Under the pieces are notes generated by a model. It ran no database searches and had not been told where the DNA came from. It saw nothing but the letters and a program-made list of their open reading frames with translations. The translations under genes and the position numbers were made by a program. A stretch of 64,000 nucleotides of DNA from Planctomycetota bacterium (GTDB lineage: Bacteria > Planctomycetota > UBA1135 > GCA-002686595), in the NCBI GenBank assembly GCA_016872795.1, contig VGYZ01000008.1:1-64000 (forward strand), given 5' to 3'. Positions 1-64,000 of this stretch are shown here, piece after piece. Each line of letters opens with the position of its first letter. Position 1 is the stretch's first letter.

Positions 1-1
1 C

Positions 2-664
2 GCGCTGGCGAAGATCGACGAGTGCGAGCGCGAGCCGGAGCGCGCGGCCGCCACGAACGAGCGCGCGCCGCGGGAAGTCGCCCGCGCATGCGCCGCGCTC
101 GGCCTGCGACTGGTCCACATCTCGACCGACCTCGCGTTCGGGGCCGCGCCGGCGCCCTCGGGCGGCTTTCGCGAGGAGCATGAGCCCTCCCCGATCTCGA
201 ACTACGGTCGCACCAAGGTCGCGGGCGAGCGCGCGGTGCTCGCGGCCCATCCGGCGGCGCTCGTCGCGCGCATCCCGCTGCTCTATGGCGACTCGCTCGG
301 CCGCGGACTCGGCGCCACCGACGGACTGCTCGCCGCCCTCGCGCGCGGCGAGACGCCGACGCTCTTCAGCGACGAGTGGCGCACGCCGCTCGACATCGTG
401 GACGCCGCCGACGCGCTGCTCGAGCTCGCGCGCGGCTCGCTCGGTGGCCTGCTGCACCTCGCGGGTCCCGAGCGCCTCTCGCGCGCCGAGCTCGGCCTAC
501 TCACCGTTCGCGCCGCCGCTGTGCCCATGCTCCCGCGCATCGCACGGCGCTCGTCCGCGCCGCTCCTCAACCTGCGCCCCGCCGATGTGTGCCTCGACTC
601 CACGCTCGCCCGCTCGATCCTTCGAACTCGCCTGCGTCCCGCCCGCGAAGCCCTCGCCCGCTAG
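2..664 (+). CDS. RmlD-like sugar-nucleotide reductase (3' part)
   Basis: The reading frame is open from the window edge to the TAG at 662-664, so the N-terminus with its nucleotide-binding glycine motif lies outside. The visible 220 residues look like the C-terminal two thirds of an RmlD/dTDP-4-dehydrorhamnose-reductase-type short-chain dehydrogenase. There is a HISTDLAFG strand (residues about 41-49 of the visible part), a SNYGRTKVAGE segment carrying the catalytic YxxxK pair, and a late TPLDIVDAADAL segment typical of the substrate-binding end. Family members act on sugar nucleotides in the cytoplasm. The real substrate cannot be read from this part, and no other rhamnose genes are visible. 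valS follows on the same strand after 88 bp. Confidence 0.75.
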   Translation, partial: ALAKIDECEREPERAAATNERAPREVARACAALGLRLVHISTDLAFGAAPAPSGGFREEHEPSPISNYGRTKVAGERAVLAAHPAALVARIPLLYGDSLGRGLGATDGLLAALARGETPTLFSDEWRTPLDIVDAADALLELARGSLGGLLHLAGPERLSRAELGLLTVRAAAVPMLPRIARRSSAPLLNLRPADVCLDSTLARSILRTRLRPAREALAR

Positions 665-752
665 CGTTCCGCGCCCGCGCGCGGGGCGGCGCGTGAAGCG
701 GTGGGAGGGGGTCGTTACCCTAGTTGCCCCGCGGGGAGCGAGAGGACGACGC

Positions 753-3428
753 ATGGAACTGCCGACGCGATTTGAGCCCAAGGAGCACGAGGGACCGATC
801 TACGCCGCTTGGAAGGCGTCGGGCGGCTTTCAGCCACCGGCCGCGCGCGGAGGGCGCGGGACATACTGCGTCATGATCCCACCGCCGAATGTGACGGGCG
901 TGCTGCACATGGGGCACGCGCTCAACAACACGATTCAGGACATCTGCGTGCGGCACCGGCGCATGCAGGGCTACGAGACGCTGTGGGTGCCGGGGACGGA
1001 CCACGCGGGCATCGCCACGCAGGCGGTGGTCGAGAAGAAGCTCTTCGCCGAGCGGAAGCTCAAGCGTCAGGACATGGGGCGCGAGGCCTTCCTCGGCGAG
1101 ATCTGGAAGTGGAAGGAGGAGCACGGCTCCAAGATCCTCGAGCAGCTCGCGCGGCTGGGCAGCTCGTGCGACTGGTCGCGCACGCGCTTCACGCTGGAAG
1201 AGGGCATGTCGCGCGCGGTGCGCGAGAGCTTCGTGCGCCTGTTCGAGAAGGGCCTCGTCTACCGCGGGGCGCGGCTCGTCAACTGGGACTGCGTGCTCGA
1301 GACCGCCGTCTCCGACGACGAGATCGAGATGGTCGAGCGCAAGGACAAGCTCTACTTCATCCGCTACGCGATCGAAGGGGAGCCGGGGCGCACGCTCACG
1401 GTCGCGACGACGCGGCCCGAGACGATGTTCGGCGACACCGGCATCGCGGTGAACGGCGCGGACGAGCGCTACCGCGACCTCGTCGGCAAGAAGGCGCTGA
1501 TCCCGTTCATCGGGCGCGCGATCCCGATCCTCGCGGACGAGACCGTCGAGGCGAAGTTCGGCACCGGCGCGGTCAAGATCACGCCTGGGCACGATCCGGC
1601 GGACTACGAGCGCGGCGCGCGCTTCAAGCTGCCGGTCCTCAACATCCTCTCCAAGAACGGCCTGCTCGTCGGCGAGTGCGGGCCGTTCACGGGGCTGCCG
1701 CGCGAGAAGGCGCGCACGGAGCTCTTGAAGCAGCTCGAGGCGCAGGGCGCGCTCGAGAAGGCGCAGGACCTCGTGCACAACGTGCCGATCTCGGACCGCT
1801 CGAAGAGCGTGATCGAGCCGCTCGTCAGCGAGCAGTGGTTCGTGAAGATGAAGCCCCTCGCCCTTCCCGCGATCGCGGCCGCGAAGTCGGGCAAGCTGCG
1901 CTTCCATCCCGAGCGCTGGCAGAATGTCTACCTGCAGTGGCTCGAGAATGTGCACGACTGGTGCATCTCGCGCCAGCTGTGGTGGGGACATCGCATCCCG
2001 GTGTGGTACGACGAGGACGGCGTGCCGGTCGCGTCGCGCACCGACCTCGCCCTCGGCTCGCCGCACCCGCTGACGCACAAGCCCATCGTCAAGCAGGACG
2101 AGGATGTGATGGACACTTGGGCGAGCTCGTGGCTGTGGCCCTTCGCCACGCTCGGCTGGCCCGACCGTACGAGCGACCTCGAGCGCTTCTACCCGACGCA
2201 GTTCCTCTCGACGGCGCGCGACATCATCTACCTGTGGGTCGCGCGCATGGTGATGGCGGGCTACGAGTTCTGCGACCATTTGCCCGCAGACAGGCGCTGC
2301 CCGTTCGATGTGGTCAATGTGCACGCGACGGTGCTCGACGCGCAGGGGCGGCGCATGTCGAAGTCCTTGGGCAACGGCATCGACCCGCTCGAGATGATCG
2401 AGAAGTACGGCGCCGACGCCGTGCGCTACTCGCTGATCCTGCTGACGCGCGAGGGCCAAGACACCAAGCTCGCGCCGGACCGCCTCGAGCAGGGCTGGCG
2501 CTTCGGCAACAAGGTCTGGAACGCGACGCGCTTCGTGCTCGGCCAGATGCAGGGCGAGCGCACCGACGGCACGCTCGCGTCCGCGGTGGCCCTCGAGGAT
2601 CGCTGGATCCTCTCGCGGCTCGAGCGCACGCGCACGAGCGTGACACGCGCGCTCGAGGAGTACCGCCTGAACGACGCGGCCACCGAGCTCTACAAGTTCG
2701 TGTGGAACGACTTCTGCGACTGGTACGTCGAGCTCGTGAAGTCGCGCCTCTCGGGCTCGGACGCGCGCAGCGCCGCGGCCGCGCGCGGGACGCTGGCGCG
2801 CGTGATCTCCGACTCGCTCGCGCTCCTGCACCCGTTCACTCCGTACATGACCGAGGTGCTGTGGAGCGCGCTCCACGAGACGCTCGGCCGCAAGGGCGAG
2901 GCGATGCTGATGAACAGCGCCTGGCCCGACGGAGAGGGGCTCGCGATCGACGAGCGGGCCGAGGCCGACATGGGCGTGATCCAGTCGCTGGTCGGCGCCG
3001 TGCGCTCGATCCGCGCGCTCACGATGGTGGGTGAGCGCAAGCAGCTCGCCGCCGTCGTGTCGGCGCCGCGCGAGACCGAGCGCCGGGTCCTGCAGGAGCA
3101 CGCGGCCTCGGCGCGCGCGCTGGGCTACCTCGAGAGCATGGATGTGCACGAGCGCGCGCAGCGCCCCGCTGCGAGCGCCGCCGCCATCGCCGGCGGCATC
3201 GAGGTGTTCGTGCAGCTCGGCGCGGATGTGGACCTCGTCAAGCTGAAGGAGGTCTTCGCCCAGCGCATCGGCAAGCTCGGCGGCGCGATCGCGCAGATCG
3301 ACGGCAAGCTCGGCAACGCCAACTTCGTGCAGCGCGCCGATCCCGAAGTGGTGACCGCGGAGCGCGCGCGGCGCGAGGAGCTGGTGCTCGAGCGCGAGCT
3401 GCTCGAGCGCAACCTCGCGGGCCTGTAG
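753..3428 (+). CDS. valS: Valine--tRNA ligase
   Basis: Class I aminoacyl-tRNA synthetase of 891 residues that charges tRNA-Val in the cytoplasm. The start is the ATG at 753, whose first residues MELPTRFEPKEHEGPIY match the normal family N-terminus. The frame stays open further upstream, but that stretch is Arg/Ser-rich shadow sequence over the previous gene. The PPPNVTGVLHMGHALNNT block holds the HIGH motif (HMGH, residues 52-55). The KMSKS motif appears as RMSKS (534-538). A C-terminal charged helical hairpin (about 825-891) fits the ValRS tRNA-binding coiled coil. Length suits a bacterial ValRS. A purine-rich GAGAGGA lies just upstream as a possible ribosome binding site. It is convergent with the next gene, separated by a long hairpin. 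Confidence 0.97.
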   Translation: MELPTRFEPKEHEGPIYAAWKASGGFQPPAARGGRGTYCVMIPPPNVTGVLHMGHALNNTIQDICVRHRRMQGYETLWVPGTDHAGIATQAVVEKKLFAERKLKRQDMGREAFLGEIWKWKEEHGSKILEQLARLGSSCDWSRTRFTLEEGMSRAVRESFVRLFEKGLVYRGARLVNWDCVLETAVSDDEIEMVERKDKLYFIRYAIEGEPGRTLTVATTRPETMFGDTGIAVNGADERYRDLVGKKALIPFIGRAIPILADETVEAKFGTGAVKITPGHDPADYERGARFKLPVLNILSKNGLLVGECGPFTGLPREKARTELLKQLEAQGALEKAQDLVHNVPISDRSKSVIEPLVSEQWFVKMKPLALPAIAAAKSGKLRFHPERWQNVYLQWLENVHDWCISRQLWWGHRIPVWYDEDGVPVASRTDLALGSPHPLTHKPIVKQDEDVMDTWASSWLWPFATLGWPDRTSDLERFYPTQFLSTARDIIYLWVARMVMAGYEFCDHLPADRRCPFDVVNVHATVLDAQGRRMSKSLGNGIDPLEMIEKYGADAVRYSLILLTREGQDTKLAPDRLEQGWRFGNKVWNATRFVLGQMQGERTDGTLASAVALEDRWILSRLERTRTSVTRALEEYRLNDAATELYKFVWNDFCDWYVELVKSRLSGSDARSAAAARGTLARVISDSLALLHPFTPYMTEVLWSALHETLGRKGEAMLMNSAWPDGEGLAIDERAEADMGVIQSLVGAVRSIRALTMVGERKQLAAVVSAPRETERRVLQEHAASARALGYLESMDVHERAQRPAASAAAIAGGIEVFVQLGADVDLVKLKEVFAQRIGKLGGAIAQIDGKLGNANFVQRADPEVVTAERARREELVLERELLERNLAGL

Positions 3429-3455
3429 CCGCTACGTGGTAGCGCGCTCAAGCGA

Positions 3456-3493
3456 GCGAGGCCGGCGGACCCCGTGCGGTTCGCCGGCCTCGC
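3456..3493. terminator. Hairpin between convergent genes
   Basis: A 12-bp perfect stem, GCGAGGCCGGCG-like on the left (3456-3467) against its complement at 3482-3493, extended by a G-T pair and two more pairs. It sits between the stops of valS and the minus-strand gene at 3524. Neither side has a clear T run, so it may act as a bidirectional barrier rather than a classical intrinsic terminator. Confidence 0.55.
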
Positions 3494-3523
3494 GTGCTTG
3501 CAGCCGAGTGGATCTTCGAGCGC

Positions 3524-5326
3524 CTAGCGCATGCGCCAGTCGCTGCCGATCTCGCCGGGCTTGGCGTACAGCGGGAGCTGGAAGGTGAAGCCCTTGTTCG
3601 AGACGCGCACCCAGCAGTTGAGCGACAGTGTGAGCAGCGTCGCGTCTTCCTCCTTGCGCTCGGTCATGCCGCGGCCCTTCTCGACGGTGTACGGACGCTT
3701 GGCGGCGATCACGGTCGCCTTGGGCTCGACCGGGCGCGCGTAGTCGAAGTTCGGCGCGGGCATCCACGCCTTCGGCTCGCCGTCCGTCGAGTAGAAGATC
3801 AGGGTATCGACCGAGGTGTCGAAGCCCTCCGGCAGCTTGACGTCGGTGACTTGTTTTTCGGGGGCCTGCTTCTCGGCGTCCTGAGCCGCGATGTTCTTGG
3901 CGGTCTCGGGCTTGCCCTCCTCCGGCGCCGTGGCGGGCTTTTCGAGCTCGCCCTTCCCGCGGTAGCTGACGATGTAGGTGCCGCGCTCGAGCGAGGGCTG
4001 CACGAACGCCTTGGTGGTCGCAAGGATGCCGATCGGCTGCGGTCCCATCTTCAGGGAGAGTTCCCCCAGCCCGAGCACCGAGGTCGCTTCGAGCTCGATC
4101 GACGGCACGAAGGTCACATGGTCGTAGCCCGTGATCACCGCGTAGCCGGGGATGGCCACGGGCGGCTTGCCGTCTTCGAGGATCGTCTGCGCGGTGCCGG
4201 GCTCGGATGTCCAGCGGTCGATGGCAAAGGTCTTGGTGCCGTCGAACTGCGAGCCCGCGGGGCGCTTCTCGATCGGCAGGTCGTCGCGCAGGATCAGGTT
4301 GGCGAGGTCGACGCCGGCCGCGCCGCTCGAGGCGCAGCGGAAGCCGACGCTGTCGGTCGACTCGTAGCGCTCCAGCCCGCGGCGGGTCGTCAGGCGCGCG
4401 GCGACCAGCCCGAGCTGGAAGCAGCCGCCGACCACCACGCGTTGGTTGGCGTCCCAGCGCGTCAGGCCGTCGATCTTGCGCTCTTGTTTGCCGTTGCCGA
4501 CCGTGATCTGCAGATCCTTGTAGCCGGGGTAGGGCGAGTAGGGGGACGAGGTCCACTCCCACACATTGCCGCACAGGTCGTAGAGCCCCGCGGGCGTGCG
4601 ATTGCCCTGCAGGCTCGCGACGCGGTAGGGCTCGGCCGGGCGCACTTCGCGGCCGCCCACCTTCAGCTCGAGCGTCACCGAGCGCGTGGCGTCGGCGTCG
4701 TCGCCCCAGGGGTAGAGCGTGTCGCCGCGGCCGCGACCGGCACGCTGGAACTCGAACTCGCTCATCAGGCGCAGGCCGGCCCAGCGCGAGTACGCCACCG
4801 CATCGCGGTAGTCGATGTACACGACCGGATGGGTCTCCTTGCCCTTGGGGATCTGCCAGGCCTTGCCTTCCCAGTTCTTGCGCCACCACTCGGAACGCAC
4901 GAACTTCTGGCGCTCGGGCACCGGTCGGCCCTCGGCCTTGGCCTTCTCGGCCTCCTCGCCCTGCTTGCGCACGAACTCGAGGCTGGCCTCGTCGATGATC
5001 TTGGCGGCCCAGTGCTCGGGCGGGCGCGCGCCCGTCGCCTTGACGTAGGCCGCGTACTGCTCGTTGGTGACCTCGGTCGCCATCAGGAAGAAGTCGTCGA
5101 GCCGCACCTCGTGCTGCGGCGTCTCGCGCACGATGTTGCCGAACAGGGTCTCGTTCTTCTTGCCCTCCTCCTCGACATACTTGACAGTCGAGCCGATCTT
5201 GGTCGGACCGCCCTCGATGGAAATCAGGCCCGGCGGCGGCTGGAGCTTGCCCTTGTGCTGCACGGCAGGTGCGGGGGGCGGGATGATCGCGACGGTCGTC
5301 GCGAGGGGCAGGAGCGCGTGAAGCAT
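3524..5326 (-). CDS. Secreted SUMF1/FGE-fold protein
   Basis: 600-residue protein with a hydrophobic N-terminus (about 1-22) that looks like a signal peptide. A formylglycine-generating-enzyme/SUMF1 fold follows at about 65-320: it begins with HEVRLDDFFLMATEVTNEQY, continues with GLYDLCGNVWEWTSSPYS near 245, and closes with DSVGFRCA near 312. In true FGE the late segment carries a catalytic cysteine pair. Here the equivalent reads VVVGGCFQLGLVAARLTTRRG with one cysteine, so sulfatase activation is doubtful and a ligand-binding or other SUMF1-fold role is more likely. Residues 320-600 are not recognised and include a charged Glu/Lys/Pro-rich linker near 450-490. A TAGGCC element ends 6 nt before the ATG. 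No sulfatase gene is nearby. Confidence 0.8.
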   Translation of the reverse strand: MLHALLPLATTVAIIPPPAPAVQHKGKLQPPPGLISIEGGPTKIGSTVKYVEEEGKKNETLFGNIVRETPQHEVRLDDFFLMATEVTNEQYAAYVKATGARPPEHWAAKIIDEASLEFVRKQGEEAEKAKAEGRPVPERQKFVRSEWWRKNWEGKAWQIPKGKETHPVVYIDYRDAVAYSRWAGLRLMSEFEFQRAGRGRGDTLYPWGDDADATRSVTLELKVGGREVRPAEPYRVASLQGNRTPAGLYDLCGNVWEWTSSPYSPYPGYKDLQITVGNGKQERKIDGLTRWDANQRVVVGGCFQLGLVAARLTTRRGLERYESTDSVGFRCASSGAAGVDLANLILRDDLPIEKRPAGSQFDGTKTFAIDRWTSEPGTAQTILEDGKPPVAIPGYAVITGYDHVTFVPSIELEATSVLGLGELSLKMGPQPIGILATTKAFVQPSLERGTYIVSYRGKGELEKPATAPEEGKPETAKNIAAQDAEKQAPEKQVTDVKLPEGFDTSVDTLIFYSTDGEPKAWMPAPNFDYARPVEPKATVIAAKRPYTVEKGRGMTERKEEDATLLTLSLNCWVRVSNKGFTFQLPLYAKPGEIGSDWRMR

Positions 5327-5468
5327 GCGTTCGGCCTAGGGACTCTTGGATGGGACGAGGGCGGAGGGCGGCCGTCCACGACGGCGACTTCCTAGATCAC
5401 GGGGGCAAAGATGTTACACGGACTCACGCGTCCCGCAACGCGATCCGTACCCAGCCCGCGCGTGCGGC

Positions 5469-6512
5469 TTACGAGACCGCCGCCCCCTCGGCGTTCGCGC
5501 TCGACCGACGCTTGCTGCGATCCGAGCTCGGACGAGCCATCCACTCCTCGCCGTGGGCCTGCAGGAGCGGCAGAAACTGGTCGAGTATGTCGGGGTCGAA
5601 GGCCTGCTCGCGCTGGGTCTCGAAGAAGTCGAGCACCTTCTGGAGACCCCAGGCGTCCTTGTAGGAGCGCTTGGTCGCGAGGCTGTCGAAGACCTCGACC
5701 ACGCACAGGACGCGGCCGGGCAGCGAGATGGCCGTGCCGCGCTTGCGGTGGGGGTAGCCGGTGCCGTCCCAGCGCTCGTGGTGTTCCTCGATCCACTGGC
5801 AGACTTCGCGCAGCCGCCTGTGTCGGCCGAGCCTCTCGGCGCCGAGCGCGGGGTGGCGCTGGACCGCGAGGTACTCGGCCGGGGTCAGCGGGCCGGGCTT
5901 GGTCAGGAAGCACAAGTCGTCGAGGAAGATCTTCCCGTAGTCGTGCGTGATGGCGGCGAGCTCGAGCTTCTCTCGCGCGGCGGCATCGACGCCGCAGCGG
6001 GCGGCGAGCAGGTCACAGTAGCGCCGGGTGCGCTCGCCGTGGCCGGCCGTGTAGGGGTCGACGCGCTCGATGGTGTTCGCCACCATGCCGGAAAGGATCT
6101 CGACCAGCTCGTTGAAGGCGAGACCGGCGCGGTCGAGGGAGCGCTCGCGCAAGGCGCGCTGCAGCTTCGCAACGAGCACGACCGGGTCGATGGGCTTCTG
6201 CAGGTAGTCGTAGGCGCCACCCTTGATCGCCTGCACGGCGGTCTCGAGCGCCGGCTGGCCGGTCATCAGCACCACGGCTGCGTGCGGCTGCAGCTCGCGC
6301 GAGGCGCGCAGGATCTCTTCGCCATCGTTGGAGCCCTCGAAGTACACATCGGTCACGACGGCTTCGAAGCGCATGCGGCGCAGGGCCTCGAGCGCGGAAC
6401 GGGCGCTGGACGCGAGCTCTAATTCGAAGTCCCCGACCGCGAGCGCGCGACCGAGCAGCTCGAGGGTCCGCGGTTCGTCGTCGACGATCAGGATTCGGGG
6501 TCGCCCAACCAT
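5469..6512 (-). CDS. Response regulator with HD-GYP output domain
   Basis: 347 residues from the ATG at 6512, chosen because MVGRPRILIVDDEP is a normal receiver start; the frame continues 56 residues upstream but is Pro/Arg-rich there. The N-terminal receiver domain has the acidic pair D11/D12, phospho-acceptor D55 and K106. The C-terminal HD-GYP domain (about 140-335) has THDYGK (H190, D191), HHERWDGTGYP (244-254) and DPYTAGHGERTRRY (about 152-165). HD-GYP domains hydrolyse cyclic di-GMP or related dinucleotides, so this is probably a phosphorylation-controlled phosphodiesterase. The conserved alanine/aspartate helix late in the domain reads VEVFDSLATKRSYKD, slightly off consensus. No partner kinase is adjacent. 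It is divergent from the pseudouridine synthase at 6701. Confidence 0.9.
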   Translation of the reverse strand: MVGRPRILIVDDEPRTLELLGRALAVGDFELELASSARSALEALRRMRFEAVVTDVYFEGSNDGEEILRASRELQPHAAVVLMTGQPALETAVQAIKGGAYDYLQKPIDPVVLVAKLQRALRERSLDRAGLAFNELVEILSGMVANTIERVDPYTAGHGERTRRYCDLLAARCGVDAAAREKLELAAITHDYGKIFLDDLCFLTKPGPLTPAEYLAVQRHPALGAERLGRHRRLREVCQWIEEHHERWDGTGYPHRKRGTAISLPGRVLCVVEVFDSLATKRSYKDAWGLQKVLDFFETQREQAFDPDILDQFLPLLQAHGEEWMARPSSDRSKRRSSANAEGAAVS

Positions 6513-6700
6513 GGCAAGGACACCCGTCAGTAGAACCGCAGGGCCTCGGATCTGCAAAGGTAGCTGGCATTCCCCGATGGCCGTGGGCGCTCGCGCGGGC
6601 GGGGGGGGCGTGAGGGGGCGCGCGGGCGAGAGCGGCGTCGTCCGAGGGTTCGAGCTTGCGTCCTCGGTGCGTGGGCCCATGATGCTCGCCGCCTCCCGCC

Positions 6701-7687
6701 ATGACCACGCCTGAAGAACCGCTCGCCGTCGGCAGCTCCCATGCCTTGACCCTACCCGAGGAGCAGGCGGGGCGGCGCCTCGACCGCGTGCTGGCGGAGC
6801 TGGTGCCGCAGCTCTCTCGCTCGCACTGGAAGGAGCTCTTCGCGGCTGGGCTGGTGCGCGTCGACGGCTTGGCCTGCGAGCGGCCGAGCACCGAGGTCGT
6901 CCCCGGCAGCCGGGTGGAGTTCACCGTGGCGGGGCGGGCCAAGCACCGCGCGGAGGCGCCGGATCCGCGGCAGCTCGTGGTGCTGCACGAGGACGAGGCG
7001 CTGGTCGTGATCGACAAGCCGCCCGGCGTGCTCGCGCATCCCACCGACACGCGCAGCGGCGCGACGATTTCCGACCTCGCGGCGGCGCGCTACGGGGCGC
7101 TGCCGACGCTGCAGGGCGAGGACCGACCCGGCATCGTGCACCGGCTCGATGCGGGCACGAGCGGCGTGATGGTGCTCGCGCGCACGGAGAGCGCCTTCGA
7201 GCACTTGATGAACCAGTTTCGCGCGCGCGAAGTGCGCAAGACCTACCGCGCGCTCGTGTACGGCACGCCGCGCTTCGACACGGGCTGGATCGATGCACCG
7301 CTCGAGCGCGACAGCGGCGACTCGAGCCGCATGGTCGTCGCGCGCCCCGGCGAAGGCCGCGAGGCCCAGACCTACTATGTGGTCGAGCGGCGCTTCCGCG
7401 GCCTATCGCTCGTCGCGGCCCAGCCCAAGACCGGTCGCACGCACCAAATTCGCGTACACCTGACGCACGCGGGGATGCCGCTCGTCGGCGACAAGCTCTA
7501 CCGCCGCAAGGGCGGACCTTCGCTGCGCCTGCCGCCGAGCGCGCCGGTGCCGTCGCGGCAGTGTCTGCACGCAGCGGAGATGCGCTTCGTGCATCCGCTC
7601 ACGCTCGAGCCGGTGAGCTACGCGGCGCCGCTCGCATCGGACTTTGCCGCGATGCTGGCGTGGACCGAGCGCGAGCTCGCGCCCTGA
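6701..7687 (+). CDS. RluA-family pseudouridine synthase (RluD-like)
   Basis: 328 residues. An N-terminal S4-type RNA-binding segment (about 22-85, beginning GRRLDRVLAELVPQLSRSHW) is followed by the RluA catalytic domain. The catalytic aspartate lies in HRLDAGTSG (D150). KTGRTHQIRVHL is the conserved late motif, and KTYRALVYG lies between. These enzymes isomerise specific uridines in rRNA or tRNA. S4 plus this length fits the RluD/RluC type that modifies 23S rRNA, but the target site cannot be assigned. A second, shorter RluA-family gene lies at 51385. The 188-bp gap to the divergent HD-GYP regulator should hold both promoters. Convergent with the repeat protein at 7719, with a 31-bp gap. Confidence 0.93.
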   Translation: MTTPEEPLAVGSSHALTLPEEQAGRRLDRVLAELVPQLSRSHWKELFAAGLVRVDGLACERPSTEVVPGSRVEFTVAGRAKHRAEAPDPRQLVVLHEDEALVVIDKPPGVLAHPTDTRSGATISDLAAARYGALPTLQGEDRPGIVHRLDAGTSGVMVLARTESAFEHLMNQFRAREVRKTYRALVYGTPRFDTGWIDAPLERDSGDSSRMVVARPGEGREAQTYYVVERRFRGLSLVAAQPKTGRTHQIRVHLTHAGMPLVGDKLYRRKGGPSLRLPPSAPVPSRQCLHAAEMRFVHPLTLEPVSYAAPLASDFAAMLAWTERELAP

Positions 7688-7718
7688 GCGTGTCCGGGAT
7701 CGCGCGCAGTGCCGCGAC

Positions 7719-10700
7719 TCAGTCGAGCTTGATGCGCAGGTTGCGCTCGGGCTGGCCCGAGAGCGAGAGCGGCTTGGAGTCGCTCGAGCCCGCGTCATCG
7801 GTGGCCGTCACGCGGTACTTGCCCGGCGGCAGCGGCCCCAGCTTCTGCTCGGTCGAGGAGAAGCCCTCGGAGAACATCGTGCGGAAGCTCTCGGCGCTCA
7901 TCATGTTGCCGTACTCGCGGCCGGCGTCGTCGACGACGCGAATCGAGGCCCGCACGGGCTTGCCCTCGGCATCCTCGACCGCAACTTTCAGCATCGTGCC
8001 GCCTTGCATCACGAGCTCGACCGAGTTCGTTTCGCCGCTGCTCGCGCGCACGGGTCCGCTCTCGCGCGTCGTCTGCTGTTCGCGGCGCGCGCTCAAGGTG
8101 TAGGTGCCCGGCGAGGCGCCGTCGAACTTGAAGCGACCGTCGGTGTTGGTCATGCAGCTCGAGAGCGGGTTGATCACGCGGCCCGCGGAGTCGCGCACGA
8201 ACACGGCCGCGCCGCTGATCGGCTTGCCGTCGCCCGCGCGCACGATGCCCTCGATTGCACAGGGTGCCTCGAGTCGCACGACGATGTCGTCGCGGGACTG
8301 GCCCTCGGCGAGCTCGATCCCGGTCACGACCGCGGTGCCAAAGCGTGCGCTCTGTCCGAAGGCGCCCGCGAAGCCGGAGTTGCCGACGCGCAGCGTGTAG
8401 GTGCCCGGGCGCAGGTTCAGCAGCTGGAAGCTGCCATCCTCGGCGGTCTGCTGGCTGCGCCCCATGTCGAAGGCGAAGATCGTCGCGCGTCCTTCGCGCT
8501 CGGATGAGAGCGAGACATTGGCGGCCGGGGCGCCATCGGGACCGAGCACGCGGCCGCGGATCGCGCCCGCGGGCAATTCTAGATCGAGGCGGTGCTCGGG
8601 CACTTCGGGGATCGACTCCTGGAACTCGGTCGAGTCCGGATCACCCAAGCGAGCGCCGACCACGATCGAGTAGTCGCCGGCGGAGTCGAGCACCAGCGAG
8701 TAGCTGCCGTCCGGCCCGATCTTGGCCGTCTTCATCGATGAGAGCATCGTGTTGCCGTCGGCGAAGGCCATCACGAGGCCTTTCTCGAGCCCGCGCTCGC
8801 CCTGCAGCACGCGGCCGACGAGGCGCACCGGGTTCGCGGGCGGCGCGCCGAGCACGACGCGCGTCGTCTGCCCGTCGACGATCTCGACCGGCGTCATCTT
8901 GAGCTGCGACATCATGCCCGCGACATCGAACTCTCCGTCCGAACCCGCCGAGTTCGCCAGCGTGTTCATGCGCGGCATCGCCATCACATTGTACTTGCCC
9001 GGCGCGATGCGCTCGGCCACGAAGCGCCCGCTCGCATCGGACTTGGTGTTGCCGCCCATGTCGCCGCCGCCGGGACCGAAGTTGCCGACCATGATCTGGC
9101 GATCGGGGTCGGGGCGCCCGGTCGAGTCGTAGATCTCGCCTTCGAGGCGTCCGCCCATGCGCAGGCTGAGCGTGATGTCGCGCGCGCCGAGCACGGCGTC
9201 GACCGTGACCTCGAGCTCCGCACTCGGAGCCCACGCTTCGCTCGTCGCCGTGAGCGCCGCCATGCCGGGCGGCACATCGGCGATCGTGAAGCGACCCTCG
9301 GAGTCCGTCGTCGCGCTCTTGCCGCCCATGCGGCCGAACATGCCGCGGCCGCTCTCCTGCGAGTGGGTCACCTTGGCGCCCGCGACCGGCGTTCCGGTCG
9401 GAGCGAGCACGACGCCCGTGATCTCGCAGGTGCGCGCGAGCCGGAACTCGAGCACATCCGCGGACGGTGCGACCGCGCGGCGCGCGTCGGAGCGCGTGAA
9501 GCTCTCCGCCTCGGCGCGCAGGTCGTAGTTGCCGGGCTCGACGAACACCGTGAACGAGCCGTCGCTGCGGCCGCTGAAGCTCTTGGCGTCGCCGTCCTGA
9601 CGGAACATCGCGGCGAAGTCGCCGCCCATCGGCGGTCCGCCGCGCCCGTTGCTCGCGCTTCCAGCGGTGGCGACCGTCACGCGGAATGTCTCGAGCGGCT
9701 TGCCGGCGGCATCGAGCACGACCCCGCGGATCGGAGCGGGCTCTTGCAGCACCAGCTCGAGCGGCGCCGCGGCTTCGACGGGGCCCGCCTTGGCGCGCCA
9801 CTCCGCCGGGAACTCACCGATGGCCTTGCCCTGCGAGGCCGTCACGAGCACCGAGTCCGCGGAGATGCCGCCGCAGGAGAAGCGCCCTTGTTCGTCGGTC
9901 TTCACGCGCTCGCCTTCGCCGCCCATGGCGCGCATCGCGCCGCGGAAACCGCCACGCATGGCGCTGCGCATCGACTGCTGCGGGTCCTCCTGCTGGGCGG
10001 GCGCGATGCGCACCGTGGCGTCGGCGACCGGCGTGCGATCGGGCCACAGCACCACGCCGCTCACGGTGTGGCCAGCACCGAGCGCGAGCACCACGTTCTC
10101 GACGAGCTCGCTCTCGGCGAGCTCGAAGTCCTCGCGCACATGGTCGACATAGCCGTCGAGGGCCGCAGTCAGATCCGGCTTGCCCGGCGTGATGCCGGTG
10201 AGGTCGAAGGTGCCATCCGCTCCGGTGACCTGCGTGCGACCCAGCGCTCCGCGGATCCAGTCCATGCCGCCACCACCGCCGCCGCCGCTCGTGCGCACCT
10301 GCGCGCCCTTGGCGGGCGTTCCGTCCGGCAGCGTCACGATCCCGCGCACGCGCGCGCCCGCGGCGAGGCTGTAGGTCTTTTCGACATGCTCGCCCTCGCG
10401 TGCCGTGAGCTCGGCATCGATCACGGGCACCATCACCTGCGGGTCGATCGTGAGGAAGTAGTTCAAGCCCGCGCGCAGGCCGCCCGCGGAGAACGAGAGG
10501 TCCGGCGCGAGGCGTGCACTCGTGGTGTGGTTGCCGCCGCCCATGGACCAGCCGACGAGCACCGCGTCCACTTCGGCGAGTGCCGCGGGGTCGAAGCCCT
10601 GGGGCAGCCGCGCGGGCAGCACGACATTGCCCGTGAGCCAGCCGCCGAGCTTGGGCTCGAGCGAGACCGGCGCGGCCTCGGCGGGCACTTTCACTTCGAT

Positions 10701-11285
10701 GGGCTTCTGGAGGTAGCAGTAGCGCGCGCGCAGCTCGATCACCCCCACGGGCGAGTCCTTGGCGAAGCGCGCGAGGTATCCGCCGCGGCCGTCGGGCTCG
10801 CAGCGCATCGACAGCGCGCGCTCGTCCTTCGCCGCCCGGGTGCGGTCGCCGGAGAAGTTGCGGAACATCTGACCCATGTCGACGCCGGACGGATTCCAGC
10901 TCGACGCGGCGCGGCGCGCGGAGGCTTCGTCCTTGTAGGTGGAGAGCGGGAAGCTCGTGGCGACGAGCTCGGCGAGTTCGTCTGTGGGGACGCCCGCGGG
11001 GAAGAGCAGCGTCACCGGCACCATGTTGGAGTCGGCGCGCAGGCTCGCCTCGCGCTCGGCTCGCAGGTTGGTCTCGGCGACATCGGAACGCTGCTCGGAG
11101 GCCGGCGCGTCGGGCGCCGCGGCGGCGAGTTCGTCCGGCGCGGCGACCGCCATCCCCGGCGAGGCAACGGCGACCTCGGCGACGGCTTCCGTCGGCTGAA
11201 CAGGCTCGTGCCGCGGCCAGAGCACGGCGAGCGCGGCGAGCACGAGGAGCGGAATTGACCCGAGGAGCAGTTTTCGCTGGTTCAT
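7719..11285 (-). CDS. Giant carboxypeptidase-regulatory-repeat protein (copy 1)
   Basis: 1188 residues from the ATG at 11285, which begins MNQRKLLLGSIPLLVLAALAVLW, a clear signal anchor; the upstream extension of the frame is Arg-rich and rejected. After a low-complexity Ala/Pro/Glu linker, the rest is about eight tandem Ig-like CarboxypepD_reg/Cna-B-like repeats. Each has a G-x-V-x-x-P-D-G-x-P-x-x-x-A start and a DGRF...PGTYTL end. The protein ends SGQPERNLRIKLD, nearly the same as the paralogue at 33785. No enzymatic domain is visible. Such repeats act as extracellular structural or binding spacers; an envelope location is inferred. A TATCCT element lies about 88 nt upstream. Asp/Asn codons before Val are mostly GAT/AAT here, unlike in the paralogue. 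Confidence 0.85.
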   Translation of the reverse strand: MNQRKLLLGSIPLLVLAALAVLWPRHEPVQPTEAVAEVAVASPGMAVAAPDELAAAAPDAPASEQRSDVAETNLRAEREASLRADSNMVPVTLLFPAGVPTDELAELVATSFPLSTYKDEASARRAASSWNPSGVDMGQMFRNFSGDRTRAAKDERALSMRCEPDGRGGYLARFAKDSPVGVIELRARYCYLQKPIEVKVPAEAAPVSLEPKLGGWLTGNVVLPARLPQGFDPAALAEVDAVLVGWSMGGGNHTTSARLAPDLSFSAGGLRAGLNYFLTIDPQVMVPVIDAELTAREGEHVEKTYSLAAGARVRGIVTLPDGTPAKGAQVRTSGGGGGGGMDWIRGALGRTQVTGADGTFDLTGITPGKPDLTAALDGYVDHVREDFELAESELVENVVLALGAGHTVSGVVLWPDRTPVADATVRIAPAQQEDPQQSMRSAMRGGFRGAMRAMGGEGERVKTDEQGRFSCGGISADSVLVTASQGKAIGEFPAEWRAKAGPVEAAAPLELVLQEPAPIRGVVLDAAGKPLETFRVTVATAGSASNGRGGPPMGGDFAAMFRQDGDAKSFSGRSDGSFTVFVEPGNYDLRAEAESFTRSDARRAVAPSADVLEFRLARTCEITGVVLAPTGTPVAGAKVTHSQESGRGMFGRMGGKSATTDSEGRFTIADVPPGMAALTATSEAWAPSAELEVTVDAVLGARDITLSLRMGGRLEGEIYDSTGRPDPDRQIMVGNFGPGGGDMGGNTKSDASGRFVAERIAPGKYNVMAMPRMNTLANSAGSDGEFDVAGMMSQLKMTPVEIVDGQTTRVVLGAPPANPVRLVGRVLQGERGLEKGLVMAFADGNTMLSSMKTAKIGPDGSYSLVLDSAGDYSIVVGARLGDPDSTEFQESIPEVPEHRLDLELPAGAIRGRVLGPDGAPAANVSLSSEREGRATIFAFDMGRSQQTAEDGSFQLLNLRPGTYTLRVGNSGFAGAFGQSARFGTAVVTGIELAEGQSRDDIVVRLEAPCAIEGIVRAGDGKPISGAAVFVRDSAGRVINPLSSCMTNTDGRFKFDGASPGTYTLSARREQQTTRESGPVRASSGETNSVELVMQGGTMLKVAVEDAEGKPVRASIRVVDDAGREYGNMMSAESFRTMFSEGFSSTEQKLGPLPPGKYRVTATDDAGSSDSKPLSLSGQPERNLRIKLD

Positions 11286-11465
11286 GGCTGTGGGACAGGG
11301 CGGCGGGGGCCGCGGCGGAGAGGGGAGCCCTCCCATGCGGATGGGCGAGGGCAAACCCCGTGCCCTGCCGGACAGGATAGGGTCCCGCCCGAGGCGTGCG
11401 GCGCCGCGCACGCAAGCTCTACGCAAGGAACGGCCCGCAATGGTTGGCGCGCGCGCCCAAAAGGG

Positions 11466-11509
11466 CTCGGCCCGCCGCGCCCGCCTTCGAGGGGACGCGA
11501 CGGGCCGAG
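11466..11509 (-). terminator. Hairpin downstream of the glycogen operon
   Basis: Inverted repeat CTCGGCCCG (11466-11474) with CGGGCCGAG (11501-11509), extended after one mismatch by four more pairs (CGCG/CGCG). It starts 22 nt after the stop of the synthase-phosphorylase gene in transcription direction. No T run follows. The rest of 11286-11530 holds no gene that I can support. Confidence 0.45.
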
Positions 11510-11530
11510 TGGAGGGAGCCCCGGGGACGA

Positions 11531-14500
11531 CTAGGCCCAGACCACGAGGTCCGAGAAGCCGTCGTCGATGCCCTTGCCGGGGTGGGCGCGCACGCGCAGG
11601 CCGTAGGCGAAGTTGCCCGAACGAGCGAGCGTGTGGGTGCCGCTGAAGACCTGCGTGCGTCCCTCGGGCGCACCCTCGGCGCACAGGCGCACCGCGATCG
11701 GATTGCGCAGCTCGCCGGGCTGCTTCGAGTGGCCGAGCACGAGCTCGACATTCACATCCGCGGGCGCGAGCCCCGCGAGATCGACCTTGACGCGCGCTTC
11801 GACGGTGTCGCCGACGCGCAGGCCGCTGAGATCGGAGACCTGCGCCTCGCGGATCGCGACCTCGTGGAAGGCCTTGCGCAAGCGCGTGCGCGAGCTGGCG
11901 ATGTCGCGCGCCGCAGCGAAACGCTCGCGCGCGAGCTCGACCGAAGCAAGCGCCATGGGTGCATAGGCGCGGTCGCGATATTCGCTCACCATGCGGTCGG
12001 TGTTGAACTCCGCGGGCAGCGTGGCGAGCGAGCGCAGCGAGCGCTCGAGCCAGCGGCGCGGCACGCCTTCACCGTCGCGCTCGAAGTAGAGCGGCACGAG
12101 CTCGCGCTCGATCAAGTCGATGATGCTGCGCCCGTCGGTCTCGTCCTGCAGCACCGGATTGGGCCACACGCGCTCCTCGCCGACGGTCCAGCCGTTGTGG
12201 CCGTCGAAGCCCTCGATCCACCAGCCGTCGGCGATCGAGAGGTTCAAGCCGCCGTTGGCCGCCACCTTCATGCCCGAGGTGCCGCTCGCTTCAAGCGTGC
12301 GGACGGGGTTGTTGAGCCACACATCGACGCCCTGCACGAGCGCGCGCGCGAGTTCGATGTCGTAGTCCTCGAGGAAGTAGATCTTCCCCGCGAACTCGGG
12401 GCGGCGCGTGTACTCGACCACGCGGTGCAGGATCTTCTGACCCTCGCCGTCGCGCGGGTGCGCCTTGCCGGCGAAGAAGATGCGCACGGGGCGCTGCGCG
12501 TTCGACACGATCGACTTCAGTCGCTCGAGGTCGCGGAACAAGAGATCGGCGCGCTTGTAGGGCGCGAAGCGGCGCGCGAAGCCGATCAGGAGTGCGTCGG
12601 GGTCGAGGCCCGCGAGCACGGTCTGCATCATCGCCGGGCTGTCGTAGCGTTCGAGGAACGAGCGCTCGATGTTGACGCGCGCGTGGTCGAGCAGGCGCTG
12701 GCGCAACGCCTTGCGCACGGCCCACAGGGCCGCGGGCTCGAGCACGCGCGCGCGCTCGCCGAATTCCGCGCCGCTCACGGGATGGGCGCCGCCGCCGCAC
12801 AGGCGTTGGATCTGTGGGTGCATCCAAGACGCGAGGTGCACGCCGTTGGTGACCGACGTCACCGGCAACTCGGTGCGCAGCAGGCGCGGCCAGAACGGAC
12901 GCAGCAAGTCCTTCGAGACTTCCCCGTGCAGCTTGCTCACGCCGTTGACGAACCCGGCGAAGCTCATCGCGAGGTAGGTCATGTTGAAGTTGCTGCGATC
13001 GTCGGATGTGCTGCCGAGCGCCATGAAGCGCTCCCATGTGACGCCGAGCCAGCCCTCGATGTCGCTGAAGTAACGCCGCATCAGGTCCTCGCCGAAGCGG
13101 TCGTGGCCAGCGGGGACGGGCGTGTGCGTCGTGAAGACCGTCGTCGAGCGCACGACCTCGCGCGCCTCCTCGAATGTCAGGCCGTGGTCGCGGATCAGGC
13201 GCGCCGTGCGCGAGATCACGAGGAAGGCCGCGTGTCCTTCGTTGATGTGGAACACGCCGGGCACGACGCCCATGGCGCCGAGCAGCTTGACGCCGCCGCG
13301 GCCGAGCACGAGCTCTTGGCGCAGGCGCTGCTCGTGGTCGCCGCCGTAGAGCTGCTGCGTGATGCGGCGGTCCTCGGGGCGGTTCTTGTCGAAGTCCGCG
13401 TCGAGCAGGTACAGGTCGACGCGGCCGACGCGCGCGCGCCACGCGCGCAGGTGCAGGGTCGCGGACGGCAGCGGCAATTGAACTTCGAGTTGCTTGCCCT
13501 CGGCGTCGCGCACGAGCTCGAGCGCCAGGTTGCGCGGGTCGTTGTCGGCTTCGAGCGCGAGCTGATCGCCGTCGGCGCTGATCTTCTGGCGCAGGTAGCC
13601 CGCGCGGTAGAACAGGCCGATGCCCACGAGCGGCAGCGCGAGATCGCTGGCGGACTTCAAGTGGTCGCCGGCGAGGATGCCCAAGCCTCCCGAGTAGACC
13701 TTGAGCGACTCGTGGATGCCGAACTCGGCGCAGAAGTAGGCCACGGGATGGTCGGGCGTGAGCGCGCCGAAGCGCTGCGTGGACTTGGGCGCCATGTAGG
13801 CGTCGAAGCGCGCGAGCACGCGGCGCAGCTTGGCCACATAGCCGGAGTCCTTGGCGCGCGCGGCGATGTCCTCGGGGAACGCCATGCGCAGGAACAGCAC
13901 CGGGTTGTGACCGGCGGAGTCCCAGCCGACTTGCGAGATCTCCTCGAACAGCGAGGGACCCTCGGGATCCCAGCACCAGTACAGGTTGCGCGAGAGGCGC
14001 TCGAGCCCGGTGAGCGCTTCCGGCAGCGTCGCCGAGACCTCGAACGAGTACAGGCGCGGCCGCGCGCCTTCGACACTCGCCGCGACCGTCATGGCGACGC
14101 GCGGGCGGAAGCGAGCCATGGGCCGGCCCTCGATGCGCGCCGCGACGGCCGCCAGCGAGCGTTCGAAGGCGGTGTAGTAGCGCTCGACCAAGCCCGACCA
14201 CGCCGTGCGCTGGGCCGTCTGGCGACAGGCCTCGACCACGCCCGCGCGACCGATTTCCTCGGCTACGAAGCGCTCGATCCAGCGGCCGAGCTCGGTCGCC
14301 GCGGCCATGTCGTCGATCTTGCTGCGCTCGAGCAGCCACACGCCGTCGCCCGGCCCGAGCTTCTCGCCCTTGGCCCACAGGCCGAAGCCCGCGAGATCGG
14401 TGGTGACGGTCGGCACGCCGACCGTGAGGCTCTCCTCGGGCGTGTAGCCCCAGGGCTCGTAGAACGACGGGAACAGCGACAGGTCGACGGCGCGCAGGAC

Positions 14501-15742
14501 CGCCTCGTAGGGCAGGTCGAGGAAGCCGTCGGACTTGTGCAAGTAGATCGGGACTTGGATCAGCGTCACGCGCGCGCCGACCGAGTTGGTGAGGCCCAGC
14601 CGCAGGGCGTTTTTCTGGATCGGGTCGTTCTCCGGATCGATCAGGTTGTGCGTGGAGAGGCCGAGCGCATCGCTGGCCGGCGCATCGGGGTGCGCGAGGC
14701 GCTCGCGCAGGGCCTGCGAGAGGCCCGTCTGCCCGGCGGGCACGGCGAAGAACGCGACCACCTCGCGGCCGGGGCGCGCGTTGACTTGGGCGAGCGACTC
14801 CATCAGGAGGTCGAGGCCCTTGTTGTGGAACTCGTAGCGGCCCGAGGCCAGCAGGAAGGCGGCGTTGGAGACATCGCGGCCGAGGAAGCGCGAGGCGAGC
14901 GCGGACAGGCGGCGGCGCGCCTCGGGGCGCAGCACGGGGCCGGCGAGCTCGTCGATCACGGCGAGGTCGATGCCGTTGGGGAGCAGCGGATCGGCGCGGC
15001 GTCCGAGCAGCAACTCGGTCTCGCGCGCGGTGATCTCGCTCACCGTCGTGAACACATCGGCCTTGCGCGCGCAGGTCGACTCCATCGAGTGCTTGGAGCG
15101 CACGCCGCAGTCGGTGGCGGCCTGCTCGGGAGTGCGGCCCGCGAGGCCTTCGGCCGGTTCCTTGCCGCCGTGGCCGAGGCTGCGGCCGAGGATCGTCGCG
15201 TGGGTGGTGAAGACCGTGCCGACAGCGGGCAGCTTGGACTGCAGGTAGAGCAGGCCCGAGCCCGTCATCCACTCGTGGAACTGGGCGACGGCGTGGCCGG
15301 TCGTGCGCGAGACGCGCTCTTGGCACCAGCGCTCGATCACCATCGCGGCGGCCCAGCCGAACATCACCGGTTCGTCGTAGTCCCAGCCGCCGGTGAGCGA
15401 ATCGACCCCGTGGCTCGTCCACAGGTCGGCGAGGATGTCGTTCTTGCGCGCGTACAGGCCGGTGAACTCGACCAAGATCGTCAGCGGCCGACCGGGGATC
15501 TGCCAGCGGCCGATGCGCACGGGCACGCCCATCTCGCGACAGGCCTGCGCGAAGCCCTCGTGGCCCGGCTCTTCCACGAACACATCGCTCGACTCGCGCT
15601 TGCCGAGCAGCCACGGCCCGATGACGACATATTCGTCGCTCAAGCGCGCGACGAGCGTCTTGGCCTTGGTCGAGATGACGGTGTGGATGCCGCCGACCTT
15701 GTTGCAGACTTCCCAACTGACTTCGAAGAGGGTGAAGCTCAC
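11531..15742 (-). CDS. Fused glycogen synthase (GT3-like) / alpha-glucan phosphorylase (GT35)
   Basis: 1403-residue fusion read from a GTG at 15742 that overlaps the upstream stop (GTGA). Residues 1-545 resemble eukaryotic-type glycogen synthase: FEVSWEVCNKVGGIHTVIS at the N-terminus, FHEWMTGSGLLYL and TTHATILGRSLG in the middle, and PSFYEPWGYTPEES late. Residues about 565-690 match the DUF3417 start of bacterial GT35 phosphorylases (LERLSRNLYWCWDPEGP). The phosphorylase core follows, with YSGGLGILAGDHLKSASDL, VTNGVHLASWMHP, and EASGTSGMKVAANGG carrying the pyridoxal-phosphate lysine (about 1157). The C-terminal 100 residues are beta-rich. The synthase half extends alpha-1,4-glucan and the phosphorylase half releases glucose-1-phosphate, so one chain would carry opposing activities. 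It is the last gene of the operon. Confidence 0.9.
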   Translation of the reverse strand: MSFTLFEVSWEVCNKVGGIHTVISTKAKTLVARLSDEYVVIGPWLLGKRESSDVFVEEPGHEGFAQACREMGVPVRIGRWQIPGRPLTILVEFTGLYARKNDILADLWTSHGVDSLTGGWDYDEPVMFGWAAAMVIERWCQERVSRTTGHAVAQFHEWMTGSGLLYLQSKLPAVGTVFTTHATILGRSLGHGGKEPAEGLAGRTPEQAATDCGVRSKHSMESTCARKADVFTTVSEITARETELLLGRRADPLLPNGIDLAVIDELAGPVLRPEARRRLSALASRFLGRDVSNAAFLLASGRYEFHNKGLDLLMESLAQVNARPGREVVAFFAVPAGQTGLSQALRERLAHPDAPASDALGLSTHNLIDPENDPIQKNALRLGLTNSVGARVTLIQVPIYLHKSDGFLDLPYEAVLRAVDLSLFPSFYEPWGYTPEESLTVGVPTVTTDLAGFGLWAKGEKLGPGDGVWLLERSKIDDMAAATELGRWIERFVAEEIGRAGVVEACRQTAQRTAWSGLVERYYTAFERSLAAVAARIEGRPMARFRPRVAMTVAASVEGARPRLYSFEVSATLPEALTGLERLSRNLYWCWDPEGPSLFEEISQVGWDSAGHNPVLFLRMAFPEDIAARAKDSGYVAKLRRVLARFDAYMAPKSTQRFGALTPDHPVAYFCAEFGIHESLKVYSGGLGILAGDHLKSASDLALPLVGIGLFYRAGYLRQKISADGDQLALEADNDPRNLALELVRDAEGKQLEVQLPLPSATLHLRAWRARVGRVDLYLLDADFDKNRPEDRRITQQLYGGDHEQRLRQELVLGRGGVKLLGAMGVVPGVFHINEGHAAFLVISRTARLIRDHGLTFEEAREVVRSTTVFTTHTPVPAGHDRFGEDLMRRYFSDIEGWLGVTWERFMALGSTSDDRSNFNMTYLAMSFAGFVNGVSKLHGEVSKDLLRPFWPRLLRTELPVTSVTNGVHLASWMHPQIQRLCGGGAHPVSGAEFGERARVLEPAALWAVRKALRQRLLDHARVNIERSFLERYDSPAMMQTVLAGLDPDALLIGFARRFAPYKRADLLFRDLERLKSIVSNAQRPVRIFFAGKAHPRDGEGQKILHRVVEYTRRPEFAGKIYFLEDYDIELARALVQGVDVWLNNPVRTLEASGTSGMKVAANGGLNLSIADGWWIEGFDGHNGWTVGEERVWPNPVLQDETDGRSIIDLIERELVPLYFERDGEGVPRRWLERSLRSLATLPAEFNTDRMVSEYRDRAYAPMALASVELARERFAAARDIASSRTRLRKAFHEVAIREAQVSDLSGLRVGDTVEARVKVDLAGLAPADVNVELVLGHSKQPGELRNPIAVRLCAEGAPEGRTQVFSGTHTLARSGNFAYGLRVRAHPGKGIDDGFSDLVVWA

Positions 15743-17052
15743 GGATGCCTGTTGGGTGCGAGGTTGGGCGCGGGGGCGGGGGAGCCCGCGGACGCCTGCG
15801 TCCGGGGTCCGTTGGGTGGGACGAGCGTGAAGGGGCTGGGAGTGGCCGCAAGCGCCTCGAGCCCGTTGCGCACCTCCCGGGACAGGTCCTCGAAGACATT
15901 CATGAACGAGATGAACGCGTCGTGGGGGGTGGCGTACGGGCTGAAGTACTTGTGTACATCCCCATCGGAGAACCACTTCGTACACATGTAGTAGACGTGG
16001 TCGGAGGTCGAGAGCCGCCGCCACTTCTGGTACGGTCCTTCCACTCCGTGCTCGGCAAGTTTCTGGACTTCGCCCAGCAGGCCGTAGAGCGCCTCGTGGG
16101 CGGCCTTCTGCATGGGGTTGCCCAGCCATGCGGTCAGGTCGCGCTCGGCGTCGGCCCAACTGATGGGACGCGGGATGTCGAGGCGCGCCACGGGGTCGAG
16201 GGCCTCGGCGACCTCGGAGGGCGTGCGGAATTCAAGTGCGCCCGTGGAAAGGCAGGCGGCCGGAAGTTCGCACATGAAGCGGAAGATGCCCGTTTCCTCC
16301 CACTGATGCTCGCCGAAGGTCTCGTAGTCCATGAACAGGCCCACGAAGCGCTCATTCTCGCCGAGGCCGGCGAGCCAGCGCGCGAAGCGCTCGGCGGGCA
16401 GCGGGTACTCGGGCCAGCTCTTGTTGGAGAAGCGGAAGGCGATGTCGTCGCTGTAGCGATACGAGCGCAGGAGCAGCTTGATGCGCTCGCAACCCTCGGG
16501 GCGGTAGACGCGATGCGGGCTGCGCCAGCCGAGCAGCTGGTCGGCGCCTTCCCCGAGGATCGCGCGGAAGCCCAGTCCCTCCGCGCGGCGCGCGATCTCG
16601 TTGGTGATCACGAGCTCGGTGTTGCGGAAGGTCGTCGGACGGCGGCCGAAGAGCTGCTCGATGCGCGCAGCCTGATCGAGCACCTGCGCGTCAAACTCCT
16701 TTACGGAGGCGAGCGCCGCGAGCGAGTGGTGCGAGGTCTCGCCGATAAATTCGACGCAGCCCGTGGCCGCGAGTTTTTGGAAGCTCTCGATCGCCTCGGG
16801 TACCCAGCGCTCGAATTGGTCGAGCGCGGCACCCGAGATCGAGTACGACACACGGAAGCGGCCTGCGTGGCGCTCGACTTGCTCGAGCACCTGCGCGTTC
16901 ATCGGCAGGTAGCACTTCTCCGCGACGCGGCGCACGATGCGCGCGTTCTCGGCGTCGTCGAACCACTCCTTGCCCGATCCGATGTCGAAGAAGGTGTAGT
17001 GCCTCAGTCGCCAGGGCTGGTGCACCTGGAAGTAGAACACGATCGAGCGCAT
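15739..17052 (-). CDS. GH57 family alpha-amylase-like glucanase
   Basis: 437 residues beginning MRSIVFYFQVHQPWRL, a standard GH57 start. The catalytic nucleophile is E146 in FRNTELV and the acid/base is D242 in MDYETFGEHQ; GETSHH at 104-109 is another conserved GH57 site. GH57 enzymes cleave or rearrange alpha-1,4-glucans by a retaining mechanism; amylase versus branching activity cannot be decided from sequence alone. No signal peptide, so it probably acts on cytoplasmic glycogen. The last ~40 residues are Pro/Ala-rich. The stop overlaps the GTG of the next gene by 4 bp. It sits 67 bp downstream of the GT4 gene, and GH133-GT4-GH57 order is a recurrent bacterial glycogen-gene arrangement. Confidence 0.9.
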   Translation of the reverse strand: MRSIVFYFQVHQPWRLRHYTFFDIGSGKEWFDDAENARIVRRVAEKCYLPMNAQVLEQVERHAGRFRVSYSISGAALDQFERWVPEAIESFQKLAATGCVEFIGETSHHSLAALASVKEFDAQVLDQAARIEQLFGRRPTTFRNTELVITNEIARRAEGLGFRAILGEGADQLLGWRSPHRVYRPEGCERIKLLLRSYRYSDDIAFRFSNKSWPEYPLPAERFARWLAGLGENERFVGLFMDYETFGEHQWEETGIFRFMCELPAACLSTGALEFRTPSEVAEALDPVARLDIPRPISWADAERDLTAWLGNPMQKAAHEALYGLLGEVQKLAEHGVEGPYQKWRRLSTSDHVYYMCTKWFSDGDVHKYFSPYATPHDAFISFMNVFEDLSREVRNGLEALAATPSPFTLVPPNGPRTQASAGSPAPAPNLAPNRHP

Positions 17053-17119
17053 GGCCGTGAGGATAGGGACTGCGCAGCCCGAGTTCAGCAGGCGCGCGAA
17101 AAGCGGGCGCGAGCGGGGC

Positions 17120-18592
17120 TCAGGCGTGTGCGACCTCGCGGTAGACGCACTCGAGAACCCCCGCGCGCTCTTCCCAGCTCATGGCGCGCACTTCCTCGCG
17201 GCCGGCGTCGAGCAGGTGCTCGCGCAGGGCGGGATAGCGCAGCAGCGCGAGGATCTTGTTGGCGATGTCCTGCACGTCCCAGAAATCGACCTTGAGCGCG
17301 TTGCGCAGCACTTCCGACACGCCGCTCTGGCGCGACACGATCACGGGCACATCGAGGGCGAGCGCCTCGAGCGGCGAGATCCCGAACGGCTCGGACACCG
17401 ACGGCATCACATAGATGTCGGCGAGCGAGTAGATGCGCTCGACATCGGCGCCCTTGAGGAAGCCGGTGAAGTGCATGTTGCGCGCGAGTCCCATGCGCGC
17501 GGCGCGCTCGATCATCTTGGGCAGCATGTCGCCGGAGCCGACCATCACGAACTTGACGCGCGGCTCGACGGCCACGACGCGCGCGGCGGCCTCGAGGAAG
17601 TAGTCGGGGCCCTTTTGGAATGTGACGCGGCCGAGGAACAGCACCACCGGCTCGGGGATGTGCCGCTGGCTGCCCGTGGCGCGGGCCTGATCGCTCTTGT
17701 TGACGGCGTTGTGCACGACGCGCAGCTTCGATTCGTCGACGCGGTAGCGGCGCGCGAGCTGCTGCGCGGTGTAGTGGCTGACGCACACGACGCGGTCGGC
17801 GTGATCGAGGCCGAGCTGCTCGAGGTCGCGGATGCGCGTGTCGGGATGGTCCCCGGAGCGGTCGTACTCGCAGGCGTGCACATGGCAGGCGAGCGGGCGG
17901 CCGAGTGCGCGCGCGGCCGCGATCCCCGCGGGAAATGTCATCCAGTCGTGCGCGTGCACGAGGTCGAAGTGCTCGCGGCGCGCGAGCGCGGCAACGCAGC
18001 GCGCGAAGCGCTCGACCTCGCCGAACAGCTCACCGCCGTAGCGGCCGGTGAATTCGAGCGTGCGACGCGCGTGGCGGCGCACTTCGACCTGAAGGAGTCG
18101 TTCGATCTCGGAGTCCTCGCCGCTCGAGCGCTCGATCGTGACATCGCGCTCGGGGGTTCGACGCGCGCTCGTGCTTCGCACACCCGTGCGCGCGTGCGGA
18201 GCGAGCGTCGCGAGCCACCCGTCGAGCGTCGCGGGGGTGGCGTATGCCGAGGGCTGCGGCGCGTCGGCGGGCGGCAGCACGAAGCTCGGCCGTTCTCCCG
18301 GCTCGGCATGCGCGAACTCTCTCGTTTCGAGTTGCGCGCTCTCGGCGCAGCGGCCGTGCACGCGCTCGCGCACGCCGACCGTCTCGCGCTCGCTCCACTC
18401 GTCGTCGACTTCGATCTCGTTGCAGCCGACCACGCGCACGAGGCTCTGATCCTCGTCCCCGTGGGCGCGCGGGATCACGAACGTCACATCGACGCCGTGA
18501 CGGTGCAGGCCCTCGCACAATCCCGCGCAGGCCGTCGCCAGTCCGCCGGTGATGTGCGGTGGGAATTCCCACCCCAGCATCAGGACTCTCAT
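17120..18592 (-). CDS. GT4 glycosyltransferase, glycogen-operon type
   Basis: 490 residues from the ATG at 18592, which overlaps the stop of the debranching enzyme (ATGA). GT-B fold: N-terminal Rossmann half starting MRVLMLGWEFPPHITGGLA, then FDLVHAHDWMTF and ADRVVCVSHYT. The C-terminal donor-binding half has VVLFLGRVTFQKGPDYFLEA, and VMPSVSEPFGISPLEALA with the conserved glutamates of GT4 retaining transferases. An unusual ~110-residue Glu/Arg/Ser-rich insertion (about 65-175) separates the first strands from the rest. Context argues for a role in alpha-glucan synthesis, possibly priming or elongation alongside the GT3-like domain two genes on, but the donor and acceptor are not proven. Confidence 0.88.
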   Translation of the reverse strand: MRVLMLGWEFPPHITGGLATACAGLCEGLHRHGVDVTFVIPRAHGDEDQSLVRVVGCNEIEVDDEWSERETVGVRERVHGRCAESAQLETREFAHAEPGERPSFVLPPADAPQPSAYATPATLDGWLATLAPHARTGVRSTSARRTPERDVTIERSSGEDSEIERLLQVEVRRHARRTLEFTGRYGGELFGEVERFARCVAALARREHFDLVHAHDWMTFPAGIAAARALGRPLACHVHACEYDRSGDHPDTRIRDLEQLGLDHADRVVCVSHYTAQQLARRYRVDESKLRVVHNAVNKSDQARATGSQRHIPEPVVLFLGRVTFQKGPDYFLEAAARVVAVEPRVKFVMVGSGDMLPKMIERAARMGLARNMHFTGFLKGADVERIYSLADIYVMPSVSEPFGISPLEALALDVPVIVSRQSGVSEVLRNALKVDFWDVQDIANKILALLRYPALREHLLDAGREEVRAMSWEERAGVLECVYREVAHA

Positions 18593-20622
18593 CGCCTGCG
18601 GCTCTCGATCTCGGCGGCGAGGGCGCGTGCGCGCAGGATCTCCGAAGTGCTCCACGCCTGAGCGAAGGAACCGCCCGGACGATGCGGCGGATCTCCGTCG
18701 TACACCTCGCTCACGTGGTTCAGCCCGTGCGAGCGCGTCTCTTGCTCGAGGCCCGCGAGCAGCGCGCGCAGGTGCTCCGCCGTGCGGCGATTGCGCGGAT
18801 GGCAGCGCACGTAGGCCTCGCAGTGGAAGCCGAGCAGCCACGGCCAGGCGGTGCCCTGATGGTAGGCGCGGTCGCGTTCGAGCGGACCGCCCGCGTAGCG
18901 ACCTTGGTACGCCCGATCGCGGGGGCCGAGCGTGCGCAGGCCGCGCGGGGTGACGAGTTCGAGCTCGGAGCGCACGACGATGTCCGCGCGCTGCGCTTCG
19001 GAGAGGGGCGAGAACTCGAGCGCGGCGGCGAGCACCATGTTGGGCCGCACGCGCGTGTCGGCGACGCCGTCCTTCCATGTGTCCGCGAGATAGCGCGCTC
19101 GCGGGAGCCAGAAGCGCTCGAGGAACGCCTTGCCCGCGCGCTCCTTGCACGCCTTCCAGTGCTGCGCCTGGTCCTTGTCGTGCGCTCGCGTGGCGAGCTC
19201 CTCGAGGTACGCGAGCAGGAAGTACCACAGCGCGTTCAACTCGACCGCGAGCCCGTCGCGCGGCGTGACGGCGACTCCGTCGGCGACGGCGTCCATCCAA
19301 GTCGCGTTGAGCTTGCCGTCGCCCGCGAGCAGCAGCCCGGCCTCGTCCGCTCGCAGGCCCAGACCCGTGCCCTCGGCGTAGCGCGTCGCGATCTCGACCA
19401 GCGCCGCGCGCAGCGGCCCCTCGACCGTCGCGGCGTCACCGCCCGAGTGTTCGTACAGCCGCACGGCGCGCGCGAACCACAGCGATGCATCGACGGAGCC
19501 GTAGTGGCTCGCTGCGACGCTCGAGCCGAAGATGTTGGGCAACAGGCCGTCCTTGAGGAACGGCAGCACGCCCAAGAGCGCTTCCCCGCACTCCGCGACG
19601 CGGCCGCGCGCGAGCAGCAGGCCCGGCAGCGCGAGGAACAGGTCGCGGCCCCACTCGGTGAACCACGGGTAGCCCGCGATCACGCCGAGGCGCCCCGTGC
19701 GCGTGCGGAACAGGAAATCCTCGGCGCCGAGTTCGAGTCCAGCGGCGCCGGTGGCGCGCGCGGCTTCGAGGCTCTCGACGCGGCGGCGGGCGTGTTCGTC
19801 CCACAGGGCCGCGAGGTCGTCGGGCGGAAAATCGAGCGAAGCGCACAGCACGACGCTCTCGCCGGGGCGCAGGCGGATGCGGAACTGGCCCGGGCTGAAG
19901 TTGTCCTCGCGGTCGTCGTAGCCGCGCTCGCGGTCGGCCTTGTACTCGATGTCGCGATACCACACCGGATCGGCTTCGAACGCGCCTTCGCGGGCATCGA
20001 GCGCGACCGCCATCGCGGGCAGGCCGGGGTAGGGGCGCACGACGATCGAGCGACGCGTCGCCGTGGCGTAGCGCACTTCCGAATGCAGGTCGACATTCTC
20101 GACCGTGAGGGCATCGGCCTCGCGGAAGGCGAGCAGCGGTCGCACGCGCAGCTCGAGCTCGTCCTCGCCGCCTTCGAGCGTGTAGCGCACGAGCACGGTG
20201 GGGGAGCCGCGCGTCATCTGGATCGCGCGCGTGACGCGCGCCTCGCCGAAGCGGTGCGTCGACACGGGGAACGGCGCGAGCTCGAAGCGCTCGAGCGTCG
20301 CGTGGCCGCGCGGATGCCAAGTGCCGGGATAGCGCGCCATCGAGAGCGGGAAGTGGCCCTCGCCCGCCGGCCCGAGCGGCGTCTTGTCGAGCGCGTGCAC
20401 GCTCTCCTCGAGGCGCGAGAGGAACACGTGGCGCTTGTCCGTGCCCGGAAAAGTCGAGACCAAGAGCCCGTGGTAGCGGCGCGTGGGACACTGCAGGACC
20501 GTCGACGACGCGTAGCCGCCGAGGCCATCGGTCTCGAGCCATTCGCGAGTCAGGGCGAAGTCGAGCTCGAGCAGGCGCTCGCGCTCGATGGTGAGGAGCG
20601 GCTGGTTCAGGAGAGTGTCCAT
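18589..20622 (-). CDS. Glycogen debranching enzyme (amylo-alpha-1,6-glucosidase, GH133)
   Basis: 677 residues from the ATG at 20622; a GTG immediately before it (20625) is an equally possible start. The N-terminal domain carries EWLETDGLGGYASSTVLQ and RRYHGLLVS. The C-terminal (alpha/alpha)6 barrel contains WFTEWGRDLFLALPGLLL and NATWMDAV, the active-site segments of bacterial GH133 debranching enzymes. It hydrolyses alpha-1,6 branch points of glycogen so that phosphorylase can continue. It is the first gene of the operon. A TAGCCT element at 20641-20636 lies 13 nt before the ATG and could be the operon promoter. The 125-bp gap to the divergent vWA gene holds promoters in both directions. Confidence 0.92.
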   Translation of the reverse strand: MDTLLNQPLLTIERERLLELDFALTREWLETDGLGGYASSTVLQCPTRRYHGLLVSTFPGTDKRHVFLSRLEESVHALDKTPLGPAGEGHFPLSMARYPGTWHPRGHATLERFELAPFPVSTHRFGEARVTRAIQMTRGSPTVLVRYTLEGGEDELELRVRPLLAFREADALTVENVDLHSEVRYATATRRSIVVRPYPGLPAMAVALDAREGAFEADPVWYRDIEYKADRERGYDDREDNFSPGQFRIRLRPGESVVLCASLDFPPDDLAALWDEHARRRVESLEAARATGAAGLELGAEDFLFRTRTGRLGVIAGYPWFTEWGRDLFLALPGLLLARGRVAECGEALLGVLPFLKDGLLPNIFGSSVAASHYGSVDASLWFARAVRLYEHSGGDAATVEGPLRAALVEIATRYAEGTGLGLRADEAGLLLAGDGKLNATWMDAVADGVAVTPRDGLAVELNALWYFLLAYLEELATRAHDKDQAQHWKACKERAGKAFLERFWLPRARYLADTWKDGVADTRVRPNMVLAAALEFSPLSEAQRADIVVRSELELVTPRGLRTLGPRDRAYQGRYAGGPLERDRAYHQGTAWPWLLGFHCEAYVRCHPRNRRTAEHLRALLAGLEQETRSHGLNHVSEVYDGDPPHRPGGSFAQAWSTSEILRARALAAEIESRRR

Positions 20623-20720
20623 CACGGCGGGGGGCAGGCTACGGCGAAACGCCCGCCAACTGAAGCCGCACGGTGTCGCAGGGATGGAAAATCGAGGCGC
20701 GCGGGCCCGCGGACAGTGCC

Positions 20721-20726
20721 TAGACT
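20721..20726 (+). promoter_or_regulatory. Candidate -10 element of the vWA gene
   Basis: TAGACT inside CCTAGACTCCGG, 21 nt before the ATG at 20748. It matches the TAGNNT-TCCG pattern seen before the mutase (41937) and carboxylase (47437) genes. No good -35 is visible. Confidence 0.4.
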
Positions 20727-20747
20727 CCGGAATCCACGGGTTCCCAC

Positions 20748-22586
20748 ATGTTCGTCCACCCGCTCGGACTGCTCGCCCTGCTCGCCGTACCGATGGTCGT
20801 GGCGTTGCACCTCTTCCGGCGCCGGTTCGAGCCGCGGGCGGTCAGCGCGCTCTTTCTATGGCGCGTCGACGACCGCGAGCCCGTGGCGGGTCGCAAGCGC
20901 GAGCGGCTCGTGCAGAGCGCATCGCTGTGGTGCGAGATCGCGGCGGCGCTCGCGCTCGCACTGTGCTTCGCGGGACCGCGCGCGAGCTGCGTGGCCGCCA
21001 AGTCCGAGCACCTCGTCGTCGTGCTCGACTCCTCCGCCTCGATGGGCGCGGTGCGCGACGAGCGCAGCACGGCGCAGGCCACTGTCGAGCTCGTGCGCAA
21101 GCGCATCGACTCACTGTCGCGAGGCTCGCGCGTCACACTCGTGCGCAGCGGCCCGCGCCCGGCCTTGCTGGCGGGACCCGCAGCCTTCCCCGACGAGGCG
21201 CGCACTCGGCTCGACGAGTGGAAGCCGCTCGCCGCGCGCCACGACCTGCATCCCTCGCTCGCGCTCGGGCTCGAGCTCGCCGGCGGAGCGCGCGTGCTCG
21301 TCGTCAGCGACCAGTTCGAGCCCGAGGCCTTCCCGCCGAGTGTCGAGCTCGTGTCGGTAGGCGAGCCGCTCGACAACTGGGCCATCGTGCACGCGGTGCG
21401 CTCGCGCGAGGCGCGCAAGGAAGGCGGCAGCGCGGAGAAGGTGTTCCTCTCCGTCGCGAGCTTCGCGCGTGCGCCGCGGCGGCTGCCGGTGGTGATTCGC
21501 GCGGGCGACACGGAGATTGCGCGGCAGGAGGTGTCGCTCGGAGCGCGCGAGCGCGCGCATTTTTCGTTCGAGGTTCCGGCTGGCGTCGGCGCACTCAAGG
21601 TGCTCCTGCCGTCGGACGGGCTCGCCTGCGACAATGTGGCGCTGCTCGTGCCTCCGACGGCGCGCACGATCGCCCTGCACTCCGAGTTGCCGGAGGCGGA
21701 CGAGCGCGCGCTCGGGCTCGCAGGGCCTGGGGAACGCAACATCGCGCGTTGGACCGCGCTCGTGCCGCAGTCGATCGCGGCGGGATCGCTCGCGGGAGCG
21801 CATCTCGTACTCTCCCGCGGTCCACTGTCGGGGCCGGCGAGCTGGAATCTGTCGCTCGAGCCGCAGGGGAGCGCGCGGCGCGATCTCATCGGGCCGTTCC
21901 TCGTCGAGCGCGGGCATCCGCTGCTGGCCGGCGTGACGCTCGAGGGGCTGGTGTGGAGCATCGATCCGGAGCTCGTGCTGCCGGGCGTTCCGCTCGTTTC
22001 GGCGGGAAATCAGGCGATCCTCACGGAGGAGCGCAGCGGCGCGCGCGTCCTGTGGCGCATCAACCTCGATCCGGCGCGCTCGTCGCTGCAGCGCTCCCCT
22101 GACTGGCCGATCCTGCTCGCGAATCTCGCGGAGCTGCGGCGCGCGGAGCTGCCGGGTGCGGTGCGTCCGAACCTGCACATCGGCGAGAGCGTGCGCTATC
22201 GGCCCGGAGCGGAGCTCGTTCGTGCGGGCGGCGAAGAGCTCGCGCGCTACGAGCTCGAAGGGCCGCTCGGAGCGAGTGCTTCGACGAAACGCGAGGTCGC
22301 GGCGCTCGAAGAAGTCGTGGTCGACGGGCTCGAGGAGCCCGGGCTGTATCGGCTGTCGCACCAAGGTCGGCCGGTGGCCGACTTCGCGCTGTCGTATGTC
22401 GACGCAGCGGAGTCGGACCTCTCGACGGCACTGCCCGGCGCACGCGCGGCCGAGGGCGGCAGCGCGGAACTCGACACAGGGCTCTCCGGTGCCGAGCTCG
22501 CACTCGTCGCGCTGGCGGCGCTCGCGCTGCTCCTCGACTGGTGGTTCCTGCGGCGCTCGACGCGCGCCCTTCCGGGAGTGAGTTGA
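20748..22586 (+). CDS. BatA-type membrane protein with von Willebrand A domain
   Basis: 612 residues. The start FVHPLGLLALLAVPMVVALHLF is the BatA N-terminal membrane segment, a second hydrophobic helix lies near 60-80, and a C-terminal one near 582-600. Between them is a vWA domain with a metal-site motif DSSASM (DxSxS, about 92-97). A long region with GATase-like and beta-sandwich character follows, exposed outside the cytoplasm if the topology is read correctly. Such proteins occur with MoxR ATPases and DUF58 proteins, where the ATPase is thought to remodel or load metal sites through the vWA domain. It is followed after 3 bp by a second vWA gene. Confidence 0.85.
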   Translation: MFVHPLGLLALLAVPMVVALHLFRRRFEPRAVSALFLWRVDDREPVAGRKRERLVQSASLWCEIAAALALALCFAGPRASCVAAKSEHLVVVLDSSASMGAVRDERSTAQATVELVRKRIDSLSRGSRVTLVRSGPRPALLAGPAAFPDEARTRLDEWKPLAARHDLHPSLALGLELAGGARVLVVSDQFEPEAFPPSVELVSVGEPLDNWAIVHAVRSREARKEGGSAEKVFLSVASFARAPRRLPVVIRAGDTEIARQEVSLGARERAHFSFEVPAGVGALKVLLPSDGLACDNVALLVPPTARTIALHSELPEADERALGLAGPGERNIARWTALVPQSIAAGSLAGAHLVLSRGPLSGPASWNLSLEPQGSARRDLIGPFLVERGHPLLAGVTLEGLVWSIDPELVLPGVPLVSAGNQAILTEERSGARVLWRINLDPARSSLQRSPDWPILLANLAELRRAELPGAVRPNLHIGESVRYRPGAELVRAGGEELARYELEGPLGASASTKREVAALEEVVVDGLEEPGLYRLSHQGRPVADFALSYVDAAESDLSTALPGARAAEGGSAELDTGLSGAELALVALAALALLLDWWFLRRSTRALPGVS

Positions 22587-22589
22587 GCG

Positions 22590-25370
22590 ATGGGCTTCGT
22601 CCATCCCGAGCTCCTGTTGCTCGCGCTTCCGGCTGCTTTCGCGTGGTGGAAGCTGCGCGGGCGAGGCGTCGGCACGCAATTCGTGCGCGCGCTCGCGCTC
22701 GCCGCGCTCGTGCTCGCGGCCGGATCACCGTATCTGCGCCTCGGAGAGTCGGGTCGCGACCTCGTCGTCGTGGTCGACCGCTCGCGCTCGATGCCGAGCG
22801 AGACGGACGCGACCGTGCGCGAGATCCTGCGACTCGCCGAAGAGCTGCGCAGCGAAGGCGACCGCGTCGGAGTCGTCACCTTCGGCGGCAACGCCGCGAT
22901 CGAGCAATTGCCGCAGCGTGACGCGCGCTTTCAGGACTTCCAGCGCGCGCTCGACATCGATGCGTCCGATGTCGGCGGTGCGCTGGACGCGGCGCTGGCT
23001 CTCGTTCCGCGCGAGCGCGAAGGTTCGCTGCTGCTCGTTTCCGATGGGGAGTCCAATGGTCGCGACCCGATCGCCGTGGCGCGCTCGGCGTTTGCGCGCG
23101 GCGTGCGCATCGATGTGCGTCCGCTGGTGCGCGGCGCGGAGCCGGATCTCGCTGTCGATCGCATCGAATTGCCGCCCGAGGTCGGTGCCGGCGAGCCGTT
23201 CCAGGCGAGCGCGTGGGTGCGCGCGGATGCAGCCATCGAGGCGGACTACGAGCTCGTCCGCGACGGCGAAGTGCTCGCGCGCGGCCGACGGCGTTTCGAG
23301 GCAGGGCTGACCCGCATTCCGTTCCGCGATCGCCTCGCGAAGGCCGGCGTCGCGCAGTATCGACTGCGGCTCTCGGGCCACGCGGACCGTGCGCCGGAGA
23401 ACGACACGGGACTCGGCGCCGTGCGCGTGGCCGGGCAGCGCTCGGTGCTCGTCGTGAACCACGACGGCGCGGAAGACACTCTCGCGCGGGCTCTGCGCCG
23501 AGCCGCCATTCCGGTCGTCGTGGCTGCGCCAGAGAGCGCGGGTCTCGATCGCATCGGACTCACGCGCCATCGCGCGGTGATCCTGGAAAATGTCGCGGCG
23601 GACCGCGTCGGCGGCGACGGTATGCGCGCGCTGCGTGAGTTCGTGCTCGAGCGCGGTGGCGGCGTCCTGATGACGGGCGGGGAAGCGAGCTTCGGCATCG
23701 GAGGCTGGCACCTCTCGCCGGTCGACGAGGTGTTGCCCGTGTCGATGGAGATGCGTCAAGAGACGCGCAAGATCGGCGTCGCACTGTGCGTCGCGCTCGA
23801 CCGCTCGGGTTCGATGGCGGCGGAGGCGTCGCCGGGCGTCGCGAAGATGCAGCTCGCCAATCTCGGCACCTGCGCCGCGATCGAGCAACTCTCGGGCCTC
23901 GATTCGGTGGCCGTGATCGCCGTCGATTCCTCCGCGCACACCGTGCAGCCGCTCGTGCGCGTCGAGGACAAGGGCCCGATTCTCGCGCGCGTGCGCAGCA
24001 TCGAGAGCATGGGCGGCGGCATCTTCACGTACACGGCGCTGCTTGCCGCGGGTCGCGAGCTCGAGAAGTCCGAGCAGCGCAATCGTCACATCATCCTGTT
24101 CGCGGATGCAGCCGACGCGGAAGAACCGGAGCGCGTGCCCGAGCTGCTCTCGCGCTTCGCGCAGATGAACATCACCGTGTCCGTGGTCGCGCTCGGAACG
24201 CCGAGCGACGCGGACGCGGAGTTCCTGCGCAGCATTGCGCGCGCGGGGAGCGGGGAGTGCTACTTCACGCTCGATCCCAACGAGCTGCCGCGGCTCTTCG
24301 CGCAGGACACGATGCGCATCGCGCGCTCGACATTCGTCGACGAGCCCGCGGCGACGCGCGTGCTGCCGGACCTCTACGGTCTGGGCGAGCTCGATCCCTC
24401 GGCCGGTTTTCCGAGCTTGGGTGGCCACAATGTCGTGTGGCTGCGCCCCGAAGCGACCGTGGGCGCACTTGTGCAAGGTGAGTTCTCCACCCCGGCCTTC
24501 GCCTTTGCGTATCGCGGGCTCGGCCGCAGCGCGGCGTTCGCCGGCGAGCTCGGTGGTCGCTTCGGAGCGGATGTCGCCGCATGGCCCGGTTTCCCGAGCT
24601 TCTTCGTCACGGTCGCGCGCTGGCTCTCCGGTCAGGAGGAGCCAGGGGAGATCTTCGCCAATGCGGTGCGCGACGGCCGCGACGGCGTGATCTCGGTCGA
24701 GGTCGATCCGAGTGCGGCACAGCCACCGGATCTGTCCCGCGCGCGCGTGCGCATCACGGGTGCCGACGGGGCGACGAGCTCGATTCCGCTCGAGCGCGTG
24801 GGAGAGAACCGCTACGAGGCGCGCGCTCCACTCGCGCGCGCGGGCGTGTTGCTCGGCTCGGTCGTGCTCGGGCGCGATGAGCGCGGCGAGGAGCGCATGC
24901 TTGCGCTGCCGCCGCTCGCGCTGCCCTACAGCCCTGAGTTCGAGCGCAGCGCGGATCCGCGCCGCGGCGAGCGGCTCATGCGTGCGATTGCGCGCGAGTC
25001 CGGAGGCGAGGTGTCGCCGCCGCTCGGGACCCTGCTGCGCGGCGAGCGCGAGGCGCGCATCTGGCGCGTCGTGCGGCGCGAGCTCGTGCTCGCGGCCCTG
25101 TTGTTGCTCCTGCTCGAGATCGCCGCGCGACGCTTGCAGCTCTGGGGCGGATTCGAAGCGCTCCTCCAGCGACTGCTCGGTCGCTGGCGACGGGTGCGGG
25201 CTGCCAGTTGGACGCCGGAGTCCGCGGGTGGGGGCAGCACGGAACCGAGCGTTGCACGGAGCGAAGCGCCGCCGAGCGCGCCGTCGCCAAGGGCGCAGGC
25301 AGAAGGCGCGAACCTCGACGATGCCCTCTCAAAGGCGCGCCGCAGCGCGCGTCGCGAGCTCGATCGCTAG
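22590..25370 (+). CDS. Membrane protein with two vWA domains and a GATase-like domain
   Basis: 926 residues. Two hydrophobic helices occur near the N-terminus (about 8-20 and 31-46). vWA domain 1 starts at DLVVVVDRSRSM (about 59). A GATase1-like segment (about 285-380) contains FVLERGGGVLMTGGEASFG. vWA domain 2 starts at VALCVALDRSGSM (about 395). Both metal sites keep DxSxS. A further C-terminal region with GFPSFFVTVARWL precedes a last hydrophobic helix (about 830-850) and a polar tail. It is the second gene of the plus-strand arm. Its TAG stop shares the palindrome CTAG with the stop of the convergent DUF58 gene, so the two coding regions overlap by 3 bp. Function as part of a MoxR-vWA assembly system is inferred. 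Confidence 0.87.
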   Translation: MGFVHPELLLLALPAAFAWWKLRGRGVGTQFVRALALAALVLAAGSPYLRLGESGRDLVVVVDRSRSMPSETDATVREILRLAEELRSEGDRVGVVTFGGNAAIEQLPQRDARFQDFQRALDIDASDVGGALDAALALVPREREGSLLLVSDGESNGRDPIAVARSAFARGVRIDVRPLVRGAEPDLAVDRIELPPEVGAGEPFQASAWVRADAAIEADYELVRDGEVLARGRRRFEAGLTRIPFRDRLAKAGVAQYRLRLSGHADRAPENDTGLGAVRVAGQRSVLVVNHDGAEDTLARALRRAAIPVVVAAPESAGLDRIGLTRHRAVILENVAADRVGGDGMRALREFVLERGGGVLMTGGEASFGIGGWHLSPVDEVLPVSMEMRQETRKIGVALCVALDRSGSMAAEASPGVAKMQLANLGTCAAIEQLSGLDSVAVIAVDSSAHTVQPLVRVEDKGPILARVRSIESMGGGIFTYTALLAAGRELEKSEQRNRHIILFADAADAEEPERVPELLSRFAQMNITVSVVALGTPSDADAEFLRSIARAGSGECYFTLDPNELPRLFAQDTMRIARSTFVDEPAATRVLPDLYGLGELDPSAGFPSLGGHNVVWLRPEATVGALVQGEFSTPAFAFAYRGLGRSAAFAGELGGRFGADVAAWPGFPSFFVTVARWLSGQEEPGEIFANAVRDGRDGVISVEVDPSAAQPPDLSRARVRITGADGATSSIPLERVGENRYEARAPLARAGVLLGSVVLGRDERGEERMLALPPLALPYSPEFERSADPRRGERLMRAIARESGGEVSPPLGTLLRGEREARIWRVVRRELVLAALLLLLLEIAARRLQLWGGFEALLQRLLGRWRRVRAASWTPESAGGGSTEPSVARSEAPPSAPSPRAQAEGANLDDALSKARRSARRELDR

Positions 25371-26215
25371 CTCGACGGCACCAGCAGGCCGGCGGGAGCG
25401 AGCCGTTCGCGGCACAGGCGCTCGAGCGGCTCGGTCGCTTGCAGCGTGACGAACAGCGCGCCAGCGCGGCGTGCTTCCGCCGCCAGAGCGTCCGTGAGCC
25501 GTGCGAGTCGCTCGAGATAGCGGCGCACCGTGGATTCATCGAGCACGAGGTCGAGAGTCTCGCCGCTCTCGCAGTCGATCATGCGCCGCGCGCTGCCGAT
25601 GGGCGGGGCCGCTTCTTCCTCGGAGAGCAGCTGCACGAACGCGAGCGCCCCGGAGCGCGTGGACAGCGAGGTGACGAGCTCGCGCGGCTCGTGGGGCGCG
25701 AGGAAGTCGCTGATCACGACGGTCATGGCCCCGCGGCGGCACAATCCGCTCGCTGCTCGCAGCGCCTCGGCGATCCCGCTGCGGCTCTCGAAGGACATGC
25801 CATCGCGGCCGAACTCCGCAATCGACACCGGGCGCGGCACATCCTCGAGGCATACGAGCGCGGGCTCCGCGCCGGACTCCACCGCAGCGCGCGAAAACAA
25901 CGCGGCGAGATCGAGCGCGAGCTGGGCCTTGCGCTCATCGATCGCCATCGAGCGCGAGCCATCGACGAGGATCTCGCAGCGCGCGAGCACTTCTTCACGC
26001 CACTGTCGCACGAGCAGAGTGTCCGTGCGCGCATAGGCGCGCCAGTCGAGGTGCCGCACGTCGTCGCCGGGCTCGTAGCTGCGCCGATCGTGGAACTCGA
26101 GGCTGGAGCCCGTGCCGCGACCTACGCGTTCGCCCGCAGGCCCCCGCGGAGGCACGTGCGCGAAGCCGAGCTTCCACGACTCGCCGAGGGCGAAAGCGTC
26201 AGGCGCGGGGCGCAT
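25367..26215 (-). CDS. DUF58 domain protein
   Basis: 282 residues from the ATG at 26215. The DUF58 signature is clear: SSLEFHDRRSYEPGDDVRHL followed by DWRAYARTDTLLVRQWREE (about 38-75). A degenerate vWA-like fold follows, starting CEILVDGSRSM (about 80). DUF58 proteins are encoded beside MoxR ATPases in most bacteria; a role as adaptor between ATPase and vWA membrane proteins is proposed for the family. The start overlaps the end of the ABC permease by 17 bp, so it is the last gene of the minus-strand arm. Its stop shares CTAG with the convergent vWA gene. Confidence 0.88.
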   Translation of the reverse strand: MRPAPDAFALGESWKLGFAHVPPRGPAGERVGRGTGSSLEFHDRRSYEPGDDVRHLDWRAYARTDTLLVRQWREEVLARCEILVDGSRSMAIDERKAQLALDLAALFSRAAVESGAEPALVCLEDVPRPVSIAEFGRDGMSFESRSGIAEALRAASGLCRRGAMTVVISDFLAPHEPRELVTSLSTRSGALAFVQLLSEEEAAPPIGSARRMIDCESGETLDLVLDESTVRRYLERLARLTDALAAEARRAGALFVTLQATEPLERLCRERLAPAGLLVPSS

Positions 26216-27692
26216 CTTCGGCCTGCTGCACGCGAGAGGCGCGAGCGCGAAGGACCTCCCGCAGACCGGCGAACACGCGCGGGGCATTCACGAGGAGCGC
26301 GAGCAGCAGCGCGAGCCCGAGCACTGCATACGTGAACGGAGACGGTGCGCCGAACTGGATGTCGTAGAGCGTCGAGAACGGATTGAGCGGGTGCGAGAGC
26401 GCGCTGCCGGGACCACTCCCAAAGAACATCGACAGCATCGCTGGAATCACGATGCCGACTGGAATCGCCACGACCATCAGGATGCGCAGCAGCACGCGTG
26501 CCGAACGTCGCTGCACGAAGTACGCCGCCACGCCGGCGGGTAGCACGGTGTAGGCGAGCAAGTACGCATACAGGGCGGCCACGGCGAGCACCGAGTTGTC
26601 GAGGCGCAGTGCTCTGGAAGCCGTGAACCCGAGCGCGATCTGCGACGTGACCACAGCGAGCAGCGCTTGCAGGAAGCACAGCGTCGCGGCGCGCCCACCA
26701 CCGGGCAGGAACGGAGCCGAGAGCAGAGTCGCGAGTGTGCCCTTGGGGCCCACCGCGCTCGCGCGTCGACCGAGCTCTTCCGGCTCCGTCGAGGAGATCA
26801 GCCACGGGAAGAAGAGCAGCGCCGCCGCGCCGGAATGGCAGGCAAAAATGGACTCGGAATCGCCGAACTGTTGGACGAGCCACGCACCCCAGGCGCTGGC
26901 GAACAGCACGAGCACGGTGCTCATCACGCGCAGCGGCGTGGAACGGTTCTCTTCCTCGTGTGCGAAGCGGCCGAGTGCGATTGACTGCGCGAGCAGCGCG
27001 ACGACGACCGCGACCGTCAGGTAGGCGACGAATGCGACTTGCCCCTCGATCGAGCTCAACACCTGCGGCTCAAAGGTGATGCCCGCGGCGAGTCCCATCG
27101 ACATGCCCCACGCGGCGATCAGTCCGGCGCCGAAGAGTGCCATGAGCACGACGCGCATGACCTTGTTCGTGGCGAGGCTCGAGGCCGCGATGCCGACGAA
27201 CGTCAGCGCGACCGACGTCGCCACGGACCCGGCGAGGATCACTCCGACGGAGCCCAAATCGATGCCGTTCAGCAGGAACGCGAAGACGAGGAACGGGCCG
27301 AAGGCCGAGTAGTAGAGCAGCGCTTGGATCAGCGCGGAGAGCAGCTTGCCCTGCACGATTTGGCGCGGGCGCAGGTTCGAGATGATCAGCAGGTCGTAGG
27401 TGTTCTCGTCCCACTCCGCGCTCGTCGCGAGGAAGGCCGAGAAGGGCACGAAGCAGTGCACGGCGGCTGATAGCACGCCGAAGATCGCCATGAAGAACAC
27501 GCGCCCAGTTTCGACGAAGGAGATCTCGTCGATGGCGGACACGATGCCCACGCCGATCAGGGTTCCGACGAGCAGCGTGATCCAGAACAGCACGCGGAAG
27601 TACTTGCCGCGCAGGGCTTGGCGCACTTCCTTGACGAGAATCGGGTTGACCCGGTCCTCGAGGCGCACTCCGGTCGTGGCGGGAGCGTTCAT
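26199..27692 (-). CDS. ABC-2 type transporter permease
   Basis: 497 residues, start ATG at 27692 overlapping the stop of the ATPase gene (ATGA). The N-terminus reads LEDRVNPILVKEVRQALRGKYF, a typical ABC-2 permease opening, followed by about 11-12 hydrophobic helices, including FRVLFWITLLVGTLIGVGIV and LSAAVHCFVPFSAFLATSA. The cytoplasmic segment EWDENTYDLLIISNLRPRQIVQGKLLSA is the coupling-helix region of the family. With the ATPase upstream it forms an ABC-2 exporter of unknown substrate. Its place inside the MoxR/DUF58 operon suggests it moves or positions something needed by that system. Confidence 0.88.
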   Translation of the reverse strand: MNAPATTGVRLEDRVNPILVKEVRQALRGKYFRVLFWITLLVGTLIGVGIVSAIDEISFVETGRVFFMAIFGVLSAAVHCFVPFSAFLATSAEWDENTYDLLIISNLRPRQIVQGKLLSALIQALLYYSAFGPFLVFAFLLNGIDLGSVGVILAGSVATSVALTFVGIAASSLATNKVMRVVLMALFGAGLIAAWGMSMGLAAGITFEPQVLSSIEGQVAFVAYLTVAVVVALLAQSIALGRFAHEEENRSTPLRVMSTVLVLFASAWGAWLVQQFGDSESIFACHSGAAALLFFPWLISSTEPEELGRRASAVGPKGTLATLLSAPFLPGGGRAATLCFLQALLAVVTSQIALGFTASRALRLDNSVLAVAALYAYLLAYTVLPAGVAAYFVQRRSARVLLRILMVVAIPVGIVIPAMLSMFFGSGPGSALSHPLNPFSTLYDIQFGAPSPFTYAVLGLALLLALLVNAPRVFAGLREVLRARASRVQQAEDAPRA

Positions 27693-28624
27693 TGCAGTCG
27701 ACCTTCCGTGAGCGACAGGAACACGTCCTCGAGGTCGACGGTCTTGGGCGCGAACTCGCACAGACCGAGCCCCGCGCCTGCGAGAGTCGCGAGCAGACTC
27801 GCGGCGGCCGCTTCGTCTCCTTCGAAGTCAAAGGCCACGCCCTCGCGCTCGATGTGCGCGTTCTTCACGAACGGCAGCTCGAGCAAGGCGCGCTCGAGTC
27901 GCTCCGCGCCGGCGATCGACCGCGCGTAAATGCGCTGGATGCCGCTCACACCGCGCGCGATCGACTCGACCGAGCCCGACCCGCGCACCGTGCCACGCTC
28001 GATCACCGTGACGGTCGTGCACATTTCCGCGAGCTCGGTGAGGATGTGCGACGAAATCAGGATCGACTTGCCCATGCCCGCGAGAGCTTTCACGAGCTCG
28101 CGCAGCTCGACGCGCGCGCGCGGGTCGAGACCCGCCGCGGGCTCGTCGAGGATCAGCACCGCGGGATCGTGCAGCAGCGTCTTGGCGAGGCACAGGCGCT
28201 GCTTCATGCCCTTGGAGAGCGCGTCGATGTGCTTCTCGCGCAGGTCGCCGAGCGAGGTGAACTCGATCACGCGCTCGAGCACGCTGCGGCGCGCGTCGCC
28301 GCGGATGCCGTAGGCGCGCGCGAAGAAGTCGAGGTACTCGTGGATGGTCGTATTGGCGTAGGCGCCGTAGGAATCCGGCATGAAGCCGATGCGCGCGCGT
28401 GCCTCGCGCGGATGCTCCGTCACGCTGATGCCGTCGACGCGCACGTCGCCCGAGTCGGGCAGCTCGAGTGTCGAGCAGATGCGCATCGTGGTGGTCTTGC
28501 CGGCGCCGTTGGGCCCGATGAAGCCCATGATCTCGCCGGGGGCGACGGTGAAGCTCACCGCGTCGACGGCCGTTAGGGCCCCGAAGCGCTTGGTGATCGC
28601 GCGAACTTCGAGCGCACCCTTCAT
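27689..28624 (-). CDS. ABC-2 type transporter ATP-binding protein
   Basis: 311 residues from the ATG at 28624, which overlaps the upstream stop (ATGA). Walker A is GPNGAGKTT (37-45), the signature is LSKGMKQR (about 137), Walker B is AVLILDEPAAGLDP, and the switch histidine is in ILISSHILTEL. The C-terminal 90 residues form the accessory domain usual in ABC-2 ATPases that partner single permeases. It powers the permease encoded immediately downstream. The resemblance to the GldA/GldF arrangement is structural only; no gliding genes are seen here. Confidence 0.92.
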   Translation of the reverse strand: MKGALEVRAITKRFGALTAVDAVSFTVAPGEIMGFIGPNGAGKTTTMRICSTLELPDSGDVRVDGISVTEHPREARARIGFMPDSYGAYANTTIHEYLDFFARAYGIRGDARRSVLERVIEFTSLGDLREKHIDALSKGMKQRLCLAKTLLHDPAVLILDEPAAGLDPRARVELRELVKALAGMGKSILISSHILTELAEMCTTVTVIERGTVRGSGSVESIARGVSGIQRIYARSIAGAERLERALLELPFVKNAHIEREGVAFDFEGDEAAAASLLATLAGAGLGLCEFAPKTVDLEDVFLSLTEGRLQ

Positions 28625-30417
28625 TTCCAGACCTCCGACTGCAGGTCCCAGATTCCGAGCAGGCGGTGGTCGCTCGCGAGCTCGGTCGTCTCGATGCCGC
28701 AGCCGTCTCGGAATGGCGAGCGTTCGATCCGCGCGAGGTAGGTCGCGTGCGGAATCAGTTCCTCGGGAGAGCGGGCCCACGATCCGATTTGAATCTCGAT
28801 CGGCTCGGTGGCGAGGTCGTCTCGCGTCGGCGGCTCGCAGGGCGCGAGCGTTGCCGTCGCGCCCTCGGCGATGGCGCTGCTGCTCGCGTACCAAGCGCCG
28901 CGTTCGTCGCGCGCGAGCACGGAAGCGATGCGCGCGCCGAGTCCGTTGCGCACGACGAGCCCCTCGGGGGAGCGACTCACCTCGAGCCGACCGCGCGCGG
29001 CGCGCTCGTTCTGCAGTATGTGCTGCACGGCGATGCGGGTGGGCAGGTAGTCACCGGCGAGCAGCAGGTCGGGGTCTTGCTCGATCCGCAGCAGGTTGCG
29101 ACCGACGGATCCAAAGCGCCCGGAGCCCTCGCGCAGGAAGTGCAGCGCGGTCGAGGCTTCCGGTCGCAGTCCTTCGCCGGGTGAGAGTCCGGCGTAGATC
29201 AGGCGTCGCTCGACGCAGGCGGAGCGATGGAGGCGCTCGTCGAGCAGTGCAATGGACTGCGAGGCGACCTTGACGTCGAGCCCCTGCACCAGCGTTCCGT
29301 ACACGAGCAGCGTCAGCGTGGTGGCGAGCGCGATCATCGGAATCGTGAGGAGCAGCAGCACGGGCCGACCCTTGCGCGCGATCCACAGGAAGTTCACGGG
29401 CCCGATCAGCAGTCCGAAGGCGATCAGCAGCAGCGCGAAGATGTGATGGGGGATCGCTCCGAGGCCGGGGATCGCCAGGTCGGTCCGGCGCGCGCGCGAG
29501 GTGCCGTCCGCGCGCGGCGCGATGTCCCATTTCTCGCTCGCGAGTCGATGCACGCTCTCGCGCAAGTCCGGATCGTCGAACCATTGCTCGCTTGTGTGAA
29601 GCGCGAGCACTCCCAGTCCGCAGGTCTGAAGGTCGCCGGCGTCTTTGGTCACACGGAAGCGTTCTTCCAGCCACGGCGCGAGCGAGCCGCGCTCGGCGGC
29701 CAGCTCGCGCGCGCGCGGGCCCGCGATGAGCGCCACGCCACCGGCGCGCACCCACGCGACCAGCGACTCGAGTTCCTTCTCGGGCGGCAGCTCGCGGCGT
29801 GCATCGAGGACGACGAGATCGAGGCTCGAGTAGCCATTCCACGCGCGCGGCAAGTCGTCGTAGCGCGCGAGGGCGATCTGCGCGTCGTCGGGCGTCGTCG
29901 TCGTGCCCGGCGGCACATAGCCGCCGGGGTTGACCTTAAGGCGCGAAGTCGTCTCGCCCCACTCCGCAATGCGGCTCGCGCTCACGACCTCGTCGCTGAC
30001 GGCGAGGATCGCGAGGTAGTCGAGCTCGCAGCCGCCGCTCAGGACACCAGCGGAATTCCAGTCGTCGCCGCGCTGGCTGCGCAGGCGCAAGTTCCAGTCC
30101 TGCTGCCACTGGCCACCCGCGGGCAGCAGGACCTCGGTCTCGATGCTCTCGCCCGGGGCGAGCTCGAACGAGCGCTCGAACACGCGCTGGAGCTGCCACT
30201 CCGGGGCATTGGCGTCGAGCCGCACGCGCGCCGGTTCGCTGGAGCAATTGCGGAGCTCGAGCCGCAGCGGTGCCCAGCCCTTGTTGAGTTTCGCGGGCCA
30301 CGCACTGCGCGCGCGAACCTCGATGTCCGCGCGTTCGAGCCGCGCCGTCACATCGCCCGCGCTCGCAGGCGGCGCCGATCCGAGGAGCGCCAAGCATCCG
30401 AACAGGAGCGCTCGCAT
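28621..30417 (-). CDS. Membrane protein with GATase-like domain in the MoxR operon
   Basis: 598 residues with a signal peptide (MRALLFGCLALLGSAPPASA). An N-terminal beta-sandwich precedes a GATase-like Rossmann segment (about 190-290) containing LDLVVLDARRELPPEKEL and LVAWVRAGGVALIAGP. Two adjacent hydrophobic helices follow at about 325-375 (HHIFALLLIAFGLLIGPVNF and LLLLTIPMIALATTLTLLV). The C-terminal ~220 residues are soluble and unrecognised. The combination of a GATase-like domain with an ABC-2 ATPase and permease recalls GldG-type auxiliary subunits; this is an inference. Its stop overlaps the ATPase start by 4 bp and MoxR ends 5 bp upstream. Confidence 0.72.
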   Translation of the reverse strand: MRALLFGCLALLGSAPPASAGDVTARLERADIEVRARSAWPAKLNKGWAPLRLELRNCSSEPARVRLDANAPEWQLQRVFERSFELAPGESIETEVLLPAGGQWQQDWNLRLRSQRGDDWNSAGVLSGGCELDYLAILAVSDEVVSASRIAEWGETTSRLKVNPGGYVPPGTTTTPDDAQIALARYDDLPRAWNGYSSLDLVVLDARRELPPEKELESLVAWVRAGGVALIAGPRARELAAERGSLAPWLEERFRVTKDAGDLQTCGLGVLALHTSEQWFDDPDLRESVHRLASEKWDIAPRADGTSRARRTDLAIPGLGAIPHHIFALLLIAFGLLIGPVNFLWIARKGRPVLLLLTIPMIALATTLTLLVYGTLVQGLDVKVASQSIALLDERLHRSACVERRLIYAGLSPGEGLRPEASTALHFLREGSGRFGSVGRNLLRIEQDPDLLLAGDYLPTRIAVQHILQNERAARGRLEVSRSPEGLVVRNGLGARIASVLARDERGAWYASSSAIAEGATATLAPCEPPTRDDLATEPIEIQIGSWARSPEELIPHATYLARIERSPFRDGCGIETTELASDHRLLGIWDLQSEVWK

Positions 30418-30422
30418 GCGTG

Positions 30423-31435
<1,013 letters not shown>

Positions 31436-31439
<4 letters not shown>

Positions 31440-31756
31440 CGCTTGGGTTCATCCTGTCCGAAGAAATCGCGCACGGCCTCGCGGTGAGCCGGCGCGAGCC
31501 GACGCTTCCATGCGCCGCGCCCGGTCGAAACCTCGCCTTCGACGAGTCCCGCGCCCGAACCTCGCGGCGCCGCCTCGGGAGCGGCCGCGCCGACGCCGAC
31601 CAAGCCCGTCGAATCCGGGTCGAGCGCGCTCGCCTCGGGCAGCGAGCGCGACTCGAACTCGTCGGTGCGTCCCTTCGTTTCGCCAGAGAACGCGAGGTCC
31701 GCGTCGCCGCGCCCGCGCGTCACGCCGCCCGATCCAGGAGTGCCCGCCACGCTCAC
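31436..31756 (-). pseudogene. C-terminal part of the split coiled-coil membrane protein
   Basis: A 106-codon frame from a GTG at 31756 to the TGA at 31436-31438, which overlaps the MoxR start. It lies in exactly the same frame as the gene ending at 31781; only one TGA and eight codons separate them. The content, GGVTRGRGDADLAFSGET followed later by LAPAHREAVRDFFG, resembles the normal C-terminus of the large coiled-coil membrane proteins found upstream of MoxR in related clusters, as I recall the family. The two pieces therefore probably represent one ancestral gene cut by a stop codon. It may still be translated from the GTG, or the stop may be a sequencing error. Confidence 0.55.
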
Positions 31757-31780
31757 GGCGTGACCCTTGCCCCGGCCCTT

Positions 31781-32836
31781 TCATGTCCCGCCGGGCTGCT
31801 TGCACTCCTCGTCGCACTCGTGCTCGTCGTCGAAGTCCTCGAGCGACAGCTTCTCGCCGAGCTTGCCGAGCTTGGAGGGGTCGATCAGTCGTCCGCCTGC
31901 CAGCTTGCCCATGCGGCCGTCGAGCGCGCCCTTGAGTTCCTGCGCGAGGCGCGCGAGCTCCGCCGATGAGAGCGGCTCGCCCGCGAGCGATTGAGCGGCC
32001 TGTGCGAGCTCGCGCTCGAGCTCCTCGGGCAGGTCCTTCGCAAGTCCCGCCGCGCCCATGGTCTGCGCCGCGTCCTGCAGAGCCTGCTGGGCCTTGGCGA
32101 GCTGCGCCTCGTTGGCCGCCGACTCGAGCTGCGCGAGCGCCTGCTGCGCGGCGAGCTCCGCTTCCTGCGCGGCTTGCTCGATGCGCTCATCGAGCTGGTC
32201 GAGCGCCTCGTAGGTGCTCTCGGGATGGCCTGCTTCGGAGTCCGCCTTGGCGGCTTCGAGGCGCTCTTCGAGCTCGCGTTCGAGCTCCGGATCGAGTGCC
32301 AGCGCGTCCTGCAGCGTCTCAAGTCGCTCCTCGACGCGCTCGAGCGCCGCGGCGGACACCGCGGGCGGCGGCCCGACGGCCTCGCGCGGCAATTCGATCC
32401 ACAGCGCGAGCGCGGCAAACGCCAGCGCAAGTCCGAGCGGACGAGCGAGCGCCGAAAACTCGACGGGCGGCAGTCTTGCCAGCGCGGCCGCCACCGCGAC
32501 CTCGGTGCGCGGGCTCCACGCCGTCGAGCCGAGCTCCTGCTCGGTGACGACGAAGCCGCTGCCTCCGGAGCGCACGTCGAGCCACGTCGCGGCGTGTGCG
32601 GCACTGGGGCGTTCGCGGCGCGCGAGCACGAGCGCGGCGATGGGGGCGAGCAGCGCCGGAGCGAGCAGCCACGCCGCCTGAGCGCGCTCCCAGTTCAGTC
32701 CGCCACGCGCGAGTAGGGCTGCGGCCGCGCAGCTTCCGAGCGTCCAGCCGCACAGCGGTCCCGCGCGCCGCACCCATGCCACGCCGAACGTTCGCCGACG
32801 CAGCGCGGAGACAGCCTGAGCGAGTGTCACGGCCAT
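31781..32836 (-). CDS. Coiled-coil membrane protein of the MoxR operon (N-terminal part)
   Basis: 351 residues from the ATG at 32836. Three hydrophobic segments occur at about 28-45, 53-70 and 130-147 (LGLALAFAALALWIEL). A long acidic coiled coil follows at about 165-320, rich in Glu, Gln, Ala and Leu (ALERVEERLETLQDALALD and similar). The frame ends SLEDFDDEHECDEECKQPGGT at a TGA, after which the same frame continues as the piece at 31436-31756. It is the first gene of the minus-strand arm, and the divergent N-formylglutamate-amidohydrolase-like gene starts within 31 bp. Probably a scaffold or stalk protein for the vWA/MoxR complex; no enzymatic motif is seen. Confidence 0.75.
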   Translation of the reverse strand: MAVTLAQAVSALRRRTFGVAWVRRAGPLCGWTLGSCAAAALLARGGLNWERAQAAWLLAPALLAPIAALVLARRERPSAAHAATWLDVRSGGSGFVVTEQELGSTAWSPRTEVAVAAALARLPPVEFSALARPLGLALAFAALALWIELPREAVGPPPAVSAAALERVEERLETLQDALALDPELERELEERLEAAKADSEAGHPESTYEALDQLDERIEQAAQEAELAAQQALAQLESAANEAQLAKAQQALQDAAQTMGAAGLAKDLPEELERELAQAAQSLAGEPLSSAELARLAQELKGALDGRMGKLAGGRLIDPSKLGKLGEKLSLEDFDDEHECDEECKQPGGT

Positions 32837-32866
32837 GGCCCCATGCTAGCGTGCTCGCGTATCCCG

Positions 32867-33748
32867 ATGCGAACCACCTTGCTCGTTCTGGCATGGTCCC
32901 TGACGCAGGGGCCCGTGGCCGAGACTCCGCCCCGCGCGGCGGAGTTCGTCGTGCTGCAAGAGGGGACGCTGCCGCTGGTCTTGAGCGCGCCTCACGGAGG
33001 CACGCACAAGCCCGCGACGGCGCCCGGGCGGACGCGGGGCGTCACGACGCTCGACGGCGGCACGCGCGAGCTCTCGCTGTGCGTCGCCGACGAGCTCGAG
33101 CGCCTGCTGCACGCGCGTCCGTTCGTGGTCGCGACCTCGATCCACCGCTCGAAGGTCGACCTCAACCGCGCCGAGGCGGATGCGACGGAAGTGGACGGCC
33201 TGGGCGCGCAAGTGTGGCGCGAGTACCACGCGGCGTTGGAACGCGCGACGAAGGCGGCGCGCAAGCTGCGAGACGGGCGCGCGCTCGTGATCGATGTGCA
33301 CGGACATGCGCACGAGGAGCCGCTGGTCGAGCTCGGCTTCGCGCTCGACGCGCAGCAACTCGCGCTCGACGACGAGACCCTGGCCCGCGAGCGCTGGTTT
33401 GGCGAGGAGCGCGTCGATGTTCCGTGGGTGCGTGGAGCGCGCTCGCTCGGCGCACGGCTCGCGGAGGCGGGGCTCCCCGCGCTCCCGTGTCCGACGCGCC
33501 CGCATCCCGACGGCAAGCCCTACTTCAACGGCGGCTACATCGTGCGCCGCCATCGCGATGCCACGCTGCGCGCCGTGCAGCTCGAGTTCCCCCCTGCGGC
33601 CCGCGCGCGCGAGCACCGGGCCGAGACTGCCGCGCAGGTCGCGCGCGCCCTCGCCGAGGTGCTCGCGGACTGGTACCCCGAGCCTGCACCCGCGGGAAAA
33701 TCCACTGGGACGCAGTCTGTTGGGGCGAAGTCTTCAGGGACGAAGTGA
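32867..33748 (+). CDS. N-formylglutamate amidohydrolase-like secreted protein
   Basis: 293 residues from the ATG at 32867, giving the signal peptide MRTTLLVLAWSLTQGPVA; an in-frame ATG at 32843 would add eight residues. Conserved family sites include LVLSAPHGG (about 39-47), SIHRSKVDLNRAEAD, VIDVHGHAH and a late VQLEF. Together these supply the His/Asp/Glu metal ligands of the FGase/peptidase-like fold. Known members hydrolyse N-formylglutamate in histidine degradation, but no hut genes are near and the protein looks exported, so the real substrate is open. The C-terminal ~15 residues are a Ser/Gly/Lys tail. Convergent with the repeat protein at 33785 across a GC palindrome (33758-33773). Confidence 0.75.
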   Translation: MRTTLLVLAWSLTQGPVAETPPRAAEFVVLQEGTLPLVLSAPHGGTHKPATAPGRTRGVTTLDGGTRELSLCVADELERLLHARPFVVATSIHRSKVDLNRAEADATEVDGLGAQVWREYHAALERATKAARKLRDGRALVIDVHGHAHEEPLVELGFALDAQQLALDDETLARERWFGEERVDVPWVRGARSLGARLAEAGLPALPCPTRPHPDGKPYFNGGYIVRRHRDATLRAVQLEFPPAARAREHRAETAAQVARALAEVLADWYPEPAPAGKSTGTQSVGAKSSGTK

Positions 33749-33784
33749 GTGCACCTCGCGCGGCGCGCCGCGCATTCCTCGTCG

Positions 33785-36700
33785 CTACAGCCGCACATTG
33801 AGCTTGCGCTCCGGCTGGCCCGAGAGCGTGACCGGCTTGGTTTCCTTGCGGCCGTCCGGCGCGCTCACGATCACCCGATACTTGCCGGGCGAGAGCGGGC
33901 CCACGCGCTGTTCGCGGCTCGACAACTCGCCGGCCGACATGGCCTCCATGATCTCCGCGATCGAAACGACGCCGTGAACCTCGCGGCCCGCGTCGTCGAG
34001 CACGCTCAACGCAGCCTCGACTTGACTGCCGTCCTCGTTGCTGACGGTGACGAGCAGCAGGGTCGCCGCGCCGAGCACGAGCTCCACGTTCGCGGCTTCG
34101 CCCGCGCGGACGAGCACGCGCGCGCGACCGTCGCTCGCGAGCCCGCTCTTGCGGGCGGAGAGCGTGTACTCGCCGGCTGCGAGTCCGTCGTAGGTGAAGC
34201 GACCCGCGGAGTCCGTCGCGAGCATCGACAGGCGCTCGAGCGGACGACCCGCGGCATCGCGGACGAACAGCGCCGCTTCCGCAATCGGAGCACCATCGGC
34301 GCCTCGCACGATGCCGCTCACGCTGCCCGCCGCGTGCAGCTCGAAGTCGACGCCCTCCGTCCGCGCGCCTTCGCTGACCGCGATGCCCTCGCGCAGCTGG
34401 CGTCCACCGCGCGCGCTGCCTCCGAGCAGGCCGCCGAGCGGCGCGCCGCCGATCGCGACGGTGTAGCGGCCGGGCGCGAGCCATACGAGCTCGTAGCGAC
34501 CGTCGCCATCGGTCTCGACTTCCGCGTAGTTGTCGCCGAACAGCGAGCCCAAGGGCATGGGGCCGTCGTTCGTGAGCGTCACGCGCACGCGCGCCGCCCC
34601 CGAGCCATCGCTCGCGCGCACGCGGCCCGCGATCGCGCCCACGGGCAGCTCGAATTCCTGCTGGAACGACGCTGTTTCCGGCGCGACGAAGCGCTGCGTG
34701 ATCGTCTGCTGCTGTCCCGCGCTCCCCGGCTTCTGCAGCGAGGCGAAGTAGGACCCGGGGCTGTCGAGCGTGACCGCGAAGCGACCGTCCTCGTCGCTGG
34801 TGGCGAACTTGAACGCGCTCTGCGCCGCGCTTTCCCCGGCGCGCCGATCCCGCAGAATCGAGATCACGACTCCGCCGACGCCGCGTCCGTCGCAGGTGAC
34901 GCGTCCCGCGAGCTCGACCGCGTCCTTCGCGGGCGCGCCCAGCACGACGTGCACGGTCTCCGACTCGACGACGACTGCGCTCGCGAGCAGCATGCCCGTG
35001 AGCATCGCCGCCGCATCGGGCTCGCTCTCGGTGCCGCTGCGCGACTTGGCGCGAGAGCCCGGAAAGTGCATCACGTTGTAGCTTCCGGCCGTCAAGTGCT
35101 CGACGCGGAAGCGACCGTCACGGTCGCTGTTCACGAAGCGCTGCGAGAGCGGGTCGGACGCGAGTTGCAGCAACACCTGCGCGCCCGCGGCCGGCGTGCC
35201 GTCTTTCGCGTACACCTCGCCCGTGAGCGTGCCGCCGAGCCGGAGCGTGAGCAGCACGCTGGAAGTCTCTTCACCGCTTCGCACCTCGACTTCGACCGCC
35301 TCGCTGCCGGCCGTGCCGTCGGCGCGCGCGACGAGCTTGTGCTGTCCAGCCGCCAAGTTGGAAAGGCGGAAGCTGCCATCCGCGAGTGAGCTCGCGACGA
35401 CAGGCTGCGTCGTGCTTTGTTCCGCTTGGCTCACGACATTCTGCAAGTTGGCCGCGACCTGCACGCTCGCGCCCGCGACCGGCACGCCGGCGAGGTCGAC
35501 CACGAGTCCGCTGACGCTGCCGCCGCGCTGGAGCACGATCACGACCTCGGGAGCCGACGGTTCGCCCGGCAGCGCCACGGACAGGTCCGCGCGCGTGAAG
35601 CCATCCGCAGTGGCCGAGAGATCCCACTGGCCGCGCTCAAGGTCGTCGAAGCGGAAGCGGCCGGGCTCGGCACCCTCGCGCGCGATCTCCGTGCGCCCGC
35701 CGAGTCCGCGGACGACGCCGCCCACATTTTCCATGGCGCGCACCTTGGCCTTCGCCACGGCCATGCCGCTGGCATCGACGACGCGCAGGTCCAAGGCGAG
35801 CGGCGCCGCGAGCACGAGCTCGAGCGTGCGTCCGCCGGGAGTCACGCCGCCTTCGCTCGCGCGGTGCTTGCTCGCTCCGGGCTCGGGCGCAGCGCTCGCG
35901 CTCACGAGGAAGGGTCCCTTGCCCAGTCCGACGATGGTGAAGCGACCCTCCGTATCCGCCACCGCCTCGCCGCGCGCGCCCTGCATGGCGTTGAGCGCGC
36001 TCATGCCGCCGAGCGCGGCTGGATCGAAGTCAGCGCGTACGGTCGCGTTCGCCGCGGGGCTTCCATCGGGCCAGCGCACCACGCCGCTGAGAGTCGCACC
36101 GCGTTTCAGCACGACGTCGCCGAGCTCCGTGCGTTCGCCGTCGCGCACCGTGCAGGCGAGCGTGCGCTCGAGCACGCCGCGACCTGCGAAGGCGAGGTCC
36201 ACTTCACCGGCGAGCACGGCGCCGAGCACGAAGCGACCTTCCGCGTCGCTCGAGCCCTTGCGCACCTCGAAGCCGCCCTGTCCGAAGACGAGCGGATCGA
36301 CGGAGGCCGCCAGCGTGGCGTCGGCGATCGCAACGCCGTCGGCATCGACCACGCGTCCGGCGAGCTCGCCGCCGCGCGTGAGCACCGCATCGAGCGCGAT
36401 GTGCAGCCCCGGCCGAATGTCGACGCGCTCGCCCTTGAACGCCGCCAGCGTCTCGCACCGCACGCGCAGGTCGCGCGCGAGGCGCGAAGCCACGCCGCGA
36501 AACTCGTAGCTGCCATCCGAGCGCGGATGCGTCGTGGGAGCGCGCAGCCCGACGGGCGGATGCGCGCCGCCCGCGAGCGCGAGTGCGTCGAACATGAGCT
36601 CGAGCTCGCAGGCTCGCACATCGAGGCCGCTCGCATCGACGCCCGCTGCGACGAGGACACGCCCCGTGACCCAGGCGCCGAGCTCCGGCGCGAGTTCGAG

Positions 36701-37234
36701 CCCGACTCGCGCGTCCTCGGCCTGCAGCCGTCGCGGCTCGGCGAGGAACACATAGCGTCCGCGCAGGTGCAGCCACGTTCCGTCGGCGAGGTCGCGCCAG
36801 GGCAGGCGAAACGATCCGTCAGGATCCACTGCGGCGCGAGCGAGGATGCGCGCGTCGTCCGCGAGCTCGTCCTCGTTGGCATCGCGCAGCTCGTCGTTCC
36901 GGCGAGCTTCCCGTCCGAGCACGAGCACTTCCGCGCTCTCGTCCGCCGGGGTGCCCACCGGCCAGAGCACGCGCCCCGCGAGCTCGACCACCGCGTTCTC
37001 AGCGCGAACCTCCTGGGCCACGCGCTCCGGCGCAGCCCTCTCGTCCGTTGCAGGCGCCTCGAGCGCTCCGTCCTGAGCTCCGCGGGAGCCGTCGCTCGTC
37101 TCCGCACGCGTCGCCGTCGCCTCTGCGGCAGTCTCGACCGCCTCCGCACCCGGTCGGTGCGCGATCCAGAAGTAGGAACCCAGCGAGAACAGCAGCGACA
37201 GTCCGAACAGCCACCACGCGACCTTGTTGCGCAT
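33785..37234 (-). CDS. Giant carboxypeptidase-regulatory-repeat protein (copy 2)
   Basis: 1149 residues from the ATG at 37234, beginning MRNKVAWWLFGLSLLFSLGSYF, a signal anchor. After an Ala/Glu/Thr linker there are about nine Ig-like CarboxypepD_reg repeats, for example GVVRWPDGSPAANATV, GLVVDLAGVPVAGASV and GEVYAKDGTPAAGAQV. The end, SGQPERKLNVRL, and the preceding VGPLSPGKYRV repeat are clearly related to the protein at 7719, so the two are paralogues. No catalytic domain is seen. Unlike copy 1, it often uses AAC-GTG, GAC-GTC and CAC-GTG, so ACGT sites are common. An envelope structural or binding role is inferred. Confidence 0.85.
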   Translation of the reverse strand: MRNKVAWWLFGLSLLFSLGSYFWIAHRPGAEAVETAAEATATRAETSDGSRGAQDGALEAPATDERAAPERVAQEVRAENAVVELAGRVLWPVGTPADESAEVLVLGREARRNDELRDANEDELADDARILARAAVDPDGSFRLPWRDLADGTWLHLRGRYVFLAEPRRLQAEDARVGLELAPELGAWVTGRVLVAAGVDASGLDVRACELELMFDALALAGGAHPPVGLRAPTTHPRSDGSYEFRGVASRLARDLRVRCETLAAFKGERVDIRPGLHIALDAVLTRGGELAGRVVDADGVAIADATLAASVDPLVFGQGGFEVRKGSSDAEGRFVLGAVLAGEVDLAFAGRGVLERTLACTVRDGERTELGDVVLKRGATLSGVVRWPDGSPAANATVRADFDPAALGGMSALNAMQGARGEAVADTEGRFTIVGLGKGPFLVSASAAPEPGASKHRASEGGVTPGGRTLELVLAAPLALDLRVVDASGMAVAKAKVRAMENVGGVVRGLGGRTEIAREGAEPGRFRFDDLERGQWDLSATADGFTRADLSVALPGEPSAPEVVIVLQRGGSVSGLVVDLAGVPVAGASVQVAANLQNVVSQAEQSTTQPVVASSLADGSFRLSNLAAGQHKLVARADGTAGSEAVEVEVRSGEETSSVLLTLRLGGTLTGEVYAKDGTPAAGAQVLLQLASDPLSQRFVNSDRDGRFRVEHLTAGSYNVMHFPGSRAKSRSGTESEPDAAAMLTGMLLASAVVVESETVHVVLGAPAKDAVELAGRVTCDGRGVGGVVISILRDRRAGESAAQSAFKFATSDEDGRFAVTLDSPGSYFASLQKPGSAGQQQTITQRFVAPETASFQQEFELPVGAIAGRVRASDGSGAARVRVTLTNDGPMPLGSLFGDNYAEVETDGDGRYELVWLAPGRYTVAIGGAPLGGLLGGSARGGRQLREGIAVSEGARTEGVDFELHAAGSVSGIVRGADGAPIAEAALFVRDAAGRPLERLSMLATDSAGRFTYDGLAAGEYTLSARKSGLASDGRARVLVRAGEAANVELVLGAATLLLVTVSNEDGSQVEAALSVLDDAGREVHGVVSIAEIMEAMSAGELSSREQRVGPLSPGKYRVIVSAPDGRKETKPVTLSGQPERKLNVRL

Positions 37235-37348
37235 GGCGGCATCCTCAACGAAACCCGTGCCAGCTTTCCATGGGGCGTAGTGCGCGCCGTCCGCGTCGCG
37301 CCTGAGCAACTTCCGCCCACGCGTGCCTGCAGCGCCCGCGCGCGGCGG

Positions 37349-38086
37349 TCAGGCGTCCGCGAAGCGGGTGGCGAGGTCGGCGACGATGCGGGCGGGGGTG
37401 GAGCCGGAGGTGAAGACGGTGTGCTCGCACTGTGCGTAGAGCGGCTCGCGCGTCTCGAGCAGCGCGCGCAGCTCCTCGATCGCGCGCGGGCGGCCGCTCA
37501 TGGGGCGCAGGTCGCCTTGGGCTACGACGCGCGCGTAGTGGTCCTCCGGCGTGGCCTTGAGCCAGACGGTGTGGCAGGTCGAGCGCAGGCGCGCGTAGGT
37601 TTCAGGCGAGTGGACGATCGAGCCGCCGGTGGCGAGCACGCAGCGCTCGCCTTCGGACAGCACCTTTTCGAGCGCCTCGGCCTCGAAGCGGCGGAAGCCG
37701 GAGCTGCCGTGCAGCTCGAAGATCGCGGCCAGCGACAGGCCCGCGAGCTCCTCGACGCGTGCGTCGAGCTCGACGAAGGGCACTTCGAGGGCGAGCGCGA
37801 GGGCGCGGCCGAGGCTCGACTTGCCGGCGCCGCGCAGGCCGACGAGCGCGACGCGGGCCGGTTTCGCCGGTTCGAGGTCGAACAGGCGTCGCAGCGGAAC
37901 GCCGAGCGCCACGGAGAGATCGAACAGCTTGCCGACGGACAGGTTGGCCCGGCCGGCCTCGGCCTCGGTGACATGCCTGCGGCTCAGGCCGGACTGGCGG
38001 GCGAGCTCCGTGACGCTCATTCCGGCACCCTCGCGCGCGCTGCGCAGCTTTCGGCCCAACTCTCGAAACAGGTCTTGTCGATCCAT
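37349..38086 (-). CDS. boxR: BoxR/BzdR-type regulator (HTH plus shikimate-kinase-like domain)
   Basis: 245 residues from the ATG at 38086. Residues 5-65 are an XRE-type helix-turn-helix (LGRKLRSAREGAGMSVTELA, then QSGLSRRHVTEAEAG). Residues about 76-245 resemble shikimate kinase, with Walker A GLRGAGKSS (83-91), ELDARVEELAGLS and VLATGGSIVHS. This fusion is known from BzdR and BoxR, transcription repressors in which the kinase-like domain senses benzoyl-CoA. Here it is divergent from boxC and boxB, which strongly supports that role. A true shikimate kinase would not normally carry the HTH. It presumably binds the 98-bp intergenic region. Confidence 0.9.
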   Translation of the reverse strand: MDRQDLFRELGRKLRSAREGAGMSVTELARQSGLSRRHVTEAEAGRANLSVGKLFDLSVALGVPLRRLFDLEPAKPARVALVGLRGAGKSSLGRALALALEVPFVELDARVEELAGLSLAAIFELHGSSGFRRFEAEALEKVLSEGERCVLATGGSIVHSPETYARLRSTCHTVWLKATPEDHYARVVAQGDLRPMSGRPRAIEELRALLETREPLYAQCEHTVFTSGSTPARIVADLATRFADA

Positions 38087-38184
38087 GGGATGGGAACTAT
38101 GCTTCCTTGGTCGCTCGTGGAGTGGGAAGTATACTGCCCATTCCCGATCCGTGCAAGCACCCACCCCAACCCGCCGAGACGCCC
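38087..38184. promoter_or_regulatory. boxR/boxC divergent promoter and candidate operator
   Basis: 98-bp intergenic region with more A/T than its surroundings. It holds a direct repeat TGGGAACTATGC (38091-38102) and TGGGAAGTATAC (38123-38134), an 8-bp palindrome AGTATACT (38128-38135), and the half-sites GGGAA (38124-38128) and TTCCC (38141-38145). On the plus strand TTGGTC (38107-38112), 17 bp, then TATACT (38130-38135) fits a promoter for boxC, with the palindrome over its -10. The minus strand has CATAGT at 38101-38096 for boxR. A TGCA occurs at 38152. Binding by the regulator is inferred. Confidence 0.5.
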
Positions 38185-39834
<1,650 letters not shown>

Positions 39835-39858
39835 TTCCTTGGAGAGAAAAGCACGACC

Positions 39859-41277
39859 ATGACCGGCATCGACTATTCGCAGAAGATCCCCAACAATGTC
39901 GATCTCGCGAGCGACAAGCGACTGCAGCGCGCGCTCGAGGCTTGGCTGCCCAACTACCTCGAGTGGTGGGCGCAGATGGGTCCGACGGATTTCAACACCA
40001 AGGATGTCTACCTGCGCACGGCGATCAATGTTGGCGCCGAGGGCTGGGCGCACTTCGGCTATGTGAAGATGCCCGAGTATCGCTGGGGCATCTTCCTCGC
40101 TCCGGCGGAAGCGGGCCGCACGATCGGCTTCGGCGATCACTTCGGGCAGCCGGCGTGGCAGCAGGTTCCGGGCGAGTACCGCAACTGGCTGCGCCGCCTG
40201 ATCGTGACGCAGGCCGACACCGAGCCCGCAAGCGTCGAGCAGCAGCGCCTGCTCGGGCACACTGCACCGTCGCTCTACGACCTGCGCAACCTGTTCCAAG
40301 TGAATGTCGAGGAAGGCCGTCACCTGTGGGCGATGGTCTACCTGCTGCACACCTACTTCGGTAAGGACGGGCGCGAGGAAGCCGAGGAGCTGCTGCACCG
40401 CCGCTCGGGTAACGCCGACCACCCGCGCATCCTCGGCACATTCAACGAGCCCTGCGAGGACTGGCTGTCGTTCCTGTGCTTCACGATGTTCACGGACCGG
40501 GACGGCAAGTTCCAGCTGCTCGCGCTCGCCGAGTCGGGCTTCGATCCGCTCGCGCGCACCTGCCGCTTCATGCTGACCGAGGAGGCGCACCACATGTTCG
40601 TCGGCCAGACGGGCGTGGGCCGCGTGATCGAGAAGTCGCTGACCGTCATGCGCGATCACCCCGATCGCGATGTGCGCGACTTCGGCGCGATCCCGGTCGA
40701 CATCATCCAGAAGTACATCAACTTCTGGGCGAGCTCCTCGACCGACCTCTACGGCGCCGAGATCAGCTCTAACTCCGCCAACTTCTTCCGCTCGGGCCTC
40801 AAGGGCCGCGCCTACGAGGAGAAGCAGAAGGACCATCTCGCGCTCGAGCAGTCCTATCTGTTCGAGAACTTCGTCGACGGTCGCATCTCGAAGGAAGAGG
40901 TGCCGCTGCGCAACGCGATGAACGAGGTCCTGCGCGACGAGTATGTCAAGGACAACCTGCGCGGCATCGACTTCTGGAACCGCATCTGCGAGCGCCTCGA
41001 CTCGCCCGTGCGCTTCACGCTCCCGCACCGCCGCTTCCACCGCAAGATCGGCTGCTACGCCGGCGCGCACTTCCACCCGGTGACGGGCGAACTGCTCGAC
41101 GAGTCCACTTGGCTCGCCAATGTCGACACATGGCTGCCGACCGCCGCGGACAAGGCCTATGTCAAGTCGCTGATGAAGCCCGTCTACGAGCAGGGCAAGT
41201 ACGCCTCGTGGATCGCCGCGCCCGCCAAGGGCATCGACGAGAAGGGCATCGACTACGAGTATGTGAAGCTCGCCTGA
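39859..41277 (+). CDS. boxB: Benzoyl-CoA 2,3-epoxidase subunit BoxB
   Basis: 472 residues, the usual BoxB length. The diiron carboxylate ligands expected for the family are present: E122, E152 and H155 in NVEEGRHLW, D213, and E242 with H245 in LTEEAHHMF. BoxB inserts one oxygen into benzoyl-CoA to form the 2,3-epoxide, using electrons from the reductase BoxA. BoxA is not encoded in this window. The start ATG has GGAGAG 13 nt upstream, one of the clearer ribosome binding sites here. All ten NAY-Val pairs I read use NAT. A strong double hairpin follows the stop. Confidence 0.95.
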   Translation: MTGIDYSQKIPNNVDLASDKRLQRALEAWLPNYLEWWAQMGPTDFNTKDVYLRTAINVGAEGWAHFGYVKMPEYRWGIFLAPAEAGRTIGFGDHFGQPAWQQVPGEYRNWLRRLIVTQADTEPASVEQQRLLGHTAPSLYDLRNLFQVNVEEGRHLWAMVYLLHTYFGKDGREEAEELLHRRSGNADHPRILGTFNEPCEDWLSFLCFTMFTDRDGKFQLLALAESGFDPLARTCRFMLTEEAHHMFVGQTGVGRVIEKSLTVMRDHPDRDVRDFGAIPVDIIQKYINFWASSSTDLYGAEISSNSANFFRSGLKGRAYEEKQKDHLALEQSYLFENFVDGRISKEEVPLRNAMNEVLRDEYVKDNLRGIDFWNRICERLDSPVRFTLPHRRFHRKIGCYAGAHFHPVTGELLDESTWLANVDTWLPTAADKAYVKSLMKPVYEQGKYASWIAAPAKGIDEKGIDYEYVKLA

Positions 41278-41284
41278 GAGCTTC

Positions 41285-41302
41285 CCCCGTCGAGCGACGG
41301 GG
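41285..41302 (+). terminator. Short hairpin after boxB
   Basis: CCCCGTC, GAGC loop, GACGGGG; an 8-nt gap separates it from the boxB stop. It is followed by CTGTCTCG, not a proper T run. It may work together with the longer hairpin at 41322. Confidence 0.5.
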
Positions 41303-41321
41303 CTGTCTCGTCGACAAGCGT

Positions 41322-41357
41322 CCGGGCCGCGTTCCTCGTTCGAGGAGCGCGGCCCGG
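41322..41357. terminator. Long bidirectional hairpin between boxB and the b562-like gene
   Basis: A 36-nt inverted repeat with 17 paired positions (one G-T) and a two-base loop: left arm 41322-41338 starts CCGGGCCGCG, right arm 41341-41357 ends CGCGGCCCGG. It lies between convergent genes and is the most stable hairpin I noticed in the window. No T tract on either side. Confidence 0.65.
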
Positions 41358-41403
41358 AGTGTCGGGCGAGCGTCGCCCGCGGCATCGCGGGGCGGGGGAG
41401 AGG

Positions 41404-41862
41404 CTAGTGCTCCTCTTCCTTCTGGTACTTGTCGTGGCCTTCCTTCTTGAAGCGCGTCAGCTCGTCCTTGGCGATCTTGGTGGCGTCTTCGAACTTGCCG
41501 TCGAGGATCGCGACTTCGAGCTTGGCCGTGGTCGCGAGCAGGTCGGCCATCATCCTGCGGTAGCCGACGAGTTCTTCGGCGTTGAGGTCGTGGGGCTTGC
41601 TCGACTTGGCGGCGACGATGCCACTCTGCATGCGCACGACGGCCTCGAGCGACTTGTCCTTGGTCTCGGCGGTGATGCCGCCCTTGAGCAGCGTCTTGAG
41701 CGCGCCGTTCATGCTCTCCATCGACTCTTCGAGCACATCGTCGGCGGCCGGACGGGGAGCGACCGGGCGGGAAGCCGGGATGTCGGCCGGCGCGGGCAGT
41801 GCGGCGGCGAGGCCGAAGCCGGTGGCGCCGAGGAGGGCGAGGGCGAGGAGCTTCTTCTGCAT
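41404..41862 (-). CDS. Cytochrome b562-like secreted protein
   Basis: 152 residues from the ATG at 41862 with signal peptide MQKKLLALALLGATGFGLAAA and a Pro/Ala linker. The mature part is all-helical, with four predicted helices. Methionines occur in the first helix (M48, M51 in LEESMESMNGALKTL), and the last helix TRFKKEGHDKYQ has a histidine (H143) where cytochrome b562 has its heme histidine, before a K-Y-R/Q end. A Met/His heme site is plausible, giving a periplasmic electron carrier or a heme-free relative. TAGGCT lies about 50 nt upstream of the start. Divergent from the mutase gene. Confidence 0.6.
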   Translation of the reverse strand: MQKKLLALALLGATGFGLAAALPAPADIPASRPVAPRPAADDVLEESMESMNGALKTLLKGGITAETKDKSLEAVVRMQSGIVAAKSSKPHDLNAEELVGYRRMMADLLATTAKLEVAILDGKFEDATKIAKDELTRFKKEGHDKYQKEEEH

Positions 41863-41936
41863 GACATTGGATCCTTGTGCGTGGAGGTCTGTGCGCTCGA
41901 AACCGCTCGCGGAGCCTAGCGTTCCGGCGCTGCCGC

Positions 41937-41942
41937 TAGAAT
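41937..41942 (+). promoter_or_regulatory. Candidate -10 element of the mutase gene
   Basis: TAGAAT, 10 nt before the ATG at 41953, within CTAGAATCCGGC. The identical 12-mer precedes the carboxylase gene (47436-47447). The short spacing would give an almost leaderless mRNA. Confidence 0.5.
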
Positions 41943-41952
41943 CCGGCGCCCC

Positions 41953-43596
41953 ATGAGCTCGAGCGAAGATCCCCGCCCCGACCCGGGCCTGCAGCGCTGG
42001 AAGTCGGATGTCTGGACGAAGGCCAAGAAGGGCGAGCGCCGCACGAGCTTCGCCACGCCGTCCGGGCTCGAGCCGCAGCCGCTCTACGGCGGTGCCGCCG
42101 ACGGCGGCTTTCCCGGCGAGTACCCCTACACGCGCGGCGTGCGCGCGACCATGTACCGCGGGCGGCTGTGGACCATGCGCCAGTACGCGGGCTTCTCGAG
42201 CGCGCGCGACACCAACCAGCGCTTCCGCGTGCTGCTCGCCAGCGGCCAGACGGGGCTCTCGACGGCCTTCGACCTGCCGACGCAGATCGGCTACGACTCC
42301 GACCATCCGCTCGCCGCGCCGGAAGTGGGCCTCGTCGGCGTGCCGATCAACTCGCTCGCGGACATGGAGCTCCTGTTCGACTCGATCCCGCTCGGCGACG
42401 TGTCGACCTCGATGACGATCAACGCCACGGCGCCGATCCTGCTCTGCATGTATGTCGCGCTCTGCCGTCGCGCGAACATGCCGGCCGAGAAGATCCGCGG
42501 CACGGTGCAGAACGACATCCTCAAAGAGTACGCGGCGCGCGGGAATTACCGCTTCCCGGCGAGCCCGTCGATGCGGCTCGTGACCGACCTGATGAGCTTC
42601 GCGCGCACGCACGCGCCGGCCTGGAACACGATCTCGATCTCGGGCTACCACATTCGCGAGGCTGGCTCGACGGCGGTGCAGGAGGTGGCCTTCACGCTCG
42701 CCAACGGTCGCGCCTATGTGAAGGCCGCGCTCGAGGCGGGGCTTCCGCTCGATGAGTTTGCGCCGCGGCTCTCGTTCTTCTTCAACGCGCACAACCACTT
42801 GTTCGAAGAGGTCGCGAAGTTCCGTGCGGCGCGGCGCATGTGGGCGCGCATGATGCGCGAGGAGTTCGGCGCGAAGGATCCCGAGAGCTGGATGCTGCGC
42901 TTTCACACGCAGACGGCGGGCTCGATGCTGACGAGCCAGCAGCCCGACAACAACATCGTGCGCGTGACCGTGCAGGCGCTCGCTGCGATCTTCGGCGGAA
43001 CGCAGTCGCTGCACACCAACTCGCGCGACGAGGCACTCTCACTGCCGAGCGAGGAGTCCGCGCGGCTCGCGCTGCGCACGCAGCAGGTGCTCGCCCACGA
43101 GTCGGGCGTCGCGGATGTGATCGATCCGCTCGGCGGCGCGCCGTACATCGAGGCGCTCACCGACGAGCTCGAGCGGCGCGCGCTCGAGCTCATGGCCGAG
43201 GTCGAGCGCCGCGGCGGAGCCGTGCAGGCGATCGAGCAGGGCTTCGTGCAGCGCGAGATCCACAAGAGCGCCATGGCGTGGCAGCGCGATGTCGAGTCGA
43301 AGGGGCGCACGATCGTGGGCGTGAACGAGTTCAACCTGGCCGAGCCCGCGCCGCGCATCTTCCGCCCCGACCCCTCGGCGCGCGAAGCGGTCTTGCAGGA
43401 CCTCGCGCGCGTGCGCGCCTCGCGCGACTCGCTCAAGGTCGCCGCTGCGCTCGAGGCCGTCGACCGCACCGCACTCGGCTCCACCAACCTGCTCGAGGCC
43501 ATCCTGCCCGCCGTCGAGTGCTACGCCACCTTGGGCGAGATCTGCGCCGTGCTCGAGAAGCGCTTCGGCGTCTACCAGACTCCCGAAGTGCTCTAG
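41953..43596 (+). CDS. Methylmalonyl-CoA mutase, large subunit (catalytic domain only)
   Basis: 547 residues covering the substrate-binding TIM barrel of the acyl-CoA mutases: EYPYTRGVRATMYRGRLWTM (about 56-75), GQTGLSTAFDLPTQIGYDSD, QNDILKEYAARGNY, and HTQTAGSMLTSQQPDNN. The YPYTRG tyrosine and the arginine in SPSMRLVTD match the methylmalonyl-specific residues as far as I can align by eye. The B12-binding domain is absent, so a separate small subunit elsewhere is required, as in other split mutases. It interconverts (R)-methylmalonyl-CoA and succinyl-CoA. The epimerase gene follows after 38 bp. Confidence 0.92.
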   Translation: MSSSEDPRPDPGLQRWKSDVWTKAKKGERRTSFATPSGLEPQPLYGGAADGGFPGEYPYTRGVRATMYRGRLWTMRQYAGFSSARDTNQRFRVLLASGQTGLSTAFDLPTQIGYDSDHPLAAPEVGLVGVPINSLADMELLFDSIPLGDVSTSMTINATAPILLCMYVALCRRANMPAEKIRGTVQNDILKEYAARGNYRFPASPSMRLVTDLMSFARTHAPAWNTISISGYHIREAGSTAVQEVAFTLANGRAYVKAALEAGLPLDEFAPRLSFFFNAHNHLFEEVAKFRAARRMWARMMREEFGAKDPESWMLRFHTQTAGSMLTSQQPDNNIVRVTVQALAAIFGGTQSLHTNSRDEALSLPSEESARLALRTQQVLAHESGVADVIDPLGGAPYIEALTDELERRALELMAEVERRGGAVQAIEQGFVQREIHKSAMAWQRDVESKGRTIVGVNEFNLAEPAPRIFRPDPSAREAVLQDLARVRASRDSLKVAAALEAVDRTALGSTNLLEAILPAVECYATLGEICAVLEKRFGVYQTPEVL

Positions 43597-43634
43597 CCCG
43601 CATCGACAGCGTTCGCGCGAGGTATCCTGCAACC

Positions 43635-44075
43635 ATGAGCGTTCCGTCCCAGCTTGCGCCGCTCGTTCGCGGCGTCCACCACATCGCGATCGTCGTGCCG
43701 TCGATCGCAGAGGCCCGCAAGATCTACGAGGGAGTGCTCGGGCTGGCGGCGAGCGAGCCGGAGTTCGTGGCGGACCAGACGGTCAATGTGCTCGTCACAT
43801 ACGCGGGGACGCAGCGCATCGAGCTCGTCGAGCCGGCGTCGAGCGATTCGCCGGTGTCGAAGTTCCTCGCCAAGACCGGCGGCGGCCTGCACCATGTCGC
43901 CTACAAGGTCGACGACATCGCTGCGGCGCTCGCGGTGCTCAAGACCGCGGGCCTACGCCTGATCGACGAGACTCCGCGCAAGGGCGCGCACGGCACGACC
44001 ATCGCCTTCGTGCATCCCGCCGCCACCGGAGGCGTGCTGACCGAGCTCGTGCAGGACGCCGAGCACGGCCACTAG
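43635..44075 (+). CDS. mce: Methylmalonyl-CoA epimerase
   Basis: 146 residues of the glyoxalase/VOC fold. GVHHIAIVVPSIAEARKIYEG opens the first module, IELVEPASSDSPVSKFL follows, and GGGLHHVAYKVDDI opens the second. These are the metal-ligand His and Glu segments and the SPxxKFL loop typical of this epimerase. It converts (S)- to (R)-methylmalonyl-CoA for the mutase encoded just upstream. TATCCT at 43623-43628 is 6 nt before the ATG, so it may also have its own promoter. Convergent with the endonuclease gene at 44121. Confidence 0.95.
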   Translation: MSVPSQLAPLVRGVHHIAIVVPSIAEARKIYEGVLGLAASEPEFVADQTVNVLVTYAGTQRIELVEPASSDSPVSKFLAKTGGGLHHVAYKVDDIAAALAVLKTAGLRLIDETPRKGAHGTTIAFVHPAATGGVLTELVQDAEHGH

Positions 44076-44120
44076 CGGCGGCAGAGAGCGCGATCGCCTC
44101 GCGGCCCAGCGCGCGCGGAA

Positions 44121-45446
44121 TCAAGGGCGCGTCGTGAACTGCAGCCCGTTGGAGAGGTTGGTGGTGCCCGGAGCGGGCGGGTCGCGCAGCCATGCTTGCG
44201 CGTAGACGACCTGTCCAGCGGAGAAAGGCTGGCCGAGGGCTCCCGGGCGCGTCGAGAGGAAGTTGAGCCAGTCGACCGAGAACGAGCCGTTGCAGAGATT
44301 GGTCGTGCCGCCGGAATTCAGGGAGTTGAGACGCTGCGTGGGCGACTTCACGCACAAGAAGCTCGTGCTGCCCGGCGCCCAGACGGCGGCGTGCGGCGCG
44401 CTGATGCCGTAGAAGATCAGGCCGGTCTTCTGGCCTTCGACATTGCCCGTCGAGAGCGTGAAGCCAGAGCTCGCGGCGACGCTCGGGTTGCCGCTCGCGC
44501 TCATCGTCGGCAGGCAGCCGTTGGTGGTCGTGCCCGCGGTGCAGTAGGTCGTGGCGACCGCGCACGAGTTGCTGAACAGGCACGCGACCCACTCGGGGTG
44601 ATCGATGAACGGATTGCGGTTGCCTTGGAAGGAGTAGACGATGTCGTTCTTGCGTCGCTCCCACGCATCCGGTGGGTCCTGCTGGTGCCACTGCAGCAAC
44701 ACGGACTTCATGCCCATGTAGGCGACCGAGACATTGTTGCCCGTGGAGGAGTTCGCGATCAGGGACTGCGTGTCGGTGACGATCAGGTCGGGCTCGGGGC
44801 AGCCCGTGCCGCCGTGGGAACCGCCGTTGTAGCGCACGTCGGCGTACAGGATTGCGCGCGCCACATCGCCGCGGCGCGCGCTCCACACTTCCCAACCGTT
44901 GGTGACCGTCGTGCCGCTGCCCCAGTTCGAGTTGCCCGGGTACGCGCCGGACCCGCCGCCGACGCCCGCGTTGGCGACCGTGGTGAACTCCTGACAGCCC
45001 GAGCAGGCGCGGTAGGGAGCGTTGCCGCGGTCGGTGTTGTACTGGATGTCGCACAGGAACAGCATGTGGCAGTCGGTGTACGGGTAGTTGCACCCGCCAT
45101 CGACCGGAAAGCCGTAGCTGTTCGGCCAGGTGTGCTCGCGGTTGTAGAAATTGTTGCCGCCGCTCTGCTTGGCGAGCGAGGTGTTCTTGTAGAGGTCGAG
45201 CACGCGCGTCGCGTTGGTCGGGTCCTCACAGGCCGCGTTGAGCACATCCCAAGTGTCGGTGCCGCTCGCCGTGTAGGCGATGCGCAGATGGTCGTCGATG
45301 AGCTCGTGCAGGGTGTCGCGCAGCGTCGTGGGGCTCGTGGGGTCGACCGAGTTGTAGTAGCCGCTCGGCGCCTGCGCGAGCAGCGGCGAGGCGCTGAGCG
45401 CGCCGGCCGCGAGCAGGGGGACGCAACGGGAGAACGGGGACGCCAT
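44121..45446 (-). CDS. Secreted endonuclease I with C-terminal secreted-protein module
   Basis: 441 residues with signal peptide MASPFSRCVPLLAAGALSASPLLA. Residues about 30-292 are an EndA/NucM-type endonuclease I. NREHTWPNSYGF (102-113) holds the catalytic His. GDVARAILYADVRY and WERRKNDIVYSFQGNRNPFI (about 262-281) follow, the latter the conserved metal-site end. Non-specific nucleic-acid cleavage outside the cell is expected. Residues 301-441 form a separate cysteine-containing module shared with the secreted proteins at 55461, 59175 and 63004. CCTAGG lies upstream. The six-cysteine content fits an exported protein. Confidence 0.9.
   Translation of the reverse strand: MASPFSRCVPLLAAGALSASPLLAQAPSGYYNSVDPTSPTTLRDTLHELIDDHLRIAYTASGTDTWDVLNAACEDPTNATRVLDLYKNTSLAKQSGGNNFYNREHTWPNSYGFPVDGGCNYPYTDCHMLFLCDIQYNTDRGNAPYRACSGCQEFTTVANAGVGGGSGAYPGNSNWGSGTTVTNGWEVWSARRGDVARAILYADVRYNGGSHGGTGCPEPDLIVTDTQSLIANSSTGNNVSVAYMGMKSVLLQWHQQDPPDAWERRKNDIVYSFQGNRNPFIDHPEWVACLFSNSCAVATTYCTAGTTTNGCLPTMSASGNPSVAASSGFTLSTGNVEGQKTGLIFYGISAPHAAVWAPGSTSFLCVKSPTQRLNSLNSGGTTNLCNGSFSVDWLNFLSTRPGALGQPFSAGQVVYAQAWLRDPPAPGTTNLSNGLQFTTRP
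44124..44546 (-). repeat. C-terminal secreted-protein module, copy A
   Basis: Residues 301-441 of the endonuclease. Key positions: opening YCT, then GC, VEGQKTGLIFYG, SFLCVKSPTQR, LCNGSF, a D-W-x-x-F, W-x-R-D-P and the ending TTNLSNGLQFT. Compare 56033-56464, 59178-59588 and 63007-63462. Confidence 0.75.
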
Positions 45447-45503
45447 GAACTCTTCTGACCCCCAGCGCGGCCCAAGAGGTTCGGCAAACGCTCGGGAAAC
45501 CTC

Positions 45504-47192
<1,689 letters not shown>

Positions 47193-47436
47193 GAGCCGAT
47201 CATACCAGGTACTCTCGCGCACCCGCCACTTTGCCTGGTGTCCGTGCCTCGCAGGGGCGACCTCGCGGTACAGAGAGCACATCCGCCCCTGGGGCGTTGC
47301 CGCCGAATCCAGCGCAGCGCTCGCGAACGACAGCGCCCGCGCGGCAAGGCAGAGCGGAGCCGGACTTGAGCCGCGCGCGCTCGACATGGAATGTCGGTGC
47401 GCATCGGCGGGGGATGCCGACTGCCCCGTTGGTCAC

Positions 47437-47442
47437 TAGAAT
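47437..47442 (+). promoter_or_regulatory. Candidate -10 element of the carboxylase gene
   Basis: TAGAAT inside CTAGAATCCGGC, the same 12-mer as before the mutase gene. It is 13 nt before an in-frame ATG at 47456 and 43 nt before the ATG at 47486. The spacing seen elsewhere favours 47456 as the start; the protein family favours 47486. Confidence 0.45.
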
Positions 47443-47485
47443 CCGGCCTGCCAAGATGCTCCGGGACAGCCTTCGGAACCAAGCG

Positions 47486-49036
47486 ATGACCCAAGAGACT
47501 TTCCTCGAACGCTTGCGCCGCATGCGCGAGCTCACCCTCCAAGGCGGCGGCCCCGAGCGCATCGCGGCCCAGCACAAGAAGGGCAAGCTGACGGCTCGCG
47601 AGCGGATCGACCTCTTGCTCGACGAGGGCTCGTTCACCGAGCTCGACCGCTTCGTGACGCACCGCTGCACCGACTTCGGGATGCAGGAGCAACAGATCCT
47701 CGGCGACGGCGTGGTCACGGGCCACGGTCTGATCGATGGGCGACCGATGTACGTCTACGCGCAGGACTTCACGGTCTTCGGCGGATCGCTCTCGGAAACC
47801 CACGCCCAGAAGATCTGCAAGGTCATGGACATGGCGCTCAAGGTCGGTGTGCCCGTGATCGGGCTCAATGACTCGGGCGGCGCGCGCATTCAGGAGGGCG
47901 TGAGCTCGCTCGGCGGCTACGCGGAGATCTTCTGGCGCAACACGCAGGCTTCCGGAGTCGTGCCGCAGCTCTCGGCGATCATGGGGCCCTGTGCCGGTGG
48001 CGCGGTGTACAGCCCGGCGATCACCGACTTCATCTTCATGGTCGACCAGACCTCGTACATGCACATCACCGGCCCGGATGTGGTGAAGAGCGTGACGCAC
48101 GAGCTCGTGACGAGCGAGGAGCTCGGAGGCTCGGAGGTGCACACGACCAAGTCGGGCTCGGCGCACTTCCGCTCGAGCGATGGCAAGAACTGCATCGCGC
48201 TTTTGCGCAGAGTGTTCGGCTATCTGCCGCTCAACAACGCGGAGGATGCGCCCTTCGTCCCGACCGACGATCCGCACGACCGCATGGATCGCGAGCTCGA
48301 CACGCTCTGCCCCGAGGATCCGTCGAAGCCCTACGACATGCACCAAGTGATCTCGCGCGTCGTCGACCGCGGCTCGTTCCTCGAAGTGCACGCAGAATAT
48401 GCGATGAACATTCTCGTCGGTTTCGCGCGGCTAGGCGGCCGCGTCGTCGGCATCGTCGCCAACCAGCCGAGCGTGCTCGCGGGCTGTCTCGACATCGATG
48501 CGAGCGTCAAGGGCGCGCGCTTCATTCGCTTCTGCGACGCTTTCAACATCCCGCTCGTCACCTTCGAGGATGTCCCAGGCTTCCTGCCGGGCACCGTGCA
48601 GGAGTGGAACGGCATCATCCGCCACGGCGCGAAGCTCCTGTACGCCTACTGCGAGGCGACGGTGCCGAAGCTCACCGTCATCACGCGCAAGGCCTATGGC
48701 GGCGCCTACGACGTGATGAGCTCCAAGCACATTCGCGGCGATGTCAACCTCGGCTGGCCCGCGGCCACCGTGGCCGTCATGGGCGCCGCGGGCGCGACGA
48801 AGATCCTCTACCGCCGCGAGATCGACAAGGCCAAGGATCCGCCGGCGTTCGAGCGCGAGAAGACCGCCGAGTACGAGGCCACCTTCAACAACCCCTACAA
48901 GGCGGCCGCGCGCGGCTACCTCGACGATGTCATCGAGCCGCATCTGACGCGTCCCTACCTGATCCGCTCCCTCGAGCTCTTGAAGACCAAGCACGAACAG
49001 CGCCCGCTGCGCAAGCACGGCAACATCCCGCTGTAG
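47486..49036 (+). CDS. Acyl-CoA (propionyl-CoA) carboxylase, carboxyltransferase beta subunit
   Basis: 516 residues from the ATG at 47486 (in-frame ATG at 47456 adds ten). Full carboxyltransferase fold: [20 protein letters not shown] (about 27-46), [20 protein letters not shown] and [16 protein letters not shown] in the first half, then [30 protein letters not shown] and [17 protein letters not shown] in the second. It transfers carboxyl from biotin to acyl-CoA. Neighbouring mutase and epimerase genes point to propionyl-CoA as substrate. The biotin carboxylase/carrier subunit is not in the window. Divergent from the sensor kinase; convergent with the aminotransferase at 49103. Confidence 0.92.
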
Positions 49037-49102
49037 CGGACCTGCTGCTCATGCATGGCGGCGCGCTCCGCCGAGGCTTGGCGTGCCGCCCTTCCGCGGG
49101 CG

Positions 49103-50353
49103 TCAGGCGGAGAGCGCGAGCAGCGCGGAAACGAGCGTGTCGAGTTCGGCTTCGCTGGTGTAGAGGTGCGGGGTGATGCGCACGCCTTGCACATTGGCGA
49201 CATCGATGGCGACGGTGTAGATGCGATGCTCGTCGAGCAGGCGGCGCGCGAGATCGGCGGGGGCGAGGCCTTCGATGCCGACATTGGCGATGGCGCAGGA
49301 ACGCGCAGGGTCGGAGGGCGTGTTGAGGCGGATGCGCGGGCGGCCGCGGACGCGTTCGGACCACGAGCGCTGGAGGTGGCGCAGGCGCGCGGACTTGCGC
49401 TCGATCCCGATCGACTCGTGGAACGCGATCGCGTCGCGCAGCGCGAGGTCGATGTGCGCGGGGTAGGTGCCGCTGTGGGCGAGACGCGCGATGTCGTCGG
49501 CGGGCTTGGGCGGGGGCGCGAGGAGCGGCCACAGGCCCGCGACGCGCTCGCGACGCACATACAGCAACCCAGCGCCGAGCGGGCAGCCGAGCCACTTGTG
49601 CAGGCTCGCCCCGTAGTAGTCGCAGCCGAGGTCGGGCAGCGCGAAGTCGAGGTGCGCGAAGGAATGCGCGCCGTCGACCAAGACCGCGACGCCGCGCTCG
49701 TGCGCCATGTCGCACAGCTTGCGCACCGGCAGGACTTGGCCGGTGATGTTGATCATGTGCGAGACGAGGAGCAGGCGAGTGCGCGGCGTGAGCGCGCGTG
49801 CGTAGAGCTCGACCAGCTCGTCATCGGAGCGCGGATCGAGCGGCACGGACACGCGCTTGCAGAGCACGCCGTGGCGGCGGCCGACTTGCTCGAACATCTC
49901 GAGCATCGTGCCGTAGTCCTGCTCGGCCATCACGACCTCGTCGCCGGCCTTCCAGTCGTGGCCGGAGATCACCATGTCGAGGGACTCGGTGGTGTTGCGC
50001 GTGATCGCGAGCTCCTCGACGGAGCAGCGCGCGACGCGCGCGAGCGCCGCGCGCGCTGCCATGCGTTCGTCCGCAGAGCGCGTGCGCATGTAGTGCGCGC
50101 CCTCGAAGTTCACCGTGCGCATGTGCTCGACGAGCGCCTCGAGCACAGGCTGCGCCATGATCGAGTAGTAGCCGTTCTCGAGGTTGATGAAGTCGCTCCG
50201 CAGTCGATAGCGCGCGCGCAATTCGGCCCAGAAATCTGGCGAGCGCGCCAGCTGTGCGGGCTCGAGCGCGGCCCAGCGCGCCCACGCGCTCTCGCCCAGC
50301 AACGCCGAGAGCGAACACGCACCCGCACCGCGCAGGAACTCACGCTTGTCCAT
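49103..50353 (-). CDS. Class V aminotransferase-fold PLP enzyme, exported
   Basis: 416 residues. The N-terminus MDKREFLRGAGACSLSALLG resembles a Tat signal in which the first arginine is Lys (KR-x-F-L), so export in folded form with its cofactor is plausible. The fold is that of class V aminotransferases and cysteine desulfurase relatives: ITRNTTESLDMVI (phosphate site), LLLVSHMINITGQVLPV, VLVDGAHSFAHLDF, and the PLP lysine K253 in YGASLHKWLGCPLGAG. The desulfurase catalytic cysteine loop is absent, so isopenicillin-N-epimerase-like or kynureninase-like chemistry is possible; the substrate is unknown. Confidence 0.82.
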   Translation of the reverse strand: MDKREFLRGAGACSLSALLGESAWARWAALEPAQLARSPDFWAELRARYRLRSDFINLENGYYSIMAQPVLEALVEHMRTVNFEGAHYMRTRSADERMAARAALARVARCSVEELAITRNTTESLDMVISGHDWKAGDEVVMAEQDYGTMLEMFEQVGRRHGVLCKRVSVPLDPRSDDELVELYARALTPRTRLLLVSHMINITGQVLPVRKLCDMAHERGVAVLVDGAHSFAHLDFALPDLGCDYYGASLHKWLGCPLGAGLLYVRRERVAGLWPLLAPPPKPADDIARLAHSGTYPAHIDLALRDAIAFHESIGIERKSARLRHLQRSWSERVRGRPRIRLNTPSDPARSCAIANVGIEGLAPADLARRLLDEHRIYTVAIDVANVQGVRITPHLYTSEAELDTLVSALLALSA

Positions 50354-50666
50354 GCAGATGAGCGTACTGCGCACACGGCGGAGCGTGCCAGATGGAGCGC
50401 GTGGAGGTCGCGCTTGGGTGCGTTCCCGCGGGGAACCTCGGCGCGTGGAACCTCGACGCACGGCCCGAGGATGTGCCCCGAGGTCGATGGCACTTGGGTG
50501 CTTGCGGAGCTGCTCGCGCTCGACCGCGGCGGCGCGACGCGCGCAGGGGCTGGGCATCGACAAGGACGTTTTCGAGCGACCCTGAGGTGGCCTCGCTATC
50601 GTGTTGTCCACAGCGCCGGTCGCAGGGGTCGGCGCCCGCAGGTTCGAGGACAGGGGAGAAGTCGGC
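50354..50666. other. 313-bp intergenic region
   Basis: Lies between the divergent aminotransferase and YebC-like genes. It contains a 6-bp inverted repeat GTTCCC/GGGAAC around GCG (50422-50436) and two copies of CTTGGGTGC. Three short protein-like stretches occur in different plus frames: one from the ATG at 50392, then PEVDGTWVLAELLALDRGG, then LGIDKDVFERP ending at 50585. They could be a decayed small gene. A GGGGAGA ribosome binding site lies 8 nt before the ATG at 50667. I see no intact gene. Confidence 0.4.
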
Positions 50667-51377
50667 ATGGGCCGTCAGTGGCTCCAGAAGAAGCGCGAGA
50701 TCAACGCCAACAAGCGTGCCAAGATCACCACCAAGCTCGTGCGCGAGATCACGGTCGCCGCGAAGCTCGGCGCGCCCGATCCGGCCATGAACGCGCGCCT
50801 CGAAGTGGCCGTGGAAGCGGCGCGCAAGCAGTCGGTCTCGAACGATGTGATCACGCGCGCGATCAAGAAGGCCGCGGGTGGAGGCGATGGCGCCGCACAG
50901 CTCGAGCTCGTCACCTTCGAGGGCATGACGCCGCACAAGGTGCCCGTGATCGTCGAGTGCCTGACGGACAACCGCAACCGCACTGCGCCCGACATGCGCT
51001 CGCTGTTCCGCGAGGCGCAGTTCGGTGCCAAGGTCATGTTCCTCTTCGACCATGTGGGCACGATCGAGGCCACGCATGAAGATGTCGCGCTCGACCGCGA
51101 TGGCGCGGCCATCGAGGCGGGCGCCCAGGATGTCGAGCCGCTGGAGGACACGCCGGAAGGCCAGATCGGCGCGCGCTTTTTCACGGAGCCCGCGGACCTC
51201 GACGCCGTGTTGCGCGCGCTCAAGGCCGCCGGCTGGCGCGTGACGACCTCCGAGATGGGCTACCGCCCCAAGGACAAGGTCACGCTCTCGCCTGAGCAGC
51301 GCGGCGAGGTCGAGAGCTTCCTCGAGGCCATCGACGACCACGACGACTGCCACCGCATCTACACCGCGCTCGCCTGA
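50667..51377 (+). CDS. YebC/PmpR-family protein (YeeN-like)
   Basis: 236 residues from the ATG at 50667, preceded by GGGGAGA at good spacing. The first residues are MGRQWLQKKREINANKRAKI rather than the GHSKW start of standard YebC, closer to YeeN. The family core follows: AAKLGAPDPAMNARLEVAVE, SNDVITRAIKKAAGGGDG, TFEGMTPHKVPVIVECLTDN, FLFDHVGTIEA, and the end LEAIDDHDDCHRIYTALA. YebC-family proteins bind DNA as regulators or help ribosomes through proline stretches; the YeeN branch is less studied. Convergent with the pseudouridine synthase at 51385, 7 bp apart. Confidence 0.9.
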   Translation: MGRQWLQKKREINANKRAKITTKLVREITVAAKLGAPDPAMNARLEVAVEAARKQSVSNDVITRAIKKAAGGGDGAAQLELVTFEGMTPHKVPVIVECLTDNRNRTAPDMRSLFREAQFGAKVMFLFDHVGTIEATHEDVALDRDGAAIEAGAQDVEPLEDTPEGQIGARFFTEPADLDAVLRALKAAGWRVTTSEMGYRPKDKVTLSPEQRGEVESFLEAIDDHDDCHRIYTALA

Positions 51378-51384
51378 GCTCGGG

Positions 51385-52218
51385 TTAGCGCTGGAAGGCC
51401 CGCGGAGGCGGGGCTTCGAGCACGAGGGGCGCGCCGGTGACCGGGTGGGGGAGCTCGAGTCGCAGAGCGTGCAGGGCCATGCGCGAGGCGCTCATTCCGT
51501 AGCGCTCGTCTCCGACGATCGGGTGGCCGATCCACGCGAGGTGGGCGCGGATCTGGTGTCGACGGCCGGTGTCGAGCTCGACTTCGAGGAGCGACTGGTG
51601 CTCGCGCGTCTCGAGCGTGCGGTAGCGCGTGCGCGCATCGCGTGCTCCCTCGCGGTTGCCGACGCGCACGAACAGGCTCGCGTCTTCCCACAGCGGCGCG
51701 TCGATCGTGCCCTCGGGCGGCACGGGCCGACCCTCGACCCAGGCGAGGTAGGTCTTGCGAGCCGCGCTCCAGCGCGCCTGCACGATCTGTTGCACATCGC
51801 GGGAGAGCGCGAACAGCAGCACGCCGGAGGTGTCGCGATCGAGCCGGTGCACGGGCCATGCGCGAGCGGGGTGCCCCGGTCGGCCGATGTGCTCCTTCAC
51901 GAGCGCCAGCGCGGTCTTCTCGCGCTCGCTGTCGGTGGAGACGGAGAGCAACCCCGCGGGCTTGTGGATGGCGACGAGCCACTCGTCCTCGTGCAGCAGC
52001 GCGAGCTTGGCGCCGCTCGCAGGAACGCCGGTGCGCTCTCCGACTTCGACCGTGTCGCCCGGGGCGAGCAGCTCGTTGCGTCGGACGGCGATGCCGTTGA
52101 CCCGCACCGCACCCGAGCGGATGCGCTGCTCGAGGGTCGAGCGCTTCCAGTCGGGCAGGACGGAGCGCAGGAACTCGAGCAGCCGCACGGGGCGGTCGAC
52201 GGGAAACGGCGCGCTCAT
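51385..52218 (-). CDS. RluA-family pseudouridine synthase (second copy)
   Basis: 277 residues from the ATG at 52218. An S4-like N-terminal segment (about 10-60, LLEFLRSVLPDWKRSTLEQR) precedes the catalytic domain. Asp lies in WPVHRLDRDTSGVLLFA, RKTYLAWVEG follows, and the late motif is TGRRHQIRAHLAWIGHP. It is shorter and distinct from the RluD-like protein at 6701, closer to RluC/TruC-type enzymes. Target RNA unknown. slyD lies 157 bp upstream on the same strand. It ends with a Pro/Arg-rich tail. Confidence 0.9.
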   Translation of the reverse strand: MSAPFPVDRPVRLLEFLRSVLPDWKRSTLEQRIRSGAVRVNGIAVRRNELLAPGDTVEVGERTGVPASGAKLALLHEDEWLVAIHKPAGLLSVSTDSEREKTALALVKEHIGRPGHPARAWPVHRLDRDTSGVLLFALSRDVQQIVQARWSAARKTYLAWVEGRPVPPEGTIDAPLWEDASLFVRVGNREGARDARTRYRTLETREHQSLLEVELDTGRRHQIRAHLAWIGHPIVGDERYGMSASRMALHALRLELPHPVTGAPLVLEAPPPRAFQR

Positions 52219-52375
52219 GCCGCGCAAGCCTACCAGCCGCCGCTCGCGCGCCTCGACCACGAGCAGGCGGTGCGTGCCGCCTCGGCGCGAGTGGTCTTGC
52301 CGACGATCTCGCGCGCAGGCGGTCGACGGCTCGTGACCGAGCGAGCGCGACGGGGCGCGGCTCGCGAATTCGCGC

Positions 52376-52858
52376 TCAGTGGTGGTGAACGCCGGGTCCG
52401 TGCACGTGGCCGTGCTCGGGCTCCTCGTCCGTGGCGGCGCGAACGGCGACCACCGTCACCTCGAAGTTGAGGTGCACGCCCGCGAGCTCGTGGTTGGCGT
52501 CGAGCCACACCGCATCGTCCTCGACCTTGACCAGCCTCACGACCTGCTCGCCCTCGGGGCCCGAGGCCTGAAACTGCGTGCCCACATCGAGGGGCGCGCC
52601 TTTGGGCATGTGCGAGCGCGGAACGCGCGCGACCATGTTCTCGTCGCGCAGGCCGTAGCCGTCCTCGGGAGCGATGCGGACCTTGATGGCCGCTCCGATG
52701 CCCTTGCCCAAGAGCGCTCGCTCGAGGCCCGGGATCAGGTCGCCGACGCCGTGGATGTAGGTCAGCGGATCGCCGCCGCGCGAGCTGTCGAGCTCCGTGC
52801 CCGAATCGTCGGTCAGCGTGTAGTCGATCGAGACGACGCTGTGGTCAGAAATCTTCAT
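52376..52858 (-). CDS. slyD: FKBP-type peptidyl-prolyl isomerase, SlyD-like
   Basis: 160 residues. The SlyD order of FKBP and inserted-in-flap (IF) chaperone domains is present. SVVSIDYTLTDDSGTELDSS opens the FKBP part, YIHGVGDLIPGLERALLGK is the conserved core, APEDGYGLRDENMVARVPRS leads into the IF domain, and DANHELAGVHLNFEVTVVAV closes the FKBP fold. The C-terminus is a short histidine-rich tail (HGHVHGPGVHHH), the metal-binding feature of SlyD. It acts as a cytoplasmic proline isomerase/chaperone and possibly in nickel delivery; no hydrogenase or urease gene is near. About 150 bp without a recognised gene precede it. Confidence 0.93.
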   Translation of the reverse strand: MKISDHSVVSIDYTLTDDSGTELDSSRGGDPLTYIHGVGDLIPGLERALLGKGIGAAIKVRIAPEDGYGLRDENMVARVPRSHMPKGAPLDVGTQFQASGPEGEQVVRLVKVEDDAVWLDANHELAGVHLNFEVTVVAVRAATDEEPEHGHVHGPGVHHH

Positions 52859-53011
52859 TGCAGTCCTGCTTGCGGAGGCGGCTTCGGGATTCGAACCGAG
52901 CGTAACCGGCGAGCGAGGCGAAGCCAGACGCGGGAGTGTCGCACACGAGCGGCCAGATGCCAGCGCGGAGCGCGGAATTTGGGTCGCGGCGCATCAGCGC
53001 ACGCGGCGTCG
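52859..53011. other. Non-coding stretch upstream of slyD
   Basis: No gene that I can support. It contains GGCTTCG (52880-52886) complementary to CGAAGCC (52920-52926), a possible hairpin, and a T-loop-like GATTCGAACC that fails as a tRNA arm. It probably includes the slyD promoter and eroded sequence of the remnant at 53012. Confidence 0.4.
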
Positions 53012-53237
53012 TCACAGCAGCAGGTCGTGGCTGGCCGTGATGTCGTGGATCTCGGGCATCGCCAGACGCTCTCGTTCGCGCGCGCGTCGATCCTGCGGCT
53101 GTAACAGACGCAGGTAGCCACCGCGCGCGGCGTCGAAGCTGTGGCCGCGCTCGCACGGCCAACGCTTGGGCTTGGGGGCGCAGCGCAGCCGCGCAGTCGC
53201 GCACGCTGCACGCCAGCGGCGGGTCGAAGTCGCTCAC
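53012..53237 (-). pseudogene. Frameshifted N-terminal remnant of an RlmA-like rRNA methyltransferase
   Basis: Starts with a GTG at 53237 that overlaps the ung stop (GTGA, 53234-53237). The first frame reads SDFDPPLACSVRDCAAALRP and QAQALA. After one extra base near 53156 the next frame reads CERGHSFDAARGGYLRLLQP followed by QDRRA, then loses similarity and stops at 53012. The C-x4-C ... C-x3-H zinc site and the GHSFD-x-A-R-x-GY-x-x-LLQPQDRR stretch match the N-terminus of 23S rRNA guanine-N1 methyltransferases (RlmA family). The SAM-binding methyltransferase domain is missing. Real decay is likely because both a frameshift and truncation are present. Confidence 0.65.
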
Positions 53238-53917
53238 GCGGACAGTCCGTCGGAGAGCGACCAGTCGATCGTGCCTTGCCCGTGCGCCGCGAGCGCCGCA
53301 TTGGCGCGCGAAAACGGGCGCGAGCCCAAGAACTTGCGCGCGGAAAGTGGCGAAGGGTGGGCGCACTCGATGCGCGTGTGGCGCGCGTCGAGGAGCTCGG
53401 CCTTCGCGCGCGCGGAGTTGCCCCACAGGAGGAACACCACATGCTCGCGGCGCGAGACAGCGCGCAGCGCGGCATCGGTGAAGCGCTCCCAACCGCGGCC
53501 CGCATGCGAGTTGGCCTCGTCCTTGCGCACGGTGAGCACGGTGTTCAAGAGCAACACGCCTTGGGCCGCCCAGCTCGCGAGATCGCCGTGCGCCGGCCGC
53601 GCGAGTCCGAGGTCGCTCTCGAGTTCCTTGAAGATGTTGCGCAGGGAAGGCGGGATCGCGACGCCCGACTTCACGCTGAAGCACAGGCCGTGCGCCTGGG
53701 CGTCGCCGTGGTAGGGATCCTGTCCGACGATGACCGCGCGCACGCGCTCGAGCGGCGTGAGCGCGAACGCCGCGAAGACATCGTGCGGCGGCGGAAACAC
53801 GACTTTGCTCGCGCGCTCCGCGTCCACGAAGCGCTCGAGCGCAGCGAAGTAGGGCTGCTCGATCTCGAGGCCGAGTTCCGCGCGCCACGACGCGGGCAGG
53901 GCGTGGGGGAGGCTCAT
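53234..53917 (-). CDS. ung: Uracil-DNA glycosylase (family 1)
   Basis: 227 residues. The water-activating loop is GQDPYHG (D67, H70), and the DNA-intercalation loop is HPSPLSARKF (187-196). The uracil-binding segment appears as LLLNTVLTVRKDEANSHAGRGWERFT. It removes uracil from DNA to start base-excision repair. The start ATG at 53917 gives the usual length. Divergent from the Nudix gene with 56 bp between starts. Its stop overlaps the GTG of the rlmA remnant, showing that the two were once translationally coupled. Confidence 0.96.
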   Translation of the reverse strand: MSLPHALPASWRAELGLEIEQPYFAALERFVDAERASKVVFPPPHDVFAAFALTPLERVRAVIVGQDPYHGDAQAHGLCFSVKSGVAIPPSLRNIFKELESDLGLARPAHGDLASWAAQGVLLLNTVLTVRKDEANSHAGRGWERFTDAALRAVSRREHVVFLLWGNSARAKAELLDARHTRIECAHPSPLSARKFLGSRPFSRANAALAAHGQGTIDWSLSDGLSA

Positions 53918-53956
53918 CGGGGCGACTACATTAGCGCGCTCGCGCTCGCTCGGCGG

Positions 53957-53962
53957 TAGGCT
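53957..53962 (+). promoter_or_regulatory. Candidate -10 element of the Nudix gene
   Basis: TAGGCT, 11 nt before the ATG at 53974, matching the TAGNNT pattern seen before several other genes here. No ribosome binding site is visible between it and the start. Confidence 0.35.
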
Positions 53963-53973
53963 CTGCGCCCGCC

Positions 53974-54420
53974 ATGCCGAGCGCCTTTTTTCGAGCCAGC
54001 GTGGGCTGTGTCGTCACGGACGGCGCGGGGCGCGTGCTCATGCTGCGCCGCCGTGGACGCGGCGCGGGCAGTTGGCAGTTCCCGCAGGGCGGGATCGAGG
54101 AGGGCGAGGAGCCGCGCGCGGCGCTCGTGCGCGAACTCGCCGAGGAAGCGGGGCTGGGAAGCGCGGCGCTCGAGATCGTGAGCGAGCATCCGCGCTGGAT
54201 CGCCTACGAGCTGCCGCGCGAGCTGCGCAACGCGAAGGTCGGGCTCGGGCAGGTGCAGCGCTGGTTCGTCGCGCGCTTGCGCGCGGGGATCACGCCGTGC
54301 CCCGACGGCATCGAATTCGATGCGTTCGAGTGGGTCGCTCCCGCCGAGGCGCTCGCGCGCGCCGTCGAGTTCCGGCGCGCAGGCTACGCCGAGGTGCTCG
54401 CCGCGGCCGCGCTCGCCTAG
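53974..54420 (+). CDS. Nudix hydrolase, RppH-like
   Basis: 148 residues. The Nudix box is complete at 40-62 (GIEEGEE, then RELAEEAGL). The preceding GSWQFPQGG is characteristic of RppH-type RNA pyrophosphohydrolases and dinucleoside polyphosphate hydrolases, which remove pyrophosphate from mRNA 5' ends or cleave ApnA. The late segment FDAFEWVAPAEALARAVEFRRAGY also fits that subgroup. Assignment beyond the Nudix fold is inference. Convergent with the prolyl aminopeptidase at 54431, with ten bases between stops. Confidence 0.9.
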   Translation: MPSAFFRASVGCVVTDGAGRVLMLRRRGRGAGSWQFPQGGIEEGEEPRAALVRELAEEAGLGSAALEIVSEHPRWIAYELPRELRNAKVGLGQVQRWFVARLRAGITPCPDGIEFDAFEWVAPAEALARAVEFRRAGYAEVLAAAALA

Positions 54421-54430
54421 TCGGGGCCGC

Positions 54431-55369
54431 TCACGCCAGCGCGTCGGTCTCGCGGATCAGCGCGGCGCGGATCCCGACTTCGGTCATCGAGTGTCCGGCG
54501 TCGTTGACGACGATGAACTTGGCCTCGGGCCAGACCCTGTGCAGGTCCCAGGCCGAGCGCATCGGGCACACCACATCGTAGCGTCCCTGCACGATCACGG
54601 CGGGGACCTTGCGCAGCTTCTTGGCGCCCACGAGCAACTGATCGTCGCTCGCGAGGAAGCCCTTGTTGACGAAGTAGTGCGCCTCGATGCGCGCGAACGC
54701 ATCGGCGAACTCATCGCCGCCGAAGCGTTCGATGAGCTTGGGGTCGACGAACAGCTTGCTCGTCGTGCCTTCCCAGATCGACCAAGCCTTGGCGGCGCGC
54801 GCGCGCACGGCCTTGTTCTTGCTCGTGAGCCGCTTGTAGTAGGCGGCCATCATGTCGCCGCGCTCGCGCACGGGGATCGGCTCGAGGTAGCGCTCCCACG
54901 CGTCGGGGAAGATGTGGCTCGCGCCCTCCTGATAGAACCACAAGAGTTCGCTGCGACGCAGGAGGAAGATGCCGCGCAGGACGAGTCCGAGCACGCGGCG
55001 CGTGTGGGTCTGCGCGTAGGCGAGGCTGAGGGTGCTGCCCCAGCTGCCGCCGAACACGACCCACTTGTCGATGCCAAGGTGCGCGCGCAGCTTCTCGATG
55101 TCGGCGACGAGGTCCCAGGTGGTGTTCTCGCGTAGCTCCGCGTGCGGCGTGCTCTTGCCGCAGCCGCGCTGGCTGAACAGCACGATGCGCCACTTGCGCG
55201 GGTCGAAGTAGCGGCGGTAGACGGGATCGATGCCGCCGCCGGGCCCGCCGTGCAGGAAGACCAACGGCTTGCCCTTGGGGTTGCCGCACTCCTCCCAATG
55301 AATCGTGTGCAACTCGGAGACCTTCAGCATGCCCTCGCGGTAGGGCTCGATCTCCGGGAAGAGTTCCAT
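54431..55369 (-). CDS. pip: Proline iminopeptidase (prolyl aminopeptidase)
   Basis: 312 residues from the ATG at 55369, whose MELFPEIEPYREGMLKVS start is that of the family; an in-frame ATG at 55411 would add 14 residues. Alpha/beta hydrolase fold: oxyanion segment FLHGGPGGG (39-46), SQRGCGKSTPHA, nucleophile S109 in GGSWGST, catalytic Asp in VQGRYDVVCP, and His in NDAGHSMTE. It releases N-terminal proline from peptides in the cytoplasm. Divergent from the secreted P-domain-like gene at 55461. Confidence 0.95.
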   Translation of the reverse strand: MELFPEIEPYREGMLKVSELHTIHWEECGNPKGKPLVFLHGGPGGGIDPVYRRYFDPRKWRIVLFSQRGCGKSTPHAELRENTTWDLVADIEKLRAHLGIDKWVVFGGSWGSTLSLAYAQTHTRRVLGLVLRGIFLLRRSELLWFYQEGASHIFPDAWERYLEPIPVRERGDMMAAYYKRLTSKNKAVRARAAKAWSIWEGTTSKLFVDPKLIERFGGDEFADAFARIEAHYFVNKGFLASDDQLLVGAKKLRKVPAVIVQGRYDVVCPMRSAWDLHRVWPEAKFIVVNDAGHSMTEVGIRAALIRETDALA

Positions 55370-55460
55370 GAGACGAGCGGGCGATGTGGGGCGGTTTCTG
55401 GCGGCCTTCATGGGGCGCGAGGATAGCGCTTCCGGGGCGGTTACCGACCATGCCCGGACC

Positions 55461-56467
55461 ATGGAGCAGGCGTACCCGATCCTCGGTTCGGCGCTCCTCC
55501 TCGGCTCAGGTGCACGCGCGCAGGATGCGGCGGCAGTTCACCAGCGCATGCCGGCGATCGCGGCGGAGCTCGATGCCGCGCGCTCCGCGGGCGCGGCGCA
55601 GGCGCGTCTCGACGAACTTCAGTCGATGTACTCCGAACTGTCGCGACGCGTCGGCGGCGACGATCCTGCCAACGCGAGCTGGGGCAGCCCGCACGCTCCG
55701 AGCGTGCAGTCCGATATCGGCCCGCACTTTCAGGTCGGACCGGCCTGCGGTGGCGCGAGCGTCGCGACGGCCACCTTCGCGGGCACCGTCGGCCCGATTC
55801 CGACGACCTCACTCGTCGAGTTCTCGCTGCAGGCGAGCGGGCTCGGCGCGAGCCTCACGAACCTCGTGGCCGTGCCGTTGCTCGCGCCGGAAGGTTCGTT
55901 CGACAATGTCCTCGGCCAGAACCCGACGGCAGCTGGGTGCTCGAGGCGCACGACGACCACGCGCTCGATGTCGGCACGCTCGTGCGCTGGGATCTGATCG
56001 TCGAGACCTGCGCGGTCGCGCTGCCGCAGGTGTACTGCACGCCGCTCGCGCCCGGATCGTCGAGCGGTTGCATCCCGCAGCTCTCGGCGCCCGGAAATCC
56101 CAACCTCGCGCACAGCGGCACCTGCGTGCTCACGCTGTCGCAGGTCGAGGGCCAGCGCGCGGGCATCTTCTTCTACGGCATCAACGGCTCGCAGCTGCAG
56201 AGTTGGTGCAATGCTCAAGGCCAGAGCTTCCTGTGCGTGCGTCCGCCGACGCAGCGCGCGCTGTCGTCTGACTCCCTCGGCACATCCCTCATGTGCAACG
56301 GGTCGTTCACTCTCGACTGGAATGCCTTCCAGCTCGCCAACCCGACCGCGCTCGGCAACCCCTTCGGCAGCGGCTCGACCGTCGAGGTGCAGGGCTGCTT
56401 CCACGACCCGACCGCGTGCAAGACGACTTTCCTCTCGCCGGCGGCAACGCTCACCTACCAGCCCTGA
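55461..56467 (+). pseudogene. Secreted P-domain-like protein, frameshifted, with C-terminal module
   Basis: The frame from ATG 55461 gives a signal peptide (MEQAYPILGSALLLGSGARA), a short helical stretch and the start of a beta domain (ATATFAGTVGPIPTTSLVEF) up to NP at 55925. The continuation DGSWVLEAHDDHALDVGTL, then VRWDLIVETC, is in another frame from 55925. The two pieces join as NP-DGSW if one base is restored near 55923. The joined region resembles the proprotein-convertase P domain (NPDGSW...DDxxxDxGTLxxWxL). From 56033 the copy of the shared secreted-protein module follows to the TGA at 56465. The downstream frame looks intact, so the shift is recent or a sequencing error in a C-run. 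Confidence 0.7.
56033..56464 (+). repeat. C-terminal secreted-protein module, copy B
   Basis: Opens YCTPLAPG, then GC, QVEGQRAGIFFYGING, SFLCVRPPTQR, MCNGSFTLDWNAF and a cysteine-bearing FHDP in place of WxRDP. The NLSNALQF ending is eroded to LSPAATLTY. Closest to copy A. Confidence 0.7.
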
Positions 56468-56481
56468 AGCACCAGCGGCCT

Positions 56482-58295
<1,814 letters not shown>

Positions 58296-58299
<4 letters not shown>

Positions 58300-58730
58300 A
58301 CGCGCAAGGTGTCGCCTTGCCAGTCGCGCACCGCGCGCTTGATGTCGACGGGCTTCTCGAGTTTGCCCGCGAGCACCGCATCGACGAGGGCAGGCAGCTC
58401 CGCATCGCTCGCGAAGCGCAGCGCGATCACCTGCTTGAGCCCGAGTCGCTCGATGTCCGCGCCCCGATGGGCTCCGAGCACGCGCTGGAGTCGCAGGCGC
58501 GTCTCGTTGCGAATGAGGCGATCTTGGACGACCATCGCACGGCTGCGCGAGGCATTCCACACGACCAGCAGGGCCAGCGCGACCAGCGCGAGCAGCAGCG
58601 AGTCGAAGTTGAACTCCGCTGCCGCGCGCCAGATGGAGCGACCCGTGAAGACGAGCAGCACGAGGCCCGCCGCGAGGTAGGACAAGGGCGGCATCGCGCG
58701 ATGGTTGGCGAAGTTCTGGGCGTGGTTCAT
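58296..58730 (-). CDS. DUF6526 family membrane protein
   Basis: 144 residues. It begins AQNFANHRAMPPLSYLAAGL, with two hydrophobic helices at about 16-33 and 43-60. A soluble part follows with VVQDRLIRNETRLRLQ, LGLKQVIALRFASDAELPAL and DIKRAVRDWQGDTLRV. This pattern matches the DUF6526 family from memory; function unknown. Its stop overlaps the ABC exporter start by 4 bp, so the two are translated together and may work together. The 70 bp upstream hold a 6-bp hairpin (58768-58781). Confidence 0.75.
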
Positions 58731-58800
58731 GGGCCGAGGAGCTTCGTTCCCACCCTCGCGCCGTTCAAGGGCGCTCGCCCTCGTTCCCTGTCGTCTGCGC

Positions 58801-59127
58801 TCAGAGCGTGATGACCTTCGCGGCCGCGTCGAGCTCGCGCAGGATCGTGTCCATGTCGGAAATGCGTCCGGCGGCCGGCTGAACGCCGTAGTGCTCGAGG
58901 CATGTTCCGCAGGGCACGAGATCGACGCCGCGCTCGTGCAGCAAGGTCAGCTCCGCCAGCACGGGCGAGTCGGCCGCCACGAGCCGCACGCCGGAGTTGA
59001 ACAGGACGATCGCGTCGAGTTCGCGCAGCGCGAGCGCCTTGCGCAGGAAGGTCGCGAGGATGCGCTGACCGAGCGCGCGATCACCGTGACCCATCTGGTC
59101 TTGATGGAGCACCACCGCCGTGCGCAT
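58801..59127 (-). CDS. DsrE-fold protein like the YedF C-terminal domain
   Basis: 108 residues of the DsrE/DsrF fold. The sequence follows the C-terminal domain of YedF, the sulfurtransferase-like protein: QMGHGDRALGQRILATFLRK, IVLFNSGVRLVAADSPVLAE, VDLVPCGTCLEHYGV with its CxxC cysteines, and a final AAKVITL. The N-terminal TusA domain of full YedF is absent. It may handle sulfur or selenium transfer, but no partner gene is visible. The region up to the stop of the beta-helix gene (59175) contains nothing else. Confidence 0.8.
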   Translation of the reverse strand: MRTAVVLHQDQMGHGDRALGQRILATFLRKALALRELDAIVLFNSGVRLVAADSPVLAELTLLHERGVDLVPCGTCLEHYGVQPAAGRISDMDTILRELDAAAKVITL

Positions 59128-59174
59128 GGCTCAGCGTCCATCCGATCCGCGGCGCGCGCTCGGCGTGCGTTCGC

Positions 59175-60968
59175 TCACTGGCAGATCGCGAACTGCAGCG
59201 CGTTCGTCAGGCTGGTCGTGTACTGGTCCTGCGGATCGCGGCTCCACCACTGCGCGCGCACGGTCTGGCCGACCGTCTGGAGCAGGGGATCCGCGCCGCT
59301 CGCGATGAATGCGTTGAAGTCGAAGGTGTAGCTGCCCGTGCAGTTCGTGCCCGTGGTCGCGCCACCGGAGAGCTGCGTCGCCGTGCGACGGATGGGCGAC
59401 GCGATGCACAGCGTGCCTCCGAGGAAGGGAGTGTTGGCCGACATGTAGCCGTAGAAGAGCAGGCCCGATTTCTGGTTGATGATGCTGGCTGCGGTGATGA
59501 CGAAGCCGGCGTTGTTCGAGGCGCTCGCGTAGCCCGAGAAGCCGATCAGTGGCGTGCAGAACAGCGAGTTGAGCTTGGAGGTGCAGTACGCGGTCGGCGT
59601 GACGCCGCCTTGGCACTCGCACTCGTCGGGCACACGGTTGGCGTTGACATCGAGCGAGGCTCCGCTGGTGATGTCGCAGGGGTCGGGGATGCCGTTGCCG
59701 TTGCAGTCGACATCGGTCTCCATGCAACCCATGTCGACGATCGGCGCCGTGCCCGCGCCCGTGTTGGCGACGGTCGGGACATCGACGAAGCGCGGGAAGC
59801 CGCTCAGATCCGCGTTCGTGCCGGCCGGGAGGCCCGCATTGTTGCCGGCGTCGACGCCCGGGCTCGTCGGAGCGAGGCGGTAAGGCAAGAGGCCGCAGGG
59901 CGCGAAGACCGGAGTCGCGTTGAGGTTGCCCGTACCCGCGTAGGCGAAGGGCATGAGCGTGTAGGTGACGGTGACGCCCGCGCTCACTTGCGCGCCCACG
60001 GTGTTGCCTGCGGTGCCGAAGTTGCCCGAGAAGATGCAGTTCGTCACGGTCGGCGAGCCGCCGCTGACGAGCAGTCCGCCCGCAGCCGTCACGGTCGCGC
60101 TGTTGCCGATCACGGTGCAGTTGCGGATCTGCGCGGCGGAGCTCGAGACATAGATCGCTCCGCCGCCGCCCGTGCCCGTGCACTGGTTGGCGATGAAGAG
60201 CGAGTTGTAGACCTTGACGGGGCTCGAGCCGAAGATCTCGATTGCACCGGCGCGCGCCGCGCGGTTGTTGCGGAACACGCAGCGATCAAAGGTCGCGCCG
60301 ACGCTCGTCGCCATGTCGAACGCGCCGCCGAAGCTGCCGCCTTGATTGGACTCGAAGGTGCAGTCGCTGAAGCTGGGGCTCGACGAGTTCAGGTAACCAG
60401 CGCCGCCGCCGAAGGTGCAGCGGTTGGCGAGGAACAGGCAGCGGCGCACGGTCGGACCGGCACCGACGGTGCACAGGATGCCGCCGCCGCGGTCGTCGTT
60501 GGCCGCACCATTGGCGTTGCCACCCGTGACCGTGAAGCCGTCGATCACGGCGGTCGCGTTCGTGCTGTTGCCGTTCAGGACATGGTAGCTGTTGTCGGTG
60601 AAGACGAGGCTCGTGTCGTTGCCGGCGAGGTCGCCGGAGAGGATCGCGACATTGAGCAGCGGGTTGCGCTCGGCGACGCTCGCTTCGCCGCCGGCGAAGC
60701 CGCCGTAGATCGTCACGCCGTTCTTCAACTGGAACGAGACCGTGCGCGTGGCGGCGCTCGGCGTGTAGAGACCGTCGGCGACCCAGATCTCGTCGCCCGC
60801 GACCGAGGCCGTGAGCGCCGCCTGCAACCCTTGGGGACCGCGGTGGGCGTCGGCCCAGCTCGTGCCGTCGTTCAGGCCCGTGGTGAGGCCCGCGTCGACA
60901 TAGCGGGTTCCAGCGAGGGCGGGCAGCGTCAGGAGGGCGAGCGCGAGGGCGATGCGGGCGGCGTTCAT
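59175..60968 (-). CDS. Secreted parallel beta-helix protein with C-terminal module
   Basis: 597 residues with signal peptide MNAARIALALALLTLPALA. Residues about 20-400 form a right-handed beta-helix of the polymorphic-outer-membrane-protein type, opening GTRYVDAGLTTGLNDGTSWA and repeating FxxNxxxxGGAxx-type rungs such as NRCTFGGGAGYLN and NQGGSFGGAFDM. A spacer with DVDCNGNGIPDPCDI and DVNANRVPDECEC follows, a calcium-binding-like Asp/Asn repeat common in planctomycete secreted proteins. The last 137 residues are the shared module. The ligand is unknown; polysaccharide or surface binding is likely. All seven NAY-Val pairs I read use NAT. Confidence 0.88.
   Translation of the reverse strand: MNAARIALALALLTLPALAGTRYVDAGLTTGLNDGTSWADAHRGPQGLQAALTASVAGDEIWVADGLYTPSAATRTVSFQLKNGVTIYGGFAGGEASVAERNPLLNVAILSGDLAGNDTSLVFTDNSYHVLNGNSTNATAVIDGFTVTGGNANGAANDDRGGGILCTVGAGPTVRRCLFLANRCTFGGGAGYLNSSSPSFSDCTFESNQGGSFGGAFDMATSVGATFDRCVFRNNRAARAGAIEIFGSSPVKVYNSLFIANQCTGTGGGGAIYVSSSAAQIRNCTVIGNSATVTAAGGLLVSGGSPTVTNCIFSGNFGTAGNTVGAQVSAGVTVTYTLMPFAYAGTGNLNATPVFAPCGLLPYRLAPTSPGVDAGNNAGLPAGTNADLSGFPRFVDVPTVANTGAGTAPIVDMGCMETDVDCNGNGIPDPCDITSGASLDVNANRVPDECECQGGVTPTAYCTSKLNSLFCTPLIGFSGYASASNNAGFVITAASIINQKSGLLFYGYMSANTPFLGGTLCIASPIRRTATQLSGGATTGTNCTGSYTFDFNAFIASGADPLLQTVGQTVRAQWWSRDPQDQYTTSLTNALQFAICQ
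59178..59588 (-). repeat. C-terminal secreted-protein module, copy C
   Basis: Opens YCTSKLNSLFC, then INQKSGLLFYG, GTLCIASPIRR, CTGSYTFDFNAF, QWWSRDP and ends TSLTNALQFAICQ. More diverged than copies A and B, but it has the same order of landmarks. Confidence 0.7.
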
Positions 60969-61160
60969 GGGGGAGGCGTCGGAGAGGATCAGCGGGATAG
61001 TTCGGAACTCTCCGAATGTAGCACGCCGCGGCGGTTGTGGGGGTGGATCGCGCGTGACGGGCGGCGGGGCGTTGGCGTAGGCTCGCCCCACGAGGCCCTC
61101 ACGACGCCGCTCGGCGGCTCGCACACCGGCTCGCACACGACCCCTCCCCAAGCAACGGCC

Positions 61161-62996
61161 ATGCACGAACCCGAGCAGCTCGATCCCGAGGCGCACTGGC
61201 TGCGCCACATTCGAAAAGTGGGCGTCCCCCAGCTCACCGCGCGCGCGGTCATCGTCGGCATGGCGCTCGGCTGCGTGATGTGCCTCTCGAACCTGTATGT
61301 CTTCTTCAAGACGGGCTGGTCGATGGGCGTCACGATCACCGCAGGCATCCTCGCGTTCTCGCTGTTCCGCGGCCTGCAGGCGCTGCGCGTGGTGAAGCAG
61401 CCGCTGACGGCGCTCGAGAACAACGCGCTCACGACGGTCGCGTCGGGCGCGGGCTACATGACGGGCGGCGGCAACATGGCGGCCTACGGCGCGCTCCTGA
61501 TGATGGTGGTCACGCACCAAGGGCTGGAGCGACCGGCGACGCTGCCGATGATCGGCTGGTTCGCGCTGATCGCGGCGCTCGGCGTGTTCGCGGCGATTCC
61601 GATCAAGCGCCAGCTGATCAACAAGGAGCAGCTCGCGTTCCCCACGGGCACGGCGACGGCGGAGACGCTCGAGACGCTGCACGGCGGTTCCGCGGGCGAA
61701 GGCGCGCTCAAGGCGCGCGCGCTGGCGCTCGCGGCGGCGGGAGCGGCGCTGCTCACATGGTTGCGCGAGGCCAAGGCGGTGTGGATGCCGTTCAACATGC
61801 CGGCCAAGATTCCGCTGGGTTTCTCGATCGCCGGTCGCAAGGCGGCGGAGTGGACGCTGGAGCTCAAAAGCGAGGTCGTGCTGCTCGGCGCGGGCGCGCT
61901 GATGAGCTTCCGCACGGCATGGTCGCTGCTCTTGGGCAGCGTGCTCACCTATGGCCTGCTCGCGCCCTCGCTCGTCGCCGACGGCGTCATCACGACCGTC
62001 TCGTACAAGAAGATCGTCGAGTGGACCGTGTGGCCGGGCGCGTCGATGCTCGTGGCCTCGGGCCTCGCGTCGTTCTTGTTCGACTATCGCAGCGTGGTGC
62101 GCTCGTTCAGCGGACTCGCGCGCATCTTCGGCCGCGGCGGCGGAGCGCGGGATCCGATGGACGAGGTCGAGTGCCCCGCGTGGTGGTTCCCCGCGGGTTT
62201 CGTCGTGCTCGCGCCCATCGTGGTATTCCTGATGGGCTACCTGTTCGCGATCCCGTGGTGGGCCGGAGTGATCGCGGTGCCGCTCGCGGTGGTGATGGGC
62301 TTCATCGCGGCGCGCGTCACGGGCGACACGGACGTGACGCCGACCAAGGCGCTCGGGCCGGTGACGCAGGGCGTGTTCGGCGCGCTCGTGCCGGGCAATC
62401 TCGCGGGCAACATCATGAGCGCCAATGTGACGGGCGGCATCGGCTTGCACGCGGCGGACCTGCTGACGACGCTCAAGACCGGCTGGCTGCTCGGCGGCAA
62501 CCCGCGCGTGCAGTTCTACGCGCAGCTCTTCGGCGTCGCCGCGGGAGCGGCGCTGATCGTGCCCGCGTTCAACCTGCTGATCCCCGATCCCGCGGCACTG
62601 GGCACCGACGAGTGGCCCGCGCCGGGCTGCCTCGTGTGGGCCGGCGTCTCGGAGATTTTCGTCAACGGCTTCGCGGCGCTGGGGAGCGAGGCGCGCGTGG
62701 GCATCCTCGTCGGCGCGACGCTCGGTCTCGCACTCGCGTTGCTCGAGAAGCTCGCGCCCAAGGGCGTCAAGCCGTTCGTGCCGTCGCCCTCGGGCCTCGG
62801 CATCGCGATGGTGATTCCCGGCAGCAACGGGCTCGCGATGTTCCTCGGCGGCGCGCTCGCGGAGCTCGTGCGCCGCCAGTGGCGCGCGCTCGGCGAGCGC
62901 TTCATCGTGCCGGTCGCCTCGGGTCTGATCGCGGGCGAGAGCCTGATGGGGGTCGGCGTGATCGCGCTGAAGGTCAGCGGCTATCTCTCGATGTAG
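61161..62996 (+). CDS. OPT-family transporter
   Basis: 611 residues from the ATG at 61161. About 14 hydrophobic helices; landmarks are QLTARAVIVGMALGCVMCLS near the N-terminus, NNALTTVASGAGYMTGGG, KRQLINKEQLAFPTGTATAE (the OPT signature loop), GALVPGNLAGNIMSANVTGG and SGLIAGESLMGVGV. OPT proteins import oligopeptides or metal-siderophore complexes by proton coupling; the substrate of this bacterial branch is not clear. The 192-bp upstream gap contains TAGGCT at 61078. Convergent with the secreted protein at 63004. Confidence 0.88.
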   Translation: MHEPEQLDPEAHWLRHIRKVGVPQLTARAVIVGMALGCVMCLSNLYVFFKTGWSMGVTITAGILAFSLFRGLQALRVVKQPLTALENNALTTVASGAGYMTGGGNMAAYGALLMMVVTHQGLERPATLPMIGWFALIAALGVFAAIPIKRQLINKEQLAFPTGTATAETLETLHGGSAGEGALKARALALAAAGAALLTWLREAKAVWMPFNMPAKIPLGFSIAGRKAAEWTLELKSEVVLLGAGALMSFRTAWSLLLGSVLTYGLLAPSLVADGVITTVSYKKIVEWTVWPGASMLVASGLASFLFDYRSVVRSFSGLARIFGRGGGARDPMDEVECPAWWFPAGFVVLAPIVVFLMGYLFAIPWWAGVIAVPLAVVMGFIAARVTGDTDVTPTKALGPVTQGVFGALVPGNLAGNIMSANVTGGIGLHAADLLTTLKTGWLLGGNPRVQFYAQLFGVAAGAALIVPAFNLLIPDPAALGTDEWPAPGCLVWAGVSEIFVNGFAALGSEARVGILVGATLGLALALLEKLAPKGVKPFVPSPSGLGIAMVIPGSNGLAMFLGGALAELVRRQWRALGERFIVPVASGLIAGESLMGVGVIALKVSGYLSM

Positions 62997-63003
62997 CGCG
63001 CGC

Positions 63004-64000
63004 TCAGGGCGTCCACGCGATGACGAGCGCGTTGGAAAGGTTCGTCGTGCTCGGGCCGCAGTGCGGCGCGGAGTTGCGGTACCAGACTTGGTAGACGAGC
63101 GTCGTTCCGGTGGTGGGCACCGAGCCCGTGACGGAGATGCTCGCGTCGCCGACTCCGGGGAACAGCGCGCCTCCGGTGACGCTCGCGGTGCGCATGGCGA
63201 GGCGCGTGGCGGGAGCGCTCACGCAGCGCACGCCGTCGCCCGTGACCGAGCCGAGCGCACCGTTCATGGCCGTGCCCTGAAAGAAGAGTGCGGTCGTGCC
63301 GCCCGGCATCCCCGCGACGAACAGCTGCAGCGTGTCCTGCGTGGTCGAGGGCTCTCCGCTCCATGTGAGGCGTGCGCCCGCGGAAGTGACCGAGTTGGGG
63401 CAGCCGCCGACCGTGGAGGTGCCGTTGCCGCACGGACAGGTCACGGTCGCACCGTCGCAGTAGCTCGCCACGAGACCGCCGCTCGCGCCGCGATAGGCGG
63501 CGCCGACGATATCGTGACTTGCGAGTTGCAGCCCGTTGGGCGCACGATGCCAGGCGAGCGCGTAGTCGTGAGTCGTCTGCGACTGCTGGCTCGACTCGCG
63601 CGCGGCGAGCGCGGGCTCGAACTCGGCGCCGTTGGTCTGGAACACGGGCTGGTGCGCCGCGAGCACGGCGAGCGACGGGCCGTTGAACAGAACCTCGCTC
63701 ACATACACATCGTAGTCGACGGTCGAGCTGCCATACAGCTCGCTGTACGCGAGCGCGAAGTGCGTGCCGTCGGAGTCGACGCACGGCGAGCGCTGGTCCT
63801 GTCCCATGAAGTTGCCGTCGTACACACTCAGGTTCGCGCTGCGCCGCACGCTCGCGCCGTCGAGGCCGCTCGCGACGATGTCGTGGTCCGTGCCGAAGTC
63901 CTCTTCGTAGACGCACAGCCAGCGCGACGAGCCCTGCGCGCACGAGCTCGCCGAAGGCGAGGTGTGGTCGAGCGGTCCGACGGCGATGGGGAAGGTCGGT
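63004..64000 (-). CDS. Secreted protein with C-terminal module (N-terminus outside window)
   Basis: The frame is open from the right edge to the stop at 63004, 331 visible residues. It contains beta-rich stretches such as SSRWLCVYEEDFGTDHDIVA and HFALAYSELYGSSTVDYDVY that look like repeated units of a propeller-like domain describing exported proteins of this lineage. No enzymatic motif is seen. From residue about 180 of the visible part a CPCGN-containing variant of the C-terminal module runs to the end (NLSNALVIAWTP). A GTG at 63849 could give a shorter product but is unlikely to be the real start. Confidence 0.7.
   Translation of the reverse strand, partial: PTFPIAVGPLDHTSPSASSCAQGSSRWLCVYEEDFGTDHDIVASGLDGASVRRSANLSVYDGNFMGQDQRSPCVDSDGTHFALAYSELYGSSTVDYDVYVSEVLFNGPSLAVLAAHQPVFQTNGAEFEPALAARESSQQSQTTHDYALAWHRAPNGLQLASHDIVGAAYRGASGGLVASYCDGATVTCPCGNGTSTVGGCPNSVTSAGARLTWSGEPSTTQDTLQLFVAGMPGGTTALFFQGTAMNGALGSVTGDGVRCVSAPATRLAMRTASVTGGALFPGVGDASISVTGSVPTTGTTLVYQVWYRNSAPHCGPSTTNLSNALVIAWTP
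63007..63462 (-). repeat. C-terminal secreted-protein module, variant copy D
   Basis: Opens YCDGATVTCPCGNG, then GGCPNS, GMPGGTTALFFQG, GDGVRCVSAPATRL, YQVWYR and NLSNAL. The order of landmarks parallels copies A-C but the spacing is longer (152 residues), so it may be a sister family. Confidence 0.6.

What the first reader, a model, noticed from the sequence alone, without database searches (positions are those of the whole stretch)
11531..15742. Glycogen synthase and phosphorylase fused in one chain
A GT3-like synthase (about 1-545) and a full GT35 phosphorylase with DUF3417 start and PLP lysine share one polypeptide. Opposing synthesis and breakdown activities on one chain imply tight local control or a chain-length-remodelling machine. 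I believe related fusions exist in other phyla, but they seem little studied.
Basis: partly seen in the sequence, partly recalled or inferred. Interest (0 to 1): 0.5.

Follow-up and report, generated by a model that had tools for sequence, protein, structure and literature searches.

The report
Glycogen synthase and phosphorylase in one protein
Many planctomycete bacteria join the enzyme that builds glycogen to the enzyme that breaks it down in a single protein, whereas the gut Bacteroides relatives examined keep the two as neighbouring separate genes, which offers a simple way to study how a cell balances storing and spending sugar.

Summary
Confirmed. Window 11531-15742 (minus strand, 1403 aa) encodes a GT3 glycogen synthase (about 1-535), a variable linker and a TIGR02094-type GT35 phosphorylase. 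There is no stop, and the expected catalytic residues are intact in both halves. It is no assembly accident: 35 of 80 loci in a named-genome scan and 36 of 392 phylum genomes, in 11 families, carry it in one frame, usually after debranching-enzyme and GH57 genes. Four Bacteroidales records keep the two enzymes as adjacent genes 27-73 bp apart. Trees put both halves with the Bacteroidales proteins, not with the phylum's stand-alone enzymes. The synthase half lacks the eukaryote-type tetramerisation segment and usually most glucose-6-phosphate arginines, so that switch is unlikely. Best reading: two independently active enzymes tethered for equal amounts and shared location on glycogen. Chain remodelling, or separate translation of the second half, is not excluded. 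Eight full-text searches of the held library listed no paper on this fusion. New variant of a known kind.

The parts
11531..15742 (-). Fused GT3 glycogen synthase - GT35 alpha-glucan phosphorylase, 1403 aa, GTG start overlapping the upstream stop (GTGA)
14138..15742 (-). GT3 half, residues about 1-535; H181, R187, R302, K308, E429, E437 intact
14054..14137 (-). Variable linker, residues about 536-563; model confidence below 50 at 540-571
11534..14053 (-). GT35 half with DUF3417 start (573-680), TIGR02094 core 667-1262, PLP lysine K1159
15739..17052 (-). GH57 family enzyme (437 aa); the only strong GH57 match in the genome; activity (branching, glucanotransferase or amylase) not settled
17120..18592 (-). 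GT4 glycosyltransferase with weak similarity to glycogen synthase and alpha-maltose-1-phosphate synthase; start inferred from the first Met of the conserved part
18589..20625 (-). Glycogen debranching enzyme, GDE_N + GDE_C

Best explanation
It is a bifunctional glycogen enzyme. The first half adds glucose from a nucleotide sugar to the non-reducing ends of alpha-1,4 chains. The second half removes or, reversibly, adds glucose there through phosphate and PLP. The two are separate folded modules joined by a flexible tether. The fusion most likely serves to place both on the same glycogen particle in equal amounts, as the last gene of a cluster that usually also supplies debranching and GH57, and often GT4, activities. 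Net direction would be set by supply of nucleotide sugar versus phosphate and by expression, not by the glucose-6-phosphate and phosphorylation switch of eukaryotic glycogen synthase. Shown here: one open frame, expected catalytic residues, conservation, cluster, closeness to the Bacteroidales proteins, loss of most of the eukaryotic switch. Inferred: activity of each half, donor sugar, particle co-location, purpose of the tether.
For: Both halves score far above curated cut-offs and align to solved enzymes. Among 85 fused loci compared besides the window (68 distinct strings among the 86 rows), the six GT3 sites are kept in 84-85; each GT35 site tested is kept in at least 71 of the 72-73 loci that cover it, the two glycines in 85 of 85. 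The linker is the longest low-confidence stretch of the model (540-571 under pLDDT 50), with mean pLDDT 84.0 but pTM 0.56. In four Bacteroidales records the same two genes are adjacent, GT3 first, 27-73 bp apart. One GT3 and one TIGR02094 protein were found in the genome.
Against: I saw no activity, expression or structure data for any fused member. The genome also has GlgC and two ADP-glucose-type GlgA proteins, so the fusion is not its only likely synthase and its donor sugar is open; no GalU above cut-off was found, though a UDPGP-family protein is present. No GH13 or GH77 was found, so the branching step depends on the unassigned GH57 or on genes missing from a 91% complete assembly. GT4 is missing from the cluster in 16 of 32 named loci. 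M542 with its upstream GAGG could allow separate translation of the second half in this genome. Low pTM may partly reflect cutting the model at residue 1200.
Confidence: 0.58

Rival explanations
1. Chain-length-remodelling machine: the phosphorylase half trims or extends chains that the synthase half is making, so that the fusion sets glycogen chain length during synthesis rather than merely co-locating opposing enzymes.
For: Phosphorylases are reversible (review PMC11046441, passage seen); debranching, GH57 and often GT4 genes sit in the same cluster; the fusion is found in 11 families.
Against: Nothing here measures chain length; the linker is variable in length and sequence and the low pTM gives no confident arrangement of the halves.
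Confidence: 0.2
2. The synthase half is mainly a glycogen-binding tether or primer-making part for the phosphorylase, with little synthase activity of its own.
For: The genome has other candidate synthases; the half lacks the eukaryotic tetramerisation segment.
Against: H181, R187, K308 and E437 are kept in 85 of 85 fused loci, R302 and E429 in 84, which a mere tether would not need.
Confidence: 0.1
3. The phosphorylase is also, or only, made as its own protein, by an internal translation start or by cleavage in the linker. (Raised from 0.07.)
For: In the window M542 is an ATG with GAGG just upstream; L005 shows the same, and L033 has a GTG at that place after GAGGAG. M542 is kept in the near relatives L004-L007. 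The linker is flexible in the model.
Against: L004, L006 and L007 keep the ATG without such a stretch, and over 56 distinct linkers 13 have a start with one, against 362 of 1120 random windows of the same genes. The Met is not shared by the more distant rows of the alignments printed.
Confidence: 0.1
4. Assembly or binning artefact.
For: All 35 fused records of the named scan are metagenome-assembled genomes by title.
Against: 35 of 80 named loci from several projects and 36 of 392 phylum genomes have the same single frame; 32 of 32 translated loci have no internal stop.
Confidence: 0.01

Closest known systems
Bacteroidales adjacent gene pair: GT3 glycogen/starch synthase followed by alpha-glucan phosphorylase (Bacteroides finegoldii NZ_OY725918.1, Phocaeicola massiliensis OY725982.1, Prevotella sp. 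oral taxon 299 NC_022111.1, Parabacteroides distasonis NZ_OY725812.1)
   Same: Same two enzymes in the same order, 36.6-37.7% identical over 96-98% of the fusion; both lack the long eukaryotic GT3 segment; both group with the fused halves in trees
   Different: Two separate genes with 27-73 bp between stop and ATG; in B. finegoldii and P. distasonis debranching-GT4-GH57 form a separate cluster
Eukaryotic glycogen synthase (human GYS1, yeast Gsy2)
   Same: GT3 family and the same active-site residues
   Different: The human enzyme has a tetramerisation domain and a glucose-6-phosphate arginine helix (PMC9287172, abstract and passages seen); the fused GT3 lacks the first and most of the second
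Segatella copri glycogen phosphorylase (PDB 9l6i)
   Same: Best match to the GT35 half by sequence and by fold search
   Different: Stand-alone chain of 852 residues; I saw no paper for it
Stand-alone GT3 of other Planctomycetota (18 of 61 GT3-bearing genomes)
   Same: Glycogen_syn family
   Different: Separate gene, keeps the long segment and most of the arginine helix, separate clade

Membership tests
GT3 glycogen synthase (PF05693) | Profile match above curated cut-off | tested here: met
   283.6 bits against 27
GT3 glycogen synthase (PF05693) | Active-site residues: E-x7-E pair, R and K of the GRYEF-NKG motif, H and R of HAT-x2-GR (roles recalled from yeast and human enzymes) | tested here: met
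   E429, E437, R302, K308, H181, R187; 84-85 of 85 fused loci
Eukaryotic-type regulated glycogen synthase | Glucose-6-phosphate arginines (human R579, R582, R586) | tested here: not met
   Of 60 distinct fused GT3 sequences 1 has all three, 11 two, 37 one, 11 none; 0 of 4 Bacteroidales have more than one; of 18 stand-alone planctomycete GT3s 12 have three and 6 two
Eukaryotic-type regulated glycogen synthase | Tetramerisation segment | tested here: not met
   Residues in the interval: median 24 (fused, 12-28), 25 (Bacteroidales), 71 (stand-alone, 71-74); Pfam model positions about 350-400 are skipped in the fused matches listed
GT35 alpha-glucan phosphorylase, TIGR02094 type | Profile match above curated cut-off and DUF3417 start | tested here: met
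   751.7 bits against 191.7; DUF3417 573-680
GT35 alpha-glucan phosphorylase, TIGR02094 type | PLP lysine and phosphate-site residues (roles recalled from rabbit and E. coli enzymes) | tested here: met
   Of 72 fused loci that cover the site: K1159 in 72, R1057 71, R1058 72, K1063 72, E1151 72, S1153 71
Both families | Measured enzyme activity | not testable with these tools
   needs expression and assay

The most novel reading that the evidence does not exclude
The single chain is an old, conserved glycogen-turnover machine in which synthesis and phosphorolysis act on the same chain ends to set glycogen chain length without glucose-6-phosphate control, and the neighbouring synthase and phosphorylase genes of gut Bacteroidales are its split descendants. 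In the phosphorylase trees one fused planctomycete (G293) groups with the Bacteroidales, and a single fused clade is rejected (AU p 0.001 with LG; 0.020 with a mixture model and fewer rows), but those rows share an unusual composition and the synthase tree does not resolve the point.
Probability: 0.15. Interest if true: 0.65.

Novelty: new variant of a known kind. Interest (0 to 1): 0.42.

Why it matters
Synthesis and breakdown of glycogen are textbook opposing activities, usually kept on separate proteins and separately regulated (general knowledge). A single-chain form spread over at least 11 families of one phylum, with a two-gene counterpart in Bacteroidales, gives a natural experiment on what tethering does to glycogen structure and turnover. 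It also suggests that a glycogen/starch synthase gene next to an alpha-glucan phosphorylase gene in Bacteroidales should be read as a functional pair.

Tried and rejected
Assembly error or missed stop: rejected. Internal start: not rejected for this genome, not favoured over the set; an earlier statement of mine that no Shine-Dalgarno-like stretch precedes the linker ATGs was wrong and is corrected here. Regulation by the eukaryotic glucose-6-phosphate switch: rejected for most fused members; a first column-by-column count in that gappy helix was off register and was replaced by a count anchored on the invariant tryptophan. Misbinning of the G293 contig that groups with Bacteroidales: its GC (0.411) matches four other stretches of the same genome (0.364-0.426; two more read N), and its GH57 and debranching enzyme score higher against the best planctomycete proteins than against Bacteroidales ones, so it is not supported, but composition may bend the tree. 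Fission versus two fusions: left open. PDB search with the GH57 gave nothing. A second protein of the genome with a weak GH57 match (31.6 bits, cut-off 21.2) also matches GH38 mannosidase domains, so I read it as GH38-like.
Full report
What is there. The GTG overlaps the stop of the upstream GH57 gene in the four bases GTGA. The frame stays open further upstream, but the conserved protein begins here: of 32 translated relatives, 9 matches begin at a start codon (GTG in L004-L009, L011 and L033, ATG in L022) and 23 begin a few residues in. Pfam finds Glycogen_syn, DUF3417 and Phosphorylase in that order, and NCBIfam finds TIGR02094 over its full length. Third-position GC is 0.90-0.96 in each of 14 blocks of 100 codons.

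Are both halves intact? Aligned with solved enzymes, the synthase half has the E-x7-E pair (E429, E437), R302 and K308, and H181 and R187. The phosphorylase half has G685-G686, H873, N966, R1057-R1058, K1063, E1151, S1153-G1154 and the PLP lysine K1159. The roles of these positions are recalled from the yeast, human, rabbit and E. coli enzymes. Among 85 fused loci besides the window (68 distinct strings among the 86 rows), each synthase site is kept in 84 or 85. The two glycines are kept in 85; each other phosphorylase site is kept in at least 71 of the 72 or 73 loci that cover it. The four departures lie in four different loci.

One protein or two? There is no stop in the linker. M542 is an ATG with GAGG just upstream, also in L005, and L033 has a GTG there after GAGGAG; L004, L006 and L007 keep the ATG without such a stretch. 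Over 56 distinct linkers 13 have a start codon with a Shine-Dalgarno-like stretch, against 362 of 1120 random windows of the same genes. An internal start is therefore not a general feature, but it cannot be excluded in this genome.

How common is it? A scan of named genomes kept 80 loci (of 147 relatives found); 35 (L004-L038) carry both halves in one frame and 45 carry the phosphorylase only, two of these cut at contig edges. I translated 32 of the 35 (L008 is cut by its contig end) and none had a stop. By title 33 of the 35 are planctomycete and two give no phylum. Among 61 genomes (own and near relatives) 44 matched, 26 of them over the full length. Among 392 genomes of the phylum, 226 matched the profile and 36 of these carry the full-length fusion in one frame, in 11 families (only two candidates per genome were scored, so this may be low). 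A search for GT3 in the same 392 found 61 genomes: 18 with a stand-alone, eukaryote-like GT3, and 43 with the fused type. These are the 36 plus G060, G131, G254 and G427 (pieces on two contigs), G303 and G320 (cut) and G087 (a 1251-codon frame without the last part). The other 331 genomes of the sample gave no GT3 match at the threshold used.

Cluster. In the window the order of transcription is debranching enzyme, GT4, GH57, fusion. One group (L130, L134, L148) lacks the GH57 and GT4 neighbours.

Bacteroidales. A protein search of plasmid records found 117 records, four of which, all Bacteroidales, cover 96-98% of the fusion at 36.6-37.7% identity. In all four the two halves are separate neighbouring genes, synthase first, with 27, 38, 35 and 73 bp between stop and ATG. 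Most of these 'plasmids' look like chromosome pieces (inference from their names and content). B. finegoldii and P. distasonis carry debranching-GT4-GH57 in that order on other records, and the Prevotella record has debranching and GH57 about 1.3 kb apart; no such record of P. massiliensis was among the rows listed. P. distasonis also shows a second phosphorylase without a GT3 beside it (L108); a second P. massiliensis record with a phosphorylase-only match was listed but not opened.

Trees (unrooted). In the synthase tree the 18 stand-alone planctomycete GT3s form one side and the fused plus Bacteroidales rows the other (10 stand-alone rows). In the quick phosphorylase tree the fused and Bacteroidales rows, including the unpaired copy L108, stand apart from 39 single phosphorylases (support 94); in the careful tree the 17 singles form one side (94/98). 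G293 groups with the Bacteroidales, and holding all fused rows together is rejected (p 0.001; p 0.020 with a mixture model and fewer rows). Because those rows share an unusual amino-acid make-up, I treat fission in Bacteroidales as possible, not shown.

Regulation. Human GYS1 has a tetramerisation domain and a regulatory helix whose Arg579, Arg582 and Arg586 form the glucose-6-phosphate site (PMC9287172; abstract and passages seen). In the interval that holds the tetramerisation segment, fused GT3s have a median of 24 residues, Bacteroidales 25 and stand-alone planctomycete GT3s 71. Of 60 distinct fused sequences 1 has all three arginines, 11 two, 37 one and 11 none; of 4 Bacteroidales 3 have one and 1 none; of 18 stand-alone ones 12 have three and 6 two. 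The fused type therefore probably lacks that switch; other control is not excluded.

Shape. A model of residues 1-1200 (25 sequences; the last 203 residues had to be left out) has mean pLDDT 84.0 and pTM 0.56, with residues 540-571 below 50. Fold search ranks Segatella copri glycogen phosphorylase first and yeast and human glycogen synthase next. This fits two modules on a flexible tether, though the cut end also lowers pTM.

Genome setting. The genome (162 contigs, 91% complete) has one GT3 and one TIGR02094 protein, GlgC, two ADP-glucose-type GlgA proteins, a UDPGP-family protein, no GalU above cut-off, no GH13, no GH77 and one strong GH57. The donor sugar and the branching enzyme are thus open questions.

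Literature. Eight full-text searches of the held library bore on the fusion; two more were on other points. None of the titles and abstract openings listed describes a GT3-GT35 fusion (one search listed 20 of 30 papers). Only the review PMC11046441 was opened for it: 12 of 20 places were shown, and about 300,000 of 445,374 characters are held. It discusses GT3 enzymes of PVC, Bacteroidetes and DPANN and some other fusions; the passages shown do not mention this one. That sequence databases already list such two-domain proteins is likely and was not checked.

Verdict. A real, widely conserved fusion of two known enzymes, best read as tethered, independently active modules; new variant of a known kind.

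Noticed in passing
window 7719-11300 (-) and 33785-37309 (-): Two large proteins with six and seven carboxypeptidase-regulatory-like stretches.
   Followed up: no
own genome G000: No GH13 and no GH77 match found despite GlgC and two GlgA proteins, so the usual branching enzyme and 4-alpha-glucanotransferase seem absent from the 91% complete assembly.
   Followed up: partly
L196 8171-9010, L197 7821-8645: Short 'glycogen/starch synthase' genes (about 275-280 codons) near the Bacteroidales debranching cluster, perhaps the GT5 fragment mentioned in PMC11046441.
   Followed up: no
L120 5376-9017: Fused protein in a 1251-codon frame lacking the C-terminal part of the phosphorylase half.
   Followed up: partly
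G131:C318:7-2178: Fused-type match with two TAG codons inside; broken gene, frame problem or contig error.
   Followed up: no
G022:C1:3892860-3895046: Phosphorylase without GT3 in the same family as the window's genome, within a 1245-codon open frame; no GT3 match in this genome.
   Followed up: no
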